Shown here piece after piece: positions 1-64,000 of a DNA stretch of 64,000 bases. The notes under the pieces were generated by a model. It worked only from the letters and a program-made list of their open reading frames with translations. It had not been told where the DNA came from and did no database searches. Location: contig NZ_CP090371.1 of NCBI RefSeq assembly GCF_021431925.1, positions 1,798,001 to 1,862,000 on the forward strand, written 5' to 3'. Each line of letters starts with the position of its first letter. The first letter of the stretch is position 1. A program made the translations under genes and the position numbers. The stretch comes from Halobaculum sp. CBA1158 (GTDB lineage: Archaea; Halobacteriota; Halobacteria; Halobacteriales; Haloferacaceae).

Positions 1-2188
1 AGCCGCTGTGGACGTAGTAGCGCCGCCGGTACTCCGCCCGGTCGAGCTCCTCTTCGACGACGATCCGGTCCGTCGTCGCGACGCCGCGCGCGCCGAGGAA
101 GCGCCGCTGCTCGTCGAACATTCGGACGATCGCGCGGACGGTGTTCTCGTCGACGGGAAAGCGTCGGAGCCACGTCCGGGCGGCCGCGCGACCGCCGTCC
201 GCCAGCCGGTCGTTCAGCTCCCCCTGGAAGTCGAGCACCTCCCGACCCAGGTCGTAGCTCAGCGGCAGGCGCTCGGAGAACCACGATGGGACGGTCGGCC
301 GCTGGCCGGATGGGTCGACGTACACCTTCGACCCGCGCCGGTAGCCGAACTGGTAGGTCGACCCGCCCAACTGGAACACGTCGCCGGGCTCCAGCGTGTC
401 GAGGTACTCCTCGTCGAGTTGGCCGACCCACTCGTCGCCCCCGCGGAGGTAGACGTCGATCGTGAACGAGTCGGGGATCGTCCCGAGGTTCGTCATGTAG
501 ATGACGCGCGCCAGCCGCCCGCGCTTGCCGATCAGCTGCTCGCCGACGGGGAACTCCTCGTAGTGGTACTCGCCCTCGGGCGGGTCGTTCGTGTCGCGCC
601 ACACCTTCGCGTAGACGTTCTTCTCCTCCATCCCGGGGTAATCGGCCGTCAGGTAGCGCATGAGCTGCTCCCAGTCGGCGTCGCCGTACGCCCGGTACGG
701 GTACGCGGCCCGGAGCGTGTCGAGCACGTCGACCTCGCGTTTCACGCCGTTGATCGCCATGCCGTACACCTGCTGGGCGGCCACGTCCTGGGCCTCCTCG
801 GGGACGAACACGCGGTCGACGAACCCCCGCTCGGCCCGCCGGGCCATCACGGCACACTCGACCAGTTCGTCGCGGTCGAGCGCGATCACTCGGCCCTCGA
901 CCGTCTCGCCGAGGCTGTGGCCCGCCCGGCCGACGCGCTGGAGCAGGGAGGCGACCGACTTGGGCGACCCCACCTGGACGACGAGGTCGAGGTGGGGCAT
1001 GTCGATCCCCAACTCCAGGGAGGTGGACGTGGTGACCACGTCGAGATCGCCCGACTTCAGGCCCTCCTCGACGGCCTCACGGTGGCCCTTCGACATCGAG
1101 CCGTGGTGACAGCCCGAGTCGTCCTCGTCGTAGTCGTACCGCTCGCGCAGGGTCGCGAGCACGCGCTCGGCTCCCGAGCGAGTGTTCGTGAACACGAGCG
1201 TGTTCTCGTGACCCTCGATCAGCTCGTGGAGCCGGTCGTGAAAGCGCTCGGTCACGGCGTCCCGCGGCGTGTCGATCAGGTCGTCGGTCGGACACTCCAC
1301 CCGGAGGTCGAACTCGCGGACGAACCGGGTGTCGACGATCTCGTACTCGCGCGGCGTCCATCCGGTCGACGACTCGCCGTCCGGGCCGCGGTCGGCTCCG
1401 TCTCCCTCCGCTCCACCGCCGGGGTCGCCCCCGACGAGGAACTCCGCCATCGTCGTCAGCGGCTCGACGGTCGCAGAGCAGCCGACCCGCGTCGGCGACG
1501 ACTCGCACATGCGCTCGAGCCGCTCCAGCGACACAGCGAGGTGGGTGCCGCGCTTCGAGTCGGCGAGCGAGTGTATCTCGTCGACGACGACGTACTCGAC
1601 GCTGCGGAGCGTCTCCTTGAACTTCGGGGAGTTCAGCAGGATCGCCAGCGTCTCCGGCGTCGTGTTCAGCACGTGCGGCGGCGACTCCAGCATCGCGCGG
1701 CGCTCGCTGTCGGGTGTGTCGCCGTGACGGATCGCCTGCCGGATCTCGGTGTCGTGACCGCGGTCGGCCAGGTTCTCCGCGATCCCGTCGATGGGCTCTG
1801 CGAGGTTACGGGTGATGTCGTTCGCGAGCGACTTCAGCGGCGACACGTACAGACAGCGGACGCCGTCGTCGAGGCCGCCGTCGAGCTCGCGCTCCCGGCG
1901 GAACAGGTCGTTGAGCACCGCGGTGAAGCTCGCGAGGGTCTTGCCCGACCCCGTCGGCGACGCGACCAGACAGTTCTCCCCCTCGTCGATGAGCGGGATC
2001 GCCTCCCGCTGCGGGGGCGTGAAGAAGCCGCCGTTGTCCGGGACGAACGCGCCGAACTGCTCGACCCACCACTCGCGGACGGCCGGCTCCAGCCGGTCGA
2101 GCACGTCGCCGTCGGCGACCTCGACGGACGCGGGATCGAAGTCGTAGTCATCCTCGGTCGCGGCGAGCAACTCCCGCCCGTCGGTCAT
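1..2188 (-). CDS. lhr: Lhr-type DEAD/DEAH-box ATP-dependent helicase (3' end outside window)
   Basis: Superfamily 2 helicase of the Lhr group, a nucleic-acid unwinding ATPase usually linked to DNA repair and recombination. Translation from the ATG at 2186-2188 gives 729 residues before the window edge. Visible motifs are Walker A SPTGSGKT (residues 77-84), DEIH box (203-206), SAT (about 238-240) and QRVGRAGHS (motif VI) in the second RecA domain. The Lhr winged-helix and beta-barrel region follows; the C-terminus is cut off. A CTTACC TATA-like element at about 2211-2217 lies roughly 27 nt upstream of the ATG, consistent with leaderless transcription. The gene is divergent from the RNase Z-like gene. 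A long antisense open frame over it is a GC artefact. Confidence 0.93.
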   Translation of the reverse strand, partial: MTDGRELLAATEDDYDFDPASVEVADGDVLDRLEPAVREWWVEQFGAFVPDNGGFFTPPQREAIPLIDEGENCLVASPTGSGKTLASFTAVLNDLFRRERELDGGLDDGVRCLYVSPLKSLANDITRNLAEPIDGIAENLADRGHDTEIRQAIRHGDTPDSERRAMLESPPHVLNTTPETLAILLNSPKFKETLRSVEYVVVDEIHSLADSKRGTHLAVSLERLERMCESSPTRVGCSATVEPLTTMAEFLVGGDPGGGAEGDGADRGPDGESSTGWTPREYEIVDTRFVREFDLRVECPTDDLIDTPRDAVTERFHDRLHELIEGHENTLVFTNTRSGAERVLATLRERYDYDEDDSGCHHGSMSKGHREAVEEGLKSGDLDVVTTSTSLELGIDMPHLDLVVQVGSPKSVASLLQRVGRAGHSLGETVEGRVIALDRDELVECAVMARRAERGFVDRVFVPEEAQDVAAQQVYGMAINGVKREVDVLDTLRAAYPYRAYGDADWEQLMRYLTADYPGMEEKNVYAKVWRDTNDPPEGEYHYEEFPVGEQLIGKRGRLARVIYMTNLGTIPDSFTIDVYLRGGDEWVGQLDEEYLDTLEPGDVFQLGGSTYQFGYRRGSKVYVDPSGQRPTVPSWFSERLPLSYDLGREVLDFQGELNDRLADGGRAAARTWLRRFPVDENTVRAIVRMFDEQRRFLGARGVATTDRIVVEEELDRAEYRRRYYVHSG

Positions 2189-2250
2189 TGGGATCGCCAG
2201 GGGTCGGTCGGGTAAGTGGGTTGCGGGCGGTCGCGTCGTCATCGGTCGAG

Positions 2251-2312
2251 CCGCCCCGTCCGCGGCGTCGCCGGCGACCGACCCGCCCCGTCCGCGACGT
2301 CGCCGGCAACCG
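2251..2312. repeat. imperfect 30-bp tandem repeat
   Basis: Two 30-nt units at 2251-2280 and 2283-2312 (period 32) begin CCGCCCCGTCCGCG and differ at two positions, both G to A. They occupy the intergenic space just upstream of the RNase Z-like start at 2348. No function is visible; local slippage duplication is the simplest reading. Confidence 0.6.
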
Positions 2313-2347
2313 CAACCCCTTCCCGGCGGCCCCGCCGACGCCTCGGT

Positions 2348-3256
2348 ATGCGCGTCACGTTCCTCGGGACCGGCTCGGCGATGCCCGTCGCCGACCGCGT
2401 CCAGACCGGCCTGCTCGTCGAAGCCGCCCCCGGTGACCGAAGCCCGCTGCTGGTCGACTGCGGTGCCGGAGTGCTCCACCGCCTCTCCCAGACCGATCCG
2501 GGCTACGAGGCGGTCTCGACGGTCCTGTTGACCCACCACCACCTCGATCACGTCTCGGACCTGCTGGCCCTGCTGAAGGCGAGATGGCTCGCCGGCGAGG
2601 AGCGCCTGCACGTCGTCGGCCCGCCGGGCACCAAGGCGCTGCTCGACGACCTGCTGGACGTCGGGGAGTTCGAGTACCTCGACGGCAGAGCCGAGGTGAG
2701 CGTCCGCGAGGTCCACGCCGGGACCGAGTTCTCGCTGGCCGGCCTCGACGTCGAGGCGTTCGAGACGCGCCACTCGAAGCCGTGTCTCGCGTACCGCTTC
2801 TCGGACCGCGAGAGCGAGGCCGGGGGAGCCGGAAACGAGGTGGGTGAACGCGAGGGCGAGACGGCGGCCGACGGCGGCGACGCCGCGGGCGACGATCCCG
2901 GTCGCGATCCCGCCGCCGCCGACTCCACCGACGATGAACCCACCGACGGCGGACAGGTCGGCGGCGACTTCGTCTTCTCGGGCGACTCCGAGGCGTTCGC
3001 CGGACTCGCGAACTTCGCCGAGGGGGCGCGGGTGCTCGCCCACGACTGCTCGTTCCCCGACGAGGTGGACGTGGACAACCACCCGACGCCGACGCAGTTG
3101 GGCGAGGCGCTCGCCGGCCGCGACATCGACCGGGTGTACCTGACGCACCTGTACCCCCACACCGAGGGCCGCCACGAGGAGATGCTGGAGTCGGTTACAC
3201 GGCACTTCGACGGCGACGTGCGGGTCGCCCGCGACGGTCTCAGATTCGAGCCGTGA
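2348..3256 (+). CDS. RNase Z/ElaC-like metallo-beta-lactamase fold hydrolase
   Basis: 302-residue MBL-fold protein of the RNase Z/ElaC-like family, whose characterised members cleave tRNA 3' trailers. The Zn-binding motif HHHLDH is at residues 63-68, an AHDCS segment at about 231-235 and a THLYPH segment at 266-271. The N-terminus MRVTFLGTGSAMP is typical of the family, so the ATG at 2348 is preferred over in-frame codons from 2216. Residues 153-206 are an Asp/Glu/Ala/Gly-rich insertion between core strands, probably a surface loop. Some MBL proteins of this type are phosphodiesterases or arylsulfatase-like, so true RNase Z activity is not certain. Confidence 0.85.
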   Translation: MRVTFLGTGSAMPVADRVQTGLLVEAAPGDRSPLLVDCGAGVLHRLSQTDPGYEAVSTVLLTHHHLDHVSDLLALLKARWLAGEERLHVVGPPGTKALLDDLLDVGEFEYLDGRAEVSVREVHAGTEFSLAGLDVEAFETRHSKPCLAYRFSDRESEAGGAGNEVGEREGETAADGGDAAGDDPGRDPAAADSTDDEPTDGGQVGGDFVFSGDSEAFAGLANFAEGARVLAHDCSFPDEVDVDNHPTPTQLGEALAGRDIDRVYLTHLYPHTEGRHEEMLESVTRHFDGDVRVARDGLRFEP

Positions 3257-3296
3257 GCGGAGCGCGGTCGGGCCCGACCGCGAGCGTGATGCGCCG

Positions 3297-4301
3297 GTGA
3301 ACCGCGACGCCGCCGGCTTCCTGACGCTCGCGGCGCTGTGGGGGACGGCGTTCGTGGCGACGAAGGCGGCCCTCGCGGAGTTCCCGCCGGTGTTGCTCGC
3401 GGCGCTGCGCTTCGATATCGCCGCAGTCGTGCTGTTTGCGGCCGCACTCGTCGCCGCCGACGCCCCCGAGGCGCTGTTGCCCGCCGGCCGCGGCGACCTC
3501 GCGCCGATCCTCGCGGGCGGTGCCTTCAGTATCGGGCTCCATCACGCGCTGTTGTTCACCGGCCAGCAGTACGTCTCCGCGGCCGTCGCGGCGACCCTGC
3601 TCGGGCTCATTCCGGTGCTCACCCCCGTGGCCGCCCGGGCAGTCCGCCCCGACGAGCGCCTCGGGGCCGTCGGGGCCGTCGGCATCCTCGTCGGCTTCTC
3701 GGGACTCGTACTCATCGCCGACCCCGATCCCGAGCGCCTTCGGGCGCTCCCCGGGAGCGTCGCCGGCGCGGGTGCGGACACGGGGACGGGTGCGGACACG
3801 GCGACGACAGCCACCGGGACGACCGCTGGTCCGCTGCCGCCGCTCACCGTCGGAACGGTGTTCGTCTTCGGGTCGGCCGTCGCGTGGGTCGCGGGTGCCG
3901 TGACGACCCGCGAGGACGACGCGACGCTCGGGCCGCTGGCGCTGCAGGCGTGGATGGCCGCCGTGGGGGCCGGCCTGCTCCACGTCGCCGCGGCGGCGCT
4001 GGGGCAGTCGCCGCTGGGGTTGACTCCCTCGGCCGGCGGGCTCGCGTGGCTCGCCTACCTCGCCGTGGTCCCCGGCGCGGGCGGGTTCCTGCTGTACTTC
4101 CGCCTGCTCGACCGGCTCGGGCCGATCCGGGCGGGGCTGCTGGAGTACGCGATCCCGCCGTTCGCGGCGCTGTTCGGGTTCGTCGTCCTCGGCGAGACGC
4201 TCGCGGGCCGGACGCTCCAGGGGTTCGCGTGCGTGTTCGTCGCGTTCGTGCTCGTCCAGCGCGAGCCGATCCGCGGGGCGCTCCGCCGGCGGTTCGGCTG
4301 A
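3297..4301 (+). CDS. EamA/DMT-superfamily transporter
   Basis: 334-residue integral membrane protein of the drug/metabolite transporter superfamily with two EamA repeats and about ten hydrophobic segments. The first half starts AGFLTLAALWGTAFVATKAAL-like and the second ends with the conserved IPPFAALFGFVVLGE type segment. The repeats are joined by a Gly/Ala/Asp/Thr-rich loop (about residues 158-182) built from short DNA repeats. The GTG at 3297 is the only good start; it sits 41 nt after the RNase Z-like stop, so the two may be co-transcribed. Substrate cannot be predicted (amino acids, nucleotides or small metabolites in the family). Confidence 0.88.
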   Translation: MNRDAAGFLTLAALWGTAFVATKAALAEFPPVLLAALRFDIAAVVLFAAALVAADAPEALLPAGRGDLAPILAGGAFSIGLHHALLFTGQQYVSAAVAATLLGLIPVLTPVAARAVRPDERLGAVGAVGILVGFSGLVLIADPDPERLRALPGSVAGAGADTGTGADTATTATGTTAGPLPPLTVGTVFVFGSAVAWVAGAVTTREDDATLGPLALQAWMAAVGAGLLHVAAAALGQSPLGLTPSAGGLAWLAYLAVVPGAGGFLLYFRLLDRLGPIRAGLLEYAIPPFAALFGFVVLGETLAGRTLQGFACVFVAFVLVQREPIRGALRRRFG

Positions 4302-4336
4302 CCGAACGGGGAGGGCGAAGCGGGCGAGAGGAAGCG

Positions 4337-5071
4337 CTACCCGATCCGCGTGCCCACATCGTCGCCGGCGAGAAAGCCCTCCAGCGACTCGGGACCGAAC
4401 ACGCTCGCCGGCGACCCCAGTCCGAGCAGTTCGCGCACCTTCGCGGCCATGCCGCCCGTCACGTCGGTCGCGTCGCTGACGCCGAGCACGTCGGCGACCT
4501 CGTCGAACGACTCGATGGCGGGGATCACCTCGTCGTCGCCGTCGAGCACGCCCGGCACCGTCGAGCACAGCCCCACCCGTTCGGCGTCCAGCGCCGTCGC
4601 CAGCGCGGTTACGAGTTCGTCGCCCGAGAGGACCGTGACCCCCTCGCCGGCGTGGACGACGCCGTCGCCGTGGAGCACGGGGACGAACCCCTCCTCGAGC
4701 ATCGTCGCGACCTGATCGGTCATCAGCGTCAACTCGCCGTCGGCGTCGCGGGCGGCCGCCGAGAGCGGGTGGACGGGCACAGCCGGCACGTCCTCGGTGT
4801 GGAGCCGCGAGAGCACGAAGCGGTTCAGCGTCGTCATCGCGCCGTGCACGTCCATCACGCCGTCCACGTCCCGGATCCCCGCGGTCGTGCTCACGCCGTG
4901 TTCGGCGGCGTGGTGGTGCCCGAACGAGCCGCCGCCGTGGACGACCACGAGGTCGTCGACCTCGGCGTCGCCGATCGCGGCCGCGAGCGACGCGAGCGTC
5001 TCACCGTCGAGCGTCTTGGGGCGGTCCTTCTCGGTGATCACCGAGCCGCCGAGCTTCAGGATCACGGTCAT
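4337..5071 (-). CDS. isopentenyl phosphate kinase
   Basis: 244-residue amino-acid-kinase-fold enzyme. It phosphorylates isopentenyl phosphate to isopentenyl diphosphate in the archaeal mevalonate pathway, which feeds ether-lipid isoprenoids. The N-terminal KLGGSVIT nucleotide-binding segment and HGGGSFGHH (residues 45-53, containing the histidine typical of isopentenyl phosphate kinases) are visible. Its ATG directly abuts the stop codon of mevalonate kinase with no spacer, so the two are surely co-transcribed and probably translationally coupled. Generic annotation as an aspartate/glutamate kinase-like protein would be less informative; the context supports IPK. Confidence 0.93.
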   Translation of the reverse strand: MTVILKLGGSVITEKDRPKTLDGETLASLAAAIGDAEVDDLVVVHGGGSFGHHHAAEHGVSTTAGIRDVDGVMDVHGAMTTLNRFVLSRLHTEDVPAVPVHPLSAAARDADGELTLMTDQVATMLEEGFVPVLHGDGVVHAGEGVTVLSGDELVTALATALDAERVGLCSTVPGVLDGDDEVIPAIESFDEVADVLGVSDATDVTGGMAAKVRELLGLGSPASVFGPESLEGFLAGDDVGTRIG

Positions 5072-6088
5072 CTACGGCTCCTCCACGCGAACGCCCTCGG
5101 TCGCGAGTTCGGCGCGGAACGCCTGCTCGCACTCGGTCGAGAACTCCAGCGCGCGCTGGCTCCCCGGATCGGGGTCGAGCGCGACGATACAGCCGCCCCC
5201 GCCCGCGCCGGTGAGTTTCGCCCCGCGTGCGCCCGCCTCCCGGGCGGCCCACACCATCGCGTCCAGCGACCGGGCGGAGACGCCCAGCGCCGACAGCAGG
5301 CCGTGATTGAACTCCATCAGCTCGCCCAGATCCGCGAGCAGGGCGTCGTCCGGCTCGGAGTCGGGATCGGCGTCGCCGAGCAGGCGCTCGCCCTCGCGGG
5401 TGAGATCGCCCACAGTCTCGACGGTGTCGGCGGCGAACTCGTGCTCCTCGCGGAGCGCTCGAACGCCCGCCACGAGTTCGCCGGTGTCCCCCGCGCCGCC
5501 GTCGTAGCCGACGACGAACGGGAGCGCCGGCGCGTCGATCGTTCGGGTGTCTTCGCCCTCGACGCGGACGGCCCCGCCCATCGCCGAGCAATAGGTGTCC
5601 GCACGCGACGCCTGGCCGTCCTGCACCTCGTGCTCCGCGCGGTAGGCCCGCCGGGCGACCGCCTCGGCGTCGAGTTCGGTCCCCAGCGCCCGCGTCGCCG
5701 CGTCGATACCGGCGACGACGACCGCCGCCGACGACCCCAGCCCGGCACCCAGCGGGATCGCCGACTCGACGGCGATGTCGAAGCCCGCGTCGGGTGCCCC
5801 CGCGGCGTCGCGCGCCTGCGCGACCGCCGCCTCGATGTACTCCATGGCCGCCTCGACCAGCGGTGCCGGCACGTCGATATCCGGCCGGTCGTCGATGCTC
5901 TCGCCCCACGTGACTGTGAAGCCGTCCAGCGAGAGGTCCGCGGCGTCGACGCGGACGCGTCCGTCCTCGCGGGGCTCGACGGTCACCCGGGCGCGACGCT
6001 CGATCGCGCACGGCACCGCCGGCTCGCCGTAGACGACCGCGTGTTCGCCGAAGAGGTACACCTTCCCCGGCGCGCTGCAGGTGGTCAT
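5072..6088 (-). CDS. mvk: mevalonate kinase
   Basis: 338-residue GHMP-family kinase converting mevalonate to 5-phosphomevalonate. The N-terminus has SAPGKVYLFGEHAVVYG, and the GHMP ATP-binding loop PLGAGLGSSAAVVVAG lies at about residues 106-121. A second Gly-rich segment LTGAGGGGCI is near the C-terminus. The ATG at 6086-6088 is chosen because upstream codons encode Arg/Ala-rich sequence without family similarity, and a TTAGGG promoter-like element lies about 26 nt upstream. It is followed without a gap by isopentenyl phosphate kinase. Confidence 0.95.
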   Translation of the reverse strand: MTTCSAPGKVYLFGEHAVVYGEPAVPCAIERRARVTVEPREDGRVRVDAADLSLDGFTVTWGESIDDRPDIDVPAPLVEAAMEYIEAAVAQARDAAGAPDAGFDIAVESAIPLGAGLGSSAAVVVAGIDAATRALGTELDAEAVARRAYRAEHEVQDGQASRADTYCSAMGGAVRVEGEDTRTIDAPALPFVVGYDGGAGDTGELVAGVRALREEHEFAADTVETVGDLTREGERLLGDADPDSEPDDALLADLGELMEFNHGLLSALGVSARSLDAMVWAAREAGARGAKLTGAGGGGCIVALDPDPGSQRALEFSTECEQAFRAELATEGVRVEEP

Positions 6089-6182
6089 ACTCCGCCCCAC
6101 CACCGCGGCCCTAACAGGCCTTCCGACTCCCGCCGCTCGACCGCCCGACACCGATTATCAGTTCCGATTAAATATCCGATGG

Positions 6183-6190
6183 AATTATAT
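6183..6190 (+). promoter_or_regulatory. TATA-like box for the STAS-like gene
   Basis: AATTATAT is centred about 27 nt upstream of the ATG at 6214. That is the spacing expected for a leaderless haloarchaeal transcript, and it argues for ATG 6214 over the upstream GTG at 6199. A second AT-rich stretch (TTAAATAT) lies at about 6168-6176. Confidence 0.55.
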
Positions 6191-6213
6191 CGGCTCGTGT
6201 GATACACGATGAC

Positions 6214-6561
6214 ATGAGCTCGACGACCTCCCCGGATTCGTCCCCGCACGTGGACCGCAGCCCGGACGGGTCGCGCATCCGGGTCGAACTCGCCGGCGAG
6301 TTCGACGCCTGCGACGTCGTCACCGCCATGGCGGAGGCCCGTCACGTCGCCGAGTCCTGCGACGCCGGGTTCGACGTGGTCGTCGACGTGCGCGAGTTCG
6401 ACGCGCGGGGAACCGCGCTCGCGGCGCTCGGCGAGTGGGAGACGTTCCTGCGGGTCGCCGGCGCGTCGACGGTCGTTCGCGTCGGCGAGGGCCCCGCCGT
6501 CGGCGGTGCCGACCGGCGGGCGTCGTCGCTCGCGGAGGCAGAGGAGTTGCTCTCGCGGTGA
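6214..6561 (+). CDS. small STAS-like protein, function unknown
   Basis: 115-residue acidic protein. The pattern VELAGEFDACDVV, then VVVDVREFD, then TVVRVG resembles the alternating strand-helix order of STAS (anti-sigma antagonist type) domains, but no phosphorylatable Ser signature is obvious and the assignment is tentative. It is the only plus-strand gene in the 4.3-12.9 kb minus-strand run, lying between rpsB and mevalonate kinase. TATA spacing supports the ATG at 6214; a GTG at 6199 is in frame. It may be a regulatory or scaffold protein. Confidence 0.7.
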   Translation: MSSTTSPDSSPHVDRSPDGSRIRVELAGEFDACDVVTAMAEARHVAESCDAGFDVVVDVREFDARGTALAALGEWETFLRVAGASTVVRVGEGPAVGGADRRASSLAEAEELLSR

Positions 6562-6653
6562 GCGGACGGTCCGACCGGTGCGTCACAGTTCGGACAGAGC
6601 CGCCGCTTTCGACGGCGCGGCCAACGGAGTAAACGTAAAATCCAGCCGACGGC

Positions 6654-7424
6654 TTACAGTTCCGCCTCGAAGTCCTCGAGGGCGTAGCCGGGTTCGGCAC
6701 CGCGGCGGTCGAGCGTCTCGTTGGCCAGCAGCCAGTAGACGACCGACAGGGCGCGGCGACCCTTGTTGTTGGTGGGGATCACCAGGTCGACGTTGGAGAC
6801 CTGGTTGTTGGAGTCGCACATGGCGATGACGGGGATGCCGACCGTGATGGCCTCCTTGACCGCCTGCGCGTCGCCGATGGGGTCGGTGACGACCACGACG
6901 TCCGGCTCGATGTAGCCGGCGTACTCGGGGTTCGTCAGCGTCCCCGGGATGAAGCGCCCGGTGCGGGCGCGCGCGCCGATGGCGTCGGCGAACTTCTCGG
7001 CGGGGAAGCGACCGTACTGACGCGAGGAGGTGACGAGCACCTGCTCGGGGTCGTAGTCCGCCAGGAACGAAGCGGCCGTCCGGATGCGGTCGTCCGTCGT
7101 GCTCACGTCGAGCACGTACAGGCCGTCGTCGCGGACGCGGTGGATGAACCGCTCCATGTCCTTCGTCTTCTGCTGGGTCCCGATGTGGACCCCGGCAGAG
7201 AGGTAGTCCTCGACGGGGATGAGCAGGTCCGCCTCGTCGTCCGGCATGACGTCCTCGTCGAAGCGCGGGCTCTCCTCCTCGTCGGCGGCCTCGGCCGCCT
7301 CGGTCTCCTCGGGCTGTTCCTCTGTCTCGTCGGGCGACTCGTCGGCCGCGGGCTCGGTCTCGGTGACCTCCTCCTCGGCGTCGGCCGCCGCTTCGGTGTC
7401 TGCGTCGTTCTCGCTTTCGCTCAT
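6654..7424 (-). CDS. rpsB: 30S ribosomal protein S2 (uS2)
   Basis: 256-residue small-subunit ribosomal protein. The conserved core ([56 protein letters not shown]-like segments) begins at about residue 78. It is preceded by a long Glu/Asp/Ala tail, as in other haloarchaeal S2 proteins. Start ATG overlaps the enolase stop by 4 nt (7421-7424), so it is the last gene of the minus-strand ribosomal/RNAP/enolase operon. A strand switch to the STAS-like gene follows downstream. Confidence 0.97.
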
Positions 7425-8632
7425 ACTGCCTCCTCCGCGATGCGGATGAGTTCGTTCAGCTTTGCGGTGCGCTCGCCGCCGACGGTCCCCGTCTTGATGA
7501 ACGAGGCGTCGGTCGCGACGGCGAGGTGTGCGATGGTGGTGTCCTCGGTCTCGCCCGAGCGGTGGGAGACGACCGCGTCCAGCCCGTTGCGCTGGGCCAG
7601 CTCCACGGCGTCGAACGCGTCCGAGAGCGTCCCGATCTGGTTCGGCTTGATCAGGATGCTGTTGGCCGCGCCCTCGTCGATCCCCCGCGAGAGGCGCTCG
7701 ACGTTGGTCACGAACAGGTCGTCCCCGCAGATCAGCGTTTGGTCGCCGACCCTGTCAGTCAGCTCCGCGAACCCCTCGTAGTCGTCCTCGTCGAGGGGGT
7801 CCTCGACGTACGCGAGGTCGTACTCGTCGACCAGTTCGGCCACGTACTCGACCTGCTCGTCGGGCGTGCGCTCGGTGTCGCCGTAGCGGTAGACGCCGGC
7901 GTCGGCGTCGTACAGCTCCGAGGCGGCCACGTCGAGGCCGAAGCGGATCTCGAAGCCGACCGCGTCGGCGACGCGCTCGGTCGCCTCGTCGACGATCTCG
8001 AACGCCTCGGCGTCCGAGACGGCGGGGGCCCACGCCCCCTCGTCTCCCTTCGCGGCGGCGACGCCGCGATCGTCGAGGATCTCGGCGACGACGGCGTGCA
8101 CGTCGGCGTTGGCGAAGACGGCCTCCGCGACCGACGGCGCGCCGACCGGCGCGGCGAGGAACTCCTGGATGTGGGTCGCCTCGGCGGCGTGCTCGCCGCC
8201 GCCCACGACGTTGCCCAGCGGAACCGGGAACGTGCGGTCGGCGTCGCGGAACGTGCCGCCGAGGTGCTGGAACAGCGGCGCGCCCAGCACGTCGGCACCC
8301 GCCTTCGCGGCCGCCATGCTGATCGCGACGGCGCTGTTGGCACCGATCTCAGAGAAGTCGTCGGTGCCGTCGGCGGCGGTCAACGCGGCGTCGACCTCGC
8401 GCTGATTGCCGGCGTGGACCGTTCCCTCGAGTCGCGGCACGGCGTGCTCGCGGGCGGCGGCGATCGCCTCCCGCGGCGGGAGTTCGATCGCTTCGTACTC
8501 GCCCGTCGACGCCCCCGACGGGGCGGCCGCGCGGCCGAAGCCGCCGGACTCCGTGAGCACGTCCGCCTCGACCGTGGGATTCCCACGGGAGTCGAGCACG
8601 CGACGCAACGACACCGAGGCGACCAGCGTCAT
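7421..8632 (-). CDS. eno: enolase (phosphopyruvate hydratase)
   Basis: 403-residue glycolytic enzyme interconverting 2-phosphoglycerate and phosphoenolpyruvate in the cytoplasm. Visible are [16 protein letters not shown] at the N-terminus, GGGEHA, the metal ligand region [18 protein letters not shown], the catalytic Lys segment [11 protein letters not shown] and [18 protein letters not shown] near the C-terminus. Its ATG follows the rpoK stop with no spacer and its stop overlaps the rpsB start. Enolase between RNA polymerase and ribosomal genes is a conserved archaeal arrangement. Confidence 0.97.
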
Positions 8633-8815
8633 CTACTTGCCCTCCCGCCGGACGGTGAACGGCAACACGCCGGCGTCGTACTCCTCGGCGGCGATGAGGA
8701 TGGGCTCGGACTGGTCCGACTCAACCAACACCGGCGCGCCGTACGCCAACTGCAGCGCTCGCGCGCCGAGGATGCGGGCCTTCTCGTACCGGTTGTAGTT
8801 CAGGTTCGCGCTCAT
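8633..8815 (-). CDS. rpoK: DNA-directed RNA polymerase subunit K (Rpb6/omega homologue)
   Basis: 60-residue small RNA polymerase subunit that helps assemble the largest subunit. The signature [20 protein letters not shown] followed by PVLVE and the C-terminal PFTVRREGK is clear, and length fits the family. Start overlaps the rpoN stop by 4 nt (8812-8815) and its stop directly abuts the enolase ATG, so translation of rpoN-rpoK-eno is probably coupled. Confidence 0.97.
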
Positions 8816-9006
8816 TGGTAGGGTGAAACCACGTCGACGAGGTCGGTGTGACTGACCATCATCCGCCGGCAGCAGTGGCGGTCGACGCCGAGGTCGTCGA
8901 GGACCACCGCGGGGTCCTCCTCGCCCTCCTTGGCGCGGGCCTTGAACTCCTCCCAGTGTTCCCCGATGACGTTACCGCACGTGAAACACCGGACGGGGAT
9001 CATCAT
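8812..9006 (-). CDS. rpoN: DNA-directed RNA polymerase subunit N (Rpb10 homologue)
   Basis: 64-residue zinc-binding RNA polymerase subunit. It has CFTCGN near the N-terminus and the CCRRMM signature (zinc ligands C-x2-C and CC). Two ATG codons lie in tandem (9006 and 9003); either could be used. A Shine-Dalgarno-like GAGGTGA at about 9013-9019 overlaps the rpsI stop, suggesting reinitiation. It is followed by rpoK with a 4-nt overlap. Confidence 0.97.
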
Positions 9007-9018
9007 GGCTGAGTCACC

Positions 9019-9417
9019 TCAGCGGTACGACTTCTGGTAGCGAGCGCGTGCGCCGGGCCCGCCCCACTTCTTCGGTTCGCTCTGCCGGGAGTCGTTCACC
9101 AGCAGCGAGCGGTCGAACTTCATGAAGGCGTCGCGCAGTTCCGCGTCGTTGCGGTGTTGCACGATGCCGCGCGCGATGGCGGTGCGGACGGCGTCCGCCT
9201 GACCGGCGAAGCCGCCGCCGTCGACCGACACCTCGACGTCGACCTCCGAGCGGAGGTCCTCGCCGGCGATGCGGAACGGCTCCAGCATCTTCAGGCGCGC
9301 CGTCTCCGGTTCGACCAGCTCGACGGGCTGGGAGTCGATACGCACCCGCCCCTCGCCGTCGGTGACGGTGGCGCGGGCGACTGCGGTCTTCTTCTTTCCG
9401 GACGTGTTCGTTACCAT
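9019..9417 (-). CDS. rpsI: 30S ribosomal protein S9 (uS9)
   Basis: 132-residue small-subunit protein whose C-terminal tail reaches the decoding site. The N-terminal [12 protein letters not shown], the central [20 protein letters not shown] and the C-terminal [17 protein letters not shown] are diagnostic. Start overlaps the rplM stop by 7 nt and the stop overlaps the ribosome-binding site of rpoN. It is part of the L18e-L13-S9-RpoN-RpoK cluster. Confidence 0.97.
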
Positions 9418-9878
9418 GTGACGTTGGCCCCCAGGTCCTCGGCGACGTCGCCGAGGGTGGTGAACTTGATGTTCGACAGGCGATCGAGGGAGGTGCCGTC
9501 GAGCACCTCCGGCTCCGGCGCGTCCTCGTCGGGCGAGGTCGTCTCGGAGTCGAACGGGTTGCCGACGTACACGCGGACGTTCTCGAACGCCTCGCGACCC
9601 TTCGTGGTCTTGTACGGCAGCATCCCGCGGACCGACCGCTTGAAGATGCGGTCCGGTCGCTTCGGGTAGTACGGACCCGAGTCGGAGCCGAGGTTCGCGC
9701 GGGTGCGGTACTTCTCGAGCGTCGCCTCGGTGTTGCCCGTGATGACCGCGCGCTCGGCGTTGACGATCGCGACGCGCTCGCCCTCGAGCGCCCGCTGTGC
9801 GACCTGCGACGCGACGCGACCCATGATGGCGTCGCGCCCGTCGACGACCACGTCGGCCTCGAACTCGGCGAGACTCAT
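9411..9878 (-). CDS. rplM: 50S ribosomal protein L13 (uL13)
   Basis: 155-residue large-subunit protein. [18 protein letters not shown] at the N-terminus, [14 protein letters not shown], and the [27 protein letters not shown]-type region are characteristic of archaeal/eukaryotic L13. It overlaps rpl18e by 4 nt upstream and rpsI by 7 nt downstream, an arrangement typical of coupled ribosomal genes. Confidence 0.97.
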
Positions 9879-10231
9879 CGGATCACCCGGACGTCGGTCC
9901 CTTCGGGGTTGTTCGACAGCGCTTCCTCCAGCCGGACGGCGTCGCCGGCCTGGTCGATCTTCGTCTCGGCGGTGCCGGAGAAGTCGACGGCGGCGACGGT
10001 GACGTCCTTACGGAGCACGCCCGAGCCGAGCACCTTGCCCGGCACGACGACGGTCTCGTCCTCGTTCGCGTACCGCTCGATGCGGCCGAGGTTGACCTCC
10101 GCGTGCGTGCGCCGCGGCTTTTCGAGCCGGTCGGCGACGTCCTGCCAGACGCTGGCATCGGACGAGCGCGCGACCGACTTCAGTTCGGCGATGAGGTTCT
10201 GAAGTCTCGGATTACTCTTGCTACTACTCAT
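9875..10231 (-). CDS. rpl18e: 50S ribosomal protein L18e (eL18)
   Basis: 118-residue archaeal/eukaryotic large-subunit protein. Segments [42 protein letters not shown] and [12 protein letters not shown] match the family. It is the first protein gene after tRNA-Leu. A strong Shine-Dalgarno sequence AGGAGGT (complement of 10238-10244) sits about 7 nt before the ATG, unlike the leaderless genes elsewhere in the window, and implies a transcript leader. Confidence 0.97.
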
Positions 10232-10312
10232 ACTGATACCTCCTGAGTGGGAGTTGTCGACCCGGTCGCGACGATGTCCGGTCGCGACCGAGTCGGATCG
10301 GGAAAACGGGAG

Positions 10313-10397
10313 TGCAGGGGGCAGGATTTGAACCTGCGAACCTCTACAGGACAGCGCCCTGAACGCTGCGCCGTTGGCCAGACTGGGCTACCCCTGC
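10313..10397 (-). tRNA. tRNA-Leu (anticodon CAG)
   Basis: 85-nt class II tRNA read on the minus strand. The acceptor GCAGGGG pairs with CCCCTGC, the D-stem is GCC/GGC, and the anticodon stem CAGCG/CGCTG encloses TTCAGGG, giving anticodon CAG. A long variable arm with CCT/AGG and T-stem GCAGG/CCTGC with loop TTCAAAT complete the cloverleaf. Discriminator A; CCA is not encoded. No intron. Confidence 0.97.
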
Positions 10398-10424
10398 TCG
10401 CGTCCCGTCGTTTGCCGTCCCGCC

Positions 10425-10434
10425 GCATAACCCC
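10425..10434 (-). promoter_or_regulatory. TATA-like box for tRNA-Leu
   Basis: On the minus strand GGGTTATGC lies about 30 nt before the 5' end of tRNA-Leu, the usual archaeal TATA-to-start distance. It suggests that tRNA-Leu and the downstream L18e group have their own promoter in addition to read-through from rpoD. Confidence 0.55.
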
Positions 10435-10465
10435 TTCGGTCCACCCCGTCCGTACGGGACGGTGA

Positions 10466-10493
10466 CGGCGGGTCCGCTGGCCGGGACCCGCCG
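10466..10493 (-). terminator. strong hairpin 3' of rpoD
   Basis: Arms CGGCGGGTCC and GGACCCGCCG pair perfectly over 10 bp with an 8-nt loop, 48 nt past the rpoD stop on the minus strand. There is no U-tract, so it may be a processing, stability or pausing element rather than an intrinsic terminator. It separates the rpoD end from the tRNA-Leu promoter. Confidence 0.5.
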
Positions 10494-10540
10494 CGGGGGC
10501 GAACGTTCGATGGGTGCTGTGGGACGGCGACATCGTGTGG

Positions 10541-11290
10541 TTAGACTGCGACTTTCTCTGCCAGTTCGTCCGCGCGGTCACGCAACGACTCGACCGCGCG
10601 GAGGGTGAGCTCCTCGACGCTCATCGACCCGTCCGTCTCGATGTGGAAGACGAACGCGCCGGGAACGTCCTCGATCTCGAGTTCCTTGCCGGGGTAGCGG
10701 TTCGTGAGGTCCGAATCGAACTCCTCGGTGTGGACGAGATCGCCGTCCTCCGTCTCGATGACGCCACGGAGGATGTTCGGCTCCTCGTCGTCGAACTCGC
10801 CGGCCTCGCCGACGACGGAGACGCGCTGCAGGTGGCGGTAGCCGACGGCCACGCCGCCCTGGTGTTTCGCGTGCTCCTTGCCGGTGTCGAGGACCGCGTC
10901 GGCCTCGAACTCCAGGCGCTGTCCCTCCTTCAACTCGATGATGGGGACGTTGTCGTCGGCGGGCTGGACGAGGTCGTCGGACGTCTCGATGTCGCCCGAG
11001 TACGCCGTCGCCGGCCCCTCGACGTCGAGCGCGAGGGTGACGGTGTCGCCGACCTCGTAGTCGTCGAGGGGCGTCGTCAGGGGGACGAGCCCCAGACGGA
11101 GCCCGACCATCTCGTCGAACATGACCGAGGAGTTCTCGACGAACCGCACCTCGTCGATCGAGAACGTCGGCACTTCCGAGAGCATCGTCCGGCGCAGGCC
11201 GTTGGCGACCGCGGGCGTGAGCCCGCGGACGAGCAGCCGCGCCGAGCGATCGTCGCGCGTGACTACCTCGACGTCGAAGTCGTCCGCCAT
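10541..11290 (-). CDS. rpoD: DNA-directed RNA polymerase subunit D (Rpb3/alpha homologue)
   Basis: 249-residue assembly-platform subunit of RNA polymerase. It has the alpha-like motif [23 protein letters not shown] near the N-terminus and the matching dimerisation helix at the C-terminus ([21 protein letters not shown]). The middle insertion domain lacks an obvious ferredoxin-like Cys cluster, as in many archaea that lost the Fe-S cluster. It starts 3 nt after the rpsK stop. Confidence 0.97.
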
Positions 11291-11293
11291 GGG

Positions 11294-11692
11294 TTACAGG
11301 CGGTTTTTCTTCGGCGCTCGAGTGCCGTCGTGCGGGATCGGGGTCACGTCCTCGATGCGACCGATCTCGATCCCGGCACGGGCGAGCGCGCGGATCGTCG
11401 GCTGCGCGCCCGGCCCGGGGGACTTCTGGGCGTTGCCGCCGGGTCCGCGGATGCGGACGTGGACGCCCTCGATGCCCTGGGCCTTGAGCTGTTCCGCGAC
11501 GCCTTCGGCCATCTGCATGGCCGCGTACGGCGACGCTTCGTCTCGGTTCTGCTTCACCACGGCACCGCCCGAGGACTTGACCAGCGTCTCGGCCCCGGTG
11601 ATGTCGGTCACCGTGATGAGGGTGTTGTTGAACGACGAGAACACGTTGGCGATGGCCCAGCGGGCCCCGCCGTCGTTGTCTGCTTCACTCAT
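11294..11692 (-). CDS. rpsK: 30S ribosomal protein S11 (uS11)
   Basis: 132-residue small-subunit platform protein. The core [56 protein letters not shown] and the C-terminal [19 protein letters not shown] are unmistakable. The ATG directly follows the rpsD stop without a spacer; rpoD follows after 3 nt. Part of the conserved S13-S4-S11-RpoD unit. Confidence 0.98.
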
Positions 11693-12217
11693 TTACTGAC
11701 CCTCCGCGCGTTCGGGGTGGAGTTCGTCCGCGAGCGGGGAGATCTCGTCGAAGTCGACCAGATCCTCCTCGGCGGTCTCGACCTTGTAGGACGGGCGGGT
11801 GACGCGGGCGTCCCCGACGACCACGTGGCCGTGAAGGATGAACTGCCGCGCCTGCTTCGTCGAGTTGCCGACGCCCTTGCGGTACGCGACCGTCTGAAGC
11901 CGGCGCTCGAGCACGTCGGTCACGTCCAGCGACAGGACGTCCGTGATCGCGTCGGCGTCCTCGAGGATGCCGAGCCGGCGCAGCCGCGCGACGAAGTCCT
12001 CGCCGGCCTCGTTGGCCGCCTCGACGTCGCCCTGCGTCTCGCCGATGAGGCGTCGCGCCTCGCGGCGGTAGCGGCGCAGTTCCGACTGCGCGCGCCACAG
12101 CTCCTCTTTGTTCTTCAGGCCGTACGTGGACAGCAGGTCCGACTCCTCGTCGATCCGCTCGCCCTGATACGGATGGTTCGGCGTCTCGTATCGCTTGGTT
12201 GAGGTTCCGGTGCTCAT
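11693..12217 (-). CDS. rpsD: 30S ribosomal protein S4 (uS4)
   Basis: 174-residue primary 16S rRNA-binding protein. KRYETPNHPYQGERIDEE at the N-terminus, YGLKNKEELWRAQSELRRYRREARRL and the S4 RNA-binding domain (RRLQTVAYRKGVGNSTKQARQFILHGHVVV) are visible. It overlaps the rpsM stop by 4 nt upstream and abuts rpsK downstream. Confidence 0.98.
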   Translation of the reverse strand: MSTGTSTKRYETPNHPYQGERIDEESDLLSTYGLKNKEELWRAQSELRRYRREARRLIGETQGDVEAANEAGEDFVARLRRLGILEDADAITDVLSLDVTDVLERRLQTVAYRKGVGNSTKQARQFILHGHVVVGDARVTRPSYKVETAEEDLVDFDEISPLADELHPERAEGQ

Positions 12218-12753
12218 TCGTCGTCATCCTCCGCGGCGGCCGCTTCCTCCTCGGCCTGCTCCTCGCGGATCTCCTCGACGTTGACGCCGATGGTGCCCTC
12301 GGTACGGCCCGTGGACTTGGTCCGCTGTCCGCGGACCTTCTGCCCGCGCTTGTGTCGGACGCCTTTGTAGGAGTCGATCATCTTCATCCGGTTGATGTCG
12401 TGGCGGCGCTTCTCGTTGAGGTCCGAGCCCACGATGTGGTCGGTCTCGCCGGTGAAGAAGTCCTTCTGCCGGTTGACCATCCATTCGGGGACGTGCTCCG
12501 AGAAGTTCTGAACGACGTCGACGACCGCGTCGATGTCGTCCTGATCGAGGCGGCCGAACGTGGCGGTTCGATCCACGTCGGCCTCCTCGGCCACCAGGCG
12601 CGCCGTGCGCTGGCCGATGCCTTTCATGTCGCTGAGACTGCGCTCGACGGTCTTCGTCCCGTCCAGGTCCGTCTGGCCGATGCGGACGAAGTACTGGAGG
12701 TCCTCGTCGTCCTCCTCCGCGTCGGGCGCGTTCTCTGGTTCTTCTGCACTCAT
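12214..12753 (-). CDS. rpsM: 30S ribosomal protein S13 (uS13)
   Basis: 179-residue small-subunit head protein. The conserved core VRIGQTDLDGTKTVERSLSDMKGIGQR-type helix-turn and HDINRMKMIDSYKGVRHKRGQKVRGQRT near the C-terminus identify it; both tails are acidic. The ATG at 12751-12753 is chosen because upstream in-frame codons run into tRNA-Ser. It lies 18 nt downstream of that tRNA, so tRNA and ribosomal operon are probably one transcript. Confidence 0.96.
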   Translation of the reverse strand: MSAEEPENAPDAEEDDEDLQYFVRIGQTDLDGTKTVERSLSDMKGIGQRTARLVAEEADVDRTATFGRLDQDDIDAVVDVVQNFSEHVPEWMVNRQKDFFTGETDHIVGSDLNEKRRHDINRMKMIDSYKGVRHKRGQKVRGQRTKSTGRTEGTIGVNVEEIREEQAEEEAAAAEDDDE

Positions 12754-12771
12754 GTCTTGGTGTGTGGTCAG

Positions 12772-12855
12772 CGTTGCGGCGGGGATTCGAACCCCGGAGG
12801 CTTGCGCCACTGAGTTAGCAACCCAGCGCCTTGGGCCAGGCTTGGCTACCGCAAC
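12772..12855 (-). tRNA. tRNA-Ser (anticodon GCT)
   Basis: 84-nt class II tRNA on the minus strand. Acceptor GTTGCGG/CCGCAAC, D-stem GCC/GGC, anticodon stem CTGGG/CTCAG (one G-T pair) with loop TTGCTAA (anticodon GCT), variable arm with GGC/GCC and T-stem CGGGG/CCCCG with loop TTCGAAT. Discriminator G, as expected for archaeal serine tRNAs. CCA is not encoded. Confidence 0.97.
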
Positions 12856-12950
12856 ACCGTGTGTGCTGTATCGTCGCCTCGCGAGCCGTCGCGGCTCCGG
12901 ACTCGGGACCCGACGCCCCTACAGTGTCTGCGTCCGAAGTAACTCGGAGC

Positions 12951-12962
12951 CCGTACTTAAGC
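12951..12962 (-). promoter_or_regulatory. TATA-like promoter of the tRNA-Ser/ribosomal operon
   Basis: The minus-strand sequence GCTTAAGTACGG contains a good haloarchaeal TATA box. It is about 97 nt from the tRNA-Ser 5' end, implying a leader of roughly 70 nt that must be removed by tRNA processing. No nearer TATA-like element was noticed. Confidence 0.5.
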
Positions 12963-13101
12963 GTCACGAAAGGGAAGGTGGCCGTGTGACCCCGTCACGA
13001 CCGTGAGAACGACGGACACGGACGAACGACGGGTCCGGGCGACCGGTCCCGCAGGCAACGGGGACCGCACCGACCGCTGCGAGCCCGTCGTCCCTCCGCG
13101 C

Positions 13102-14646
13102 TCAGATGGAACCCCCGTCGGCGAACTCGAAGCGCGCGCCGCCCGCTTCGGACTCGGTCACCGTGATCGACCAGCCGTGCGCCTCGGCGATCTCCATGAC
13201 GATACTCAGCCCGAAGCCGGTGCCGTCCTCGCGGGTGGAGTAGCCGTGTTCGAGCACCGACTCACGGTCTCCCGGGGGGATCCCCGGGCCGTCATCCGCG
13301 ACGGCGAACCCGTCCGGAGCCGACGACACGGTGACGTGCACGCCCGGCCCGCCGTGCTCGACCGCGTTGCGAAAGAGGTTCTCCAGCAGCTGGATCAGGC
13401 GGCTCTGGTCCGCCGTGACCGTCGGCGCGTCCTCGGCCGACAGCGTCGCGTCGCCGGTGTCGACGGTCGCCCACGCCTTGCGCGCGACCGTCGACAGGTC
13501 GACCGACTCGGGCGACTCGACGGCTGTGCCCGACCGCGCCATCGTCAGCACGTCCGAGATGATGCGCTCCATCCGGTCGTGGGCCCGCATCGCCTTCTCC
13601 AGCGCCTCGCTGTCGCACTCCTCGGCGGCCAGCTCCGACTGTCCCTTCGCGACGGCGAGGGGGTTGCGGAGGTCGTGGCTGACGATCCCGGCGAACTGCT
13701 CCAGCCGGTCGTTCTGACGGCGGAGGTCCTCCTCGACCACCTGCCGCTCCAGCGCCGAGGACACCCACTCGGCCAGTAGCTCCACGAGCGTCACCTGCCA
13801 CTCCTCGAACGGCTCCTCGCGCGGGGTGTCGTCGTAGAAGCAGAACGTCCCGTACACCGAGCCGTTCACTCGAACGGGCGCGCCGAGGTAACACGAGACC
13901 CCCCACTCGGCGTATCCCGCGCGTTCGGACAGGTCGGGGTCGACCCCGATGTCGGCGACGGCCAGCGACTCCTCGCTGAGAACCACCCGCTCGCAGTTCG
14001 TCGCCGAGAGGTCGACGACGTCGCCGGCGGCGACGCTGTCGTCGGGTGCGTACACCACCTCGAACACGTACTGGTCGTCGCGGACCCGCGAGAGCGTTCC
14101 GTAGGACGTGCCGAGCATCCCCGCGCCGATCCGCAGGAGCTCCGAAACGCGACCCTCGAACTCCAGATCGGGATCGGCGAGCGCCTGAGTAACCGCACGG
14201 AGGATCTCCTCTCGCGCCTCGAGCTGGTCGACTCGTCGCTTCTCGTCGGTCACGTCCCGGAACAGCACCGTCAGCCCGGACGGCGAGGGGAACGCCCGTA
14301 CCTCGAGCCAGATCCCGAGCGGCTCATAGTACGTCTCGAACTCCTGGGACTCCTGCGTCTCCATCGCCCGGTGGTACCGTTGGTGGATCTCGCTCCCGAC
14401 CGCCTCCGGCACCAGCTCCCAGATGTCGCTGCCGACGATCTCTTCGGTGGAGAGGTCGACGTCGGCCGCCTCCGAGACGATCCGACGGGCTTTCTCGTTG
14501 AGGAACGTCGTCCGCCACTCGTCGTCGTAGACGTGGAACCCGTCGGTCATCCGCTCGAGCACCGCCGGGCTGACCGCAACGGCCTCGGAGTCGACGGCGT
14601 CAGCGAGCGCGGTCTCGTCCGCGTCGTCTCCGGGGTCGCCTGTCAT
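13102..14646 (-). CDS. PAS/GAF sensor histidine kinase
   Basis: 514-residue cytoplasmic sensor kinase without transmembrane segments. Order: PAS domain (about residues 35-140, VLERMTDGFHVYDDEWRTTFLNEKA), GAF domain (about 160-310, with GVSCYLGAPVRVNGSVYGTFCFYD), HisKA with the phosphoacceptor FAGIVSHDLRNPLAVAKG, and HATPase_c with LLENLFRNAVEHGG, ADDGPGIP and GTGFGLSIVMEIAEAHGW. The ATG at 14644-14646 is supported by a GTTTATC TATA-like element about 28 nt upstream; an upstream ATG at 14718 would add 24 unrelated residues. No cognate response regulator is adjacent. Signal unknown. Confidence 0.93.
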   Translation of the reverse strand: MTGDPGDDADETALADAVDSEAVAVSPAVLERMTDGFHVYDDEWRTTFLNEKARRIVSEAADVDLSTEEIVGSDIWELVPEAVGSEIHQRYHRAMETQESQEFETYYEPLGIWLEVRAFPSPSGLTVLFRDVTDEKRRVDQLEAREEILRAVTQALADPDLEFEGRVSELLRIGAGMLGTSYGTLSRVRDDQYVFEVVYAPDDSVAAGDVVDLSATNCERVVLSEESLAVADIGVDPDLSERAGYAEWGVSCYLGAPVRVNGSVYGTFCFYDDTPREEPFEEWQVTLVELLAEWVSSALERQVVEEDLRRQNDRLEQFAGIVSHDLRNPLAVAKGQSELAAEECDSEALEKAMRAHDRMERIISDVLTMARSGTAVESPESVDLSTVARKAWATVDTGDATLSAEDAPTVTADQSRLIQLLENLFRNAVEHGGPGVHVTVSSAPDGFAVADDGPGIPPGDRESVLEHGYSTREDGTGFGLSIVMEIAEAHGWSITVTESEAGGARFEFADGGSI

Positions 14647-14784
14647 GCCCGCAGGAAAGAGCGGCGGCGAGATAAACAGTTTCCCTGTCAGCTCCGCCCG
14701 CACACAACCGGTTGTCACATCGCGTACGCCTGTCGATCCATCCGGTCAGGGATCCTCCGAATCATTCGGATCCCTGCGAGGCCC

Positions 14785-16254
14785 TTACTGATCCGGCCAG
14801 CGCTCGATGTACACCGTCTCGTCGGTGTAAAACCGGACCGCGTCGTCACCCTGGGCGTGCAGGTCGCCGAAGAACGAGTCTTTGTCGCCGCCGAAGTGGA
14901 AGAACGCCATCGCGGCGGCGGTGCCGACGTTGACGCCGACGTTGCCGGCGTCGATCTCCAGACGGAAGCGACGGGCCTCGCCGCCGTCCCGCGTGAACAG
15001 CGACGCGGCGTTGCCGAACTGCGAGCGGTTCACCAGCGACAGCGCGTCGTCGAAGTCCTCCGCGCGGATCAGCGCGAGCACCGGCCCGAAGATCTCCTCG
15101 CGGGCGATCGTCGCGTCGGGGTCCACGTCGCCGAAGACCGTCGCCCCGAGGTGGTGACCCTGTGCCGGAACGTCGGTCTCACGACCGTCGAGCAGCAGTT
15201 CGCCGCCCTCCTCGACTCCCGTCTCGATGTACTCCAACACCGACTCGCGGTGGGGGCCGGAGACCAGCGGTCCCATGTCGGTTCCGTCCTCCAGTCCCGG
15301 GCCGATCTCCATCGCCTCCGTCTTCGCGACGAGGTGCTCGACGAACTCGTCGTACACCGCGTCTTCGACGACGGCGACGGGGTTCGCGAGGCAGCGCTGG
15401 CCGGCGTTGGCGAACGCCGACGAGCAGGTCTGCTCGGCCGCGAACTCGAGGTCCGCGTTCGCGCTCACGACGACGTGGTTCTTCGCGCCGCCCTGCGCCT
15501 GCACGCGCTTGCCCGCCCCCGCGGCCGTCTCGTACACGTGCTGTGCGATCGGCGTCGAGCCGACGAACGACACCGCCTCGATCCCGTCGTGGGTGATGAG
15601 GCGGTTCACCGTATCCGGACCCCCGTGGACGACGTTGACGACGCCGTCGGGGAAGCCGGCCTCGTCGACCAGCTCCGCGATCCGGTTGGCGGTGAACGGG
15701 TCGCGCTCGCTCGGCTTGAGCACGAAGGTGTTGCCCGTCGCGACCGCGTACGGGAGGAACCACAGCGGGATCATCGCCGGGAAGTTGAACGGCGTCACCG
15801 CGACGACGGTGCCGAGGGGCTGTCGCACCGCCGTCTCGTCGATGTCCGGCGCGGCGTGCGGCAGGTGTCCCGCCTGCATCATCGTCGGGATGCCGCAGGC
15901 GACCTCGACGTTCTCGATGCCCCGGCGGATCTCGCCCATCGCCTCCGCCTTCGTCTTGCCGTGCTCGGTCACCAGCACCTCCGCGAGCGACTCCTGGTGC
16001 TCCTCCAGCAGTTGCTTGAGGCGGAACAGCGGCTGGATCCGCTCCTCGACGGCGGTGGTCGACCACTCCTCGAACGCCTCGTTGGCCAGCGCGACCGCCT
16101 CGTCCTCGTCGTCGGCCGAGGAGAACGTGATCGACCCGACGTCCTCGCCCGTCGCGGGGTTCTCCACCGACAGCGACTCGTCGCCGGTCGCCTCGCGCCA
16201 CTCGCCGGCGACGTAGTTGTGTGCCGTCTCGCCGTCCGCGATTCCGTCTACCAT
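14785..16254 (-). CDS. mmsA: CoA-acylating methylmalonate-semialdehyde dehydrogenase-type aldehyde dehydrogenase
   Basis: 489-residue NAD(P)-dependent aldehyde dehydrogenase most like MmsA, which makes propionyl- or acetyl-CoA from methylmalonate or malonate semialdehyde. Visible are HNYVAGEWRE at the N-terminus, VTPFNFPAMIPLWFLPYA, LKPSERDP, and the catalytic region FANAGQRCLA with the nucleophilic Cys. EEIFGPVL and the MMSDH-type C-terminal segment FFHFGGDKDSFFGDLHAQG follow. The last is the feature that separates MmsA from generic aldehyde dehydrogenases. Valine or beta-alanine breakdown is the family role; no pathway neighbours are present. A palindrome lies upstream. Confidence 0.9.
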   Translation of the reverse strand: MVDGIADGETAHNYVAGEWREATGDESLSVENPATGEDVGSITFSSADDEDEAVALANEAFEEWSTTAVEERIQPLFRLKQLLEEHQESLAEVLVTEHGKTKAEAMGEIRRGIENVEVACGIPTMMQAGHLPHAAPDIDETAVRQPLGTVVAVTPFNFPAMIPLWFLPYAVATGNTFVLKPSERDPFTANRIAELVDEAGFPDGVVNVVHGGPDTVNRLITHDGIEAVSFVGSTPIAQHVYETAAGAGKRVQAQGGAKNHVVVSANADLEFAAEQTCSSAFANAGQRCLANPVAVVEDAVYDEFVEHLVAKTEAMEIGPGLEDGTDMGPLVSGPHRESVLEYIETGVEEGGELLLDGRETDVPAQGHHLGATVFGDVDPDATIAREEIFGPVLALIRAEDFDDALSLVNRSQFGNAASLFTRDGGEARRFRLEIDAGNVGVNVGTAAAMAFFHFGGDKDSFFGDLHAQGDDAVRFYTDETVYIERWPDQ

Positions 16255-16285
16255 GACGATCGATCACGAACCACGCGGCAAAGGC

Positions 16286-16301
16286 CTACCGTTGGCGGTA
16301 G
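16286..16301. promoter_or_regulatory. palindrome upstream of mmsA-like gene (candidate operator)
   Basis: Perfect inverted repeat CTACCG-N4-CGGTAG, 32-47 nt before the ATG at 16254. On the minus strand it directly precedes a CCTTTGCC TATA-like stretch (about 16277-16284). The position fits a transcription-factor site at the upstream edge of the promoter, but no binding protein can be named. Confidence 0.45.
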
Positions 16302-16412
16302 TTCGTGTTCGCGGCCGCGTCCGACAAACAATCCCGTCGACGGCGGACCGACGGCTCGGGTGTGTCGGTGACTCGGCATCGGGAGTGGGGACCAGAGTAC
16401 GGGGGGTGCGGA

Positions 16413-18236
16413 CTACGGGTGCGCGTAGAAGGCGAGGAACTCGTCGCCGCCGTCGGGAGTCCCGCTACCGGCGGACGCGTCGTTCCCCTCGGCGTCCGCC
16501 GGTTCGGCGTCGAACCGGGCGAAGCCGACGCGCTCGAACTGCACCAGGTCGTCGGCGTCGTAGTCGGCGTACCCCGGCTCGGCGTAGCCGACCACGTCGC
16601 CGTCCATCGTCCGGAGGCGCACGCGGACGTGCTCGTCGTCGCCGGCACCGACCCAGTGAACCACCGGGACGCCCTCCTCGCGCACGTCGCTGATATCGGT
16701 GCCCGACCAGATCAGCTCGTCGCCTGCGCGGCGGAAGCAGCCGAACCCCTTCAGCCAGACGCGCTCGCCGTCGGCGGGGGCGTCGTCGGCCTCCAGCAGG
16801 ACCGCGTCGCCGGCGGGTACATCGCGGTCGCCCCGGTCCTCGTGGTTGGGGTGCAGCGGCGGGCTCCCGGCCTCGGGGGCGTCGCCGACGAGGTCGAACG
16901 CCTCCGCGGGACCGGAGGGGAGGCGGTCGCGGCCGTCGGCGTCGGACTCGGCGGCGTCGCGGACGAGGAACCGCCGGTCGGTGTCGTCGTCGATCAGGTC
17001 GCGGTTGTTCGCGTAGATGCTCGACATCGCCAGGTCGACGTTCGAGGTCGAGACGCCCAGGTCGACCATCGCGTCGACGATGGCCCGACCGCGGATCCCG
17101 CGGCGCTTCACCGACGCGAGCGTCGGCGCGCGCGGGTCGTCCCAGCCGGTCAACTCGCCCGAGTCGACCTTCTCCTTGATCGTCGAGGTGGACATCGGCA
17201 CGTCGTAGGCGTCGATCTGGACGTGGCCCCAGTGGACGACCTCGGGGTACTCCCAGCCGAAGTAGTCGTAGACGAACTGCTGGCGCTTGGCCGAGTCCTG
17301 GAGGTCGATGCCGCGGATGATGTGAGTGACGCCCGTGAGGTGGTCGTCGATCCCCGACTGGAAGTCGAGCATCGGCCACGCGCGGTACGCCTCGGCCTCG
17401 GGTCGCGGGTGCGGCGTGTCGACCATGCGGAACGCGACGAAGTCCCGCATCGCGGGGTTCTTGTGCTCGATGTCGGTCTTGACGCGCAGCACCATCTCGC
17501 CGTCGCCGTACTCGCCGTCGACCATCGCCTCGAACTCCTCGCGCACCGTTTCGACGTCCTTGTCGCGGTGGTCGCACGGCTCGGCGTCGGCCTTCAGGCT
17601 CCGGAAGTGCTCGGCCGGACACGAGCAGGTGTACGCGCCGCCCTGCTCGATGAGGTCGCGCGCGTGGTCGTAGTACGTCTCGACGCGGTCGCTGGCCTTC
17701 AGCACCTCGTCGGGCTCGAACCCGAGGTAGTCGATGGCGTCGAGGATCTCGTCGTAGGCGTCGAGATCGGGGCGCTTGGTCTCTGGGTCCGTGTCGTCGA
17801 ACCGGCAGCACATCCAGCCGTCGTAGATCTCCTTGTACGTCCCGATGACCGCGGGCATGCGCGCGGAGCCGAGGTGCCACGGACCGTTCGGGTTCGGCGC
17901 GAGACGCATCCGGATCTCGTCGTACTCGTCCGCGTTCGGCAGGTCGGGGAGCGCCTGGTCGTCCTCCTCGTCCTCCGCCTCCAGTTCCTCGACGAGTTCG
18001 GGCGCGAGTTCGAGCAGTCGCTCGCGACGCTCGTCGTCGTCCATCTCGCCCACCTCGGCGGCGACGGGGGCGACGACGCCTGGGATCTCGTCGCCGTGGG
18101 ACCGGAAGTCGGGATTCTCGCCCATCAGCGGGCCCATGATCGCGCCCACGTCCGGGTCGGATCCGTGCTTCAGCGCGTTGTAGAGAGCGTGCGTCTCCGC
18201 CTCGGCGCGCACGCGCTCCCTGAGGTCGTCGTCCAT
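16413..18236 (-). CDS. gltX: glutamyl-tRNA synthetase (archaeal, non-discriminating type)
   Basis: 607-residue class I aminoacyl-tRNA synthetase charging tRNA-Glu (and, in archaea, usually tRNA-Gln before amidation). After an alpha-helical N-terminal region, the HIGH-type motif is PNPNGPWHLGSAR and the KMSKS-type motif is VPMSTSTIKEK, as in archaeal GluRS. The C-terminal beta-barrel anticodon domain is interrupted by acidic inserts. ATG 18234-18236 is preferred because MDDDLRERVRAEAE matches the usual haloarchaeal start. An in-frame ATG at 18314 would add 26 residues and lies within a repeated palindromic element. Confidence 0.94.
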   Translation of the reverse strand: MDDDLRERVRAEAETHALYNALKHGSDPDVGAIMGPLMGENPDFRSHGDEIPGVVAPVAAEVGEMDDDERRERLLELAPELVEELEAEDEEDDQALPDLPNADEYDEIRMRLAPNPNGPWHLGSARMPAVIGTYKEIYDGWMCCRFDDTDPETKRPDLDAYDEILDAIDYLGFEPDEVLKASDRVETYYDHARDLIEQGGAYTCSCPAEHFRSLKADAEPCDHRDKDVETVREEFEAMVDGEYGDGEMVLRVKTDIEHKNPAMRDFVAFRMVDTPHPRPEAEAYRAWPMLDFQSGIDDHLTGVTHIIRGIDLQDSAKRQQFVYDYFGWEYPEVVHWGHVQIDAYDVPMSTSTIKEKVDSGELTGWDDPRAPTLASVKRRGIRGRAIVDAMVDLGVSTSNVDLAMSSIYANNRDLIDDDTDRRFLVRDAAESDADGRDRLPSGPAEAFDLVGDAPEAGSPPLHPNHEDRGDRDVPAGDAVLLEADDAPADGERVWLKGFGCFRRAGDELIWSGTDISDVREEGVPVVHWVGAGDDEHVRVRLRTMDGDVVGYAEPGYADYDADDLVQFERVGFARFDAEPADAEGNDASAGSGTPDGGDEFLAFYAHP

Positions 18237-18293
18237 TGCCGGCGACTTCTCCGCGCGCACCCAAAACGGGTCCGGATTCACCCGACCTTCGTC

Positions 18294-18338
18294 TGTCACG
18301 ACAGTCGTTTTCATGGCTGTCGGGTGTCACGACAGTCG
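18294..18338. promoter_or_regulatory. direct repeat of a palindromic 14-mer upstream of gltX
   Basis: TGTCACGACAGTCG occurs at 18294-18307 and again at 18325-18338, a 31-bp period close to three helical turns. Each copy contains the inverted repeat TGTC-AC-GACA. It lies 58-102 nt upstream of the chosen gltX start. This is operator-like geometry for a dimer binding twice on one face of the helix. It could alternatively be a chance duplication. Confidence 0.45.
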
Positions 18339-18655
18339 GTCATCGCGGACATCGGCGACGACGGCGCGGTCGCTGGCGAGGCGAGCGCGTCGGCCGCGCG
18401 GTGGGATCCCTCGTCCCGGCGGAATCCCGCCCGCGACCGAAGGTGTACGAAGGCACACCCGGGTAGGGGCGTGTGGTCGAAGGAGCGTCGGTGATATATG
18501 GCCGTCGACCGTTCACGTGATTTTACCGCTGCTCCCGACGCGAGTCGCCCGTCAGGCGGCGCGTACTCGGAGATAATCGTCCCCTACGAGTCGTCATCCG
18601 GTCAGGCACCTCCCTCGCCTGTCGCGTTCACCCCACCCGCTCTCCGCGTCGGCTC
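18339..18655. other. intergenic region without a convincing gene
   Basis: About 320 bp between the region upstream of gltX and the 3' end of the TrmJ-type gene. Short open frames on both strands encode Arg/Ser/Pro-rich sequence unlike the acidic proteins around them. A minus-strand GGTAAAATC box at about 18520-18530 and an ATATAT stretch near 18494-18499 are promoter-like and could drive an untranslated RNA, but nothing further supports this. Confidence 0.4.
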
Positions 18656-19483
18656 CTACCGTTCGCCGCGGTGTCCCTCGCGGTCGGCGTGGTCAGCGTG
18701 CGTCATCAGTTCGGTCGCGCGGCGGAACACGCCCGTCAGCGTCGTCATCTCCTTGCTCGTGGGGTGTGCGCGGCCGACGAGCCGCCGGATCAGTCGCTCG
18801 CTGCGCTCGCGCTTGTGGTCGCGCGACTCCGCCTCGCCGAGGAAGGAGCCGAACTGCTCGTAGAATCGCTCGATCTCCGGCTCCTCGGCGCGCTCGTGCT
18901 CCACGTCCGGAAGCTGGTACTCGTCGAGAAACAGCGACCGAAGCTCGTACAGCGTCACCGTCGCCGCCTGGCCGAGGTTCAACACCGGGTACTCGGGGTT
19001 CGCGGGGATGGATATCACCTCGTCCAACCGTTCGAGTTCGTCGTTGCTCAGGCCGGTTCCCTCGCGGCCGAACACCAGCGCCGTGTCGGCGTCGACGGTC
19101 GCCAGCGACTCCCGAAGCTCGGCGGGCGTCTTGAACGGGTACCGGACGTGCCGCCTGGCGTCCTCGCCGGTGATGGCGGTGGTGCCGACGGTGTGATAGC
19201 GCTCGACGACCTCGTCGAGGGTCACCGTGTCGGCGTTCGGAAGCACGTCCTCTCGGGCGTGGCCGGCGAAGCCGTACGCCTCGCCGTCGGGGTCCAGTTC
19301 GGGGGGGTCCACGAGCTTCAGGTCCGCGAGCCCGAAGTTCTTCATCGCCCGCGCGATGGTGCCGACGTTGCCGGGCGTCTCCGGCTCCACCACGACGACG
19401 GCGAACTCGCGGTCGCCGTGAGCCGACGACGCGTCGGCCGCCTCTCCCTCCCCGTGACGGTCGCCGTCGCCGTCCGCGCTCAT
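18656..19483 (-). CDS. trmJ: TrmJ-type tRNA 2'-O-methyltransferase (SpoU/SPOUT family)
   Basis: 275-residue SPOUT-fold methyltransferase, most like archaeal TrmJ, which methylates the ribose of position 32 in tRNA. Motif 1 is VVVEPETPGNVGTIARAMKNFGL, motif 2 LVFGREGTGLSNDEL and motif 3 SIPANPEYPVLNLGQAATVTLYEL (the knot). A C-terminal helical extension of about 90 residues follows. The ATG at 19481-19483 overlaps the upstream gene by 4 nt; the first 20 residues are acidic linker. Target position is inferred from family only. Confidence 0.9.
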   Translation of the reverse strand: MSADGDGDRHGEGEAADASSAHGDREFAVVVVEPETPGNVGTIARAMKNFGLADLKLVDPPELDPDGEAYGFAGHAREDVLPNADTVTLDEVVERYHTVGTTAITGEDARRHVRYPFKTPAELRESLATVDADTALVFGREGTGLSNDELERLDEVISIPANPEYPVLNLGQAATVTLYELRSLFLDEYQLPDVEHERAEEPEIERFYEQFGSFLGEAESRDHKRERSERLIRRLVGRAHPTSKEMTTLTGVFRRATELMTHADHADREGHRGER

Positions 19484-20088
19484 GTCGGGTACTCCCGATC
19501 GAGATCGAGGTCGTCGACCGAGAGACCGTCGTCGCCCTCGTCGTCTCCGTCGTCGTCGGCGTCGCCGGCGGTATCGCTGACTCCGGATCCCTCGCCCTCC
19601 TCGAAGTCCGGGCGCTCGTCGGCGAGCATCTCGTCGTCGTCCTCGTACAGTTCCCCGGGATCCGGTAGGTCCGGAAGATCGTCGGGGGCCTCCTCGACGT
19701 GGTCCATGCCGCCGTAGCCGTCGGGGGCGCGGCCGCCGTCGTCGAACCACTCGTGGAAGGCGTCGCGGAACGTCTCCTCGCCGGCGACGCTGGAGCCGCC
19801 GCGCTCGCGGAACCAGTAGAGGAAGTCCGCCTCGTGCTCGTCACAGAGCAGCACTTCTTCGAGGGGCTCGCCGTAGACGATTGTCGCCTCCCGACACCGC
19901 CGCTTGTTCTCCTCGCCGTGGATCAAGTAGCAGGCGTCACACGGCTTGTTCATCACGACCTGAAGCCGGAGGAGCCGGTGGCGCGGCTCCTCGGGGATCG
20001 ACTCGACCGGTCGCCACTCGCCCTCGTCGGTGAAGAGGTCGGACTCGTCGAAGCGCCAGCCGCGCAGGCCGATGCTCACCTTACCCAT
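19480..20088 (-). CDS. conserved haloarchaeal protein with Cys pairs and acidic tail, function unknown
   Basis: 202-residue protein I cannot assign. The first 110 residues look folded: GKVSIGLRGWRFDESDLF at the start, then CDACYLIHGEENKRRCREA and LLCDEHEADFLYWFRERGG. Cysteines C-x2-C, C and C could bind one zinc. The last 90 residues are almost entirely Asp/Glu/Gly/Pro and are probably disordered. Its stop overlaps the TrmJ start by 4 nt, so a role in tRNA modification or translation is plausible but only by context. Confidence 0.85.
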   Translation of the reverse strand: MGKVSIGLRGWRFDESDLFTDEGEWRPVESIPEEPRHRLLRLQVVMNKPCDACYLIHGEENKRRCREATIVYGEPLEEVLLCDEHEADFLYWFRERGGSSVAGEETFRDAFHEWFDDGGRAPDGYGGMDHVEEAPDDLPDLPDPGELYEDDDEMLADERPDFEEGEGSGVSDTAGDADDDGDDEGDDGLSVDDLDLDREYPT

Positions 20089-20261
20089 TTGGCTCCACTT
20101 GCCGGGGGCGAGCCATAAGCGACGCGCTCGCGGGTCGCTGCCGTCGGCACCGCCGAGCGCGACACCCGCGACGGCCGCGACGGCGACCGCGACACCCGCA
20201 CCGGGGACCTCCGAGCTCCGGGATCACAACACCGAAACGCGGGCCGCCCCTGTGACTGTCC

Positions 20262-21407
20262 ATGCGAACCCTCGACGCCGCGGGCCTGTCGATCGGCGAC
20301 GACCACCCGCCGCGGATCATGGGCGTGTTGAACGTCTCGAAGGAGTCGCCGTACGATCCCAGCGTGTACGACGATCCCGGCGAGGCCGCCCGCTACGTCG
20401 ACGACGAACTGATCGGGGAGGGCGCGGACATCGTCGACGTGGGACTCGAGTCCGCAAACAAGCGCTTCGAGGTGCTGTCGGCCGAGGAGGAACTGGAGCG
20501 CCTCGACACCGCCATCGAGACGATCGAGAGCGTCTCCGGCGACGCCGTCTTCTCCATCGAGACGCGCTACCACGAGGTCGCGGAGGCGGCGCTGAACCGG
20601 GGATTCGACATGGTGAACGACATCTGCGGGTTCGCAGACCCCGAGATGCCACGCGTCTGCGAGGACCACGACGTCGCGGTCGCGAAGATGGCGTCGCCGC
20701 CGGACCTGGAGCGGCCGGGGGCCGTCGAGGAGGTCGACGACATCTACGAGGCGCTGGCACGGAACGGCCTCACGGACAAGACCATCGTCGACCCGGCCTT
20801 CGGCGGCTGGTCCGAGGCGAAGACCCTCGAGGACGACCGCGAGACGTTCCACCGCCTCCGTGAGTTCCGCGGCTACGGCCGACCGATCCTCGTGTCGATC
20901 AACCGCAAGAACTTCCTCCGGAGCGTCGCCGGCCGCGACACCGACGGGGCGCTGCCCGTCTCGTTGGCGGCGACCTCGATGGCCGTCGAGCGCGGCGCTC
21001 ACATCGTCCGCACGCACGACGTGGCCGAGACGCGCGACGCAGCGCTCATCGGGAAGGAGTTCTCACGCGAGCGCACGCGACGCGACGGCGACGTGTCCGT
21101 CGAGGAACTCGACGTGACGACGACCGGCGAGGCGCGGCGGCACGTCGACCGCCTCGGCGGCGATCCCGCGACCGCGGTCGACGCCGTGGCCCGGGTGTAC
21201 GAGTTCGACGGACTCGACCCCGAGGAGATCGGCGCGCTCCGCGCCGCCGTCGCGGACTCTGCAGCCCACCTCGTCGAGGGATCGGCCGGCGACTCCGCCC
21301 TCTTGGTCGGCACTCCCGGCGAACTCGCGACGACCGCAGACGCCGCGAGCGGCGTTACGGAGGCGTTGGACGCCGCCGTTTCCCCGCTGGCATTCCCATC
21401 TGAGTAA
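20262..21407 (+). CDS. folP: dihydropteroate synthase family protein
   Basis: 381-residue TIM-barrel protein of the pterin-binding family, which joins pterin diphosphate to p-aminobenzoate. IMGVLNVSKESPYDPSVYDD replaces the canonical NVTPDSFSDGG loop, and AYVDVGLES-like, DAVFSIETR, MVNDICGFAD, VDPAFGGW, SINRKNFLRS and AHIVRTHDV segments follow barrel order. Because the first loop differs from bacterial FolP, the exact substrate is uncertain. A C-terminal extension of about 105 residues is not part of the barrel. The gene is followed by mptE, strengthening a pterin role. Confidence 0.87.
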   Translation: MRTLDAAGLSIGDDHPPRIMGVLNVSKESPYDPSVYDDPGEAARYVDDELIGEGADIVDVGLESANKRFEVLSAEEELERLDTAIETIESVSGDAVFSIETRYHEVAEAALNRGFDMVNDICGFADPEMPRVCEDHDVAVAKMASPPDLERPGAVEEVDDIYEALARNGLTDKTIVDPAFGGWSEAKTLEDDRETFHRLREFRGYGRPILVSINRKNFLRSVAGRDTDGALPVSLAATSMAVERGAHIVRTHDVAETRDAALIGKEFSRERTRRDGDVSVEELDVTTTGEARRHVDRLGGDPATAVDAVARVYEFDGLDPEEIGALRAAVADSAAHLVEGSAGDSALLVGTPGELATTADAASGVTEALDAAVSPLAFPSE

Positions 21408-21593
21408 GAAAACTTATACCGGATCGGTCGATATCCACGGGTGGAAGCCGGAAGGGCACCGCGGGTAGGGGTACTCTGGTGCGCTTCCGGCCCGATCCCG
21501 TATTACTGCGAGATGCCACACCGGCAGTCGCACGGCCGTCACCGCCGTCGCCGAACCCACCGCACTAACCGCGACCGTCACGATCGTACCACC

Positions 21594-22268
21594 ATGGACT
21601 TCACCGACTGGGAGCCGATCTACGAGGCGATCCTCGCCGACTTCGGGTTCGACCGCGCCGCCGACGAAGCGGTCAGGGACCGCGCCGCCGCCCACGCCCA
21701 ATCGTTCGACCTCGACCGACTGGACTGTTCGGGGGAGACGGTCGCCGTCGCCGGAGCCGGGCCGTCGCTGGAGGCCGAGGTCGACCTCGCTCGCGGGGCC
21801 GACCGCGTGTTCGCCGCGTCGACGGCGACGGACCGACTCGCGAGCGAGGGCGTCGCCGTCGACGCGATGGTGACGGACCTCGACAAGAACCCCGAGACCG
21901 GACTGGCGCGGACCGAACGAGGCGCGGTCGTCGTCGCCCACGCCCACGGCGACAACGGCGACTTCGTCGACGAGTGGCTCCCGCGATACGACGCCGCCCA
22001 CACGCTCGTCACGACCCAGGCCGCGCCGGTCGGGGCCGTCCGCAACCCCGGCGGCTTCACCGACGGCGACCGCGCCGCCTTCCTGGCGGACTGCTGCGGC
22101 GCGGCCGGCCTCGTGTTCCCGGGGTGGGACCTCGACGATCCGGACGTAGACGGGCTGAAAGCGCGAAAGCTGGAGTGGGCCGAGCGCCTCCTGTACCACC
22201 TGGAACGGCGTCGCGGCGAGCGCTTCGGCGTGCTCGACGGTCGGCGAGACTCGATCGACTCGATCTGA
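21594..22268 (+). CDS. mptE: 6-hydroxymethyl-7,8-dihydropterin diphosphokinase, MptE type
   Basis: 224-residue archaeal-type pterin diphosphokinase, analogous to but not homologous with bacterial FolK. Diagnostic are VAVAGAGPSLE, the segment VFAASTATDRLASEGVAVDAMVTDLDKN, VVVAHAHGDN and LTTQAAPVGAVRNPGGFTDGDRAAFLA-like stretches. The ATG at 21594 matches the family N-terminus (DFTDWEPIYEAILADFGF). Its product would be the substrate of the neighbouring dihydropteroate synthase-like enzyme. A good TATA-like box (AACTTATACC, about 21410-21419) lies 175 nt upstream, so a leader or another start is possible. Confidence 0.93.
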   Translation: MDFTDWEPIYEAILADFGFDRAADEAVRDRAAAHAQSFDLDRLDCSGETVAVAGAGPSLEAEVDLARGADRVFAASTATDRLASEGVAVDAMVTDLDKNPETGLARTERGAVVVAHAHGDNGDFVDEWLPRYDAAHTLVTTQAAPVGAVRNPGGFTDGDRAAFLADCCGAAGLVFPGWDLDDPDVDGLKARKLEWAERLLYHLERRRGERFGVLDGRRDSIDSI

Positions 22269-22288
22269 GGGACCGATCGCCGGTCGGG

Positions 22289-22330
22289 GATCGGCCGATC
22301 GCTAAATGATATTTTAGCTGATACTTTTCC
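22289..22330 (+). promoter_or_regulatory. promoter of proteasome beta-like gene with two palindromes
   Basis: A 12-bp palindrome GATCGGCCGATC (22289-22300) is followed immediately by GCTAAA-N6-TTTAGC (22301-22318) and the T-rich ATACTTTTCC (22321-22330). The ATG is at 22353, 34 nt past the second palindrome. The TTTTAG arm or the ATACTTTT stretch could be the TATA box, so a factor bound here would control TBP access. The same arms and 6-nt spacer recur upstream of psmA. Confidence 0.6.
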
Positions 22331-22352
22331 GTCGGGGGCGACACGGGTGGGT

Positions 22353-23078
22353 ATGGACGGAACCACGGACGGCGAACTGTCGCTGGGAACGACTATCGTT
22401 GGGATCGTCGCCGACGGCGGCACCGAGGCAGACTCGACCGGACATCCGAACGAGGCGACCGACACTACCGGGCGTGCAAACGAGGCGGCCGACGCGGCCG
22501 GAACTGCGGATGAGAGCGCGGGCGCGGTCGTGCTGGCGTCGGATCGCCGCGCCAGTCTCGGCGGCATGGTGGCGAGCAAACGAGCCGAGAAGGTCTACCC
22601 GGTCGGCGACGCGGCGGCGCTGGCGTTCACCGGGTCGGTGTCCGGCGCGCAGGCGCTCGTGTCCGATCTGAACGCCGAGCGCCGCCTGTACGAACTCCGC
22701 AGGGGTCGCCGGATGTCGACGACTGCGCTGGCGGGGTACGCGGCGACCGAGATGCGCCGACAACAGTACGGCGTACAGCACCTGCTCGGCGGCGTCGACG
22801 ACGACGGCGCGCGCTTGTTCGCGTTCGACGCGGCCGGGTCGACCCTGGAGCAACCGTACGCGGCAGACGGATCGGGCGGCCAGGTCGCGTACGGAACCCT
22901 GGAAAACGGCTACGAGGAGGGCATCGGGGTCGGAGAGGCCGAGCGCCTCGCCGCGCGAGCGGTCGCCGCCGCGAGCGAGCGCGACACCGCCTCCGGGAAC
23001 GGACTGCAGCTCGTGACGGTCACGGCCGACGGCGTCGAGTCCGGAGTCTACGACGACCCCGCGGCCGTCGCCGCCTGA
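22353..23078 (+). CDS. divergent proteasome beta subunit-like Ntn hydrolase
   Basis: 241-residue protein with the proteasome beta fold. The propeptide is short: cleavage after LG at residues 11-12 would expose Thr13 (TTIVGIVAD). SDRRASLGG supplies the Asp17 equivalent at residue 64, and ASKRAEK the Lys33 region near residue 76. VAYGTLENGYEEGIGVGEAERLAARAVAAA is the C-terminal beta-subunit pattern. Unusually, about 34 Asp/Glu/Ala/Thr-rich residues (22-56) are inserted between the catalytic Thr strand and the Asp17 strand. The gene could encode an alternative 20S beta subunit or a stand-alone hydrolase. No standard psmB is in the window. Confidence 0.85.
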   Translation: MDGTTDGELSLGTTIVGIVADGGTEADSTGHPNEATDTTGRANEAADAAGTADESAGAVVLASDRRASLGGMVASKRAEKVYPVGDAAALAFTGSVSGAQALVSDLNAERRLYELRRGRRMSTTALAGYAATEMRRQQYGVQHLLGGVDDDGARLFAFDAAGSTLEQPYAADGSGGQVAYGTLENGYEEGIGVGEAERLAARAVAAASERDTASGNGLQLVTVTADGVESGVYDDPAAVAA

Positions 23079-24106
23079 TCACCGTCGCGGCCGGCCGCGT
23101 CGTCGCCCTCCGTGACCGCCGCGGCGTCGCCGTCGCGGAACCGGTCGGCGTCGACCACGGTCGGGCCGTCACCCACGAGCAGGCGCAGCGTCTCGCCGTC
23201 GCCGGCGACGGCGACGCGGACCGCCGGCGGGTCGGTCGACAACACCGTCTCCCCCCACTCCGGACCGATGTTCCAGATCCGTCGCTCTCGCGCGTCGATG
23301 CCGTGGTCGTCACAGAAGGCGATCACCGCCGGGTGTTCCGCGAGCGCGACGGAGACGGGCACGCGGACGGCGAAGTCGCACCGGACACACGTGCCCGCGA
23401 CGACCGGACGGGGGCCGCCGGTCGCCCCTTTCGTCCCGTCGCCGTCGTCGTCGTCGCCGGCGCTCTTGGCGTCGTCGCACTCGGCGTTGTCACCCCCGGC
23501 GTCGGGGATGCCGTCGGGGTCGACGAACTCGATCCGGCCCTCCGCCCGCCCGGCGCAGTCGGGACAGACGCCGTCAGCGAGCTGTCGCAGGCGGGCGCGG
23601 TGGTAGGCGTCGAAGGCCGCCAGCACCTCCTCGGTGTCGCGTCCGCGGGTCCCGCCGGGCGGGAACGGGAGCGCGAGCAGTTCCGTCGCGCAGTCGGTGC
23701 AGGCGACGGCGACGTAGTTGTCCGCGATCTGCGCCTCCAGCGACGCCGCGCCGCAGACGGGACAGTCGCCGTCGACCGCCTCCGGATCGCGGTCGACGCG
23801 CTCGGTGTAGACGCCCGCAGCGAGCGCGCGGGCGGTCTGTCGGCCGGCGAACGTCAGCCGGTAGCGCCCGTCGTCGTCGGTGTCGACGTAGCGGTCGTTC
23901 AACTGCCGGAGGTGGTAGGCGAACCCCGCGGAGGGACCGTCGGGGTCGTCGGCGACCCGCTCGAACAGCTCGGTGAAGCCCAGCGGTCGTTCGGCGGCCG
24001 CGAGCGTTCGGACCGTTCGCAGGCGCGTTCCGTCGGCGAGCGCCGCGAACGCGTCGTCGGCCCCGGCCTCAGCGTCCTCGAGTGGCTCGTCGTCGCGACC
24101 GGTCAT
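23048..24106 (-). CDS. HTH (ArsR-like) regulator with zinc-ribbon domain
   Basis: 352-residue protein. The N-terminal winged helix (about residues 20-95) has FAALADGTRLRTVRTLAAAERPLGFTEL and AFAYHLRQLNDRYVDT-like recognition helix. The rest carries several cysteine pairs (CPVCGAAS, ACTDCAT, CPDCAGRA, CVRCDFA) typical of haloarchaeal zinc-ribbon regulators, split by an acidic insert. The ATG at 24104-24106 has a CTTATCC box about 27 nt upstream. It converges on the proteasome beta-like gene with a 31-bp overlap of the 3' coding ends. Ligand and targets unknown. Confidence 0.87.
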   Translation of the reverse strand: MTGRDDEPLEDAEAGADDAFAALADGTRLRTVRTLAAAERPLGFTELFERVADDPDGPSAGFAYHLRQLNDRYVDTDDDGRYRLTFAGRQTARALAAGVYTERVDRDPEAVDGDCPVCGAASLEAQIADNYVAVACTDCATELLALPFPPGGTRGRDTEEVLAAFDAYHRARLRQLADGVCPDCAGRAEGRIEFVDPDGIPDAGGDNAECDDAKSAGDDDDGDGTKGATGGPRPVVAGTCVRCDFAVRVPVSVALAEHPAVIAFCDDHGIDARERRIWNIGPEWGETVLSTDPPAVRVAVAGDGETLRLLVGDGPTVVDADRFRDGDAAAVTEGDDAAGRDGDQAATAAGSS

Positions 24107-24277
24107 ATCCCACCTGAGCCCCGGCGCGGATAAGAAGCTGTCCCGGGTGCGTCCCCGGTTCGGAGTCTCGCCGCCGCGGAGCGGTGTTGCCACAGATCGT
24201 CGCAATCGCCGCAAGTCGTCGCGACCGCCGTCCGGTCCGCCCCTAACGTTACTACCGTCGCGCCCGTGGCCGGTTTC

Positions 24278-25870
24278 ATGCGACTGTTCTGGCACAGGCG
24301 GGACCTACGCGTCGCCGATAACCTCGGGCTCGCGGCCGCGGTCGATGCCGCCGCGAGGAGGGACCCCGACGCGGACGGCGACACCGAGGCGGACGGCGGC
24401 ACCGTCGCGAGGGACGACACCGACGCGGACGGCGACGGCGACTCCGAAGGCACCGGCGACGGCGCGGTCCTGCCGGTGTTCGTGTTCGACGACGACGTGC
24501 TGGCGCACGGGTCGAACCCGCGAGTCCGATTCATGCTCGACGCGCTGGCGGAGCTGCGCGACGAGTACCGCGAGCGCGACTCGGACCTCGTCCTCGCCCG
24601 CGGCGACCCCGCCGAGGTGCTCCCCGACCTCGCGGCCGAACACGACGCCGAGGCGGTCGTCTGGAACGAGGACTACTCCGGGCTGGCCCGCGAGCGCGAC
24701 GCCCGCGTCCGGATGGCGCTCGACGACGCCGGGATCGACCGCGAGACGCACCACGACGCCGTCCACCACGAACCGGGAACGATCACGACGAACGACGGCG
24801 ACCCGTACTCGGTGTTCACCTACTTCGGGCGGAAGTGGCACGATCGGGAGAAGGACGACCCGGTCGATCCGCCCGCTGCCGCCGACCTCGTCGAGAGGGA
24901 GGCCCTCGAGGGGTCGGCCGGCGATCCCCCGACGATCGGCGACCTTCCGACGATAGACGACCTCGGGTTCGCCGAGCCCGAGGCGGACGTGCAGGCCGCC
25001 GGCACCGCCGCGGCTCGCGAGCGCCTCGCCGCGTTCTGCGAGGACGCCATCTTCGGCTACGAGGAGGATCGCGACTACCCGGCTCGGGACGCGACCTCTC
25101 GTCTGTCGACCGATCTCAAGTGGGGGACGATCGGCGTCCGTGAGGTGTACGCGGCGACCGAGGACGCGATGCGCGAGGCCGAGGCGCGCGACGAGGGGCG
25201 CGACGGGACACCCGCCGTCGACGCCGTCGAGGAGTTCCGGTCCCAGCTGGCGTGGCGGGAGTTCTACACGCAGGTGCTGTGGGCCAATCCCGAGGTCGTG
25301 ACGGCGAACTACAAGGAGTACGAGCGGGAGATCGGGTGGCGAGACGGCGACGACGCGATGGCCGACCTTGAGGCGTGGAAGGAGGGCCGGACCGGCTACC
25401 CGATCGTCGACGCCGGGATGCGCCAACTGCGCGAGGAGGCGTACATGCACAACCGCGTGCGGATGATCGTCGCCAGCTTCCTCACGAAGGACCTGCTGAT
25501 CGACTGGCGACACGGCTACGACCACTTCAGGGAGCGCCTCGCCGACCACGACACCGCCAACGACAACGGCGGGTGGCAGTGGGCCGCCTCGACCGGCACG
25601 GACGCCCAGCCGTACTTCCGGATCTTCAACCCCATGACGCAGGGCGAGCGCTACGACCCCGACGCCGAGTACATCAAGCGGTACGTGCCGGAGTTGGATG
25701 GGGTCTCACCCGAGAACGTCCACTCCTGGCACGAGCTGTCGGTCGGTCGACGGCGACAGCTCGCCCCCGAGTACCCCGACCCGATCGTCGAACACGCCGA
25801 GATGCGCGAGGCCGCGATCTCGATGTTCGAGCGCGCCCGCGGCGACGACGAGGCCGCCGACGCCGACTGA
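24278..25870 (+). CDS. phr: deoxyribodipyrimidine photolyase (cryptochrome/photolyase family)
   Basis: 530-residue FAD enzyme that reverses UV-induced pyrimidine dimers with light. N-terminal antenna domain begins MRLFWHRRDLRVADN; the FAD-binding domain has YPARDATSRLSTDLKWGTIGVREVY, AWREFYTQVLW, TGYPIVDAGMRQL, MHNRVRMIVASFLTKDLLIDW and DNDNGGWQWAASTGTDAQPYFRIFNP-like signatures of class I CPD photolyases. Residues 27-63 form an Asp/Gly-rich low-complexity insertion within the antenna domain. ATG 24278 starts exactly at the family N-terminus. Confidence 0.95.
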   Translation: MRLFWHRRDLRVADNLGLAAAVDAAARRDPDADGDTEADGGTVARDDTDADGDGDSEGTGDGAVLPVFVFDDDVLAHGSNPRVRFMLDALAELRDEYRERDSDLVLARGDPAEVLPDLAAEHDAEAVVWNEDYSGLARERDARVRMALDDAGIDRETHHDAVHHEPGTITTNDGDPYSVFTYFGRKWHDREKDDPVDPPAAADLVEREALEGSAGDPPTIGDLPTIDDLGFAEPEADVQAAGTAAARERLAAFCEDAIFGYEEDRDYPARDATSRLSTDLKWGTIGVREVYAATEDAMREAEARDEGRDGTPAVDAVEEFRSQLAWREFYTQVLWANPEVVTANYKEYEREIGWRDGDDAMADLEAWKEGRTGYPIVDAGMRQLREEAYMHNRVRMIVASFLTKDLLIDWRHGYDHFRERLADHDTANDNGGWQWAASTGTDAQPYFRIFNPMTQGERYDPDAEYIKRYVPELDGVSPENVHSWHELSVGRRRQLAPEYPDPIVEHAEMREAAISMFERARGDDEAADAD

Positions 25871-25985
25871 GTCGCCGATGCGGTCGTGTCGCCGAGAGGT
25901 CTTGTCGCCGACGGGGTTGTGTCGCGGTCGGCGGTACGACATCGGTCCGCGATACGACTTTGGCCTCGGCGCTCCAGGGAGGTGT

Positions 25986-26609
25986 ATGGACATCGCCGTG
26001 CTGCTGTACGAGGGATTCGACGAACTGGACGCGATCGGCCCGTTCGAGGTGTTCCGCAACGCGACGGCCGCGGGTGCCGACTTCGACACCGACCTGGTCG
26101 CGCTTGACGGACCCGGGACGATCACCGCGAGCCACGGCCTGCGCGTCGAGGCGGAGGAACCGCTCCCGGACCCCGGAAACGTTGACTTGCTCGTGGTGCC
26201 GGGAGGCGGGTGGAACGACCGCAGCGAGGCGGGCGCGTGGGCCGAGTACGAGCGCGGGGCGATCCCCGAGGCGGTCGCCGCCCACCACGACGCCGGCGCG
26301 ACGGTCGCCTCCGTGTGCACCGGCGGGATGCTGCTCTCGAAGGCCGGCGTGTTCGACGGCCGACCCGCGGTCACGCACGCCTCGGCGCTCGAGGACCTCC
26401 GCGACAGCGACGCGGTCGTGCGCGAGGAACGGGTCGTGGACGACGGCGACGTGCTCTCGGCGGGCGGCGTCACCTCCGGCATCGACCTGGCGCTCCACCT
26501 CGTCGCGCGCGAGGCCGGCCCCGAGGTCGCCGAGTCGGTCGCGACGACGATGGAGTACACCCGCCAGCACGCGGCCTACGAGCCGGGTGCGATCGCCGGC
26601 GGAGAGTAG
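25986..26609 (+). CDS. DJ-1/PfpI family protein
   Basis: 207-residue class I glutamine amidotransferase-like protein. It begins MDIAVLLYEGFDELDAIGPFEVF, has the LLVVPGGGWNDR oxyanion region and the nucleophile elbow ASVCTGGMLL with the conserved Cys, followed by THASALEDL. The pattern is that of the ThiJ/PfpI or isonitrile-hydratase-like branch. Enzymatic role is unknown; deglycase, isonitrile hydratase and regulator functions all occur. It lies 115 nt downstream of photolyase and converges with the MFS gene. Confidence 0.9.
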   Translation: MDIAVLLYEGFDELDAIGPFEVFRNATAAGADFDTDLVALDGPGTITASHGLRVEAEEPLPDPGNVDLLVVPGGGWNDRSEAGAWAEYERGAIPEAVAAHHDAGATVASVCTGGMLLSKAGVFDGRPAVTHASALEDLRDSDAVVREERVVDDGDVLSAGGVTSGIDLALHLVAREAGPEVAESVATTMEYTRQHAAYEPGAIAGGE

Positions 26610-26633
26610 CGGGAGCGTCGAGCGACCCCCCGA

Positions 26634-27845
26634 TCACCCCCGAACCAGCGGCACGAGGGCGACCGCCGCCAGCGCCGCACAGCCCGCGAGCCCGTACCAG
26701 CCGAGCGCGTAGCCGCCGGCGTCGGCGAGCAGTCCGAACGCCGGCGGCGCGAGGAGCCCCCCGAGGTTGATCGCCGTCTGCCCGCCCGCGGTCGCCGCGC
26801 CCACCTCCTCGTCGTCGACGAGGGCGGTGAGACAGCCGTAGTACATCCCCGGGAATCCGAGGACGAAGAAGCCGAGGACCGCGAACGTCGCGGCCGCGGG
26901 CAGGGGCGCGCCGACGAGCGTGACGGCGACGAACCCGGCGACGCTGACGACCGCCTGCACGAACAGCACGCGAGCGTTCGCGGTCGTCTGCGGGATCGAC
27001 AGCCGATCGGCCAGCGCGCCGCCGCCGAGTCGGCCGAGGCTGCCGGTCACCTGCACGGCCGCGAGCGCGCCGCCGGCGACCGCCGCCGAGGCGGCGACGG
27101 CGTCGGTCATGTGGAGGACGACGTAGCCGGTCGTCGTGAACACCGCCGCCCCGAGGAAGAAGCCCGCGACCAACAGCCCGCGGTAGCCCGACCCGGAGAG
27201 CAGCCCCCGCACGTCCGGCGGGGACAACACTCCGGACCCGTCGCGGCCGTCGTACCCCCACGCGAACACCGCCGCGACCGCGACCGCGACGCCGGCGGCG
27301 ACGAGGAAGCCGTCGGTCCAGTCGGTCCGCGCCCCGGCGACGGTTATTAGCCCCGCCGACAGTCCCGATCCGGCGGTGACGCCGACCTGCTTCACGTTCA
27401 TCGCGAGGTTGCGTCGCCCCTCGGGCGCGACGACCAACACCGCGCGGTTCGTCGCCGGCATCGCGGTCGCGTAGGCGACGCCGACGAACACCAACGCCGC
27501 CAACACCAGCGGGTACGTCGGCGCGACCGCGACCCCGAGACAGCCCAGTCCCATGAGCACCAGTCCACCGATCATCGGCCGGCGTTCGCCGTCGGCGTCG
27601 ACGACCGCCCCGGCGACGAACAGCGCTGCCGTGTAGCCGGCGATGACCGCTGTCACCGCCAGTCCGGTCCGAAACCGGGAGAGGCCGAACTCCGCGCGGA
27701 GGAACGCCGTCGTCGCGAACACGGCGTAGAAGCAGACGCTCGCCGACACCTGCCAGCCGCCGACCAGCCCGACGCCGCGCCACTCGCGCACGCTCAACGC
27801 TCGGTCCCCCGAGGTGGTTCCTCCGTCGGTACCGGCGACGTACAC
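26634..27845 (-). CDS. MFS transporter
   Basis: Major facilitator superfamily carrier of about 400 residues with roughly 12 hydrophobic helices; the substrate cannot be predicted. Segments such as ATAMPATNRAVLVVAPEGRRNLAMNVKQVGVTAGSG match the loop 4-5 region of MFS proteins. The start is uncertain: the GTG at 27845 is used here, a GTG at 27791 is also possible. An ATG at 28022 would add 59 residues that are Arg/Ser-rich, run into the sod promoter and look non-coding. Confidence 0.85.
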   Translation of the reverse strand: MYVAGTDGGTTSGDRALSVREWRGVGLVGGWQVSASVCFYAVFATTAFLRAEFGLSRFRTGLAVTAVIAGYTAALFVAGAVVDADGERRPMIGGLVLMGLGCLGVAVAPTYPLVLAALVFVGVAYATAMPATNRAVLVVAPEGRRNLAMNVKQVGVTAGSGLSAGLITVAGARTDWTDGFLVAAGVAVAVAAVFAWGYDGRDGSGVLSPPDVRGLLSGSGYRGLLVAGFFLGAAVFTTTGYVVLHMTDAVAASAAVAGGALAAVQVTGSLGRLGGGALADRLSIPQTTANARVLFVQAVVSVAGFVAVTLVGAPLPAAATFAVLGFFVLGFPGMYYGCLTALVDDEEVGAATAGGQTAINLGGLLAPPAFGLLADAGGYALGWYGLAGCAALAAVALVPLVRG

Positions 27846-27997
27846 CGCGACCCGATCTCGGTCCCGCGTGACCACTCGCCGGTCCAGAGCGCCGACAGCG
27901 AGTCGCGAACCCGAGGTGAACGCGACCGAGCCGGCGACGCTGTGGGCGCGATCGGAACCGCTCCCCGGCGTCGGTGTGACTGACGAAAGCTTCTTGT

Positions 27998-28058
27998 GAA
28001 GTGCTATCAACGGACTTCTCAATCTTTAACAGCTATCGCGCCGTTGTATCGGTCGGAG
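27998..28058 (+). promoter_or_regulatory. promoter and ribosome-binding site of sod copy 1
   Basis: An AT-rich tract holds the inverted repeat GAAGT-N11-ACTTC (27998-28018), then CTTTAAC (about 28023-28029) as a TATA-like box. A Shine-Dalgarno GGAGGT at about 28053-28058 precedes the ATG at 28069. Unlike many genes here, copy 1 therefore has a short leader. The upstream region is unrelated to that of sod copy 2. Confidence 0.5.
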
Positions 28059-28068
28059 GTAACACATC

Positions 28069-28668
28069 ATGAGCTACGAACTGGATCCGCTGCCGTACGA
28101 CTACGACGCGCTCGAACCGCACATCTCCGAACAGGTGCTCACGTGGCATCACGACACCCATCACCAGGGCTACGTCAACGGCTGGAACTCCGCCGAGGAG
28201 ACGCTGGAGGAGAACCGCGAAGCCGGTGACTTCGGCTCGTCTGCGGGTGCAATCCGCGACGTGACGCACAACTCCTCGGGCCACATCCTGCACGACCTGT
28301 TCTGGCAGAACATGAGCCCCGAGGGCGGCGACGAGCCCTCCGGCGCGCTCGCCGACCGCATCGAAGAAGACTTCGGTTCGTACGACGCCTGGAAGGGCGA
28401 GTTCGAGGCTGCTGCCGGCAACGCCTCCGGCTGGGCGCTGCTCGTCTACGACACGTTCTCGAATCAGCTCCGTAACGTGGTCGTCGACAAGCACGACCAG
28501 GGCGCGATCTGGGGCGGCCACCCGATCCTCGCGCTGGACGTGTGGGAGCACTCCTACTACTACGACTACGGCCCCGCACGCGGCGACTTCGTCTCCGCGT
28601 TCTTCGAAGTCGTCGACTGGGACGAACCCAGCGACCGCTACGAGCAGGCCGTCCAGCTCTTCGAGTAA
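28069..28668 (+). CDS. sod: superoxide dismutase (Fe/Mn type), copy 1
   Basis: 199-residue cytoplasmic Fe/Mn-family superoxide dismutase converting superoxide to peroxide and oxygen. Metal ligands appear in order: His in LTWHHDTHHQGYVN, His in HNSSGHILHDLFW, and Asp/His in ALDVWEHSYYYDYGP. Length and motifs are full. The protein differs from copy 2 (61229-61828) at only 4 residues: three near residues 51-56 and one Asp/Glu near 106. The nucleotide pattern is mosaic. It is divergent from the MFS gene. Confidence 0.97.
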   Translation: MSYELDPLPYDYDALEPHISEQVLTWHHDTHHQGYVNGWNSAEETLEENREAGDFGSSAGAIRDVTHNSSGHILHDLFWQNMSPEGGDEPSGALADRIEEDFGSYDAWKGEFEAAAGNASGWALLVYDTFSNQLRNVVVDKHDQGAIWGGHPILALDVWEHSYYYDYGPARGDFVSAFFEVVDWDEPSDRYEQAVQLFE

Positions 28669-28821
28669 GCTGGCGACGACGAACGGACCCGGAGGGGTCC
28701 GAGTCGACCCGCACACTTCTTTCGCGACCGGCCGACGAGCGACGCCTCCGTCGTCCGAGCGCCGGCGGTCCGGCGGTTCCGGAAGGGCCGAACTTACCAC
28801 CTCGGCGACCGATCGACGGAC

Positions 28822-29517
28822 ATGGAACTCGCGGACGGCGTGTACGCGCTCGAACTGTCGATGGAGCGGGAGGAAGGGACGTTCGTGATCCACCCCGTCG
28901 CCGTGGAGACGCCGACAGGCGTGGTCCTGGTCGACGTGGGGCTCCCGGGACAGACGGACGCGCTGGCGGCGGCGCTCGACGACCACGGCCTCGCGCTCGA
29001 GGACGTACGAGCGGTGGTGGTGACCCACCACGACGGCGACCACGCGGGCGGGCTGGCGGCCGTTCGCGAGCGGGCGGACGGTCCGGTGGTGTACGCCCAC
29101 GAGGGAGCCGTACCGTACGTCGACGGGCGGAAGTTCCCGATGAAGTCCGATCCCGAGAGCGACCGGTACGAGCCGGTGGCGGTGGACGTGACACTCCGGG
29201 GCGAGGTGACGTTCCGGACGGCCGCCGGGCCGATGGAGACGGTGTTCACGCCGGGGCACGCGCCCGGTCACCTCTCGCTGTATCTCCCGGAGGCCGACCT
29301 CCTGCTCGCGGTCGACGCGCTCCGAAGCGACGCCGGGGAACTCACCGGCCCGGCCGAACACTTCACGCCGAATCTGCCGGAGGCGACCCGGTCGGTCGGG
29401 ACGGTGGCGGACCTCGCAGTCGAGACCGTCCATTGCTATCACGGCGGACCCGTCGACGCCGACACCGCCGACGTCGAACGAGTGTACGAGTCGCTCGCGG
29501 CCGAGCACCTCGATTGA
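28822..29517 (+). CDS. MBL-fold metallo-hydrolase
   Basis: 231-residue metallo-beta-lactamase fold hydrolase. The motif VVVTHHDGDHAGG (H-x-D-x-D-H variant, HHDGDH) is at about residues 68-73. FTPGHAPGHLSLYLPEADLLLAVDAL and CYHGGPVD provide further metal ligands. It starts MELADGVYALEL, with a CTTACC promoter-like element about 30 nt upstream. Substrate unknown; members include glyoxalase II-like and quorum-quenching enzymes. Confidence 0.9.
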   Translation: MELADGVYALELSMEREEGTFVIHPVAVETPTGVVLVDVGLPGQTDALAAALDDHGLALEDVRAVVVTHHDGDHAGGLAAVRERADGPVVYAHEGAVPYVDGRKFPMKSDPESDRYEPVAVDVTLRGEVTFRTAAGPMETVFTPGHAPGHLSLYLPEADLLLAVDALRSDAGELTGPAEHFTPNLPEATRSVGTVADLAVETVHCYHGGPVDADTADVERVYESLAAEHLD

Positions 29518-29635
29518 CGCCGACGGCCGAACGCCCAGAGTGACACCGACGACCTCCCGCCGCGGAGCCACCGGCGACGGGGGATCGCCGATCGGACCGG
29601 GCGCTATTTACCCGCGGGCCGGCGACCGACCGGAC

Positions 29636-29995
29636 GTGCCGACCGACAAGTCAGCGTTCCCGCGGCTGCACCCGTGCGACTTCTACACGCCCGAGGAGCT
29701 GTTCGAGCCGGATCGGATGTACACCGTCTACGAGATCGCGCGTCTGCTCCAGGGATTAGAGCCCGACGCCGAGATCGACGAGGGGACCGAGGAGGTGCTG
29801 CTCGACTGGGCGATCCCGTGGGTCATGACCCACGCCGCCGACCTCGTCGTCGCCGAGCCGCGCAGCGACGACGAGCCGGGATACTACGGCCTGCGCGAGC
29901 CGGGCGACCTGAGCGCCGACGGCGACGACGCCGGCGGCGACACCGCCGACAGCGACGCCGGGGACCTCGACGACGACCCCGCGGGCGACCGGTGA
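29636..29995 (+). CDS. conserved haloarchaeal protein of unknown function
   Basis: 119-residue protein with a compact conserved core LHPCDFYTPEELFEPDRMYTVYEIARLLQG followed by EVLLDWAIPWVM, then an acidic Asp/Gly tail. I recognise the pattern as a widespread haloarchaeal family (possibly DUF5827) but know no function. The GTG at 29636 has a CTATTTA box about 27-30 nt upstream, supporting a leaderless start; an earlier GTG at 29540 is unlikely. Its stop overlaps the next gene's GTG by 4 nt (GTGA). Confidence 0.82.
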   Translation: MPTDKSAFPRLHPCDFYTPEELFEPDRMYTVYEIARLLQGLEPDAEIDEGTEEVLLDWAIPWVMTHAADLVVAEPRSDDEPGYYGLREPGDLSADGDDAGGDTADSDAGDLDDDPAGDR

Positions 29996-30843
29996 GGCTC
30001 CTTGTCGCCGGCGCGGACGCCGTTGACGCCGGGAAGACCACGTTCGCAGTCGGACTCGCGGCCCGGCTCCGCGCGACCGGGTCGCCCCTCGCGGCGTTCA
30101 AGCCCCGCGCCGGCAACGACTACTGGTTCGACCACGACGACGTCCGGCGGGCCGCGGGCGAGGGACGCCTCTACGGCAAGGACGTCGACCGCCTCCTCCG
30201 GGCGGAAGCACCCGACGCCGACCGCGACGGTGCCCACGAGCGACGCAACCCGATCCACCGCCTGTGGCGACCGACGCCGGGGACGACGGGACTGCTCGGC
30301 GAGGACGGTCGGACGTTCCTCGTCGACCGCGTCACCACCCGCGACGGCGACGAGTGGGTCGTGAACGCGACGGCCGAGCTCCCGGAGGGGCTGCGTTCGG
30401 ACCTCGCGCTGTCGGACGCGCGCCGCGTCGACTCGGTCGCCGCGCTCAACGACGCGATGCGCGAGCTCCACGTGCCCGCGCTGGATCGTCTCGCCGGCGA
30501 CGTTCGAACCGCGGGCGAGGACGGCGCGGCGCTCGTCGAGTCGTACGGCGAGGTGACGACGCCGCTGCGGGACGTGCGCTTCGACGCGGTCGCGGCGGTC
30601 GACCCCGGCCGCTGTCGGATCTACGGCGGCGACCGGTGGGCCGTCGCACGCGAGACGGCCACCGGCGGCCGCGAGGCGGGGAGGCTCGAGGTGCGCGTCG
30701 ACCGCGTGACCGACATGCTCGACCCCGTCTCGACGCACGACCTGCGTCCGCTCTCGGCGGCGGAGCGCGCCGACCCCGACGCGGTCGCGTCGGCGTATCG
30801 GGAGGCGTACGACGCGCTCGTGACGGCGGCCCGTGGGCGGTAA
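29992..30843 (+). CDS. P-loop ATPase-like protein
   Basis: 283-residue protein with an N-terminal P-loop (LLVAGADAVDAGKTTFAVGLAARL) and FKPRAGNDYWFDHDDV, which recalls deviant Walker ATPases such as dethiobiotin synthase-like proteins. The remainder has no motif I recognise. The GTG start overlaps the preceding stop by 4 nt, so the two genes form an operon and may act together. Substrate or partner unknown. Confidence 0.8.
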   Translation: MRLLVAGADAVDAGKTTFAVGLAARLRATGSPLAAFKPRAGNDYWFDHDDVRRAAGEGRLYGKDVDRLLRAEAPDADRDGAHERRNPIHRLWRPTPGTTGLLGEDGRTFLVDRVTTRDGDEWVVNATAELPEGLRSDLALSDARRVDSVAALNDAMRELHVPALDRLAGDVRTAGEDGAALVESYGEVTTPLRDVRFDAVAAVDPGRCRIYGGDRWAVARETATGGREAGRLEVRVDRVTDMLDPVSTHDLRPLSAAERADPDAVASAYREAYDALVTAARGR

Positions 30844-30879
30844 CGTTCGCCGGTCGCCGGTCCCTACGGCACTTGCATC

Positions 30880-31503
30880 CTACCGCATCCGCGCCGCCTT
30901 CGCGGCCATCTCCACGTGCTCGAGCGGCGCGTCGGTCACGCTCGGTCCGTGGCCCACGTGCATCTCCGCGAGGTCGTCGCCGAGGCGGTCGCGGACGCGG
31001 TCGATGCTCCGGACCAGCGCGTCGCGGTCGCCCTCCTCCAGGTCGGTCCGGCCGAAGCCCCCGTTCTGGAAGATCAGATCGCCCGCGAACAGCACGCCGG
31101 CGTCCTCGTCGTACAGGCACAGGTGGTCGTCCTTGTGGCCGGGCGTGTGCAGCGCCTCGTAGCGTCCGAGGCCCATCTCGACGGTGCCGCCGTCGGGTAT
31201 CTCGTTGTCCACGCTCGGCTGACCCGTGTCGAAGCCCCACGTCTCGACGCCGAACGCGTCGTGGACGGCCTCGACGTTGCCGACGTGGTCGGGGTGCGTG
31301 TGAGTGAGGATCACGGCGTCGAGGTCGTCGACGCGCTCGCGGACGAGCGGGAGCACGTCGAAGTTCGATCCCGTGTCGACGAGGACGCGGCGGCCCGCGT
31401 CGCCGTCGGCGTTGCGGGCGGGCGCGTCGGCCGCGGCGGGGCCGGAGACGAGGAACGCGTTGCTCGTGAACGCCTGCACGCCGGCGGCGAGATTTCGGAT
31501 CAT
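30880..31503 (-). CDS. MBL-fold hydrolase (glyoxalase II-like)
   Basis: 207-residue metallo-beta-lactamase fold protein. The zinc motif VILTHTHPDHVGN is near residues 67-73, followed by ALHTPGHKDDHLCLYDE, AGDLIFQNGGFGRTDLEEGD and a final VGHGPSVTD. The pattern is that of glyoxalase II-like or persulfide dioxygenase-like hydrolases. Start MIRNLAAGVQAFTSNAF at 31501-31503. It is divergent from thyA, and the 111-bp space holds both promoters. Confidence 0.9.
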   Translation of the reverse strand: MIRNLAAGVQAFTSNAFLVSGPAAADAPARNADGDAGRRVLVDTGSNFDVLPLVRERVDDLDAVILTHTHPDHVGNVEAVHDAFGVETWGFDTGQPSVDNEIPDGGTVEMGLGRYEALHTPGHKDDHLCLYDEDAGVLFAGDLIFQNGGFGRTDLEEGDRDALVRSIDRVRDRLGDDLAEMHVGHGPSVTDAPLEHVEMAAKAARMR

Positions 31504-31614
31504 GGGTGTCGGTTGGACGGCCCGGGCCTTGGGGGTTCGTGTTGCGTCCGCCGTCGGTCGGCGGACGGTGCCGTTTCCGGCAGACTTTCGACCCGTGGCC
31601 GATCCTACTCGGAC

Positions 31615-32622
31615 ATGAAGCAGTACCTCTCGACCGTCGAGGACGTGATCCGGGACGGCACCTACAAGCCGAACCGGACCGGCGTCGACACGCTCTCGTC
31701 CTTTTCGGTGCACTACGAGGCCGACCTCGCGGACGGCTTCCCGCTGTTGACGACGAAGGACCTGTCGGGCTTTCGCTGGAACTCGCTCATCCACGAGTTC
31801 CTGTGGTACCTTTCGGGTGAGGAGCACGTCCGGAGCCTGCGCGAGGAGACGGGAATCTGGGACGCCTGGGCCGACGAGGAGGGTCGCCTCGACACCGCCT
31901 ACGGGCGCTTCTGGCGGCGCTACCCCGTTCCCGAGGGGGGACTGGAGGGGGAGACGTGGCCCGACGACGACCAGCGCTGGATGAACGACGGCGAGCGCAC
32001 CTTCGATCAGATCCAGTACGTCCTCGACACCCTCCGGGAGAACCCCAACTCCCGCCGCATCGTCGTGAACGCGTGGCACCCCGCGAACGCGACCGTGTCG
32101 ACGCTCCCGCCGTGTCACTACACCTTCGTGTTCAACGTCCAGGGCGACCGTCTGAACCTCCACCTCACGCAGCGCTCGGGCGACATGGCGCTCGGGGTCC
32201 CGTTCAACATCGCCGCCTACAGCATCCTGCTGACGGCCGTCGCCCAGCGCACCGGCTTCGAGCCGGGCACGTTCGCCCACAGCGTCGTCGACGCGCACGT
32301 CTACTGCGGCACCGACGAGCGCGGCGACTGGTACGGCGGCGACGAGGCTCGCGACCTGATCGCGGAGGGCCTCGACGACGCCGACTCCCGGTCGGACTAC
32401 GAGCGCCTGGCGGACCGCGTCGAGGCGGCCGCGCCGCCGGAACGGGACGGCGACGAGCGCAAGGACCACGTGCCCGGGTTGGTGCGACAACTCGGTCGCG
32501 AGCCCCGCGAGCGGCCGATCCTCCGAGTCGCCGACAAGCCGCTGGACGAACTGGAGTTCGACGACATCGAGCTGCTGGAGTACGACCCCGAACCGGGGAT
32601 CGAGTTCGCGGTCGCCGAGTGA
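31615..32622 (+). CDS. thyA: thymidylate synthase (ThyA type)
   Basis: 335-residue folate-dependent enzyme making dTMP from dUMP with methylene-tetrahydrofolate. Conserved segments include DRTGVDTLS-like N-terminus, FRWNSLIHEFLWYLSGEEH, YGRFWRRY, the catalytic TLPPCHYTFVF (Cys167), QRSGDMALGVPFNIAAYSIL and VDAHVYCG. An acidic insertion (about 265-295) precedes the C-terminal region. The stop codon overlaps the start of the DHFR gene by one base, so dTMP synthesis and dihydrofolate recycling are coupled. Confidence 0.97.
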   Translation: MKQYLSTVEDVIRDGTYKPNRTGVDTLSSFSVHYEADLADGFPLLTTKDLSGFRWNSLIHEFLWYLSGEEHVRSLREETGIWDAWADEEGRLDTAYGRFWRRYPVPEGGLEGETWPDDDQRWMNDGERTFDQIQYVLDTLRENPNSRRIVVNAWHPANATVSTLPPCHYTFVFNVQGDRLNLHLTQRSGDMALGVPFNIAAYSILLTAVAQRTGFEPGTFAHSVVDAHVYCGTDERGDWYGGDEARDLIAEGLDDADSRSDYERLADRVEAAAPPERDGDERKDHVPGLVRQLGREPRERPILRVADKPLDELEFDDIELLEYDPEPGIEFAVAE

Positions 32623-33164
32623 TGGCGGTCGACGCACCCGGCGACGGCGCACCGAGCCCTCGCATCGCCCTGATCGCGGCCGTCGCCGCCAACGGCGTCA
32701 TCGGCGCGGAGGGCGGGATGCCGTGGCACCTCCCTGCCGACATGCGCCACTTCAAGCAGACGACGACGGGCCACCCCGTGATCATGGGTCGCAGGACGTA
32801 CGAATCGATCGCCGGCGACGTCGGCGGCCCGCTCCCCGGTCGGACGAACGTCGTCCTCTCGCGGTCGGATCCGGATCTCCCGGGCGAGGGCGGCGACGTG
32901 GTCGTCGCCGATTCCGTCGACGAGGCGCTCGACGCCGCCCGCGACGCGGCCGTCGACCGCGGCGTCGACACCGTCTACGTCGCCGGCGGCGGCGCGGTGT
33001 ACGAGCAGTTCCTCCCGCTGGCGGACCGGCTCGTCCTGACCGAGGTTCACGAGTCGTACGACGGCGACACCGTCTTTCCCGAGTTCGACCGCGACGAGTG
33101 GGTCGAGCGCGAGCGCGACGAGCGCGAGGCGTTCGACTTCGTCGTCTACGAGCGCTCGGAGTGA
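32622..33164 (+). CDS. dihydrofolate reductase
   Basis: 180-residue NADPH-dependent enzyme regenerating tetrahydrofolate after ThyA. Motifs: IALIAAVAANGVIGAEGGMPWHLPADMRHFK, HPVIMGRRTYESI, LPGRTNVVLSRS, VYVAGGGAVYEQFLPLADRLVLTEVH and FPEFDRDEW. The start ATG overlaps the thyA stop (TGATG). Pairing with thymidylate synthase is known in haloarchaea (for example hdrA in Haloferax volcanii), but I do not claim which paralogue this is. Confidence 0.96.
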   Translation: MAVDAPGDGAPSPRIALIAAVAANGVIGAEGGMPWHLPADMRHFKQTTTGHPVIMGRRTYESIAGDVGGPLPGRTNVVLSRSDPDLPGEGGDVVVADSVDEALDAARDAAVDRGVDTVYVAGGGAVYEQFLPLADRLVLTEVHESYDGDTVFPEFDRDEWVERERDEREAFDFVVYERSE

Positions 33165-33245
33165 GCGCGTCGCCGGGTCCCCGTCAGAGCGCGTCGCCTG
33201 ATTCCCGTCAGAACTGCTTTCCGCCCGCGTCGCGACGCACGGGGC

Positions 33246-34274
33246 GTGAAGCGATCCGGACTCGCGACCGTCGCGGTGTGCCTGCTGCTCGCGCTCTCGG
33301 GGTGCGTCGTCGGTCCCGTCGGCAGCGACCCCGCCGGCGACGCGACCGGCGGCGGCCCGGGCGACCCCACCGCGACCGCGCCGCCGGGTTCGGACGCCAC
33401 CCACGCCACCGCCTCGATTCCGGCTGACGGGACCGAGGTGACCGTCGTCGAGGTCGTCGACGGCGACACGGTCCGGATCGAGTACGACAACGGGACGACC
33501 GACACCGCGCGCCTGCTCGGCGTCGACACGCCCGAGGTGTACGGCGAGAACAGCCCCGAGGAGTTCGAGGGCGTCCCCGACACCGAGGCGGGGCGGGCCT
33601 GCCTCGACGAGTACGCCGACCGCGCCAGCGCCTACGCGAAGAACCGCCTGCTCGGCGAGCGGGTGACGATCGGCTTCGACGCCAACGAGCCCCGGCGCGG
33701 CTACTACGACCGCCTGCTCGTGTACGTCCACCACGACGGCGGGTCGTTCAACTACGCGCTGGTCGACCGCGGGCTCGCTCGCGTGTACGACTCCTCCTTC
33801 GAGCGCGGCGAGACGTTCTACGCCGCCGAGGAGCGCGCGATGAGCGACGGTCGCGGGCTGTGGTCGTGTCGCGACGGCACCCCCCGTCCCGCGGCCGACG
33901 ACGAGACGACCGCGACCGCGTCTGCGACGGCGACGCCCGAGGGCGACGGCGTGGTCGTCTCGCGGATCCACGCCGACGCCGAGGGCGACGACGCGGAGAA
34001 CCTGAACGACGAGTACGTCGTCCTCACCAACCGCGGCGACGAGTCGGTCGACCTCTCGGGATGGACGCTGGAGGACGCCGCGGGCTTCACCTACGAGTTC
34101 CCCGAGGGAACGACGATCGACGCCGGCGCGTCGCTCACTGTCCACGTGGGGCAGGGAGCGGACACCGAGACGGATCTCTACTGGGGTCGCGAGCGCCCGA
34201 CGCTCAACAACGACGGCGAGACGGTGACGATCCGGGACGCGAGCGGAGCAGTCGTCGCCGAGCGGTCGACGTGA
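33246..34274 (+). CDS. secreted lipoprotein with thermonuclease and lamin-tail domains
   Basis: 342-residue exported protein. The N-terminus KRSGLATVAVCLLLALSGC is a Sec signal with lipobox LSGC (Cys near residue 20), then a Gly/Ala/Thr-rich spacer. A staphylococcal nuclease-like domain (about 60-205) has VEVVDGDTVRIEY, LLGVDTPEVYG, FDANEPRRGYYDRLLVYV and ALVDRGLARVY. A C-terminal lamin-tail domain (about 235-340) has NLNDEYVVLTNRGDESVDLSGWTLEDAAG. It probably degrades extracellular DNA at the cell surface. The GTG at 33246 is the only start before the signal peptide. Confidence 0.92.
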   Translation: MKRSGLATVAVCLLLALSGCVVGPVGSDPAGDATGGGPGDPTATAPPGSDATHATASIPADGTEVTVVEVVDGDTVRIEYDNGTTDTARLLGVDTPEVYGENSPEEFEGVPDTEAGRACLDEYADRASAYAKNRLLGERVTIGFDANEPRRGYYDRLLVYVHHDGGSFNYALVDRGLARVYDSSFERGETFYAAEERAMSDGRGLWSCRDGTPRPAADDETTATASATATPEGDGVVVSRIHADAEGDDAENLNDEYVVLTNRGDESVDLSGWTLEDAAGFTYEFPEGTTIDAGASLTVHVGQGADTETDLYWGRERPTLNNDGETVTIRDASGAVVAERST

Positions 34275-34329
34275 GACGGCGACGCCGGTCGCCCTTCGGA
34301 ACCGGGGACGCAGGGACCGAGACCCGTAG

Positions 34330-34425
34330 GCCGAGACGCGGGAAACGAGACGCGTAGTCCGGGGCGAGAGTCGAGACGCGTGGTCAAGGGCGCGGGCCTC
34401 GCGACGCGTGGCCGGTTTTATCCCG
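34330..34425. repeat. degenerate GAGACGCG-containing direct repeats
   Basis: Units beginning GAGACGCG (or GCGACGCG) recur four times between about 34334 and 34424 at irregular spacing, several followed by T and G-rich sequence. They fill most of the gap between the nuclease and tautomerase genes. No structure or gene is evident. Confidence 0.45.
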
Positions 34426-34446
34426 CGGCGGCACCCACCCCGTCGC

Positions 34447-34860
34447 GTGCCACACCTTCGGTTCGACCTCTCGGTCGGCGTCGCCGACGACGAGCGGGCC
34501 TCGTTCGCGGACTGGGTCGCGGAGACGTACGGGGACGTGATGGAGACGGGGACGGACCACGTCGGGGTAGTCGTCGCCGAGAGCGACCCGCGACTGGGCC
34601 GAGCCAGTCCGGAGGACCCGGTCGCGCTCGTGAACGCGGACGTTCGGGTCGGACGGACCGTCGCCCAGCGTCACGAACTCGCGCGCCGCCTGACGGCCGA
34701 ACTCGGGGAGCGCTTCGCCGTCCCTGAGGCGTTCGTCTACGTCGTGTTCACCGAGCACGGGGGCGACGACTTCGTCCTCGGCGGGGAACCGCTGGCCGAC
34801 TGGGACGGCGCGGAGGCCACAGGGGACGGTCCGAGGGCCGACGGAGAACCCGGCGGGTGA
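34447..34860 (+). CDS. tautomerase (4-OT/MIF superfamily)-like protein
   Basis: 137-residue protein beginning MPHLRFDLSVGVADDE; removal of Met would expose Pro1, the catalytic base of tautomerases. VNADVRVGRTVAQRHELARRLTAELGERF and VYVVFTEHGGDDFVLGGEPLADW fit the beta-alpha-beta repeat. The GTG at 34447 is supported by a GTTTTATCCC box about 28 nt upstream. A short acidic tail follows. Substrate unknown. Confidence 0.83.
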   Translation: MPHLRFDLSVGVADDERASFADWVAETYGDVMETGTDHVGVVVAESDPRLGRASPEDPVALVNADVRVGRTVAQRHELARRLTAELGERFAVPEAFVYVVFTEHGGDDFVLGGEPLADWDGAEATGDGPRADGEPGG

Positions 34861-34921
34861 TCGGCGTCGCCCTCCCCGGTCGGCCGCCACGCATTAGTTC
34901 CGGCCGTCGCATGCGTCGTCC

Positions 34922-35113
34922 ATGTCGAGCAAGGCCACCTTCGAGGTGTACGAGGACAGCGCCGGACAATGGCGCTGGCGACTGGAGCACGACAACGGGA
35001 ACATCATCGCCGACTCCGGCGAGGGGTACGCAAGCAGGCAGAAGGCCGAAGAGGGCATCGAGAGCGTGAAGTCGAACGCACCGGACGCGGACGTCGTCGA
35101 GGCCGACGGATAG
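34922..35113 (+). CDS. DUF1508 (YegP/HVO_2922-type) small protein
   Basis: 63-residue protein with one DUF1508 unit: ATFEVYEDSAGQWRWRLEHDNGNIIADSGEGYASRQKAEEGI, then SVKSNAPDADV. It is the single-repeat haloarchaeal form; bacterial YegP has two repeats. It forms a small alpha-beta fold, often dimeric, of unknown function. ATG at 34922. Confidence 0.9.
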   Translation: MSSKATFEVYEDSAGQWRWRLEHDNGNIIADSGEGYASRQKAEEGIESVKSNAPDADVVEADG

Positions 35114-35197
35114 GCGACCGGTCCGATCGGACGGACGGGATCGACGGGAGCGCCGACCGCGACTCCCGCGGCTGGATCCGTCGAGGTTCGGCGGCTT

Positions 35198-35228
35198 GCT
35201 AAAGCTCCGTTTAGGGAGGGTTTTTCCC
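35198..35228 (+). promoter_or_regulatory. psmA promoter with inverted repeat shared with the beta-like gene
   Basis: GCTAAA-N6-TTTAGG (35198-35215) is followed by GGGTTTTTCCC (about 35218-35228). The first ATG downstream is at 35252, 36 nt past the repeat, and psmA begins at 35293. Arms, spacer and distance match 22301-22318 in front of the proteasome beta-like gene. The TTTAGG arm may itself be the TATA box. Confidence 0.6.
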
Positions 35229-35251
35229 GCGCGACCTCCTACCCGAAGGCG

Positions 35252-35296
35252 ATGACCGAACTCGCGACGACGATTCACGTCGGTGGTGGCCGATGA
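35252..35296 (+). CDS. 14-codon upstream ORF overlapping psmA
   Basis: ATG at 35252 opens a 14-residue frame (MTELATTIHVGGGR) that ends in TGA at 35294-35296, overlapping the psmA ATG by 4 nt (ATGA). It lies at the expected position for the first start codon after the promoter. It may couple or limit psmA translation. Whether the peptide is made is unknown, and it could simply be a chance frame in the leader. Confidence 0.35.
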   Translation: MTELATTIHVGGGR

Positions 35297-36090
35297 GAGG
35301 CAACGATCAGCAGGCGTACGACCGCGGTACGTCGCTGTTCTCGCCGGACGGCCGGATCTACCAGGTCGAGTACGCCCGCGAGGCCGTCTCTCGTGGCGCT
35401 CCCTCCGTCGGGGTCCGCACGAGCGAGGGCGTGGTCCTCGCCGCACAGGCGCAGGCGTCCTCCAGCCTGATGGAGTCGGAGTCGATCGAGAAGCTCCACA
35501 AGCTCGACGACCACGTCGGCACAGCCAGCGCCGGCCACGTCGCCGACGCCCGACAGCTCATCGACCAGGCGCGCCGGATGGCACAGGGCAACCGCCTGCG
35601 CTACCAGGAGCCCGTCGGTGTCGAGACGCTGACGAAGTACGTCACCGACCACATCCAGGAGAACACCCAGCGCGGCGGCACCCGTCCCTACGGCGCGGCG
35701 CTGCTCATCGGCGGCATCGAGAACGGCCGCCCGCGCCTGTTCGGCGCTGACCCCTCGGGCACGCCCCACGAGTGGAAGGCGACCGCCATCGGCGGGTCGC
35801 GACAGGAGATCCAGGAGCTGCTCGAGGAGGAGTGGACCGAGGAGCTCACGCTCGACGACGGGATCTCCCTGGCGCTGCGCGCGCTGTTCGAGGCGAACGA
35901 CGAACTCACCGCCGCCGACCTCTCGGTCGCGACCGTCGCCGAGTCGGGGTACGACTCCTTCACCGCCGACGAGATCGCCGACCTCGTCGAGAGCCTCGGA
36001 CTGGGCTCCGACGACGATGACGAGACGACCGACGACGAGGCGGACGCCGGCGGCGCAGACGACGCTGACGACGCGGACGACGAGGAGTAA
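35293..36090 (+). CDS. psmA: proteasome alpha subunit
   Basis: 265-residue structural subunit of the 20S proteasome, forming the outer rings that gate substrate entry. The alpha signature YDRGTSLFSPDGRIYQVEYAREAV is at the N-terminus, followed by GVVLAAQAQASSSLMES and GTRPYGAALLIGGIENGRPRLFGADPSG. The last 30 residues are an Asp/Glu-rich tail. The motif for activator docking is not obvious because of this tail. The gene is preceded by a short overlapping ORF and a palindrome-containing promoter, and stands alone. Confidence 0.97.
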   Translation: MRGNDQQAYDRGTSLFSPDGRIYQVEYAREAVSRGAPSVGVRTSEGVVLAAQAQASSSLMESESIEKLHKLDDHVGTASAGHVADARQLIDQARRMAQGNRLRYQEPVGVETLTKYVTDHIQENTQRGGTRPYGAALLIGGIENGRPRLFGADPSGTPHEWKATAIGGSRQEIQELLEEEWTEELTLDDGISLALRALFEANDELTAADLSVATVAESGYDSFTADEIADLVESLGLGSDDDDETTDDEADAGGADDADDADDEE

Positions 36091-36156
36091 TCGCTCGCCC
36101 TCCGCGCTCTCGTCGTGATCGGGCGATTTACGCTCCCGTCGCCCCGCTACGTTCTC

Positions 36157-36996
36157 ATGACCGACGACGAGGCGGACGGCTCGCTCGCGACGACGTTCGG
36201 ACGCGTTCGCGTGTTCCCGATCAAGTCGCTCGACGGCGTCGACGTGGACGCGGCGACGCTGGCTCCGGGAGGCGGACTCGCCCCCGACCGCGAGTTCGCC
36301 CTGCTCGACGCGGACGGCGACTACGTGAACGGCAAGAACGAGCGGCGTATCCACCGCGTGTCGGCCGAGTTCGACCTCGAGGCGCGGACCGTCTCGCTCG
36401 ACGCCCCGCACGACGCCGACGCCCCGCGTCCGGCGGCGTTCGATCTCGACGACCCGGACGACCGCGAGGGGATCGCCTCGTGGGTCGGGGAGTTCCTCGG
36501 GTACGACGTTCGGCTGGTCGGCGAGCGCGCCGGCGGCTACCCCGACGACACGGAACTCGCGGGGCCGACGGTGATCTCTCGGGGGACGCTCCGGGAAGTC
36601 GCCTCGTGGTTCGACGGCGTGAGCGTCGACTCGATGCGGCGTCGCCTGCGCGCGAACGTCGAACTCGCGGGCGAGGAGGCGTTCGCGGAGGACCGCCTGG
36701 TCGCGGACCCCGGCGAGCGCGTCCGGTTCCGCGTCGGCGACGCGGACCTGCTCGGGGTGAATCCCTGTCAACGGTGTGCGGTCCCCTCGCGGGATCCCGA
36801 CACCGGCGAGGAGTACGAGGGGTTCCGCACGCGCTTCATCGCCAGGCGCGAGGAGACGATGCCCGACTGGAGCGGGGGCGGGCGATTCGATCACGCCTTC
36901 CGCCTGATGGTGAACACCGTCGTCCCGGACACGAGCGTCGGCGAGTCCCTCGGCGTCGGCGACGAGGTGCGGATCGTCGGGACCGAATCCGAGTAG
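36157..36996 (+). CDS. MOSC domain-containing protein
   Basis: 279-residue protein of the mARC/YcbX-like group. An N-terminal MOSC_N beta-barrel (VRVFPIKSLDGVDVD, LAPDREFALLDADGDYVNGK) is followed by the MOSC domain. That domain contains GVNPCQRCAVPSRDPDTGE with the conserved Cys that binds molybdenum cofactor sulfur, and a C-terminal GDEVRIVG. It probably reduces N-hydroxylated or related compounds; no ferredoxin domain is attached. ATG 36157 has a GATTTACG box about 30 nt upstream. Confidence 0.9.
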   Translation: MTDDEADGSLATTFGRVRVFPIKSLDGVDVDAATLAPGGGLAPDREFALLDADGDYVNGKNERRIHRVSAEFDLEARTVSLDAPHDADAPRPAAFDLDDPDDREGIASWVGEFLGYDVRLVGERAGGYPDDTELAGPTVISRGTLREVASWFDGVSVDSMRRRLRANVELAGEEAFAEDRLVADPGERVRFRVGDADLLGVNPCQRCAVPSRDPDTGEEYEGFRTRFIARREETMPDWSGGGRFDHAFRLMVNTVVPDTSVGESLGVGDEVRIVGTESE

Positions 36997-37047
36997 CCGG
37001 CGCGGTCGTCGCGTTCCGCGCGACGGTCTCCGGGCCCTCGGGAACCG

Positions 37048-37317
37048 TTACTCGCCGTGCTCCTCGTACTCCTCGGGCGTGTACGTCTTGATCTCCAGGG
37101 CGTGGACCTCTTTCGTCATCGCGTCGCCGACGGCGTCGTACACCATCTCGTGTTGCTGGACGAGCGACTTCCCCTCGAATGCGGGCGAGACGACGACGGC
37201 CGCGAAGTGAGCGTCCTCGTGGTCCGGGTCCGGCGCGCGCGGCGTCGTGACGGTGGCGTCGCAGTCGTCGATGCCGGCCTCGATCGCGGTCTCCACGTCG
37301 GCAGGGCTCATGCTCAT
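37048..37317 (-). CDS. BolA family protein
   Basis: 89-residue BolA/IbaG-like protein. It has the class II KH-like fold pattern IDDCDATVTTPR, AHFAAVVVSPAFEGKSLVQQHEMVYDAV and the C-terminal VHALEIKTYTPEEY. The central FEGKSLVQQHEMVY replaces the usual BolA motif FxGxxxxxRHR. Family members work with monothiol glutaredoxins in iron-sulfur trafficking. Two ATGs (37317, 37311) are possible; a CTTTTTCC box about 28 nt upstream supports the first. Confidence 0.9.
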   Translation of the reverse strand: MSMSPADVETAIEAGIDDCDATVTTPRAPDPDHEDAHFAAVVVSPAFEGKSLVQQHEMVYDAVGDAMTKEVHALEIKTYTPEEYEEHGE

Positions 37318-37424
37318 GGGCGAGGGTGGGCGGTCGTCGGGGAAAAAGCGGTCGGTGCGGGCGGCGACGTCGACGGACGCGCGGTCCCGACGGGCTTACC
37401 ACCCGAGGCGGGAAACGGGCGGTC

Positions 37425-37907
37425 GTGAGCGCCGGCACCGCCGAGGGCGACGACCCCGCGGACGCGGTTCGCGAGCGGCTGCTGTCCGAGCACGGCGCGC
37501 TGTTCGACGCCGTCGACGCCGTCGCCGACGCGGTCGCGGCGCGGTGGGAAAACCCCGGCAGCGACGACGACGGCACGGCCGACGGCCCGCCCGTGACCGC
37601 CGATCGCGACGCGGTGGTGCCGGCGATGCGCGACGCGCTCGCGGCCGCGGACCTGCTCGACCGCCTCCCCGCGACGCTCGCGACGGGCGCGAACGCGCTC
37701 GGCGTCGACCTGCCGGCCTCCCCCGTTCCGACCCCTCCGTACCTGGTCGTGACTGCCACCGGGCCAGTTGTGCGGGCGACGTTCCCCGACCGCGGGCGAC
37801 TCGTGATATCCGTGCGCGTGTTCGATGTTGACCGCGACGGCGACGCTCCCGCGTACCGCCGGGTCGACGCGGACGCCCGGGAGGCGCTGACCGTGGAACT
37901 CCGCTGA
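37425..37907 (+). CDS. conserved haloarchaeal hypothetical protein
   Basis: 160-residue acidic protein of unknown function. An N-terminal helical half (DAVRERLLSEHGALFDAVDAVADAVAARW) precedes a beta-rich C-terminal half (PYLVVTATGPVVRATFPDRGRLVISVRVF). There is no signal peptide or membrane segment. The GTG at 37425 is chosen because a CTTACC box lies about 30 nt upstream and earlier codons are Arg-rich. It is divergent from BolA. Confidence 0.78.
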   Translation: MSAGTAEGDDPADAVRERLLSEHGALFDAVDAVADAVAARWENPGSDDDGTADGPPVTADRDAVVPAMRDALAAADLLDRLPATLATGANALGVDLPASPVPTPPYLVVTATGPVVRATFPDRGRLVISVRVFDVDRDGDAPAYRRVDADAREALTVELR

Positions 37908-37963
37908 CTCCGTCGGAACTCGATCACGTGTGAACTTTTGTGGCGCGACGCGGAGTCGCCGGT

Positions 37964-39115
37964 ATGACCGAGATCGTCGACTACGAGTTGTACGCGGTGC
38001 CGCCGCGGTGGCTGTTCCTGAAGCTGGAGTGCGCGGACGGCTCCGTCGGCTGGGGCGAGCCCGTCGTCGAGGGACGCGCCCGGACCGTCCGAGGTGCGGT
38101 CGAGGAGCTGGTGGAGGAGTACCTGCTCGGCGAGGACCCCGCGCCCGTCGCCGACCACTGGGAGCGCCTCTACCGCGGGGGATTCTACCGCGGCGGTCCC
38201 GTCCTCATGTCGGCTATCGCCGGCATCGACCAGGCGCTGTGGGACCTCAAGGGCAAGCATCTCGGCGCGCCCGTCCACGAGCTGCTGGGGGGGCCGGTCC
38301 GCGAGCGCGTCCGGGTGTACCAGTGGGTCGGCGGCGACCGTCCCGAGGGCGTCGCGGAGGCGGCCGAGGCGAAGGTCGACGCCGGCTTCACCGCGCTGAA
38401 GATGAACGCGACGCCGGAACTGGAGCGCGTCGAGTCCCCGGACACGATCGACCAGGCCGCTGAACGCCTCAGAACGGTCCGGGAGGCCGTCGGCGACGAG
38501 GTCGACATCGGCGTCGACTTCCACGGCCGCGCGAGCAAGACCGCAGCGAAGCAACTGGCGGCGGCGCTGGAACCGCACGACCCGTTCTTCATCGAGGAGC
38601 CGGTCCTGCCGGAACACAACGACGCCCTCGCCGATATCGCCGCGAGCACGAGCACCCCGATCGCGACCGGGGAACGGATGTTCCATCGTACCGACTTCAA
38701 GGAGATACTGGAGGCGAACGCGGTCGACGTGATCCAGCCGGATCTGAGCCACGCCGGCGGAATCACCGAGTGTCAGCGGATCGCGTCGATGGCCGGCGCG
38801 TACGACGTGTCGGTCGCGCCGCATTGCCCGCTCGGGCCGGTCGCGCTGGCCTCCTGTCTCCAACTGGACGCCGTCGCGCCGAACGCGCTCATCCAGGAGC
38901 AGAGCCTCGACATCCACTACAACGAGACGAGCGACGTGCTCGACTACCTCGCCGACCCCTCGGTGTTCGAGTACGAAGACGGCTACGTCCCGGTCCCCGA
39001 CGGCCCGGGGCTCGGTATCGAGATTGACGAGGACGTGCTCCGCGAGCGCGACGGCCACGACGACTGGCACAACCCCGTCTGGCGGCGACCCGACGGGAGC
39101 GTCGCCGAGTGGTGA
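37964..39115 (+). CDS. mandelate racemase/enolase-family sugar acid dehydratase (galactonate dehydratase-like)
   Basis: 383-residue enolase-superfamily enzyme most like D-galactonate dehydratase. Order: N-terminal capping domain (WLFLKLECADGSVGWGEPVVEGRA), barrel with DIGVDFHGRASK (metal Asp and catalytic His), IEEPVLPEHNDAL, PIATGERMFHRTDF, VIQPDLSHAGGITECQRIA and VAPHCPLGPVALA. It would dehydrate a sugar acid to 2-keto-3-deoxy sugar acid. Neighbour SDR downstream may supply the sugar oxidation step. ATG 37964 with a GAACTTTTG element about 28 nt upstream. Confidence 0.88.
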   Translation: MTEIVDYELYAVPPRWLFLKLECADGSVGWGEPVVEGRARTVRGAVEELVEEYLLGEDPAPVADHWERLYRGGFYRGGPVLMSAIAGIDQALWDLKGKHLGAPVHELLGGPVRERVRVYQWVGGDRPEGVAEAAEAKVDAGFTALKMNATPELERVESPDTIDQAAERLRTVREAVGDEVDIGVDFHGRASKTAAKQLAAALEPHDPFFIEEPVLPEHNDALADIAASTSTPIATGERMFHRTDFKEILEANAVDVIQPDLSHAGGITECQRIASMAGAYDVSVAPHCPLGPVALASCLQLDAVAPNALIQEQSLDIHYNETSDVLDYLADPSVFEYEDGYVPVPDGPGLGIEIDEDVLRERDGHDDWHNPVWRRPDGSVAEW

Positions 39116-39213
39116 ACGGGGGACGAAGCCGCGATCCTCGACCGCCCACGACTGAATACCGACGGCGATCCCCGACTACCCGCGGCGGTATCGGGGTAGT
39201 CCGCGGCGACGAC

Positions 39214-39258
39214 GCCGAACAGCCGCCGGCGACGAGGCCGAACAGCCGCCGGCGACGA
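39214..39258. repeat. 22-bp tandem duplication, period 23
   Basis: Two identical 22-nt units beginning GCCGAACAGCCGCCGG, at 39214-39235 and 39237-39258, separated by one base. Each unit contains the self-complementary core GCCGGC-like CGCCGGCG. Recent slippage is the likely origin. Confidence 0.75.
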
Positions 39259-39285
39259 TGATCGGACCGGAAACCGGGTGGGACT

Positions 39286-39393
39286 GAAAGGGGCCGGCGT
39301 TCTGCGGGAAGGAGCGGACCGGTGAGCACCGCAGGGAGCGAAGCGACCGAGGAGCGCGCCGGCCGCACCGACCGCAGAACGCCGGGGGCTTTC
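39286..39393. repeat. 108-bp inverted-repeat element (MITE-like candidate)
   Basis: Ends are complementary over 22 nt with three central mismatches. The inner 14 nt (CCGGCGTTCTGCGG at 39294-39307 and CCGCAGAACGCCGG at 39372-39385) are perfect, flanked by GAAAG/CTTTC. The 64-nt centre holds the haloarchaeal motif GAGCGAAGCGACCGAGGAGC. No target-site duplication is evident, so mobile origin is unproven. Confidence 0.5.
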
Positions 39394-39551
39394 GGACGGA
39401 TCGTCGCAGCAACTGTCACCGTGACGGCGGTCACGGTCACCGCGACGGCTGCCGCAGTCATCGTGACGAGCACACCGACGACCTCGGCGGCGACACGGGC
39501 CGATCACGAACCAAGCATCAAGTCACCCGACCGAGACCACTCGAACACCGA

Positions 39552-40376
39552 ATGACCAGCTTCGACACCGCCGCCATCGACGAACTCCGTCCCCGGAACC
39601 GGTATGAGAACAGCGTCGCCGTCGTCACCGGGTCCACCCGCGGGATCGGCGCGGGCGTCGCCAAGCGCCTGGCCGCCGAGGGGGCCCGGGTCGTCGTCAC
39701 CGGGCGCAGCAAGGACGCCGGCGCGGAAACCGTCGCCGACATCGAGGACGCCGGCGGCGAGGCGGTGTTCGTCCGAGCTGACATGCGCGAGCCCGACGAC
39801 ATCGCGGCGCTGTTCGAGGCGACCGCCGACGAGTTCGGCCGCCTCGACGTGCTCGTCAACAACGCCGGCGTCGAGACGTACACCGCCGCCGACGAGGCCG
39901 AGATGGACGACTGGAACTTCGTCCTCGAGACGGACTTCCGCTCGTACTGGCTCTGCGCGAAGCACGCCCGCGAGCACATGGACGAGGGGGCCATCGTCAA
40001 CATGTCCAGTAACCACGCGTTCGCGACGACGCCGAGCATCTTCCCGTACAACGCGGTGAAAGCCGGGATCAACGGAATGACGCGCGCGATGGCGGTCGAC
40101 TTTGGCCCGGACGTGCGCGTGAATACGGTGAACCCGGGCTGGGTCGCCATCGACCGCACCACCGGCGACATGGACGACGAGCGGCGCGAGGAACTCGCGA
40201 GCATCCACCCTACTGGTCGGATCGGAACGCCCGAGGACGTCGCCAGCGCGGTCGCGTTTCTCGCCAGCGACGAGGCCGGCTTCGTGACCGGCGCGAGCCT
40301 CACCGTCGACGGCGGCCGCGACGCCGTGCTGCAGGACGACTTTCTGCCCGATTACCGCGAGCGACGCGAGGAGTGA
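39552..40376 (+). CDS. SDR-family dehydrogenase
   Basis: 274-residue short-chain dehydrogenase/reductase. Cofactor motif VVTGSTRGIGAGVAKRLA, structural NNAG (VLVNNAGVE), catalytic Ser in IVNMSSNHAF and the Tyr/Lys pair in YNAVKAG are all present, then NTVNPGWVAID and the C-terminal SLTVDGGRD. It resembles sugar 1-dehydrogenases of archaeal semi-phosphorylative pathways, fitting the sugar acid dehydratase next door. Substrate not determinable. Confidence 0.9.
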   Translation: MTSFDTAAIDELRPRNRYENSVAVVTGSTRGIGAGVAKRLAAEGARVVVTGRSKDAGAETVADIEDAGGEAVFVRADMREPDDIAALFEATADEFGRLDVLVNNAGVETYTAADEAEMDDWNFVLETDFRSYWLCAKHAREHMDEGAIVNMSSNHAFATTPSIFPYNAVKAGINGMTRAMAVDFGPDVRVNTVNPGWVAIDRTTGDMDDERREELASIHPTGRIGTPEDVASAVAFLASDEAGFVTGASLTVDGGRDAVLQDDFLPDYRERREE

Positions 40377-40384
40377 CCGCGCCG

Positions 40385-40495
40385 GCGACCCCGACCGCTT
40401 GCGGCTCGCTTCGCTCACGGCTCACTTCGTTCACCGTTCACATCGAGGCGCTCACTCCGTTCGCGCCTCGCGTCGCTCACCGTCGGTGCGCCGCG
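40385..40495. repeat. degenerate TCGCTTCGCTCAC repeats between convergent genes
   Basis: Variants of CTCGCTTCGCTCAC, CTCACTTCGTTCAC, CTCACTCCGTTCGC and CTCGCGTCGCTCAC succeed one another in the gap between the 3' ends of the SDR gene and tRNA-Lys. The complementary motif occurs at about 39335-39350. Such short motifs are common in haloarchaeal intergenic DNA; a termination or topology role is possible. Confidence 0.55.
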
Positions 40496-40502
40496 AGAAG
40501 TA

Positions 40503-40576
40503 CGGGCTTGGAGGGAGTTGAACCCCCGACCGACGGATTAAGAGTCCGTCGCTCTCCCTGACTGAGCTACAAGCCC
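40503..40576 (-). tRNA. tRNA-Lys (anticodon CTT)
   Basis: 74-nt tRNA on the minus strand. Acceptor GGGCTTG/CAAGCCC, D-stem GCTC/GAGC, anticodon stem ACGGA/TCCGT with loop CTCTTAA (anticodon CTT), T-stem GGGGG/CCCTC with loop TTCAACT. Discriminator G; no intron and no encoded CCA. A GCTAAAAG box at 40603-40610 (CTTTTAGC on the minus strand) is its likely TATA element, about 30 nt upstream. Confidence 0.97.
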
Positions 40577-40686
40577 TTGCGTTTCGCGAGAAACGGGGGC
40601 GAGCTAAAAGGCCTTCCGTTTCCCGGGCAGGGCGGCCGTGAACGAACATCACCGCTTAAGTGTCGGCCGGCCGGATTCCGCTTCAC

Positions 40687-42159
40687 ATGAGCACCGCGGT
40701 CACCGTCTCCTCGATGTCGACGTACGCCATTCTCGGCTGCGGGAGCGTCGGTCACGCGGTCGCCGACGAACTGACGGAGGAGGGCAAGGACGTGCTGATC
40801 CTCGACAAGGACGAGTCCCGCGTGGAGGCGCTCCGCGACCAGGATCTCAACGCGCAGACCCAGAACATCGCCGAGGACGCGGTGGCCGGGGTCGTCGCCG
40901 ACCGCGACGTGATCCTCATCCTCTCGTCGGACGTGGACGCCAACAAGGCCGCCGTCCGCGCCATCCGCGAGCACGGCAACGACCAGTACATCGTCGTGCG
41001 CGCCTCGGACCCGGTCAGCGAGGACGAACTGGCCGAACTCGGTGCAGACGTGGTGATCAACCCCTCGACGGTCATCGCCGACTCGGCGCTGCGCTCGCTG
41101 GAGTCCGGGGAGCTGGAGTACAAGGCCCGACAGCTCGCGGACATCCTCGAGAACACCGACGGGAAGCTCGCGGTGCTGGCCCACGACAACCCCGACCCGG
41201 ACTCCATCGCCGCCGCGGTCGCGCTGCGCGCCATCGCCGCCGAGTTCGACGTGGAGGCGGACATCCTCTACGACGGCGAGATCGGCCACCAGGAGAACCG
41301 CGCGTTCGTCAACACCCTCGGAATCGACCTCCACGCCCGCGAAGACGCCAAGCCGCTGGAGAGCTACGGCGCGCTCGCGCTCGTCGATTACGCCGAGACC
41401 GGCGGCAGCGAGGTCGACGCCTCCGTCGACGTCTACATCGACCACGACGAACCCGAGGAGCCGATCGACGCGACGTTCACCGACATCCGTAAGAACGTCT
41501 CCTCGACGTCGACCATCCTGACCAAGTACCTCCAGGAGTTCGACCTCTCGCCCGACGAGACGGTCGCGACCGCGCTGCTGTACGGCATCCGCGCGGAGAC
41601 GGTCGACTTCAAGCGCGACACCACGCCCGCGGACCTGACGGCGGCGGCGTACCTCCACCCGTTCGCCAACCACGACACCCTGGAAGACGTGGAGTCGCCG
41701 AGCATGAGTCCGGAGACGCTGGACGTGCTCGCGGAGGCGATCCAGAACCGCGAGGTGCAGGGCAGCCACCTCATCTCCAACGCGGGGTTCGTCCGCGATC
41801 GCGAGGCCCTGGCTCAGGCGGCCCAGCAGCTCCTGAACCTGGAGGGGATCACCACCTCCGCCGTCTTCGGCATCGCCGACGACACCATCACCCTCGCCGC
41901 GCGCTCGAAGGACATCCGCATCAACATCGGAAACGTTCTCCGGGACGCCTTCTCCGACGTCGGCGAGGCCGCCGGTCACTCCAAGCAGGGCAGCGCGGAG
42001 ATCCCGCTGGGGCTGTTCACCGGGATCGAGACCACCGAGTCGAACCGCGACACCCTGCTGCAACTCTCCGAGGAGGCCGTCCGAAAGAAGCTGTTCGACG
42101 CGATGGGCGTCGAGAGCACCAGTTCGGGATCGAGCGGCGAGTCCGGAAACGGCTCCTGA
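40687..42159 (+). CDS. TrkA-N (RCK) / DHH phosphoesterase fusion protein
   Basis: 490-residue two-domain protein. Residues about 10-135 are a TrkA-N Rossmann fold (YAILGCGSVGHAVADELTEEGKDVLILDKDESRVEAL), with ASDPVSEDELAELGADVVINPS. Residues about 150-470 are a DHH/DHHA1 phosphoesterase with the catalytic VLAHDNPDPDSIAAAVALRAIA, VDYAET, VDVYIDHDEP and a C-terminal DHHA1 motif region. Such fusions suggest a nucleotide-sensing module controlling hydrolysis of a dinucleotide or short nucleic acid. ATG 40687 has a CTTAAGTG TATA-like box about 30 nt upstream. Confidence 0.92.
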   Translation: MSTAVTVSSMSTYAILGCGSVGHAVADELTEEGKDVLILDKDESRVEALRDQDLNAQTQNIAEDAVAGVVADRDVILILSSDVDANKAAVRAIREHGNDQYIVVRASDPVSEDELAELGADVVINPSTVIADSALRSLESGELEYKARQLADILENTDGKLAVLAHDNPDPDSIAAAVALRAIAAEFDVEADILYDGEIGHQENRAFVNTLGIDLHAREDAKPLESYGALALVDYAETGGSEVDASVDVYIDHDEPEEPIDATFTDIRKNVSSTSTILTKYLQEFDLSPDETVATALLYGIRAETVDFKRDTTPADLTAAAYLHPFANHDTLEDVESPSMSPETLDVLAEAIQNREVQGSHLISNAGFVRDREALAQAAQQLLNLEGITTSAVFGIADDTITLAARSKDIRINIGNVLRDAFSDVGEAAGHSKQGSAEIPLGLFTGIETTESNRDTLLQLSEEAVRKKLFDAMGVESTSSGSSGESGNGS

Positions 42160-42239
42160 CGGATCTCCCCGTCGTCGCCCGAGTCTCCCGAGTCGCCGAA
42201 AGATTCTTGTGCGGTGTGTCACCAACGCACACACGAGAG

Positions 42240-42326
42240 GTGGTCGTCATCGAACGGGCCCGAAACACCACGGACGAAGCCGACTCGGAGACGACCGAGG
42301 CGACCCGCGCACCGATCGACGACTGA
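42240..42326 (+). CDS. possible 28-residue acidic peptide
   Basis: From GTG 42240 to the TGA at 42324-42326 the frame reads VVVIERARNTTDEADSET and continues acidic, with haloarchaeal codon choice. An AAGATTCTT box about 30 nt upstream would suit a leaderless start; an in-frame GTG at 42216 would give 36 residues. No homology recognised; it is easily a chance frame. Confidence 0.25.
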   Translation: MVVIERARNTTDEADSETTEATRAPIDD

Positions 42327-42385
42327 CCGAATCCGATCGAATCGACGGCTGATCGACCCCGAACGAATCGGCAAACGAACGAACT

Positions 42386-42463
42386 CGCGATCGAATCGCC
42401 CGTCGAACCCGGAATCGCTCGCGAAACACGGACCCGCGATCGAATCGCCCGTCGAACCCGGAA
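42386..42463. repeat. 29-bp exact direct repeat, period 49
   Basis: The 29-nt sequence beginning CGCGATCGAATCGCCCGTCG occurs at 42386-42414 and 42435-42463, separated by 20 nt of different sequence. Two units are too few for a CRISPR call, and no cas gene is near. A duplicated regulatory or recombination element is possible. Confidence 0.75.
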
Positions 42464-42661
42464 CAGTACGGATCCGATCCGTGCTGGTCCGCCCCCGTCG
42501 GACACGGTCGGCGGCGTCGACGTTCCTCCCGTCGGTCGGAGTCGTTGACGATGCCGACGCTCGCGAGCGCCGGATCCGTCGTCGCCGCGATGCCACTCTC
42601 GGAGGCGTCGATGTGCGCCGTGAAACTCGTGAAAAACCGGGGACGAAGCGAATCGAGGCGG

Positions 42662-42958
42662 CTACGCGACGGCCTCCTCGTCGCCGTTCTCCTGTTTCAG
42701 GCGTTCGACCGTGTCGTTGACGAGGATCACGTCGCCGACGGCCCGAACCCACCGATACGGGATCATCACGCCCTTGCCCGGATCGATCCGGCTCCCGAAC
42801 AGTTCGTCGCTGACCGCCGACAGGGCCAGTCCGGTGACCGCCTGCGAATCCAAGTCGAGGCGCACGTCCTCGACCTCCCCCACGAACACACCGTTGTTGG
42901 AGTAGACCTCGCGTCCGACGAGCGTCGTGATCTCCTGTGGTGCCGCGTCAGCGTCCAT
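42662..42958 (-). CDS. PRC-barrel domain protein
   Basis: 98-residue single PRC-barrel protein: EITTLVGREVYSNNGVFVGEVEDVRLDLDSQAVTGLAL, then GVMIPYRWVRAVGDVILVNDTVERL. Archaeal PRC-barrel proteins of this size are implicated in RNA processing and cell division (CdpB-type), but I cannot assign a specific role. ATG at 42956-42958 with TTTAATA about 25 nt upstream, consistent with a leaderless transcript. Confidence 0.92.
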   Translation of the reverse strand: MDADAAPQEITTLVGREVYSNNGVFVGEVEDVRLDLDSQAVTGLALSAVSDELFGSRIDPGKGVMIPYRWVRAVGDVILVNDTVERLKQENGDEEAVA

Positions 42959-43050
42959 GCACCGGCGAACGGCACCGCGGGTATTAAAGCCGTTCCCACG
43001 CGTCTCGCGCCTGTCGGACGATCCGCCGTCGCGGCCGACGGCGACCCGAC

Positions 43051-45369
43051 TCACGGCTCGGGAGCGATCGCCTCGATCGGATGTTCGATCGAGTCCCCGA
43101 GGAGGGCGTCCAACTGCTCGCAGCAGGAGGTGCCCGAGGCGAGCACGCGCTCGGCGTCGCCGAACTGCTCGACCAGCGGCTCGCCCACGTCCATCGACAG
43201 CTCGTAGTACTCGGACTTGTAGCCGAAGCTCCCAGCCATCCCGCAACACTCCGTCTCGGAGGTCGTCACCTCGTAGCCCAGGCGCTCCAGCACGGCGACG
43301 GTGTGCGCCTCCAACTCGAGCGTCCGCTGCTGGCAGTGGGCGTGGTACGCGACCGGCTCCCCGGTTTCGCCGCCGTCGCCGTCGCGACCCGTCTCGGCCG
43401 CCGTCAGTCCGCCGGCGTCCGCACCGTGCTCGAGCAGCCCGTAGACGTACTCGAGCGCCTCGTAGCTGCCGTCGGCGAGTCGCTCGGCGTCCGCCTCGGG
43501 AAGCAGTCGCTCGTACTCGCGCTCGAACGCCGCGAGGTCGCTCGGCTCGATCACGACCACGTCGCGCCCGGCCTCGATCTCCGGGAGGAGGGCGTCGCGA
43601 CAGCGCTCCGCCTTCCTCCGGGCCGTCTCGACCATCCCCTGCGACAGCGGCGCGCGCCCGCTCCCGACGGCGGCCGACTCGGGAACGGTCACTCGGACGC
43701 CCAGCGCCTCCAGCGTCCGGACCGCCGCCTTCCCGCGGTCGACGGCGACGTGGTTCGTGTACACGTCGGGGTACACCACCGCCTCGCGTCGGGCCATCGA
43801 CTCGCTCACCCGCGGGCCGCCCCGGTCGCGGAACCAGTCGACGAGCGTCTCACGCTCGAACTTTGGGAGGTCGCGCTCGCGGGCGACGCCGAGCCAGCGG
43901 TCCATCGCCGCCCGGACCGGTCCGAGGTCGGCCGCCCGGTTCGACAGCGGCGCGGTCGCGCTCCCCAGTCGCGCCAGCGTCTCGAAGTTCCCGAAGAGTC
44001 GCTTGGCGGGGTCGAGCCCCGCCGGCTCCTCGTCGGGCGTCAGGCCGTCGACGAGGAAGTCGAACTCCCCCGCGACGCCGTCCCCGGGGTCGCCGTCGCG
44101 GCGCTCGTCGCCGACGCCGTGATCGCCGCGGTTGATCCGGTCGCGGACGACCGTGTTGATCCACGGGATGTCGATCCCGACGGGGCAGGCGGGGACGCAC
44201 CGCGAACAGCCGGTGCAGAGGTCGTTGAACTCCGCGGCCGTGTCCAGCCCCTCGACCCCGGCCTCCCAGCCCGTGGCGATCCCCCCCGAGTACGTCTCCC
44301 CGCCGAAGGCGTGACCGCCGACCGACTGGAAGTTGCCGCAGGAGTTCGAGCAGGCGCTACACCGGATGCAGTACAGCGTCTCGCGGAGGTCGTCGTCCTC
44401 GCGCATCGCCAGCCGCCCGTTGTCGACGAGCACCAGGTGGAAGTCGCGTTCGGGATGGGGCTCGCCCGCGCCGACGCCGCCGGCGGTTCCCGGGTCCGCG
44501 ATCGGTTCGTCGGGCCCGCCGAACCGGACCGGCGGCGACGGCGTCGGCGGCGTGAACAGCGAGACGTAGGAGGTGATGTCCTGGCCCGTCCCGGACCGGC
44601 CGATCAGCTCGACGAACGGCGCGAGGTCCTCGACGCTCGGGATCACCTTCTCGACGCCCGCGACGGCGACGTGCGTGTCCGGCACGACCGCGGTCTTGCG
44701 GGCGTTGCCCTCGCTGGTGACCAGCGCCAGCGACCCCGAATCGGCCGTGAGGAAGTTCGCGCCCGTGACGCCCACGTCGGCCGTCTCGATCTCCGTCAGC
44801 AGCTTCTCGCGGGCGAACCGCGTCAGCTCCTCGGCCGTCTCCGGCCGGTCGTCCTCGGCCAGGTCGAACCGCTCGGCGAACAGGTCGGCGATGGCCTCGC
44901 GCGACTTGTGGATGCCCGGCGCGACGATGTGGCTCGGCTCCTCGTCGGCCAACTGGATCACCCACTCCCCGAGGTCAGTCTCGGTGACGCGCGCGCCGTC
45001 GGCCTCGAGCGCGTCGTTCAAGTCGAGTTCTTCGGTCGTCATCGACTTGCTCTTGACGACGTTCTCCCCGTCGACCACCTCCCGAACGTAGGCGTTCGCG
45101 TCGGCGGCGTCGTCGGCGACGTACACGGTCCCGCCTCGGGCCTCGACCCGTTCGCGCAGGTCGTCGATCAGGTCTGGCAGGCGCTCGATCGCGTCCTCCT
45201 TGATCGACCGCGCCTCCGCCTTCAGCGACTCGTAGTCGTCGAGGTCGGCGGTCGACTCGTAGCGACCGCGGTTGAACCCCCGGGTGTTCGCCGCGACCGC
45301 GTCGCCCTCGGTCTCCAGCAGCTCGCGGATCCGGGCGGCGCGCTCGTCGCGCGAGGACGGCTTACTCAC
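43051..45369 (-). CDS. fused LutB-LutA-type lactate oxidation iron-sulfur protein
   Basis: 772-residue protein. The N-terminal half is LutB-like: LUD domain (about residues 60-300, SKSMTTEELDLNDALEADG, GVTGANFLTADSGSLALV) and two 4Fe-4S motifs CIRCSACSNSCG and CTGCSRCVPACPVG. The C-terminal third resembles LutA/GlpC with paired CCG-type motifs (AYHAHCQQRTLE, ETECCGMAGSFGYKSEYY, GTSCCEQL). Bacteria encode these as separate LutA and LutB proteins. It overlaps lutC by 8 nt and is divergent from the D-lactate dehydrogenase. It probably passes electrons from L-lactate to the respiratory chain. Confidence 0.92.
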   Translation of the reverse strand: MSKPSSRDERAARIRELLETEGDAVAANTRGFNRGRYESTADLDDYESLKAEARSIKEDAIERLPDLIDDLRERVEARGGTVYVADDAADANAYVREVVDGENVVKSKSMTTEELDLNDALEADGARVTETDLGEWVIQLADEEPSHIVAPGIHKSREAIADLFAERFDLAEDDRPETAEELTRFAREKLLTEIETADVGVTGANFLTADSGSLALVTSEGNARKTAVVPDTHVAVAGVEKVIPSVEDLAPFVELIGRSGTGQDITSYVSLFTPPTPSPPVRFGGPDEPIADPGTAGGVGAGEPHPERDFHLVLVDNGRLAMREDDDLRETLYCIRCSACSNSCGNFQSVGGHAFGGETYSGGIATGWEAGVEGLDTAAEFNDLCTGCSRCVPACPVGIDIPWINTVVRDRINRGDHGVGDERRDGDPGDGVAGEFDFLVDGLTPDEEPAGLDPAKRLFGNFETLARLGSATAPLSNRAADLGPVRAAMDRWLGVARERDLPKFERETLVDWFRDRGGPRVSESMARREAVVYPDVYTNHVAVDRGKAAVRTLEALGVRVTVPESAAVGSGRAPLSQGMVETARRKAERCRDALLPEIEAGRDVVVIEPSDLAAFEREYERLLPEADAERLADGSYEALEYVYGLLEHGADAGGLTAAETGRDGDGGETGEPVAYHAHCQQRTLELEAHTVAVLERLGYEVTTSETECCGMAGSFGYKSEYYELSMDVGEPLVEQFGDAERVLASGTSCCEQLDALLGDSIEHPIEAIAPEP

Positions 45370-45883
45370 GGTCGCCCTCCACGAGGACGATCTCCACCTC
45401 GCGCGGCCCGTGCGCGCCGACGACGAGGTCGCCCATGTCGGCGGTCGCGGACGGACCGGTCGCGATCACGGCGCTCTCGCCCGCGCGGAGGCGGTCACCG
45501 AGGACGCCCATCGCCTCGCGCATGCCGGGCACCACGTCGCCGGCGCGCACGACCGCGACGTGGCGGTCCGGGAACAGCGAGACCGCCTCGGTTCCGGCGG
45601 CGTCCGAGCACACCACGACGCTACCGTAGTCGGCGACGGCGAGCGTCGCGGCCGTGACGCCGGTGACGGCGGCGTCGAGGTCGGCCGGGGTGGGATCGGT
45701 CGCGACGCCGTCCGGGAGCGAGAGCCCGCCGGGGAGGCGGACGCCGACCGCCGGCTCCGCGACCAGGTCGGCGATCGCGCTCGCGACCGCGTCGGGGTCG
45801 GGATCGACCCGGTGGACGGCGGCGTGGTGACGCTCGGCGTTGGCGACGAACGCCGCGCACTCGTCGGGCGTGTCCGACTGCAT
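45362..45883 (-). CDS. lutC: LUD domain protein, LutC-like
   Basis: 173-residue LUD-fold protein, the third component of the LutABC lactate utilisation system. Characteristic stretches are VGVRLPGGLSLPDGV, TGVTAATLAVADYGSVVV, SLFPDRHVAVVRAGDVVPGM and VIATGPSATADMGDLVVGAHGPREVEIVLVEG. It precedes the LutB-LutA fusion with an 8-nt overlap, which indicates translational coupling. The 114-bp region upstream is shared with the divergent dehydrogenase gene. Confidence 0.92.
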   Translation of the reverse strand: MQSDTPDECAAFVANAERHHAAVHRVDPDPDAVASAIADLVAEPAVGVRLPGGLSLPDGVATDPTPADLDAAVTGVTAATLAVADYGSVVVCSDAAGTEAVSLFPDRHVAVVRAGDVVPGMREAMGVLGDRLRAGESAVIATGPSATADMGDLVVGAHGPREVEIVLVEGDRE

Positions 45884-45997
45884 GCGAGACGGTAGCGGAC
45901 CCCGACGGCTTGGGTGTTGTGTCGTCGCTGTCGCCGTCGCCGTGTTCGCCGCTCCCCGCGGGCTTATGTGAGTCCCAGCCACACCCACCGACACCAG

Positions 45998-48900
45998 ATG
46001 TCTTCCGACGCCCCGTCCCCACCCGACGGCGGACCGGACCTGTCGAGCGCCGATTACGACTACGCCTCCGGCGACGTCGAGCGCCCCGGCCTCGTCGACG
46101 ACCTCGAGGAGCGCGTCGCCGGCGAGGTCCGCTTCGACACCTACTCGCGACAGCTGTACGCGACCGACGCCTCCGCGTACCAACAGACGCCGATCGGCGT
46201 GGTGTTCCCCCGCGACACCGACGACGTGGCGGCAGTAATGCGCTACTGTGCCGACCGCGAGATCCCCGTGCTTCCGCGGGGCGGCGGCACGTCGCTTGCG
46301 GGCCAGACCGTGAACGAAGCGGTCGTCCTCGACTTCACGAAGCACATGGACGGGATCCGCGACCTCGACCCCGAGGGGCGGGAAGCGACCGTCGACGCCG
46401 GCTGTATCGTCGCCGAACTCAACGAGGCGGCCGAACCGCACGGCCTGAAGTTCGCGCCCGACCCGGCCTGGCGCGACAAGTCGGCGATCGGCGGCGCGAT
46501 CGGCAACAACTCCACCGGCGCGCACTCGCTGAAGTACGGCAAGACCGACGCGTACGTCGAGTCGTGCGAGGTCGTGCTCGCGGACGGCTCCGTCGAGACG
46601 TTCGGTGACATCGAGGTGGCGACGATGCGCGAGGAGGGCGACCCCGAGGGCGACCTGCTCGAACGGATCTACGCCGAGGTCGTCCGCGTCATCGACGAGG
46701 AGGGCGAGGAGGTGACCGCGCGCTACCCCGACATGAAGCGCAACGTCTCCGGCTACAACCTCGACGTGCTCGTCGAGGAGGCCCGCGGGCAGTGGGGTCA
46801 GCAGGGCGTTGGAGCCACAGATCCCGGCGAGGCGGGAACCGTCAACCTCGCGCGGCTCATGTGCGGAAGCGAGGGGACCCTGGGTATCGTCACCGAGGCG
46901 ACCGTCTCGCTGGTCGAGGTGCCCGAGACGAAGGCCGTCGCGCTGCTCACCTACGACTCGCTGACCGACGCGATGGAGGACGTGGCCCCGATCCTCGAAC
47001 ACGGCCCCGCGGCCGTCGAGGTGATGGACGACACGTTCCTCGACCTGGCGCGCGAGACCGCGGAGTTCCGGGACGTGGTCGGGATGCTCCCCGACGGCAC
47101 CGACTCGGTGTTGCTCGTGGAGTTCTACGCCGAGGACGACGACGACGGGCGCGAGAAGGTGGCGGGCCTCGCGGCCGACCGCTGTCCGGGCTCCGAGACG
47201 AAGGTCGCCGCGGGCGCGGACGCCGTCACCGCCGACGCGACCGCGCGGGCGACGCACGTGCTCGAGGCCCACGACGCCGACCGGCGCGCGACGTTCTGGA
47301 AGATGCGCAAGGCAGGGATGCCGATCCTCCTCAGTCGCACCTCCGACGCGAAGCACCTCTCGTTCATCGAGGACTGCGCCGTCCCGCCCGAACGCCTCGC
47401 GGACTACGTCGAGGACTTCCAGGCCCTGCTGGAGGAGGTCGGAACGTTCGCGTCCTTCTACGCCCACGCCGGTCCGGGCGTGCTCCACGTCCGACCGCTC
47501 GTCGAGACGAAGTCACTCGACGGGCTCGAGCAGTTCGAGCGCATCGCCGACGGCGCGAGCGACCTCGTGGTGAAGTACGGCGGGAGCGTCTCCGGCGAGC
47601 ACGGCGACGGCCGCGCGCGAACTCAGTGGAACCGGAAGCTGTACGGCGACGACCTCTGGCACACCTTCCGCGACCTCAAGACCGCGTTCGACCCCGACTG
47701 GCTCCTGAACCCGGGGAACGTCTGCGGCGACCACAGCCTCACCGAGCACCTCCGATTCGACCCCGAGTACGCCTTCGACACCGGCTTCGAGCCGGAGTTG
47801 AACTGGGACAACGAGAACGGCTTCCAGGGGATGACGGAGCTGTGTCACGGCTGCGGCGGCTGTCGCGGCGGCCAGTCGACCACCGGCGGCGTGATGTGTC
47901 CCACCTACCGCGCGGCCGACGAGGAGATCCAAAGCACCCGCGGCCGGGCGAACCTCCTGCGCGGGGCGATGTCGGGCGACCTCCCGGACGACCCGTTCGA
48001 GGAGGAGTTCGCCTCCGAGGTCATGGACCTGTGCATCGGCTGTAAGGGCTGCAAACACGACTGCCCCAGCGGCGTCGACATGGCGAAGCTGAAGGCCGAG
48101 GTCGTCCACGAGCGCCACGAGCGCGAGGGGCCGAGCCTGCGCGACCGCCTGTTCGCGAACATCAACCTCGTCTCGCGGCTCGGCTCGGCGCTCGCGCCCG
48201 TCTCGAACCTCGCGACGAAGGTGCCCGGGTCGCGGGTGATCGGCGAGAAGGTGCTCGGAATCGCCGCCGAGCGCGACCTGCCGACGTTCCACAGCACCAC
48301 GCTCCGCGACTGGTACGCAGCGCGCGGCGGCGCGACGGTGTCGGAGGCCGACGCCGAGCGCGTCGCCGTGCTCGTGCCCGACACCTACACCAACTACAAC
48401 CACCCGGAGGCCGGCAAGGCGGCCGTCCGCGTCCTGGAGGCGGCGGGCGTGCGCGTCGAACTCGCGGACGTGGAAGACACCGGCCGACCGGCCCACAGCA
48501 TGGGCTTCCTCGACGCCGCGCGCGAACGGACGGCCGCGGCGGTCGCGGACCTCGCTCCGCGGATCGAGGACGGCCGCGACGTGGTCGTCGTCGAGCCGAG
48601 CGAGGCGGTGATGCTCCAGTCGGATCTCCTGGACCTCCACGACTCCGAGGACGCCGCCGCCGTCGCGGCCAACAGCTACGGCGTGCTGGAGTACGTCGAC
48701 GCCTTCCGACTGGACGAGCGGATGGACCTCGGGGGGTCGGGCTCTCTGACCTACCACGGGCATTGCCACCAGAAGGCGACGAAGAAGGACCACCACGCGG
48801 TCGGCGTGCTCCGGCGCGCTGGCTACGAGGTCGACCCGCTGGACTCCACCTGCTGCGGGATGGCCGGGAGCTTCGGCTACGAGGCCGAACACCACTCGAT

Positions 48901-49066
48901 GAGCCGCTCGATCGCGTCGATCCTCTTCGACCAGGTCGACGAGAGCCCCGGCGAGGAGGTGACCGCGCCCGGGGCTTCCTGCCGGTCGCAACTGGCCGAG
49001 CGCGAGGACGCCGACGGCGACCCGCCCCACCCGATCGAGAAGGTCGCCGCCGCGGTGATCGACTGA
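45998..49066 (+). CDS. dld: FAD-linked D-lactate dehydrogenase with iron-sulfur and CCG domains
   Basis: 1022-residue Dld-type respiratory dehydrogenase. FAD-binding PCMH domain (IPVLPRGGGTSLAGQTV, SAIGGAIGNNSTGAHSLKYGKT, LMCGSEGTLGIVTEAT) is followed by the FAD-oxidase C domain (FASFYAHAGPGVLHVRPLV, KYGGSVSGEHGDGRART, DPDWLLNPGNV). Two Fe-S motifs follow (CHGCGGCRGG, CIGCKGCKHDCPSGVD), then CCG motifs (YHGHCHQKATKK, STCCGMAGSFGYEAEHH). It probably oxidises D-lactate or another 2-hydroxy acid at the membrane. ATG 45998 with CTTATGTG about 33 nt upstream; divergent from lutC. Confidence 0.93.
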   Translation: MSSDAPSPPDGGPDLSSADYDYASGDVERPGLVDDLEERVAGEVRFDTYSRQLYATDASAYQQTPIGVVFPRDTDDVAAVMRYCADREIPVLPRGGGTSLAGQTVNEAVVLDFTKHMDGIRDLDPEGREATVDAGCIVAELNEAAEPHGLKFAPDPAWRDKSAIGGAIGNNSTGAHSLKYGKTDAYVESCEVVLADGSVETFGDIEVATMREEGDPEGDLLERIYAEVVRVIDEEGEEVTARYPDMKRNVSGYNLDVLVEEARGQWGQQGVGATDPGEAGTVNLARLMCGSEGTLGIVTEATVSLVEVPETKAVALLTYDSLTDAMEDVAPILEHGPAAVEVMDDTFLDLARETAEFRDVVGMLPDGTDSVLLVEFYAEDDDDGREKVAGLAADRCPGSETKVAAGADAVTADATARATHVLEAHDADRRATFWKMRKAGMPILLSRTSDAKHLSFIEDCAVPPERLADYVEDFQALLEEVGTFASFYAHAGPGVLHVRPLVETKSLDGLEQFERIADGASDLVVKYGGSVSGEHGDGRARTQWNRKLYGDDLWHTFRDLKTAFDPDWLLNPGNVCGDHSLTEHLRFDPEYAFDTGFEPELNWDNENGFQGMTELCHGCGGCRGGQSTTGGVMCPTYRAADEEIQSTRGRANLLRGAMSGDLPDDPFEEEFASEVMDLCIGCKGCKHDCPSGVDMAKLKAEVVHERHEREGPSLRDRLFANINLVSRLGSALAPVSNLATKVPGSRVIGEKVLGIAAERDLPTFHSTTLRDWYAARGGATVSEADAERVAVLVPDTYTNYNHPEAGKAAVRVLEAAGVRVELADVEDTGRPAHSMGFLDAARERTAAAVADLAPRIEDGRDVVVVEPSEAVMLQSDLLDLHDSEDAAAVAANSYGVLEYVDAFRLDERMDLGGSGSLTYHGHCHQKATKKDHHAVGVLRRAGYEVDPLDSTCCGMAGSFGYEAEHHSMSRSIASILFDQVDESPGEEVTAPGASCRSQLAEREDADGDPPHPIEKVAAAVID

Positions 49067-49178
49067 GCCGGAGCGTCCACCGCGCTCGTCGAGCACGTCG
49101 CGACCGCGTCCGCGTCCGCAACCGCGACCGCAACCGCGTCCGCGACACGGTTAACACGGGGCGCGTCGAGACGCGGGT

Positions 49179-49391
49179 ATGAACAGGCTGACCGCGCTCC
49201 CGCTGTTCGGCTTTCTCACCGTCTTCGGAGTGCTGTACGTCGCGGGCGCGTTCGAGGGCGTCCCGGTCGCCGAGCGCGCCGGCGGGTTCGTGCTGGGAGT
49301 TCTCACCGTGCTGGCGCTCGTCGCGGGCTACTCCTTCGCGAGGGGGTACCGCGGCGACGAGGACGAGGACGAGGACGACCCGGCCGCCTGA
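49179..49391 (+). CDS. small membrane protein with two predicted helices
   Basis: 70-residue protein: LTALPLFGFLTVFGVLYVAGAF (helix 1, about residues 4-25) and GGFVLGVLTVLALVAGYSFARG (helix 2, about 35-56), then an acidic Glu/Asp tail that is probably cytoplasmic. Unknown function. ATG 49179 with a GGTTAACACG element about 27 nt upstream. The DNA just before it is a simple CGCGTCCGCAACCGC-type repeat. Confidence 0.8.
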   Translation: MNRLTALPLFGFLTVFGVLYVAGAFEGVPVAERAGGFVLGVLTVLALVAGYSFARGYRGDEDEDEDDPAA

Positions 49392-49466
49392 CGCCGTCCG
49401 ATCAAATCCGCCGTTCGCGCCCTCACCGTCCGCACCGTCGCCGTCGCCGCTACGTCGCGATCGCGG

Positions 49467-49769
49467 TCAGGCGTCGAAACTCCCGTCGAACACGCGTCCG
49501 TCGACGACGACCGTGCCGTCCGCGTCGACGGTCACCTCGTGGTCCTCGAGGGCGAACGACAGCCGCCAGTCGCCGCCGTCGTGGCCCGCGAGCATGTCGA
49601 GCACGTCCGCGTCGATCGCGTCGTGGAGTCGCACGTCGAGGTCGACGGGATCGACGCCGCGGACCGACGAGACCGCCTCGACGACGGCCGTCTGCGGCGA
49701 CTGGGATCGGACTTCGTGCTCGTGCGTGCTCCGCGACCGGTCGACCTGGGTGTTCGAGTGGTTCGTCAT
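49467..49769 (-). CDS. HalOD1 output domain protein
   Basis: 100-residue stand-alone halobacterial output domain 1: SPQTAVVEAVSSVRGVDPVDLDVRLHDAIDADVLDML followed by LSFALEDHEVTVDADGTVVVDG. Such domains occur alone or fused to receiver/sensor modules and are thought to be signalling outputs. The first 20 residues are polar. ATG at 49767-49769; promoter not clear. Downstream on the other side is the small membrane protein. Confidence 0.92.
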   Translation of the reverse strand: MTNHSNTQVDRSRSTHEHEVRSQSPQTAVVEAVSSVRGVDPVDLDVRLHDAIDADVLDMLAGHDGGDWRLSFALEDHEVTVDADGTVVVDGRVFDGSFDA

Positions 49770-49878
49770 GGCTGGCTCGACGCCGCGGGCCGACCGGAGC
49801 CACGGGCGGTACGGTCGCCCTCGACTCCGGGGTCGGTCACCGCCGCGGTTCGATACTCCGAGAAGTCGCGAACGACGT

Positions 49879-49931
49879 AAAAATCCGCGTCAGACGCGCG
49901 GATGACGACCGGCGGATCGCCGATCCGCCGG
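49879..49931 (-). terminator. double hairpin with T-run 3' of the aminotransferase gene
   Basis: On the minus strand after the aminotransferase stop (49968) there is a 23-nt palindrome (CCGGCGGATCG-C-CGATCCGCCGG, 49909-49931). A second hairpin CCGCG-N7-CGCGG (about 49885-49901) follows, then a run of five T (49879-49883). This is intrinsic-terminator-like and unusually clear for an archaeon. The AT stretch could also serve as a promoter for HalOD1. Confidence 0.55.
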
Positions 49932-49967
49932 AGCGAGAGCGGCGACCGAACGGATCCGAGGCCGGAG

Positions 49968-51119
49968 TCACAGCCCGTCGAGCACGCGACCGAGCGCGTC
50001 GAGCGCGGCCGCGCAGTCGTCGGGGGCGCGCCCGAGCGACACCCGGACCCCGTCGGGGACGCCGAAGAACCGCCCCGGGACGACGAGGACGCCGGCGTCC
50101 CACGCCGCCTCGGCCACGGCGTCGCCGTCGGCCGACTCGTGTCGCAGGACGCCGAACGGGGAGTCGTCGGCGACGACGCCCTCCAGGTCCCGGCGGTCGG
50201 CGAGGAATCCCGCGAGGAGGTCGTGGTTACGCCGGCAGTAATCGCGGGCCTCGGCGACCAGTTCGTCGCGATGGGCGAAGAACCGACGGGCGAGCGAGGC
50301 GCTCGGCGTCGCGAGGCCGGGCACGTGCCGCTCGACGGTGCGCGCGCGGTCGACGAACGGTTCGGGGCCGACGAGCCAGCCCACTCGGAGACCGCCCAGC
50401 CCGTGGAACTTGGTGAGCGACCCGACCGCGACGGTCGCCGGCAGTCCCGCGGCGGTGGGGCCACCGAAGGCGGTCCGCGGGTCGGTCCCGCCGCGGCGGT
50501 CCCCGCTCGCCTCGTCCGACCGACCGACGGTGTAGGGCGCGTACACCTCGTCGACGACGAGGTGGCCGCCGCGGTCCGCGACGACCTCGGCCGTCGCCGC
50601 CAGCGTCTCGCGGTCGGTCAGTCGCCCGGTGGGGTTGTGTCGATTCGTGACGGTCGCGTGCGCCAGCGGGCCGGTGAGGCCGTCGGCCGCGCCCGCGATG
50701 CGCTCGGGGTCGAGCGGGGCGCGCGGGCCGGGGCGCTCGAACCGCTCGACGCGCGTACCGAGTCCCCGAGGGGTCTTCACCAGCGGCTCGTATCCGGGAT
50801 CCTCGACGAGCGCGCGCGGCCGTCGGTCGGCGTCGGACCGCTCGCGCGCCAGCGCCGCCGCCGTCGCCGCAGCGAGGAAGCCGGCGTGGGTCGCCCCCGC
50901 GGTCGCCAGCACCCGGTCGGGCGCGACGCCGTACTCGTCGGCGACGCGCTCGCGCAGGGTCGCGTCGCTCGCGGGCGGGGCGAGCCCGCGGAGTCGGGAC
51001 GGGATCGGGTCCGCGGAGTCGTCCGGACCGGCCGGCCGGAGGTCGCTGGAGCCGAGGTCGTGGTCGGCCGCCCCGGGACGCCCCTCGATCCAGTCGATGT
51101 ACGCGAGCGGCGGGAACAT
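49968..51119 (-). CDS. class I/II PLP-dependent aminotransferase
   Basis: 383-residue fold-type I aminotransferase. The PLP region shows TAGATHAGFLAAATAAALA, NRHNPTGRLTDRE, HLVVDEVYAPY and the lysine segment VGSLTKFHGLGGLRVGWLVGP with the Schiff-base Lys, then a C-terminal SLGRAPDDCAAAL. Overall form is like histidinol-phosphate or alanine-type aminotransferases. Start MFPPLAYIDWIEGRPG at 51117-51119. Substrate unknown. Confidence 0.92.
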   Translation of the reverse strand: MFPPLAYIDWIEGRPGAADHDLGSSDLRPAGPDDSADPIPSRLRGLAPPASDATLRERVADEYGVAPDRVLATAGATHAGFLAAATAAALARERSDADRRPRALVEDPGYEPLVKTPRGLGTRVERFERPGPRAPLDPERIAGAADGLTGPLAHATVTNRHNPTGRLTDRETLAATAEVVADRGGHLVVDEVYAPYTVGRSDEASGDRRGGTDPRTAFGGPTAAGLPATVAVGSLTKFHGLGGLRVGWLVGPEPFVDRARTVERHVPGLATPSASLARRFFAHRDELVAEARDYCRRNHDLLAGFLADRRDLEGVVADDSPFGVLRHESADGDAVAEAAWDAGVLVVPGRFFGVPDGVRVSLGRAPDDCAAALDALGRVLDGL

Positions 51120-51208
51120 GCCTCGGAGTTCGGGGCGCGGGTGAAAAGCGCATCTCTCCGCGGGCGTCGCGGTCCCCCTGGTGCGCTCGGTCTCCCCGGT
51201 GCGCTCGG

Positions 51209-51634
51209 TCACTCCGTCCCGCCCAGCGCCGCGTACGCGTCGGCGACGGCGGCGCGGGCGGCGTCCGGCGAGCCGTATCGGGCCAGGTGCGACTGGCAGT
51301 CGCAGTCGGAGGAGCCGAAACCGTCGATTGGGCCCGCCGAGAGCGTTCGGGCGATCCGGCACTCGGCGTCGACGCCGTCGCCGACGCGCTCGACGCCCGC
51401 CAGCGAGACCCCGGGGTGACCGCCGAGGTAGTCGACGTGCCAATGGCGGACGTCGTGCTCGCCGGCGGCGACCCGGCGGTGGCGGTCGATCCGCGAGAAG
51501 CCGCCGCTCCCGAGCGCGCTGCCGGTGTAAGCGTAGCCGCCGGCCGGGAACTCGCGGGTCCCGAGCGCGCCGACGCGGACCTCGATCGACTCGGGGACGG
51601 CGAACAGGAGGGTGTAGGTGCCGGCGTGGCTCAC
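51209..51634 (-). CDS. DUF123 / GIY-YIG nuclease family protein
   Basis: 141-residue protein with the DUF123 form of GIY-YIG fold: GTYTLLFAVPESIEVRVGALG, FPAGGYAYTGSALGSGGFSRIDRH, then HWHVDYL and AECRIARTL with CDCQSHL at the end. Proteins of this type accompany endonuclease III in some archaea. It overlaps the ogt stop by 4 nt (ATGA), so it probably belongs to the same DNA-repair operon. Confidence 0.92.
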   Translation of the reverse strand: MSHAGTYTLLFAVPESIEVRVGALGTREFPAGGYAYTGSALGSGGFSRIDRHRRVAAGEHDVRHWHVDYLGGHPGVSLAGVERVGDGVDAECRIARTLSAGPIDGFGSSDCDCQSHLARYGSPDAARAAVADAYAALGGTE

Positions 51635-52164
51635 GGCGACCCGTCGACACCTCCGTCAGCGGTCGATTCCGAGGTCGCGTCGGCGTCGGCGGTCGCGTTC
51701 TCCTCGACGTCGGCGCTCGCCTCGGCGTCCGCGAGCGTCGTCTGGACGGTCTCCTCGCGCTCGTGTTCCAGCAGCCTGCGCTTGAGTTCGAGGCCGCCGG
51801 CCGCGGAGAACCCGCCGAGGCCGTCGGCGGCGACGACGCGGTGACACGGCACCACCAGCGGGACCGGGTTCCGGCCGCAGGCCGCGCCGACCGACTGGGG
51901 GGCCGTGTCGAGGTCGGCGGCGAGGTCGCCGTAGGTGCGCGTCTCGCCGTACGGGATGGCGGCCATCGCGCCCATCACGCGACCGACGAAGCCGTCGCGA
52001 TAGCGGACCGAGAGGTCGAACGACTCGCGGACGCCCTCGCGGTACTCGGCCACCTGCCGCCGGATCTCGTCGGCGTCGGCGTCGACGAACGAGGCGTCGA
52101 GGGCGAGTTCGCCGCCGGGCACGGCGACTGTGATCGGGTCGTCGTAGCCCGCCGTCGGGTCCAT
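51631..52164 (-). CDS. ogt: methylated-DNA--protein-cysteine methyltransferase
   Basis: 177-residue suicide repair protein removing O6-alkyl groups from guanine. The helix-turn-helix and active site are clear: IPYGETRTYGDLAADLDTAPQSVGAACGRNPVPLVVPCHRVVAADGLGGFSAAGGLELKRRLLEHE, with the acceptor Cys in PCHRV. An acidic tail of about 45 residues follows. ATG 52164 is preferred over GTG-like codons upstream. Followed by the DUF123 gene with a 4-nt overlap. Confidence 0.96.
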   Translation of the reverse strand: MDPTAGYDDPITVAVPGGELALDASFVDADADEIRRQVAEYREGVRESFDLSVRYRDGFVGRVMGAMAAIPYGETRTYGDLAADLDTAPQSVGAACGRNPVPLVVPCHRVVAADGLGGFSAAGGLELKRRLLEHEREETVQTTLADAEASADVEENATADADATSESTADGGVDGSP

Positions 52165-52302
52165 ATCGCCTCTCACACCCGGGAGCTAATCAACCCGGCG
52201 GCGAACGCCGCCGTATCGGCCGACGCGACGCCCGAGCGGCCGCGGCGACGCCGACGGCTCCATCACGACAGCGTTTTTCGCCCGCGGTCGCTATCGGGTC
52301 GT

Positions 52303-52845
52303 ATGCGACACCCGGCAGAGCGGCTCGCCGCCCTCCCAGACGCCGAGTTCGCCGCGTTCGTGGAGCGACTGGGCGGCGTCTGGCCCGACTGGGAGGCGAC
52401 CGCCTCGCCGGTCAGCCCCGACGGCACCGTCGAACTGTCGCTGTCGCGGGATGCCCCCGACGGCGACGCCGAGCGCGCGGTCGTCCGCGTGCGTCGCTCG
52501 GAGACGACCGTCGAGGAGGTGAACGACCTCGCGGTGTTCGCCGCCGAGCGGGGGCTGGCCTTCGCCGTCCTCGCGACCGTCGACGACGTCTCTCGGGACG
52601 CCGCGGCCCGCGCCCGCGCCGCTCCCGTCGAACTGTACGACGGCGTCGGGCTCGTCTCGCTCGCCCGCGACGCCGGGATCGACCTCCCGGACGCGGATTC
52701 CGCACCCGCTCTCGAGGGTGGCTCCCCCGACGAGGAGGTGGGGGACGACGCCGACCCCACGTCCGACACCGATCTCGCGTCCGACGCCGACTCCGCGCCC
52801 GATGCCGACTCCGACGGCGACTCCGGACTGGACCCGGAGTCCTGA
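52303..52845 (+). CDS. haloarchaeal protein with possible restriction-endonuclease-like fold
   Basis: 180-residue protein. Residues 1-125 (LPDAEFAAFVERLGGVWPDWE, ERAVVRVRRSETTVEEVNDLAVFAAERGLAFAVLATVDDVSRDA, ELYDGVGLVSLARDAGIDL) recall Mrr-like endonuclease folds, though the catalytic D/E-x-K triad is not obvious. The last 50 residues are Asp/Ser repeats. It sits 46 nt before the helicase gene on the same strand. ATG 52303 with a GTTTTTCG box about 28 nt upstream. Confidence 0.72.
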   Translation: MRHPAERLAALPDAEFAAFVERLGGVWPDWEATASPVSPDGTVELSLSRDAPDGDAERAVVRVRRSETTVEEVNDLAVFAAERGLAFAVLATVDDVSRDAAARARAAPVELYDGVGLVSLARDAGIDLPDADSAPALEGGSPDEEVGDDADPTSDTDLASDADSAPDADSDGDSGLDPES

Positions 52846-52891
52846 GGCGACCGGAACCGGTAAGCGCGACCGAGCCCAGGTGTCGACAGTC

Positions 52892-55399
52892 GTGGACGAC
52901 ACCGTCGAGTGGCTCCGCTCGCGCACGTATTACGAGGGACAGATCGCCGACAGCCGCACCGTTCCCGGCCGCGAGGCCGCCGTGCGCGACGTGGACCTCG
53001 AGCCGCGGCTGGCCGACGCGCTCGCCGACGACGGGATCGAGTCGCTGTACGAGCACCAGGCGCGGGCCGTCGAGGCGGTCCGCGCGGGCGACGACGTGGT
53101 GCTCGCGACGCGGACGGCCAGCGGGAAGTCGCTGGCGTACACCGTCCCCGCGTTCGAGCGGGCGATGGACCACGGCGGGCGAACACTCTATCTCGCGCCG
53201 CAGAACGCGCTCATCGCCGACCAGGAGGAGACGCTCTCGGACCTCGCGCGCGGCCTCGGGTTCGGCTCGCGCGTCTCCGTCGAGCAGTACACCGGCCGGC
53301 TCTCGAAGTCCGAGAAGCGTGACGTGCGCGACCGCCGGCCGACGGTCCTGCTCTCGAACCCGGACATGCTCCACTACGGGCTGCTCCCCTGGGCGTACAA
53401 GCACTGGGAGTGGTTCTTCGGGTCGCTGGAGACGGTCGTCATCGACGAGGTGCACGGCTACCGCGGCGTCTTCGGCAGCCACGTGTCGCTCGTGATGCGT
53501 CGGCTGAACCGGATCTGCGAGCGGTACGGCGCGGATCCGCAGTTCGTCTGCTGTTCGGCGACCATCGGCAACCCCGTCGAGCACGCGGCGCGCGCGACGA
53601 ACCGGCCCGAATCGGACTTCACGCTCGTCGACGAGGACGCCTCCGCGCGGGGACCCCGTCGGTGGCTGCTGTGGAACCCGCCCGAATACGAGGGGCAGCA
53701 GGCCGACCGGCAGTCCGGCCGCCGGCGGTCGAGCCACACCGAGACGAAGCGGATCTTCTGCGACCTGGTGCAGGAGGGTCACCAGACGCTCGTGTTCACT
53801 CGCGCGCGCCAGACCGCCGAGCGCTACGCGAGCGACTCGGCGGCCGAACTCCGTCAGCGCGGCGAACACGACCTCGCGAGTCGGATCGAGGCGTACCAGG
53901 CGAGCCTCACCGACGAGCGCCGCCGAGAGATCGAGTCGGGACTCCACTCGGGGGCGGTCGCGGGCGCGTGGTCGACGAACGCGCTGGAACTCGGCGTCGA
54001 CGTGGGCGGCCTCGACGCCGTGATCCTCGACGGCTACCCCGGAACCCGGATGTCGGCGTTCCAGCAGGCCGGGCGCGCGGGCCGGGGGAGCGACGACGCA
54101 CTCGTCGTCATGGTCGCCGGCGAGGACCAACTCGACCAGTACCTGATGGGGAACCCCGACGACCTGTTCGAGGGGGATCCCGAACGCGCGATGGTCGACC
54201 CCGAGAACGGAGAGCTGCTACCGAGCCACGTCGCCAGCGCGGCCGACGAGAACTGGCTCCGCCCCGAAGACGGTACGCACTTCGGCGACAGCTTCGAGTC
54301 GGTCGTGGAGTCGCTGGAGGCGGACGGCGTCCTCGAACGGATGGACACCTCCCGGGGCGACCGCTGGACGTACGACGGCCCCGGGAGCGCCCAGCACTCG
54401 ATGAGCCTCCGGACGATCGACGACCGCGAGGTCGACCTCATGGACGCCCGCTCGGACGACGTGATCGCGTCGCTGTCGTTCTCCGACGCCCTGCGCGACG
54501 CCCACCCCGGGGCGATCTACCACCACCAGGGCGAGACGTACGAGGTGCACGACCTCGACCTGGATCGGGACGTCGCCCGCCTGCGACCCACCTGGGCGGA
54601 CTACTACACCCGCGTCCTGACCGAGAAGGACGTGACGGTGAACGAGGACCTGCGGGCGCGACCGTTCGACGCGCGCGAGGACACGGAGATCAGGTTCGCC
54701 GACATCACCGTGACCGAGCGGATCACCGGGTTCGAGCGCCGGGACGACTCGACCGGCGAGACGATGGGGGCGCAGCCGCTGGACCTGCCGGAGACCGAGT
54801 TGCGGACGCGGGCGCTGTACTACACCGTTCCCTCGGACCTGGAGCGGGAGATGCGAGCGCTGGATGGTGGCGACGGTGGAGGGAAGAGAGACGAGGGGGG
54901 CGGCGGAGGTGACGGAACCGATGGGGACAGCGGAACCGACGGAACCGAGGGTGACGACGGAGGCGGCGGGGACGGGGGAAGCGACGGGACCGGAGACGGC
55001 GAGCCCGCGAACCGCACCGGCTTCAACGGCGGGATCCACGCGGCCGAACACGGCTCGATCTCGCTCATGCCGCTTGACCTGCTGTGTGACCGCGCGGACA
55101 TCGGCGGCGTCTCGACGCCGATGCACCCGCACACGGGACGACCCACCGTCTTCATCTACGACGGCTACCCCGGCGGCGTCGGCCTCACCCGGGCGGCGTA
55201 CCGCGACGCCGACGACCTGCTCGCGCGCACGGCGCGACTGATCGCCGGCTGCGACTGCGCGGACGGCTGTCCCGCCTGCGTCCAGTCGCCCCACTGCGGG
55301 AACGCAAACGAACCGCTCTCGAAACCGGAGGCGGTCGTCCTGCTGAACGCGCTCGGCGGGACGGACGAACCCGTTCCGTCCCGTCCGGCAGACGAGTGA
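52892..55399 (+). CDS. Hrq1/YprA-like DEAD-box helicase with C-terminal Cys-rich domain
   Basis: 835-residue superfamily 2 helicase. LYEHQARAVEAVRAGDDVVLATRTASGKSLAYTVPA (Q-motif/Walker A), VVIDEVHGYRGVFG (DEVH), CCSATIGNP, then helicase C with TNALELGVDVGGLDAV and QQAGRAGRGSDDAL. The DUF1998/MZB-type C-terminus has GCDCADGCPACVQSPHCGN, four Cys likely binding zinc. A Gly/Asp-rich linker (about 665-710) divides the last domains. GTG 52892 or 52880 could start it. Family members act on DNA crosslinks or in defence. Confidence 0.92.
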   Translation: MDDTVEWLRSRTYYEGQIADSRTVPGREAAVRDVDLEPRLADALADDGIESLYEHQARAVEAVRAGDDVVLATRTASGKSLAYTVPAFERAMDHGGRTLYLAPQNALIADQEETLSDLARGLGFGSRVSVEQYTGRLSKSEKRDVRDRRPTVLLSNPDMLHYGLLPWAYKHWEWFFGSLETVVIDEVHGYRGVFGSHVSLVMRRLNRICERYGADPQFVCCSATIGNPVEHAARATNRPESDFTLVDEDASARGPRRWLLWNPPEYEGQQADRQSGRRRSSHTETKRIFCDLVQEGHQTLVFTRARQTAERYASDSAAELRQRGEHDLASRIEAYQASLTDERRREIESGLHSGAVAGAWSTNALELGVDVGGLDAVILDGYPGTRMSAFQQAGRAGRGSDDALVVMVAGEDQLDQYLMGNPDDLFEGDPERAMVDPENGELLPSHVASAADENWLRPEDGTHFGDSFESVVESLEADGVLERMDTSRGDRWTYDGPGSAQHSMSLRTIDDREVDLMDARSDDVIASLSFSDALRDAHPGAIYHHQGETYEVHDLDLDRDVARLRPTWADYYTRVLTEKDVTVNEDLRARPFDAREDTEIRFADITVTERITGFERRDDSTGETMGAQPLDLPETELRTRALYYTVPSDLEREMRALDGGDGGGKRDEGGGGGDGTDGDSGTDGTEGDDGGGGDGGSDGTGDGEPANRTGFNGGIHAAEHGSISLMPLDLLCDRADIGGVSTPMHPHTGRPTVFIYDGYPGGVGLTRAAYRDADDLLARTARLIAGCDCADGCPACVQSPHCGNANEPLSKPEAVVLLNALGGTDEPVPSRPADE

Positions 55400-55450
55400 G
55401 CGACCGATACACGTTTGGGTCGGCCGATCGTACGTCCGGTCGAGATAGTA

Positions 55451-55472
55451 TAGTACAACGGCGGTTGTACTA
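55451..55472 (+). promoter_or_regulatory. 22-bp inverted repeat in the sugar ABC promoter region
   Basis: TAGTACAAC-N4-GTTGTACTA is perfect over 9 bp each side. It is followed by ACTC-N6-GAGT (55480-55493) and a TTAAGTA TATA-like box (about 55509-55515), with a GAGG ribosome-binding site before the ATG at 55560. It lies just upstream of the TATA box, where an activator or repressor of the operon would bind. Confidence 0.6.
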
Positions 55473-55559
55473 AACGTTCACTCGTCGGGGAGTAAATTTC
55501 GGAAACCATTAAGTACCGCCTATGGTAACGAGTAGAACACCTCGCACCGAGGAACGATC

Positions 55560-56843
55560 ATGACGGACACGGAACCCACTCGACGAGACGTATTGAAGGG
55601 AGCCGGCGGCGTCGGTGCCGCGGGGCTCGCAGGACTGGCCGGCTGTATGGGCATCGGCGGCGGTGGCGGCGGCAGCCCGGTCGAAGCGCTTCACGGCTGG
55701 ACCGGCGGCGACGGCGCGACGGCCGCCGAGGCGCTGGAGGAGGCGTTCAACGAGGAGTATCCGGACACGGAACTCGACATGAACCCCATCGGCGGGGGCG
55801 GCAACCAGAACCTCGACGCCGTCGTCGCCAACCGGCTCCAGAACGACAATCCCCCGAGCACGTTCGCCAACTGGCCGGGCCCGAACCTCCAGCGGTACGA
55901 GGGCGTGCTCGGTGACATCTCGGACCTCTGGGAGGAGGCGGGCTTCACCGACAGTCACATCGACGAGGCCGTCGACCTCCACCAGTTCGACGGCGCGTTC
56001 CGCGCGGTTCCGCTGGGCTCGCACCGGCTGAACTGCTTGTTCTACAACGTCTCCGTCGTCGAGGAGGCGGGCGTCGACCCCGACTCCCTGAACAGCGTCT
56101 CCGCGCTCGTCGACGCGCTGGAGACGGTCGCTCAGGAGACCGACGCGACGCCCATGACCCACGGCGGGAGCGGCACCTGGACGAAGACGCAGCTGTTCGG
56201 CGCGACGCTGCTCGGCCAGGCCGGCTACGACGAGTACATGAACTTCGTCGAGGGCGACCCCTCGCGCGACGCCGTGCACGGTGCCTTCGAGTCGCTCGCG
56301 ACGATCTTCGAGAACTACATCAACGACGACTCGGCGTCGATCGGGCTGACGGAGTCCAATCAGAACATCATCGACGGCGAGGCGGCGTTCATCCACCAGG
56401 GCAACTGGGCCGCGGGTGCCTACCGCAACGCCGACGACTTCGAGTACGAGTCCGACTGGGGCTTCAAGACGTTCCCCGGCACGGAGGGCATGTACACCCT
56501 CCACTTCGACTCGTTCCTCTTCCCGTCGAACAACCCGTCCCCGGAGAGCACCCGGACGTGGCTGGAGTTCGTCGGCAACGAGGCAGCGCAGGTCGCGTTC
56601 AACCAGTACAAGGGCTCGATCCCGACCCTCACCGAGGTCGACATGAGCGAGTTCGGCCCGTACCTGCAGGAGACCCGCGAGGACTTCGCGAACGCCGACC
56701 AGCGCCCGCCGAACATCCAGCACGGCCTGGGTATCACGTCCGAGCAGCGCTCGACGCTGAACGACGTGATCTCCAGCGAGTTCACCGGCCCCTACAACGT
56801 CGAAGCAGCCACCGACGGCTTCATCGACGCCGTCAGCAACTGA
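55560..56843 (+). CDS. sugar ABC transporter substrate-binding lipoprotein
   Basis: 427-residue extracellular binding protein. The twin-arginine motif RRDVLKGAGG and lipobox LAGC (Cys near residue 29) indicate Tat export and lipid anchoring, followed by a Gly-rich linker. The mature part is like family 1 (maltose/multiple sugar) binding proteins: NQNLDAVVANRLQND, GSHRLNCLFYN, GTWTKTQLFGATLLGQAG and AFIHQGNWAAGAYRN. It begins an operon of binding protein, two permeases and an ATPase. Ligand unknown but probably a sugar. Confidence 0.95.
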   Translation: MTDTEPTRRDVLKGAGGVGAAGLAGLAGCMGIGGGGGGSPVEALHGWTGGDGATAAEALEEAFNEEYPDTELDMNPIGGGGNQNLDAVVANRLQNDNPPSTFANWPGPNLQRYEGVLGDISDLWEEAGFTDSHIDEAVDLHQFDGAFRAVPLGSHRLNCLFYNVSVVEEAGVDPDSLNSVSALVDALETVAQETDATPMTHGGSGTWTKTQLFGATLLGQAGYDEYMNFVEGDPSRDAVHGAFESLATIFENYINDDSASIGLTESNQNIIDGEAAFIHQGNWAAGAYRNADDFEYESDWGFKTFPGTEGMYTLHFDSFLFPSNNPSPESTRTWLEFVGNEAAQVAFNQYKGSIPTLTEVDMSEFGPYLQETREDFANADQRPPNIQHGLGITSEQRSTLNDVISSEFTGPYNVEAATDGFIDAVSN

Positions 56844-56853
56844 GCGCGTCCGC

Positions 56854-57933
56854 ATGCGCGACTTTCTTTCGAGTACCCGAACACGGATCCGGCGGGCCGT
56901 GAGCCGCGACGCCGGAGAGAGTGGCGACGCCGACGGCGGACCGTCGGACGCCGGGGCGGAGGCCGGCCGCGGCTCCGAGGGGGACCGCGAGGTCGTCGCC
57001 GACGGCGGAACGGCCGCCGCGGGCGAGAGCGACGGGCTCCTCGACAGGCTCGACGACCGCGTCGGCGAGGACTTCACCGAGTCCGCACCGTTCTGGCTTC
57101 CCCCCTTCCTGTTGGTCGGGCTGTTCGTCTACGGCGCGATCGCGTGGAACTTCGTCATCTCGCTGACCGACTACGAGGGGTTCGTCGGCCCGGACTACTC
57201 GGACCTCGACTTCGAGATGTACGTTCGGGCGGCCAACGACTCCGGCGTCATCGACGCGACGGTCAACACGTTCCTGTTGGTCGTCGCGTTCACCGCCGTC
57301 GCGCTCACGGTGGGGATGGGACTCGCGATCCTCGTCGACCGGAACATCCGCTTCGAGAACACGTTCCGGACGATCTACCTGCTCCCGATGAGCCTCTCGT
57401 TCGTCGTGACGGCGCAGTTCTGGCTGTGGATGTACAACTTCAACAACGGCGTCGTCAACATCGCGCTCGGCGTGTTCGGGATCGGTCCGATCTCCTGGAT
57501 CGGGAACTCCTCGATCGTCCTGTGGGCGGTGGTGTTCGCGCTCGTGTGGCAGTTCTCCGGGTACACGATGGTCGTGTATCTCGCGGGGCTGCGCGCCATC
57601 CCGACCGAACACTACGAGGCCGCCCGCGTCGACGGCGCGTCGACGCTGAAGATGTACTGGCGGGTCATCATTCCACAGCTCAAGGGGGCGACGATCAGCG
57701 CGGCCATCGTCCTGATGGTGTTCGCGCTGAAGGCGTTCGACTTCCTCTACTCGCTGGTCAGCGGCTACCGGCCGCCCAACGGGGCGGACATCCTCGCGAC
57801 CAAGATGGTCCGCGAGGCGTACAGCACGAACAACTGGGCGTACGCGTCGGCGATCGCCATCATCCTGTTCCTGATGGCGCTGTCGATCATCGGCCCGTAC
57901 CTCTACTACGAGTACGATAACGGGAACCTATGA
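56854..57933 (+). CDS. sugar ABC transporter permease (MalF-like)
   Basis: 359-residue inner-membrane permease. An acidic cytosolic N-terminus of about 75 residues precedes six or more helices (FWLPPFLLVGLFVYGAIAWNFV, VDATVNTFLLVVAFTAVALTV-like). The EAA loop is YEAARVDGASTLKMYWRVIIPQLKG, where the ATPase docks. The stop overlaps the next permease's start by 4 nt. Start 10 nt after the binding protein stop. Confidence 0.94.
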   Translation: MRDFLSSTRTRIRRAVSRDAGESGDADGGPSDAGAEAGRGSEGDREVVADGGTAAAGESDGLLDRLDDRVGEDFTESAPFWLPPFLLVGLFVYGAIAWNFVISLTDYEGFVGPDYSDLDFEMYVRAANDSGVIDATVNTFLLVVAFTAVALTVGMGLAILVDRNIRFENTFRTIYLLPMSLSFVVTAQFWLWMYNFNNGVVNIALGVFGIGPISWIGNSSIVLWAVVFALVWQFSGYTMVVYLAGLRAIPTEHYEAARVDGASTLKMYWRVIIPQLKGATISAAIVLMVFALKAFDFLYSLVSGYRPPNGADILATKMVREAYSTNNWAYASAIAIILFLMALSIIGPYLYYEYDNGNL

Positions 57934-58889
57934 GCGAGGCGATACACGACGACACGGCGGGCAACGCGACCGACGAGAGCGACGGACCCGAGAGCCGATC
58001 CGACGGTCTCTTGGACGGGATCGACGGCTACCGCGTGGCGCTGTACGCCGCGCTGCTGGGCCTGGTGGCGTTCTACCTCACGCCGATCGAGTCGGGACTG
58101 GTCACGGCGTTCAAGACCAACCCCGAGGGCGTCTCCTCGACGTTGCCGTTCGCGCCGCCGCCGCCGCAGTTCTTCACGCTGGAGAAGTGGCAGACGGCCA
58201 TCTCGGCGCTCGGCCGCGGCATGGTCAACAGCGCACTATACGCCGTTCCCGCGACGATCATCTCCGCGCTGCTGGGCAGTTTCGCGGCGTACGGGCTGAC
58301 CCAGGCGGACTGGCGCGCGCGCTACAAGGCACCCGTCCTGGCGCTGTTGGTCGCGGGTATCTTCATCCCGTACCAGGCGGTGCTGGTGCCGCTCTCGCAG
58401 TTCTGGGGCTCGGTGCCGCTGGCGGAACTGCTCACGCCCCTGTGGCTGCTCGGCGTCCCCCGCGACTACGTCGGCATCGTCGAGTTGACGATCACCCACG
58501 TCGCGTACGGCATCCCGATCTGCATGGTGTTGTTCCGGTCGTACTACCGGAACGTGAGCGAGGAGATGATCGAGGCGGCGCGCCTCGACGGGGCGACGTT
58601 CCGTCGGACGTACCGACGGATCATCTTCCCCATCTCGACGCCGATGTTCGCGGTCGTGCTGATCTACCAGTTCACCCAGATCTGGAACGACCTGCTGTTC
58701 GCGCTCATCATCGTGTCCACCGAGTCGAGCCCGGCCGCGCCGGTCGTGCTCGTGCTCGCGGGGCTTGGCGAGTCGATGGAGGGGCAGGACTTCGCGCTCC
58801 GGATGGCCGGGGCGTTCGTCGCCGCGCTGCCGACGCTCATCGTCTACATCATGTTCGGCGAGGAGTTCGCCGAGGGGGTCGCGACATGA
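57930..58889 (+). CDS. sugar ABC transporter permease (MalG-like)
   Basis: 319-residue second permease. Helices begin ALYAALLGLVAFYLTPIESGLVTAFK; the EAA loop is IEAARLDGATFRRTYRRIIFPISTP, then FTQIWNDLLFALII and a C-terminal AGAFVAALPTLIVYIMFGEEFAEG. The 4-nt overlap (ATGA) with the preceding gene indicates coupled translation with the MalF-like partner. The heterodimer forms the pore. Confidence 0.94.
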   Translation: MSEAIHDDTAGNATDESDGPESRSDGLLDGIDGYRVALYAALLGLVAFYLTPIESGLVTAFKTNPEGVSSTLPFAPPPPQFFTLEKWQTAISALGRGMVNSALYAVPATIISALLGSFAAYGLTQADWRARYKAPVLALLVAGIFIPYQAVLVPLSQFWGSVPLAELLTPLWLLGVPRDYVGIVELTITHVAYGIPICMVLFRSYYRNVSEEMIEAARLDGATFRRTYRRIIFPISTPMFAVVLIYQFTQIWNDLLFALIIVSTESSPAAPVVLVLAGLGESMEGQDFALRMAGAFVAALPTLIVYIMFGEEFAEGVAT

Positions 58890-58999
58890 ATCGACACGTC
58901 ACGCCGACCGCAACAGCGACTGTCCCGCTCCGGGACGGAGCGACGCGGAATCGCCCGCTGTCGATCCGTTCCGGCGGGACGACGAACGGAGGACTCTGA
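58886..58999 (+). CDS. possible 37-residue ORF between permease and ATPase
   Basis: The ATG at 58886 overlaps the permease stop (ATGA) and the frame ends at 58999, one base before the ATPase ATG. The peptide (MNRHVTPTATATVPLRDGAT and so on) is basic and Thr-rich, unlike other proteins here. A GGAGG at 58988-58992 inside it is the ATPase ribosome-binding site. It may serve only to keep ribosomes on the message. Confidence 0.3.
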   Translation: MNRHVTPTATATVPLRDGATRNRPLSIRSGGTTNGGL

Positions 59000-59000
59000 C

Positions 59001-60149
59001 ATGGCACGACTCGAACTGGACGACGTACGGAAGGTGTTCACCGACGACGACGGCTCCGACATCGTCGCCGTCGACGACGTATCGGTCGACATCGAGGACG
59101 GGGAGTTCCTCGTGCTCGTTGGGCCGTCCGGCTGCGGGAAGTCGACCACCCTGCGGATGGTCGCCGGGCTGGAGACGGTCACCAGCGGCGACATCCGACT
59201 GGCCGGTCGCTCGATCGTGGGCCAGAAGCCGCAAGACCGGGACATCGCGATGGTGTTCCAGTCGTACGCGCTGTACCCGCACATGAGCACCCGCGAGAAC
59301 ATGTCCTTCGGGCTGCAGGAGTCCACGGACATGGGCGACGACGAGATCGACGAGCGCGTCGAGAACGCCGCCGACCTGCTCGACATCCCGGAGCTGCTCG
59401 ACCGCAAGCCCGGCGAGCTGTCGGGCGGCCAGCAGCAGCGCGTCGCGCTCGGGCGCGCCATCGTGCGCGACCCCGAGGTGTTCCTGATGGACGAACCGCT
59501 GTCGAACCTCGACGCGAAGCTCCGCTCGCAGATGCGCACGGAACTCCAGCGCATTCAGGAGGACCTGGGTACCACGACCGTGTACGTCACCCACGACCAG
59601 ACGGAGGCGATGACCATGGGCGACCGGATCGCCGTCCTCGACGGCGGCGAACTCCAGCAGGCGGGGACGCCCCTGGAGTGTTACCACCGGCCGGCCAACC
59701 GCTTCGTCGCGGGGTTCATCGGCGAGCCGTCGATGAACTTCTTCGAGGCGACCGTGGAGGGCGACCGCCTCCTCACCGACCGCTTCGAGTACCCGCTGTC
59801 GGCCGACGCGGCCGACGCCGTGACGGGTGCCGACGGCGTGTCCCTGGGCATCCGCCCGGAGGACATCGAAGTGGCGGTCGCCGACGCCGCCGACGGCGAC
59901 CACGCCTACGAGACGATCGTCGACGTGGTCGAGCCGATGGGCAACGAGAACGCGGTCTACCTCGGCTTCGGCGAGGACCGATCGGAGACGTTCGTCGCCA
60001 CCGTCGGCGGCATGCGCCGCATCGACGCGGGCGAGCGCGTCGTCGCCCGGATCCCCGAGGACGCGATCCACCTGTTCGATGCGACCACCGGCGACGCGCT
60101 CCACAACCGCTCGCTGGACGACGCCGAGGGCGTCGAGCCCCGGATCTGA
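59001..60149 (+). CDS. sugar ABC transporter ATP-binding protein (MalK/UgpC-like)
   Basis: 382-residue ATPase of the CUT1 sugar importers. Walker A GPSGCGKST, Q-loop MVFQSYALYPHMS, signature LSGGQQQRVALGRAI, Walker B VFLMDEPLSNLD and H-loop TVYVTHDQTEAMT. The C-terminal TOBE-type regulatory domain is also present (LGIRPEDIEVAV). It energises the two permeases upstream. A GGAGG Shine-Dalgarno (58988-58992) precedes the ATG. It closes the importer operon. Confidence 0.96.
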   Translation: MARLELDDVRKVFTDDDGSDIVAVDDVSVDIEDGEFLVLVGPSGCGKSTTLRMVAGLETVTSGDIRLAGRSIVGQKPQDRDIAMVFQSYALYPHMSTRENMSFGLQESTDMGDDEIDERVENAADLLDIPELLDRKPGELSGGQQQRVALGRAIVRDPEVFLMDEPLSNLDAKLRSQMRTELQRIQEDLGTTTVYVTHDQTEAMTMGDRIAVLDGGELQQAGTPLECYHRPANRFVAGFIGEPSMNFFEATVEGDRLLTDRFEYPLSADAADAVTGADGVSLGIRPEDIEVAVADAADGDHAYETIVDVVEPMGNENAVYLGFGEDRSETFVATVGGMRRIDAGERVVARIPEDAIHLFDATTGDALHNRSLDDAEGVEPRI

Positions 60150-60297
60150 GTCCGGCCCCGGCCCCGTCGCCGTCGCGACGCATCCGACTTCTCGCGACTC
60201 GTCCCTCGCCACGCCAGCGACCGGGAGGCCCCGCCGATCCGACCGCGACGCTTCCGGGGGCACAAGCGGTATCGGCGCGGACGGCGTCCCCGCGACC

Positions 60298-60318
60298 ATG
60301 GAGTCGATCGACGGATGA
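60298..60318 (+). CDS. 6-codon upstream ORF overlapping the pirin start
   Basis: ATG 60298 reads MESIDG and stops at TGA 60316-60318, overlapping the pirin ATG at 60315 by 4 nt. The same ATGA arrangement occurs at psmA. It could be a start-stop control element, or the leader may just contain a chance ATG. Confidence 0.25.
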   Translation: MESIDG

Positions 60319-61136
60319 GCGGGGAGCCGCCCGACAGGGAGGACGACGGATCTCAGGGAGTGACGGGGGTGGTTCCCGGTGGTCGCGTCCGCCACGGGAC
60401 GGGCGTGAACTCGACGCGCGCGTTCCCGACGGAGTCGTATCCGCACGCCCTCGACCCGTTCGTCCTGTTCGAGCGCTTCTACATCGATCCAGACCAGGGC
60501 TTCCCGATGCACCCGCATCGGGGGTTCGAGATCGTCTCGTACATGCTGGACGGCGGGATGGATCACGAGGACTCGCTGGGGGTCGCACACACCGCCCGCG
60601 AGGGCGACGCGATGCGGATCACGACCGGCGGCGGCATCCGACACTCGGAGTTCCCCGCCGGCGACGCCGGCTGCAACGGCCTCCAACTGTGGGTGAACCT
60701 CCCGCGCGACCTGAAGGAGATCGACGCCGACTACGCCGACGCCGACGCCGCGGCGCTCCCGACGACTGAACACGACGGCGCGACCGTGACCACCGTCCTC
60801 GGCGAGGGCTCCCCGCTGGAGCTACACACCCCCGTGGAGTACCGCGACGTCCGCGTCGACGACGCGTGGACCTGGACGGTGCCCGACGGCTGGTCGGGGT
60901 TCGTCTTCGGCGTCGCCGGCGCGGGCACCGTCGACGGCGACCCCCTCGGCGTCGGCGACGTGCTCCCGCTGCCGGAGGCGCGCGCCGTCGAACTCGTCGC
61001 CGACGACGGGGTCGATGGCCCGGACGCGACGACCCCCACGACCCCCGACGACGACGACGATCCCTTCCGCGTCGTCTGCGTCGCCGGGCGACCCCACGGC
61101 GAGCCGATCCGCCAGCGCGGCCCCTACGTGCTGTGA
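60315..61136 (+). CDS. pirin family protein
   Basis: 273-residue bicupin. The N-terminal cupin carries the pirin metal-binding pattern: PMHPHRGFEIVSYMLDGGMDHEDSLG, GDAMRITTGGGIRHSEFP and LQLWVNLPRDLKEIDADYAD. The C-terminal cupin is partly replaced by acidic Asp/Thr repeats (about 230-250) before VAGRPHGEPIRQRGPYVL. Some pirins are quercetinases or redox regulators. ATG 60315 overlaps a six-codon upstream frame. Confidence 0.92.
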   Translation: MSGEPPDREDDGSQGVTGVVPGGRVRHGTGVNSTRAFPTESYPHALDPFVLFERFYIDPDQGFPMHPHRGFEIVSYMLDGGMDHEDSLGVAHTAREGDAMRITTGGGIRHSEFPAGDAGCNGLQLWVNLPRDLKEIDADYADADAAALPTTEHDGATVTTVLGEGSPLELHTPVEYRDVRVDDAWTWTVPDGWSGFVFGVAGAGTVDGDPLGVGDVLPLPEARAVELVADDGVDGPDATTPTTPDDDDDPFRVVCVAGRPHGEPIRQRGPYVL

Positions 61137-61162
61137 ACTCGGCTACCGACGCGGTTCGTATC

Positions 61163-61200
61163 AGCGTTCCTACGTAATCGTGATTCAGGGAACGCTCTTT
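61163..61200 (+). promoter_or_regulatory. sod copy 2 promoter with nested inverted repeats
   Basis: AGCGTTCC-N18-GGAACGCT (61163-61196) encloses AATC-GT-GATT (61176-61185). CTCTTTT (about 61194-61201) lies about 28 nt before the ATG at 61229 and is the probable TATA box. This operator-like element has no match upstream of sod copy 1, so the two genes are likely controlled differently. Confidence 0.55.
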
Positions 61201-61228
61201 TGAGTGACGGCCGTACGGACGGGTGCGC

Positions 61229-61828
61229 ATGAGCTACGAACTGGATCCGCTGCCGTACGACTACGACGCGCTCGAACCGCACATCTCCGAACAGGTGCTC
61301 ACGTGGCATCACGACACCCATCACCAGGGCTACGTCAACGGCTGGAACTCCGCCGAGGAGACCCTCGAAGAGAATCGAGACGAGGGCGATTTCTCATCGT
61401 CTGCGGGCGCGATCCGCGACGTGACGCACAACTCCTCGGGCCACATCCTGCACGACCTGTTCTGGCAGAACATGAGCCCCGAGGGCGGCGACGAGCCGTC
61501 GGGTGCACTCGCCGACCGCATCGAAGAAGACTTCGGCTCCTACGAGGCCTGGAAGGGCGAGTTCGAGGCCGCCGCCGGCAACGCCTCCGGCTGGGCCCTG
61601 CTCGTGTACGACACCTTCAGCAACCAACTGCGGAACGTGGTCGTCGACAAGCACGACCAGGGCGCGATCTGGGGCGGCCACCCGATCCTCGCGCTGGACG
61701 TGTGGGAGCACTCCTACTACTACGACTACGGCCCCGCACGCGGCGACTTCGTCTCCGCGTTCTTCGAAGTCGTCGACTGGGACGAACCCAGCGACCGCTA
61801 CGAGCAGGCCGTCCAGCTCTTCGAGTAG
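61229..61828 (+). CDS. sod: superoxide dismutase (Fe/Mn type), copy 2
   Basis: 199-residue paralogue of the gene at 28069-28668, differing at four residues (ENRDEGDFSS for ENREAGDFGS, and YEAW for YDAW). All metal ligands are retained. The first 134 and last 194 nt before the stop are identical to copy 1; the middle 271 nt carry 34 differences, mostly synonymous. It lacks the GGAGGT leader of copy 1 and has its own promoter. Confidence 0.97.
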   Translation: MSYELDPLPYDYDALEPHISEQVLTWHHDTHHQGYVNGWNSAEETLEENRDEGDFSSSAGAIRDVTHNSSGHILHDLFWQNMSPEGGDEPSGALADRIEEDFGSYEAWKGEFEAAAGNASGWALLVYDTFSNQLRNVVVDKHDQGAIWGGHPILALDVWEHSYYYDYGPARGDFVSAFFEVVDWDEPSDRYEQAVQLFE

Positions 61829-62075
61829 AGTCGACCGCGCCGCGGTCGAGCCGTCACACGACCCGTCTGCCGGCCGAGACGACCGACCGTGGGCACGGAC
61901 CGTTCGCCGTCGGCCGGCCCGGTTCCCCTTCGCCGTTCAGCTCTCGTGAGCGGCGAGACTCTCGCGGACAAGCGCCGGACCGAGGGCGATTCGTCCCTCT
62001 CGGACGGAGGTGGGGTCGTTCCTCCGGGACGCGCCGATCTCGCCGCGATTGGTCCGCGGCCGCGTCCGCTCCGTC
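61829..62075. other. convergent intergenic region sod copy 2 / msrA
   Basis: 247 bp between converging genes. A small hairpin GGAGG-N10-CCTCC lies at about 62006-62025 and could aid termination. No coding frame looks real. Confidence 0.4.
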
Positions 62076-62624
62076 TCAGGCCTCGTGCTTGCGCGCGAGG
62101 TCGGCGAACTTCTCGCGGACCTTGCGGATCTTCGGCTCGGCGTTGAACGTGCAGTAGCTGTCCGAGGGGTTCTTCTCGTAGTAGTCCTGGTGGTACTCCT
62201 CCGCCTCGTAGAAGACCTCCAGGGGTTCGATCTCGGTGACGATCTCGTCGTCGTACGCGCCCTCGGCCTCGAGCTCGTCGACGAACCCCTCGACGGTCTC
62301 GCGCTGCTCGTCGCTCTCGTACAACACGATCGAGCGGTACTGGGTGCCCACGTCCGGGCCCTCTCGGTTCAGCGTCGTCGGGTCGTGGACGGCGAAGAAC
62401 ACGCCCAGCAGGTCCGCGTAGGTGACGACCTCGGGATCGAACTCGACGCGCGTCACCTCCGCGTGGCCCGTCTCCTCGCGGCACACGGCCTCGTAGCTGG
62501 GGTTCTCGACGTGTCCGCCGGCGTAGCCGGAGGTCACGGTCCGGACGCCCTCGATCTGCTTGAACGCCGCCTCGGTGCACCAGAAGCACCCGCCGCCGAA
62601 CGTCGCGGTCTCGGTGTGGCTCAT
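62076..62624 (-). CDS. msrA: peptide methionine sulfoxide reductase MsrA
   Basis: 182-residue reductase of methionine-S-sulfoxide in proteins. The catalytic motif GGGCFWCTEAAF is at residues 10-21; GYAGGHVENPSYEAVCREETGHAEV, DPTTLNREGPDVGTQYRSIV, EEYHQDYYEKNP and a C-terminal segment follow. Start MSHTETATFGG at 62622-62624. It adds to the oxidative-stress functions (sod) next to it. Confidence 0.96.
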   Translation of the reverse strand: MSHTETATFGGGCFWCTEAAFKQIEGVRTVTSGYAGGHVENPSYEAVCREETGHAEVTRVEFDPEVVTYADLLGVFFAVHDPTTLNREGPDVGTQYRSIVLYESDEQRETVEGFVDELEAEGAYDDEIVTEIEPLEVFYEAEEYHQDYYEKNPSDSYCTFNAEPKIRKVREKFADLARKHEA

Positions 62625-62766
62625 ACCTGATCGAAGGCGCTTGCCGGGCGTAAGGCTACCGCCGTCAACTCCTCGTCGAGGGGCTCGGGTGACGGGTCGT
62701 AACCCACGGCGGGTCGCTCTTCCGTTCGCCGAACTGATGTGCCGGTGCTCCGCGTCGCCGGCGGCG

Positions 62767-63141
62767 TCAGCCGTCTGTCGTCGACTCCCTCGACCTCCGC
62801 GGCTCGACGCCCTCGAAGTAGCGGTCGTAGTGGGACGCACAGCCGGGATTGAACTCGATCCCGCACGCCGGACACGCGAACCCGCAGTCGAGATACGCCC
62901 GGACCGAGAGGCGCTCGCCGCAGCCGCCACACAGCACCGCCGGCTCGTCGAACCGCTCTCGCGGCCACGGCTCGGCGGGATGGTCGGCGACCGCGTCGTG
63001 ACACGCCGAACACGGGACGAACGACTCACAGCAGCCGAACCGGAGCGCGATCACGTCGCGCGGGCCGTCGTAGTGGGCACATCGCGTCGCCGAGTCGACG
63101 TCGACGCCCCGAACGAGCGTGCCGTGAACTATCCGTTCCAC
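62767..63141 (-). CDS. CHY zinc-finger protein
   Basis: 124-residue protein with a CHY-type zinc finger: RCAHYDGPRDVIALRFGCCESFVPCSACHDAVADH, then CGGCGERL and CPACGIEFNPGC, for at least three zinc sites. The GTG at 63141 is chosen because a GATTTTGT stretch lies about 27 nt upstream and the upstream frame is Arg-rich. Function unknown; the eukaryotic relatives are ubiquitin ligases, but no RING is present. Confidence 0.85.
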   Translation of the reverse strand: MERIVHGTLVRGVDVDSATRCAHYDGPRDVIALRFGCCESFVPCSACHDAVADHPAEPWPRERFDEPAVLCGGCGERLSVRAYLDCGFACPACGIEFNPGCASHYDRYFEGVEPRRSRESTTDG

Positions 63142-63886
63142 GACCGGATCGGCGGGTCGAGCCGACAAAATCGTTCGGACAACTCGGGACCCTCGCCGGC
63201 GACCCACGACTCGGAACCGTCACCGCTGACCCACGACCTGATATCGTCGCCGGCGACACCCCCACGAATGGCGATGGCGGTCGGCGACCGTTACCGTCCG
63301 GTTTACTACGTCGACGCGTCCCCTCACGCACGATGCTCGCGAGCGCGATCGCCGGGTGGATCGATCCCGATCTTCATGGACAGTCGTTCGGGAGGCCGTC
63401 GGCGGCGCGCTCGCGACCGACCGCAGCACCCAGTTCCGTCGTCACCGACGCCTCCGGCAGAGTCGTCACTCCCAGCGCCGACCGATCGCCCCTGACGATT
63501 CCGGGGGTCTCATCCGGTATACCCGACGGATAACAATACTCGGCCCCCGTGACGTATCCATCGCTCGCCGACGAGGGTCCGTCGCCGCCCTCGACGCGAG
63601 TGACCCCGACGCGACCCCGCTTCGGTGTCTCACACCGCGGTCGCGGGTCGATCGGGGCGCAGCGGCCTGTCCGGGCGGCTCCCGACCGCCCGTCGCATCA
63701 CACCCCGACCCGGCCGCGCCACCGAGCGCGGCCTCCCCCGACTCCGGTTTCGCCTCCGCGGACGACGCCCCCGTCGTCCGCCTTCCGATTCTTTGACCGG
63801 GCTTCCGACCGATCGATCGCCCGTGGGATCGACGAGCGAGTTCCGAACGGGATAGCTTATTGGTCGCAGGCGGCGAGCCACCCCTA
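63142..63886. other. 745-bp region without convincing genes
   Basis: Open frames on both strands here encode Arg/Ser/Pro-rich sequence and overlap one another. AT-rich spots at about 63301-63307 (GTTTACT) and 63530-63537 (ATAACAAT) resemble promoter elements. No tRNA, rRNA or repeat array is visible. GCTTATTGG at about 63855-63863 is the likely TATA box of the methylase that follows. Confidence 0.5.
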
Positions 63887-64000
63887 ATGGCGGATCCCGT
63901 GTTGAAGTGGGCCGGCGGCAAGCGCCAACTGCTCGAGGAGATCTACGCCCGCTTCCCCTCGGAGTTCGCGGAGTATCACGAGCCGTTCCTCGGCGGCGGC
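63887..64000 (+). CDS. Dam-type DNA adenine methylase (5' end only)
   Basis: The first 38 residues of a D12-class DNA adenine methyltransferase. [20 protein letters not shown] followed by YHEPFLGGG is the AdoMet-binding N-terminus of Dam/DpnM proteins. The gene runs out of the window. A GCTTATTGG box about 30 nt before the ATG suggests a leaderless transcript. Such genes in haloarchaea are patchy and may be solitary or part of a restriction or mobile module. Confidence 0.88.

Follow-up and report, generated by a model that had tools for sequence, protein, structure and literature searches.

The beta2 gene of Halobaculum sp. CBA1158 raises the question of what role a second proteasome beta subunit could play in an archaeon that also carries a standard one. 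The gene lies in a 64,000-nucleotide stretch of DNA (the window, meaning the whole stretch analysed), and an earlier note on this DNA had described its product as a beta paralogue with an acidic insertion beside the active site, part of either a specialised proteasome or a stand-alone hydrolase.

22353–23078, plus strand: beta2, proteasome beta-type subunit of 241 amino acids (PF00227, structural model, 20S beta fold match)
22353–22388, plus strand: presumed 12-residue propeptide before the catalytic Thr13 (from alignment; putative cleavage)

The 241-residue product matches the PF00227 family with 129–130 bits (Pfam gathering score, 22.4) and contains Thr13, Asp64, Arg66, Lys76 and Lys80 plus the GSG and RDTASG motifs, which confirms the catalytic elements claimed in the earlier note (Thr13, Asp64 and the Lys76 region). 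We take these residues to correspond to T1, D17, R19, K29 and K33, respectively. All five are identical across the 14 beta2 proteins (14/14), the glycine preceding T1 (G12-T13) is invariant in alignment A1, and the beta2 of one genome (G054) has a threonine in place of the serine of the GSG motif. Furthermore, the beta2 core is under purifying selection, with dN/dS values of 0.16–0.22 for nine of the ten pairs of congeners compared and 0.03 for the remaining pair. Loss of the catalytic threonine through an alternative start, raised in the earlier note as a possible objection, is excluded because the start stands 51 nt from a conserved promoter element and this distance is constant in five of five congeners. 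From these features we infer that beta2 is an intact, catalytically competent subunit.

The genome (3.32 Mb, four contigs) has four PF00227 genes, namely alpha1, alpha2, psmB and beta2, with 13 kb between beta2 and alpha2. Among them is the standard psmB that the earlier note had suggested seeking elsewhere in the genome.

C1:1460095: alpha1 proteasome gene
C1:1986141: standard psmB, with a propeptide longer than that of beta2
35293–36090, plus strand: alpha2 (psmC-type), proteasome alpha subunit of 265 amino acids (NCBIfam alpha match; alpha2 clade in the tree)

Against the NCBIfam equivalog model of the canonical archaeal psmB (TIGR03634), beta2 scored 181 bits, below the cut-off of 224. The five beta2 proteins taken for this comparison all fell below 224 bits, whether they carried the insert (181 and 182) or not (210, 197 and 172), and the psmB of the same genome scored 254. 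Thus, beta2 is a distinct paralogue rather than a psmB. The beta2 proteins also formed one clade (support 100/99) on a long branch distinct from psmB, and 12 near-fixed positions separate the two groups. At position 45, which we take to be part of the S1 pocket, all 14 beta2 proteins have a phenylalanine versus an isoleucine in 12 of 12 psmB proteins. In two genomes, weak PF00227 homologues (G006:C11:562713-563219 and G019:C68:4136-4651; 78 and 60 bits) scored neither as alpha nor as beta and are perhaps other proteasome-like hydrolases.

A hydrolase acting outside any 20S barrel would be compatible with the short propeptide (12 residues) and with the sub-threshold score against the canonical beta model, yet the predicted structure argues strongly for a true proteasome subunit. 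The AlphaFold2 model of beta2 (30 sequences, pLDDT 83, pTM 0.81) adopts the 20S beta fold, with a Foldseek match to 6bdf_1 (E 4.4e-17) and a VIA Z of 28.4 (rmsd 2.1 over 189 residues). The solved chains nearest to beta2 by sequence and its top Foldseek matches are archaeal 20S beta subunits. The model also has two helices after strand S4 (residues 96–117 and 123–136), and no HslV model matched beta2 at 0.001. Hence, with both helices present and no HslV match, beta2 does not group with HslV or connectase-like proteins; the monomeric connectase is described, in the available text of its report, as lacking H1-H2 (PMC8665760). A shared palindrome and operons, described below, further tie the beta2 gene to alpha genes. 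We therefore regard a stand-alone hydrolase as highly improbable.

The insertion itself proved real.

22419–22523, plus strand: 35-residue insert at the S1-S2 turn, residues 23–57 (alignment A1; low pLDDT)
22431–22520, plus strand: three imperfect 30-nt (10-residue) repeats within the insert (codon-shuffle test; first two copies also by repeat finder)

T1 and D17 are 51 residues apart in beta2 versus 16 in the psmB of the same genome, leaving 35 extra residues where the earlier note had counted about 34 of low complexity between the two strands. The five of five congeners with beta2 carry an insert at the same turn (35, 35, 30, 26 and 17 extra residues), rich in D, E, G, T and A and containing no more than one large hydrophobic residue. 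This recurrence and the intact reading frame exclude an artefact of sequencing or frame. The repeat units (DSTGHPNEAT, DTTGRANEAA and DAAGTADESA) share 23, 17 and 18 of 30 nt in pairwise comparisons, and none of 20,000 codon shuffles reached as high an identity sum. They do not form a long tandem array, as Tandem Repeats Finder reported nothing over the insert beyond a 20-nt row with a 9-nt period. The net acid excess per residue is about 0.22 in beta2 and 0.11–0.24 in the five congeners. The acidity that had been described is only partly special because values for the genes in the window range from 0 to 0.22.

In the AlphaFold2 model, residues 28–51 have a pLDDT below 50 and lie between strands 14–21 (S1) and 58–64 (S2), so that the insert is predicted to be a disordered loop at the S1-S2 turn. 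This placement, together with the purifying selection on the core, argues that the insert is more than a chance occurrence. Because Thr1 begins S1, the loop would exit at the far end of the eight-residue strand; the modelled position thus gives no support to an insertion beside the active site or substrate channel, nor does the single-chain model place the loop at the beta-beta ring contact that had also been considered. All nine beta2 proteins from other genera (9/9) have an ordinary S1-S2 turn without the insert, an absence the earlier note had coupled with possible pseudogene decay; the insert is indeed missing outside the genus, but beta2 shows no sign of being a pseudogene. As the orthologues in other genera lack the 35-residue loop, the fold probably does not need it. 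We propose that the insert represents an expansion of the S1-S2 turn by repeats at the level of the genus, away from the nucleophile. If so, at least 35 additional residues can be accommodated at this turn in a beta subunit, which could make it a tagging site.

The strongest clue to the function of beta2 lies upstream of the gene, in a palindrome also found before alpha2.

22302–22317, no strand: palindrome CTAAATGATATTTTAG upstream of beta2, candidate operator (exact CTAAA-N6-TTTAG)
22323–22328, plus strand: TATA-like ACTTTT, 6 nt past the beta2 palindrome (fixed spacing; putative function)
35199–35214, no strand: palindrome CTAAAGCTCCGTTTAG upstream of alpha2, 94 nt before the ATG (exact CTAAA-N6-TTTAG)
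35221–35225, plus strand: TATA-like TTTTT run, 6 nt past the alpha2 palindrome (from spacing; putative function)

Exact matches to CTAAA-N6-TTTAG occur at only two places in the whole genome (3.3 Mb), before beta2 and before alpha2, and allowing one mismatch adds three places versus 13 for a backwards control. The palindrome precedes every beta2 gene for which upstream DNA is present (13/13), exactly in 12 cases and with a single mismatch in the other; the fourteenth (G054) was left out of the promoter count because a contig end cuts its upstream DNA. These sites are 51–55 nt from the start and 6–7 nt before a TATA-like element, and the spacing between palindrome and TATA-like element is fixed in the beta2, alpha2 and operon promoters. 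Furthermore, all 13 exact sites in 11 congeneric genomes (13/13) precede alpha2 or beta2. The alpha1 and psmB promoters matched the palindrome at background level only, with at least three mismatches. We also considered that the conserved upstream stretch encodes a peptide (ILADTY in frame) and dropped this reading, because the same palindrome and TATA-like element precede alpha2 and the operons.

We then examined alpha2 promoters from 73 family genomes, leaving out three fetched regions without a start. A site with no or one mismatch stands at −91 to −103 in all 14 genomes with a separately encoded (split) beta2 (14/14), versus a site within one mismatch in six of the 58 genomes without beta2 (Fisher p 1.3e-10, uncorrected for shared ancestry). 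Five of these six belong to the same genus as our genome and one to genus g10, and both genera include beta2-bearing species. Letter-shuffled alpha2 promoters reached one mismatch in 0.1% of cases. One further positive genome (G044, the fifteenth) lacks a site at its alpha2; there, the palindrome precedes a beta-alpha operon that belongs to a different lineage.

These patterns bear on whether the palindrome could be a general promoter element or a chance likeness, with beta2 as an optional paralogue that follows no separate programme. A degenerate version of the pattern occurs in 46 of 148 haloarchaeal genomes, with similar control counts in many of them. The alpha2 site is also retained, within one mismatch, in five of the six congeners that lack beta2 and the neighbouring putative helix-turn-helix (HTH) gene, and was lost from the sixth (G103); for this reason, the retained site may serve another binder or reflect a recent loss. 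Against a chance origin stand the restriction to two places in the genome, each before a proteasome gene, the perfect record in the genus (13/13) and the constant spacing to TATA-like elements. We therefore consider this explanation quite unlikely, all the more so given the distribution of one exact 16-mer in other families.

An order-wide palindrome search covered 392 genomes, with places taken from among the matches listed. The exact 16-mer CTAAAATATATTTTAG was found in families f17 and f4 (order-wide, among the matches listed) and in f1 (family search). All 22 of the examined CTAAAATATATTTTAG places among the matches listed, in these three families, precede a beta gene, and an alpha gene comes next in 21. 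The single place without a following alpha gene is in Halobium salinum, which has the split form. Near forms of the palindrome also stand at two further operons (G228 and G373). Other versions of the pattern often have no connection with proteasome genes: among the matches listed, proteasome neighbours were present at 13 of 29 family loci and 14 of 30 order loci, and the degenerate pattern had no proteasome gene nearby at the other 16 family and 16 order loci. Two extra loci with other pattern forms had no proteasome gene either. The matches listed for family f7 include one or more exact palindromes in each of 18 genomes out of the 19 sampled from genus g34.

The tree places beta2 and the operon betas in separate clades, which suggests that the operator joins different beta lineages; a single clade is not rejected (AU p 0.309), so a common origin of beta2 and the operon betas is neither supported nor rejected. 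One tandem alpha-beta pair (L204:1-1240; G069, contig C286) has its beta at the base of the operon clade, and the contig end cuts its upstream DNA.

A candidate for the protein that binds the palindrome is encoded next to beta2.

23048–24295, minus strand: w19, DUF7347 (putative ArsR-like winged HTH) plus DUF7351 (zinc-ribbon-like) (Pfam; start uncertain, core 23051–24100)

Beta2 and w19 are convergent and overlap by 31 nt at their 3′ ends (23048–23078). The DUF7347 part looks like an ArsR-type winged HTH in its sequence: three of four DUF7347 members match HTH_20 (best E 8.1e-05), with a weak match for the member in the window (0.098). The structural match of w19 to ArsR was likewise weak (E 0.18), and a fold search with its pLDDT-62 model returned no significant match. 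The DUF7351 part has conserved CxxC pairs.

All of the other beta2 loci (13/13) have a w19 homologue next to beta2. Homologues above 200 bits are present in 14 of 148 genomes, corresponding to 13 of the 14 beta2 genomes plus G044, and the next best gene scored 145 bits; in the remaining beta2 genome (G055), only the C-terminal part of the HTH gene was read. Thirteen of the 14 operon loci have a homologue no more than about 2 kb away, on the side of the alpha gene. Furthermore, a single clade (100/100) unites the 27 proteasome-linked w19 homologues and separates them from 16 family paralogues. Within the window, no palindrome with up to one mismatch was found besides the beta2 and alpha2 sites, and control of w19 over its own gene through a third such site was rejected on this ground.

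Orthologues of beta2 are present in 14 of 148 family genomes searched, five of them among the 11 genomes of its own genus and nine in other genera. In all six congeners without beta2 (6/6), the DUF7347/DUF7351 gene is missing as well and the site is cleanly empty, with mptE followed directly by a photolyase gene and no trace of beta2 or the HTH gene. Thus, the two genes come and go as a unit. A functional link to the nearby photolyase and superoxide dismutase (SOD) genes was dropped as not specific, because genomes without beta2 retain those genes. The tree of the genus is too poorly resolved to read a loss history of beta2.

The most probable reading, at about 0.68, is that beta2 and alpha2 form a second, co-regulated 20S core particle beside the alpha1/psmB proteasome. 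Beta2 and the psmC-type alpha2 would assemble with each other and leave the housekeeping alpha1/psmB proteasome separate. Both subunits would rise together under a probably stress-related signal, because the same palindrome precedes both genes and the convergent, putatively ArsR-like HTH protein next to beta2 is the likely binder. Upon assembly, beta2 would be cleaved before Thr13 and follow the usual Thr1-Asp17-Lys33 chemistry, and the substitution of phenylalanine for isoleucine at presumed S1-pocket position 45 could change its cleavage preference. Of the two possibilities in the earlier note, the specialised proteasome is therefore the one that gains support, through a palindrome common only to beta2 and an alpha gene, while its stand-alone hydrolase and its placement of the insert do not.

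Beta2 could instead mix with psmB in ordinary, heteromeric rings to tune cleavage, with the palindrome only timing its expression with that of alpha2. Mixtures of alpha1, alpha2 and beta have been reported for H. volcanii, according to the available text (PMC6267482), but the beta2 branch is long and distinct from psmB. Operons elsewhere, headed by the same palindrome, also combine one beta with an alpha of its own, which favours a matched alpha-beta set and makes mixed beta rings unlikely.

Extra proteasome genes are already known in haloarchaea. In the available text of the reports on H. volcanii, a single beta (PsmB) is combined with alpha1 (PsmA) and alpha2 (PsmC), the 20S subunit composition varies with growth phase, alpha2 increases in stationary phase, and hypochlorite is better tolerated by cells whose only particles are alpha2-beta (PMC2910475, PMC6267482). 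Residues 12–21 of the alpha2 in the window (GTSLFSPDGR) are identical to a peptide reported for H. volcanii alpha2. By analogy with the stationary-phase increase and hypochlorite tolerance, a stress role for alpha2-beta2 is a reasonable guess. In contrast to the one beta described for H. volcanii, our genome has a second beta and a palindrome common to it and alpha2. Natrialba magadii similarly has a second full alpha and beta set, an alpha-beta operon (Nmag_0515-0514) in addition to an alpha and a beta gene located separately (PMC3403918). The genes form an operon there, whereas beta2 and alpha2 are 13 kb apart, and the available text of that report mentions no control site or regulator (PMC3403918).

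A survey of proteasome homologs (HslV, Anbu, BPH, connectase, PHI, PMI and others) describes a fold that likewise diversified through insertions (Fuchs et al., 2021; PMC8665760). The insertion sites named in its available text are the N terminus, S3/S4, after H1/H2, H3/H4 and the C terminus, and do not include the S1/S2 turn of beta2 (PMC8665760). True archaeal beta subunits resemble beta2 far more than these homologs do. The literature searched contained no report of the palindrome, the DUF7347/DUF7351 regulator clade, the split arrangement or the S1-S2 loop, and no mention of DUF7347 or DUF7351.

The mammalian immunoproteasome makes alternative catalytic subunits as a set under a common signal and exchanges three beta subunits while retaining the same alpha ring. 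The arrangement proposed for alpha2 and beta2 resembles it in placing a subunit set under a common signal but differs in linking an alpha to a beta; the regulators are unrelated.

In this genome, alpha2 is the only other gene with the rare control site of beta2, and our results thus suggest that in some salt-loving archaea the subunits of a second proteasome are switched on together. More tentatively, haloarchaea of at least three families may have a dedicated second-proteasome regulon consisting of the CTAAA-N6-TTTAG operator, the DUF7347/DUF7351 clade and a matched alpha and beta. It would take the form of a beta-alpha operon or, in the Halobaculum group, of two separate genes that retain the same operator. 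If true, this would represent the prokaryotic equivalent of an inducible proteasome, with a catalytic specificity of its own (Phe45) and, in Halobaculum, disordered loops. Archaea often encode extra proteasome subunits whose effect on proteolysis is mostly unknown, according to the available text of a 2026 review (PMC13022661). The operator would predict the pairing of alpha with beta from DNA alone. Together, the alpha-beta control site, the neighbouring candidate regulator and the clean-loss relatives make it testable which particle forms, when, and on which substrates it acts.

Three minor observations concern the surrounding genes. The mptE match of G103 (C1:587202-587878; L197, L201) consists of two overlapping pieces in different frames, which suggests a frameshift or a sequencing error. 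Upstream of alpha2, at 33246–34274, is a gene with staphylococcal-nuclease-like and lamin-tail domains. The window also has two Fe/Mn SOD genes (28069–28668 and 61229–61828) that are identical at 565 of 600 nt, a recent duplication or gene conversion.
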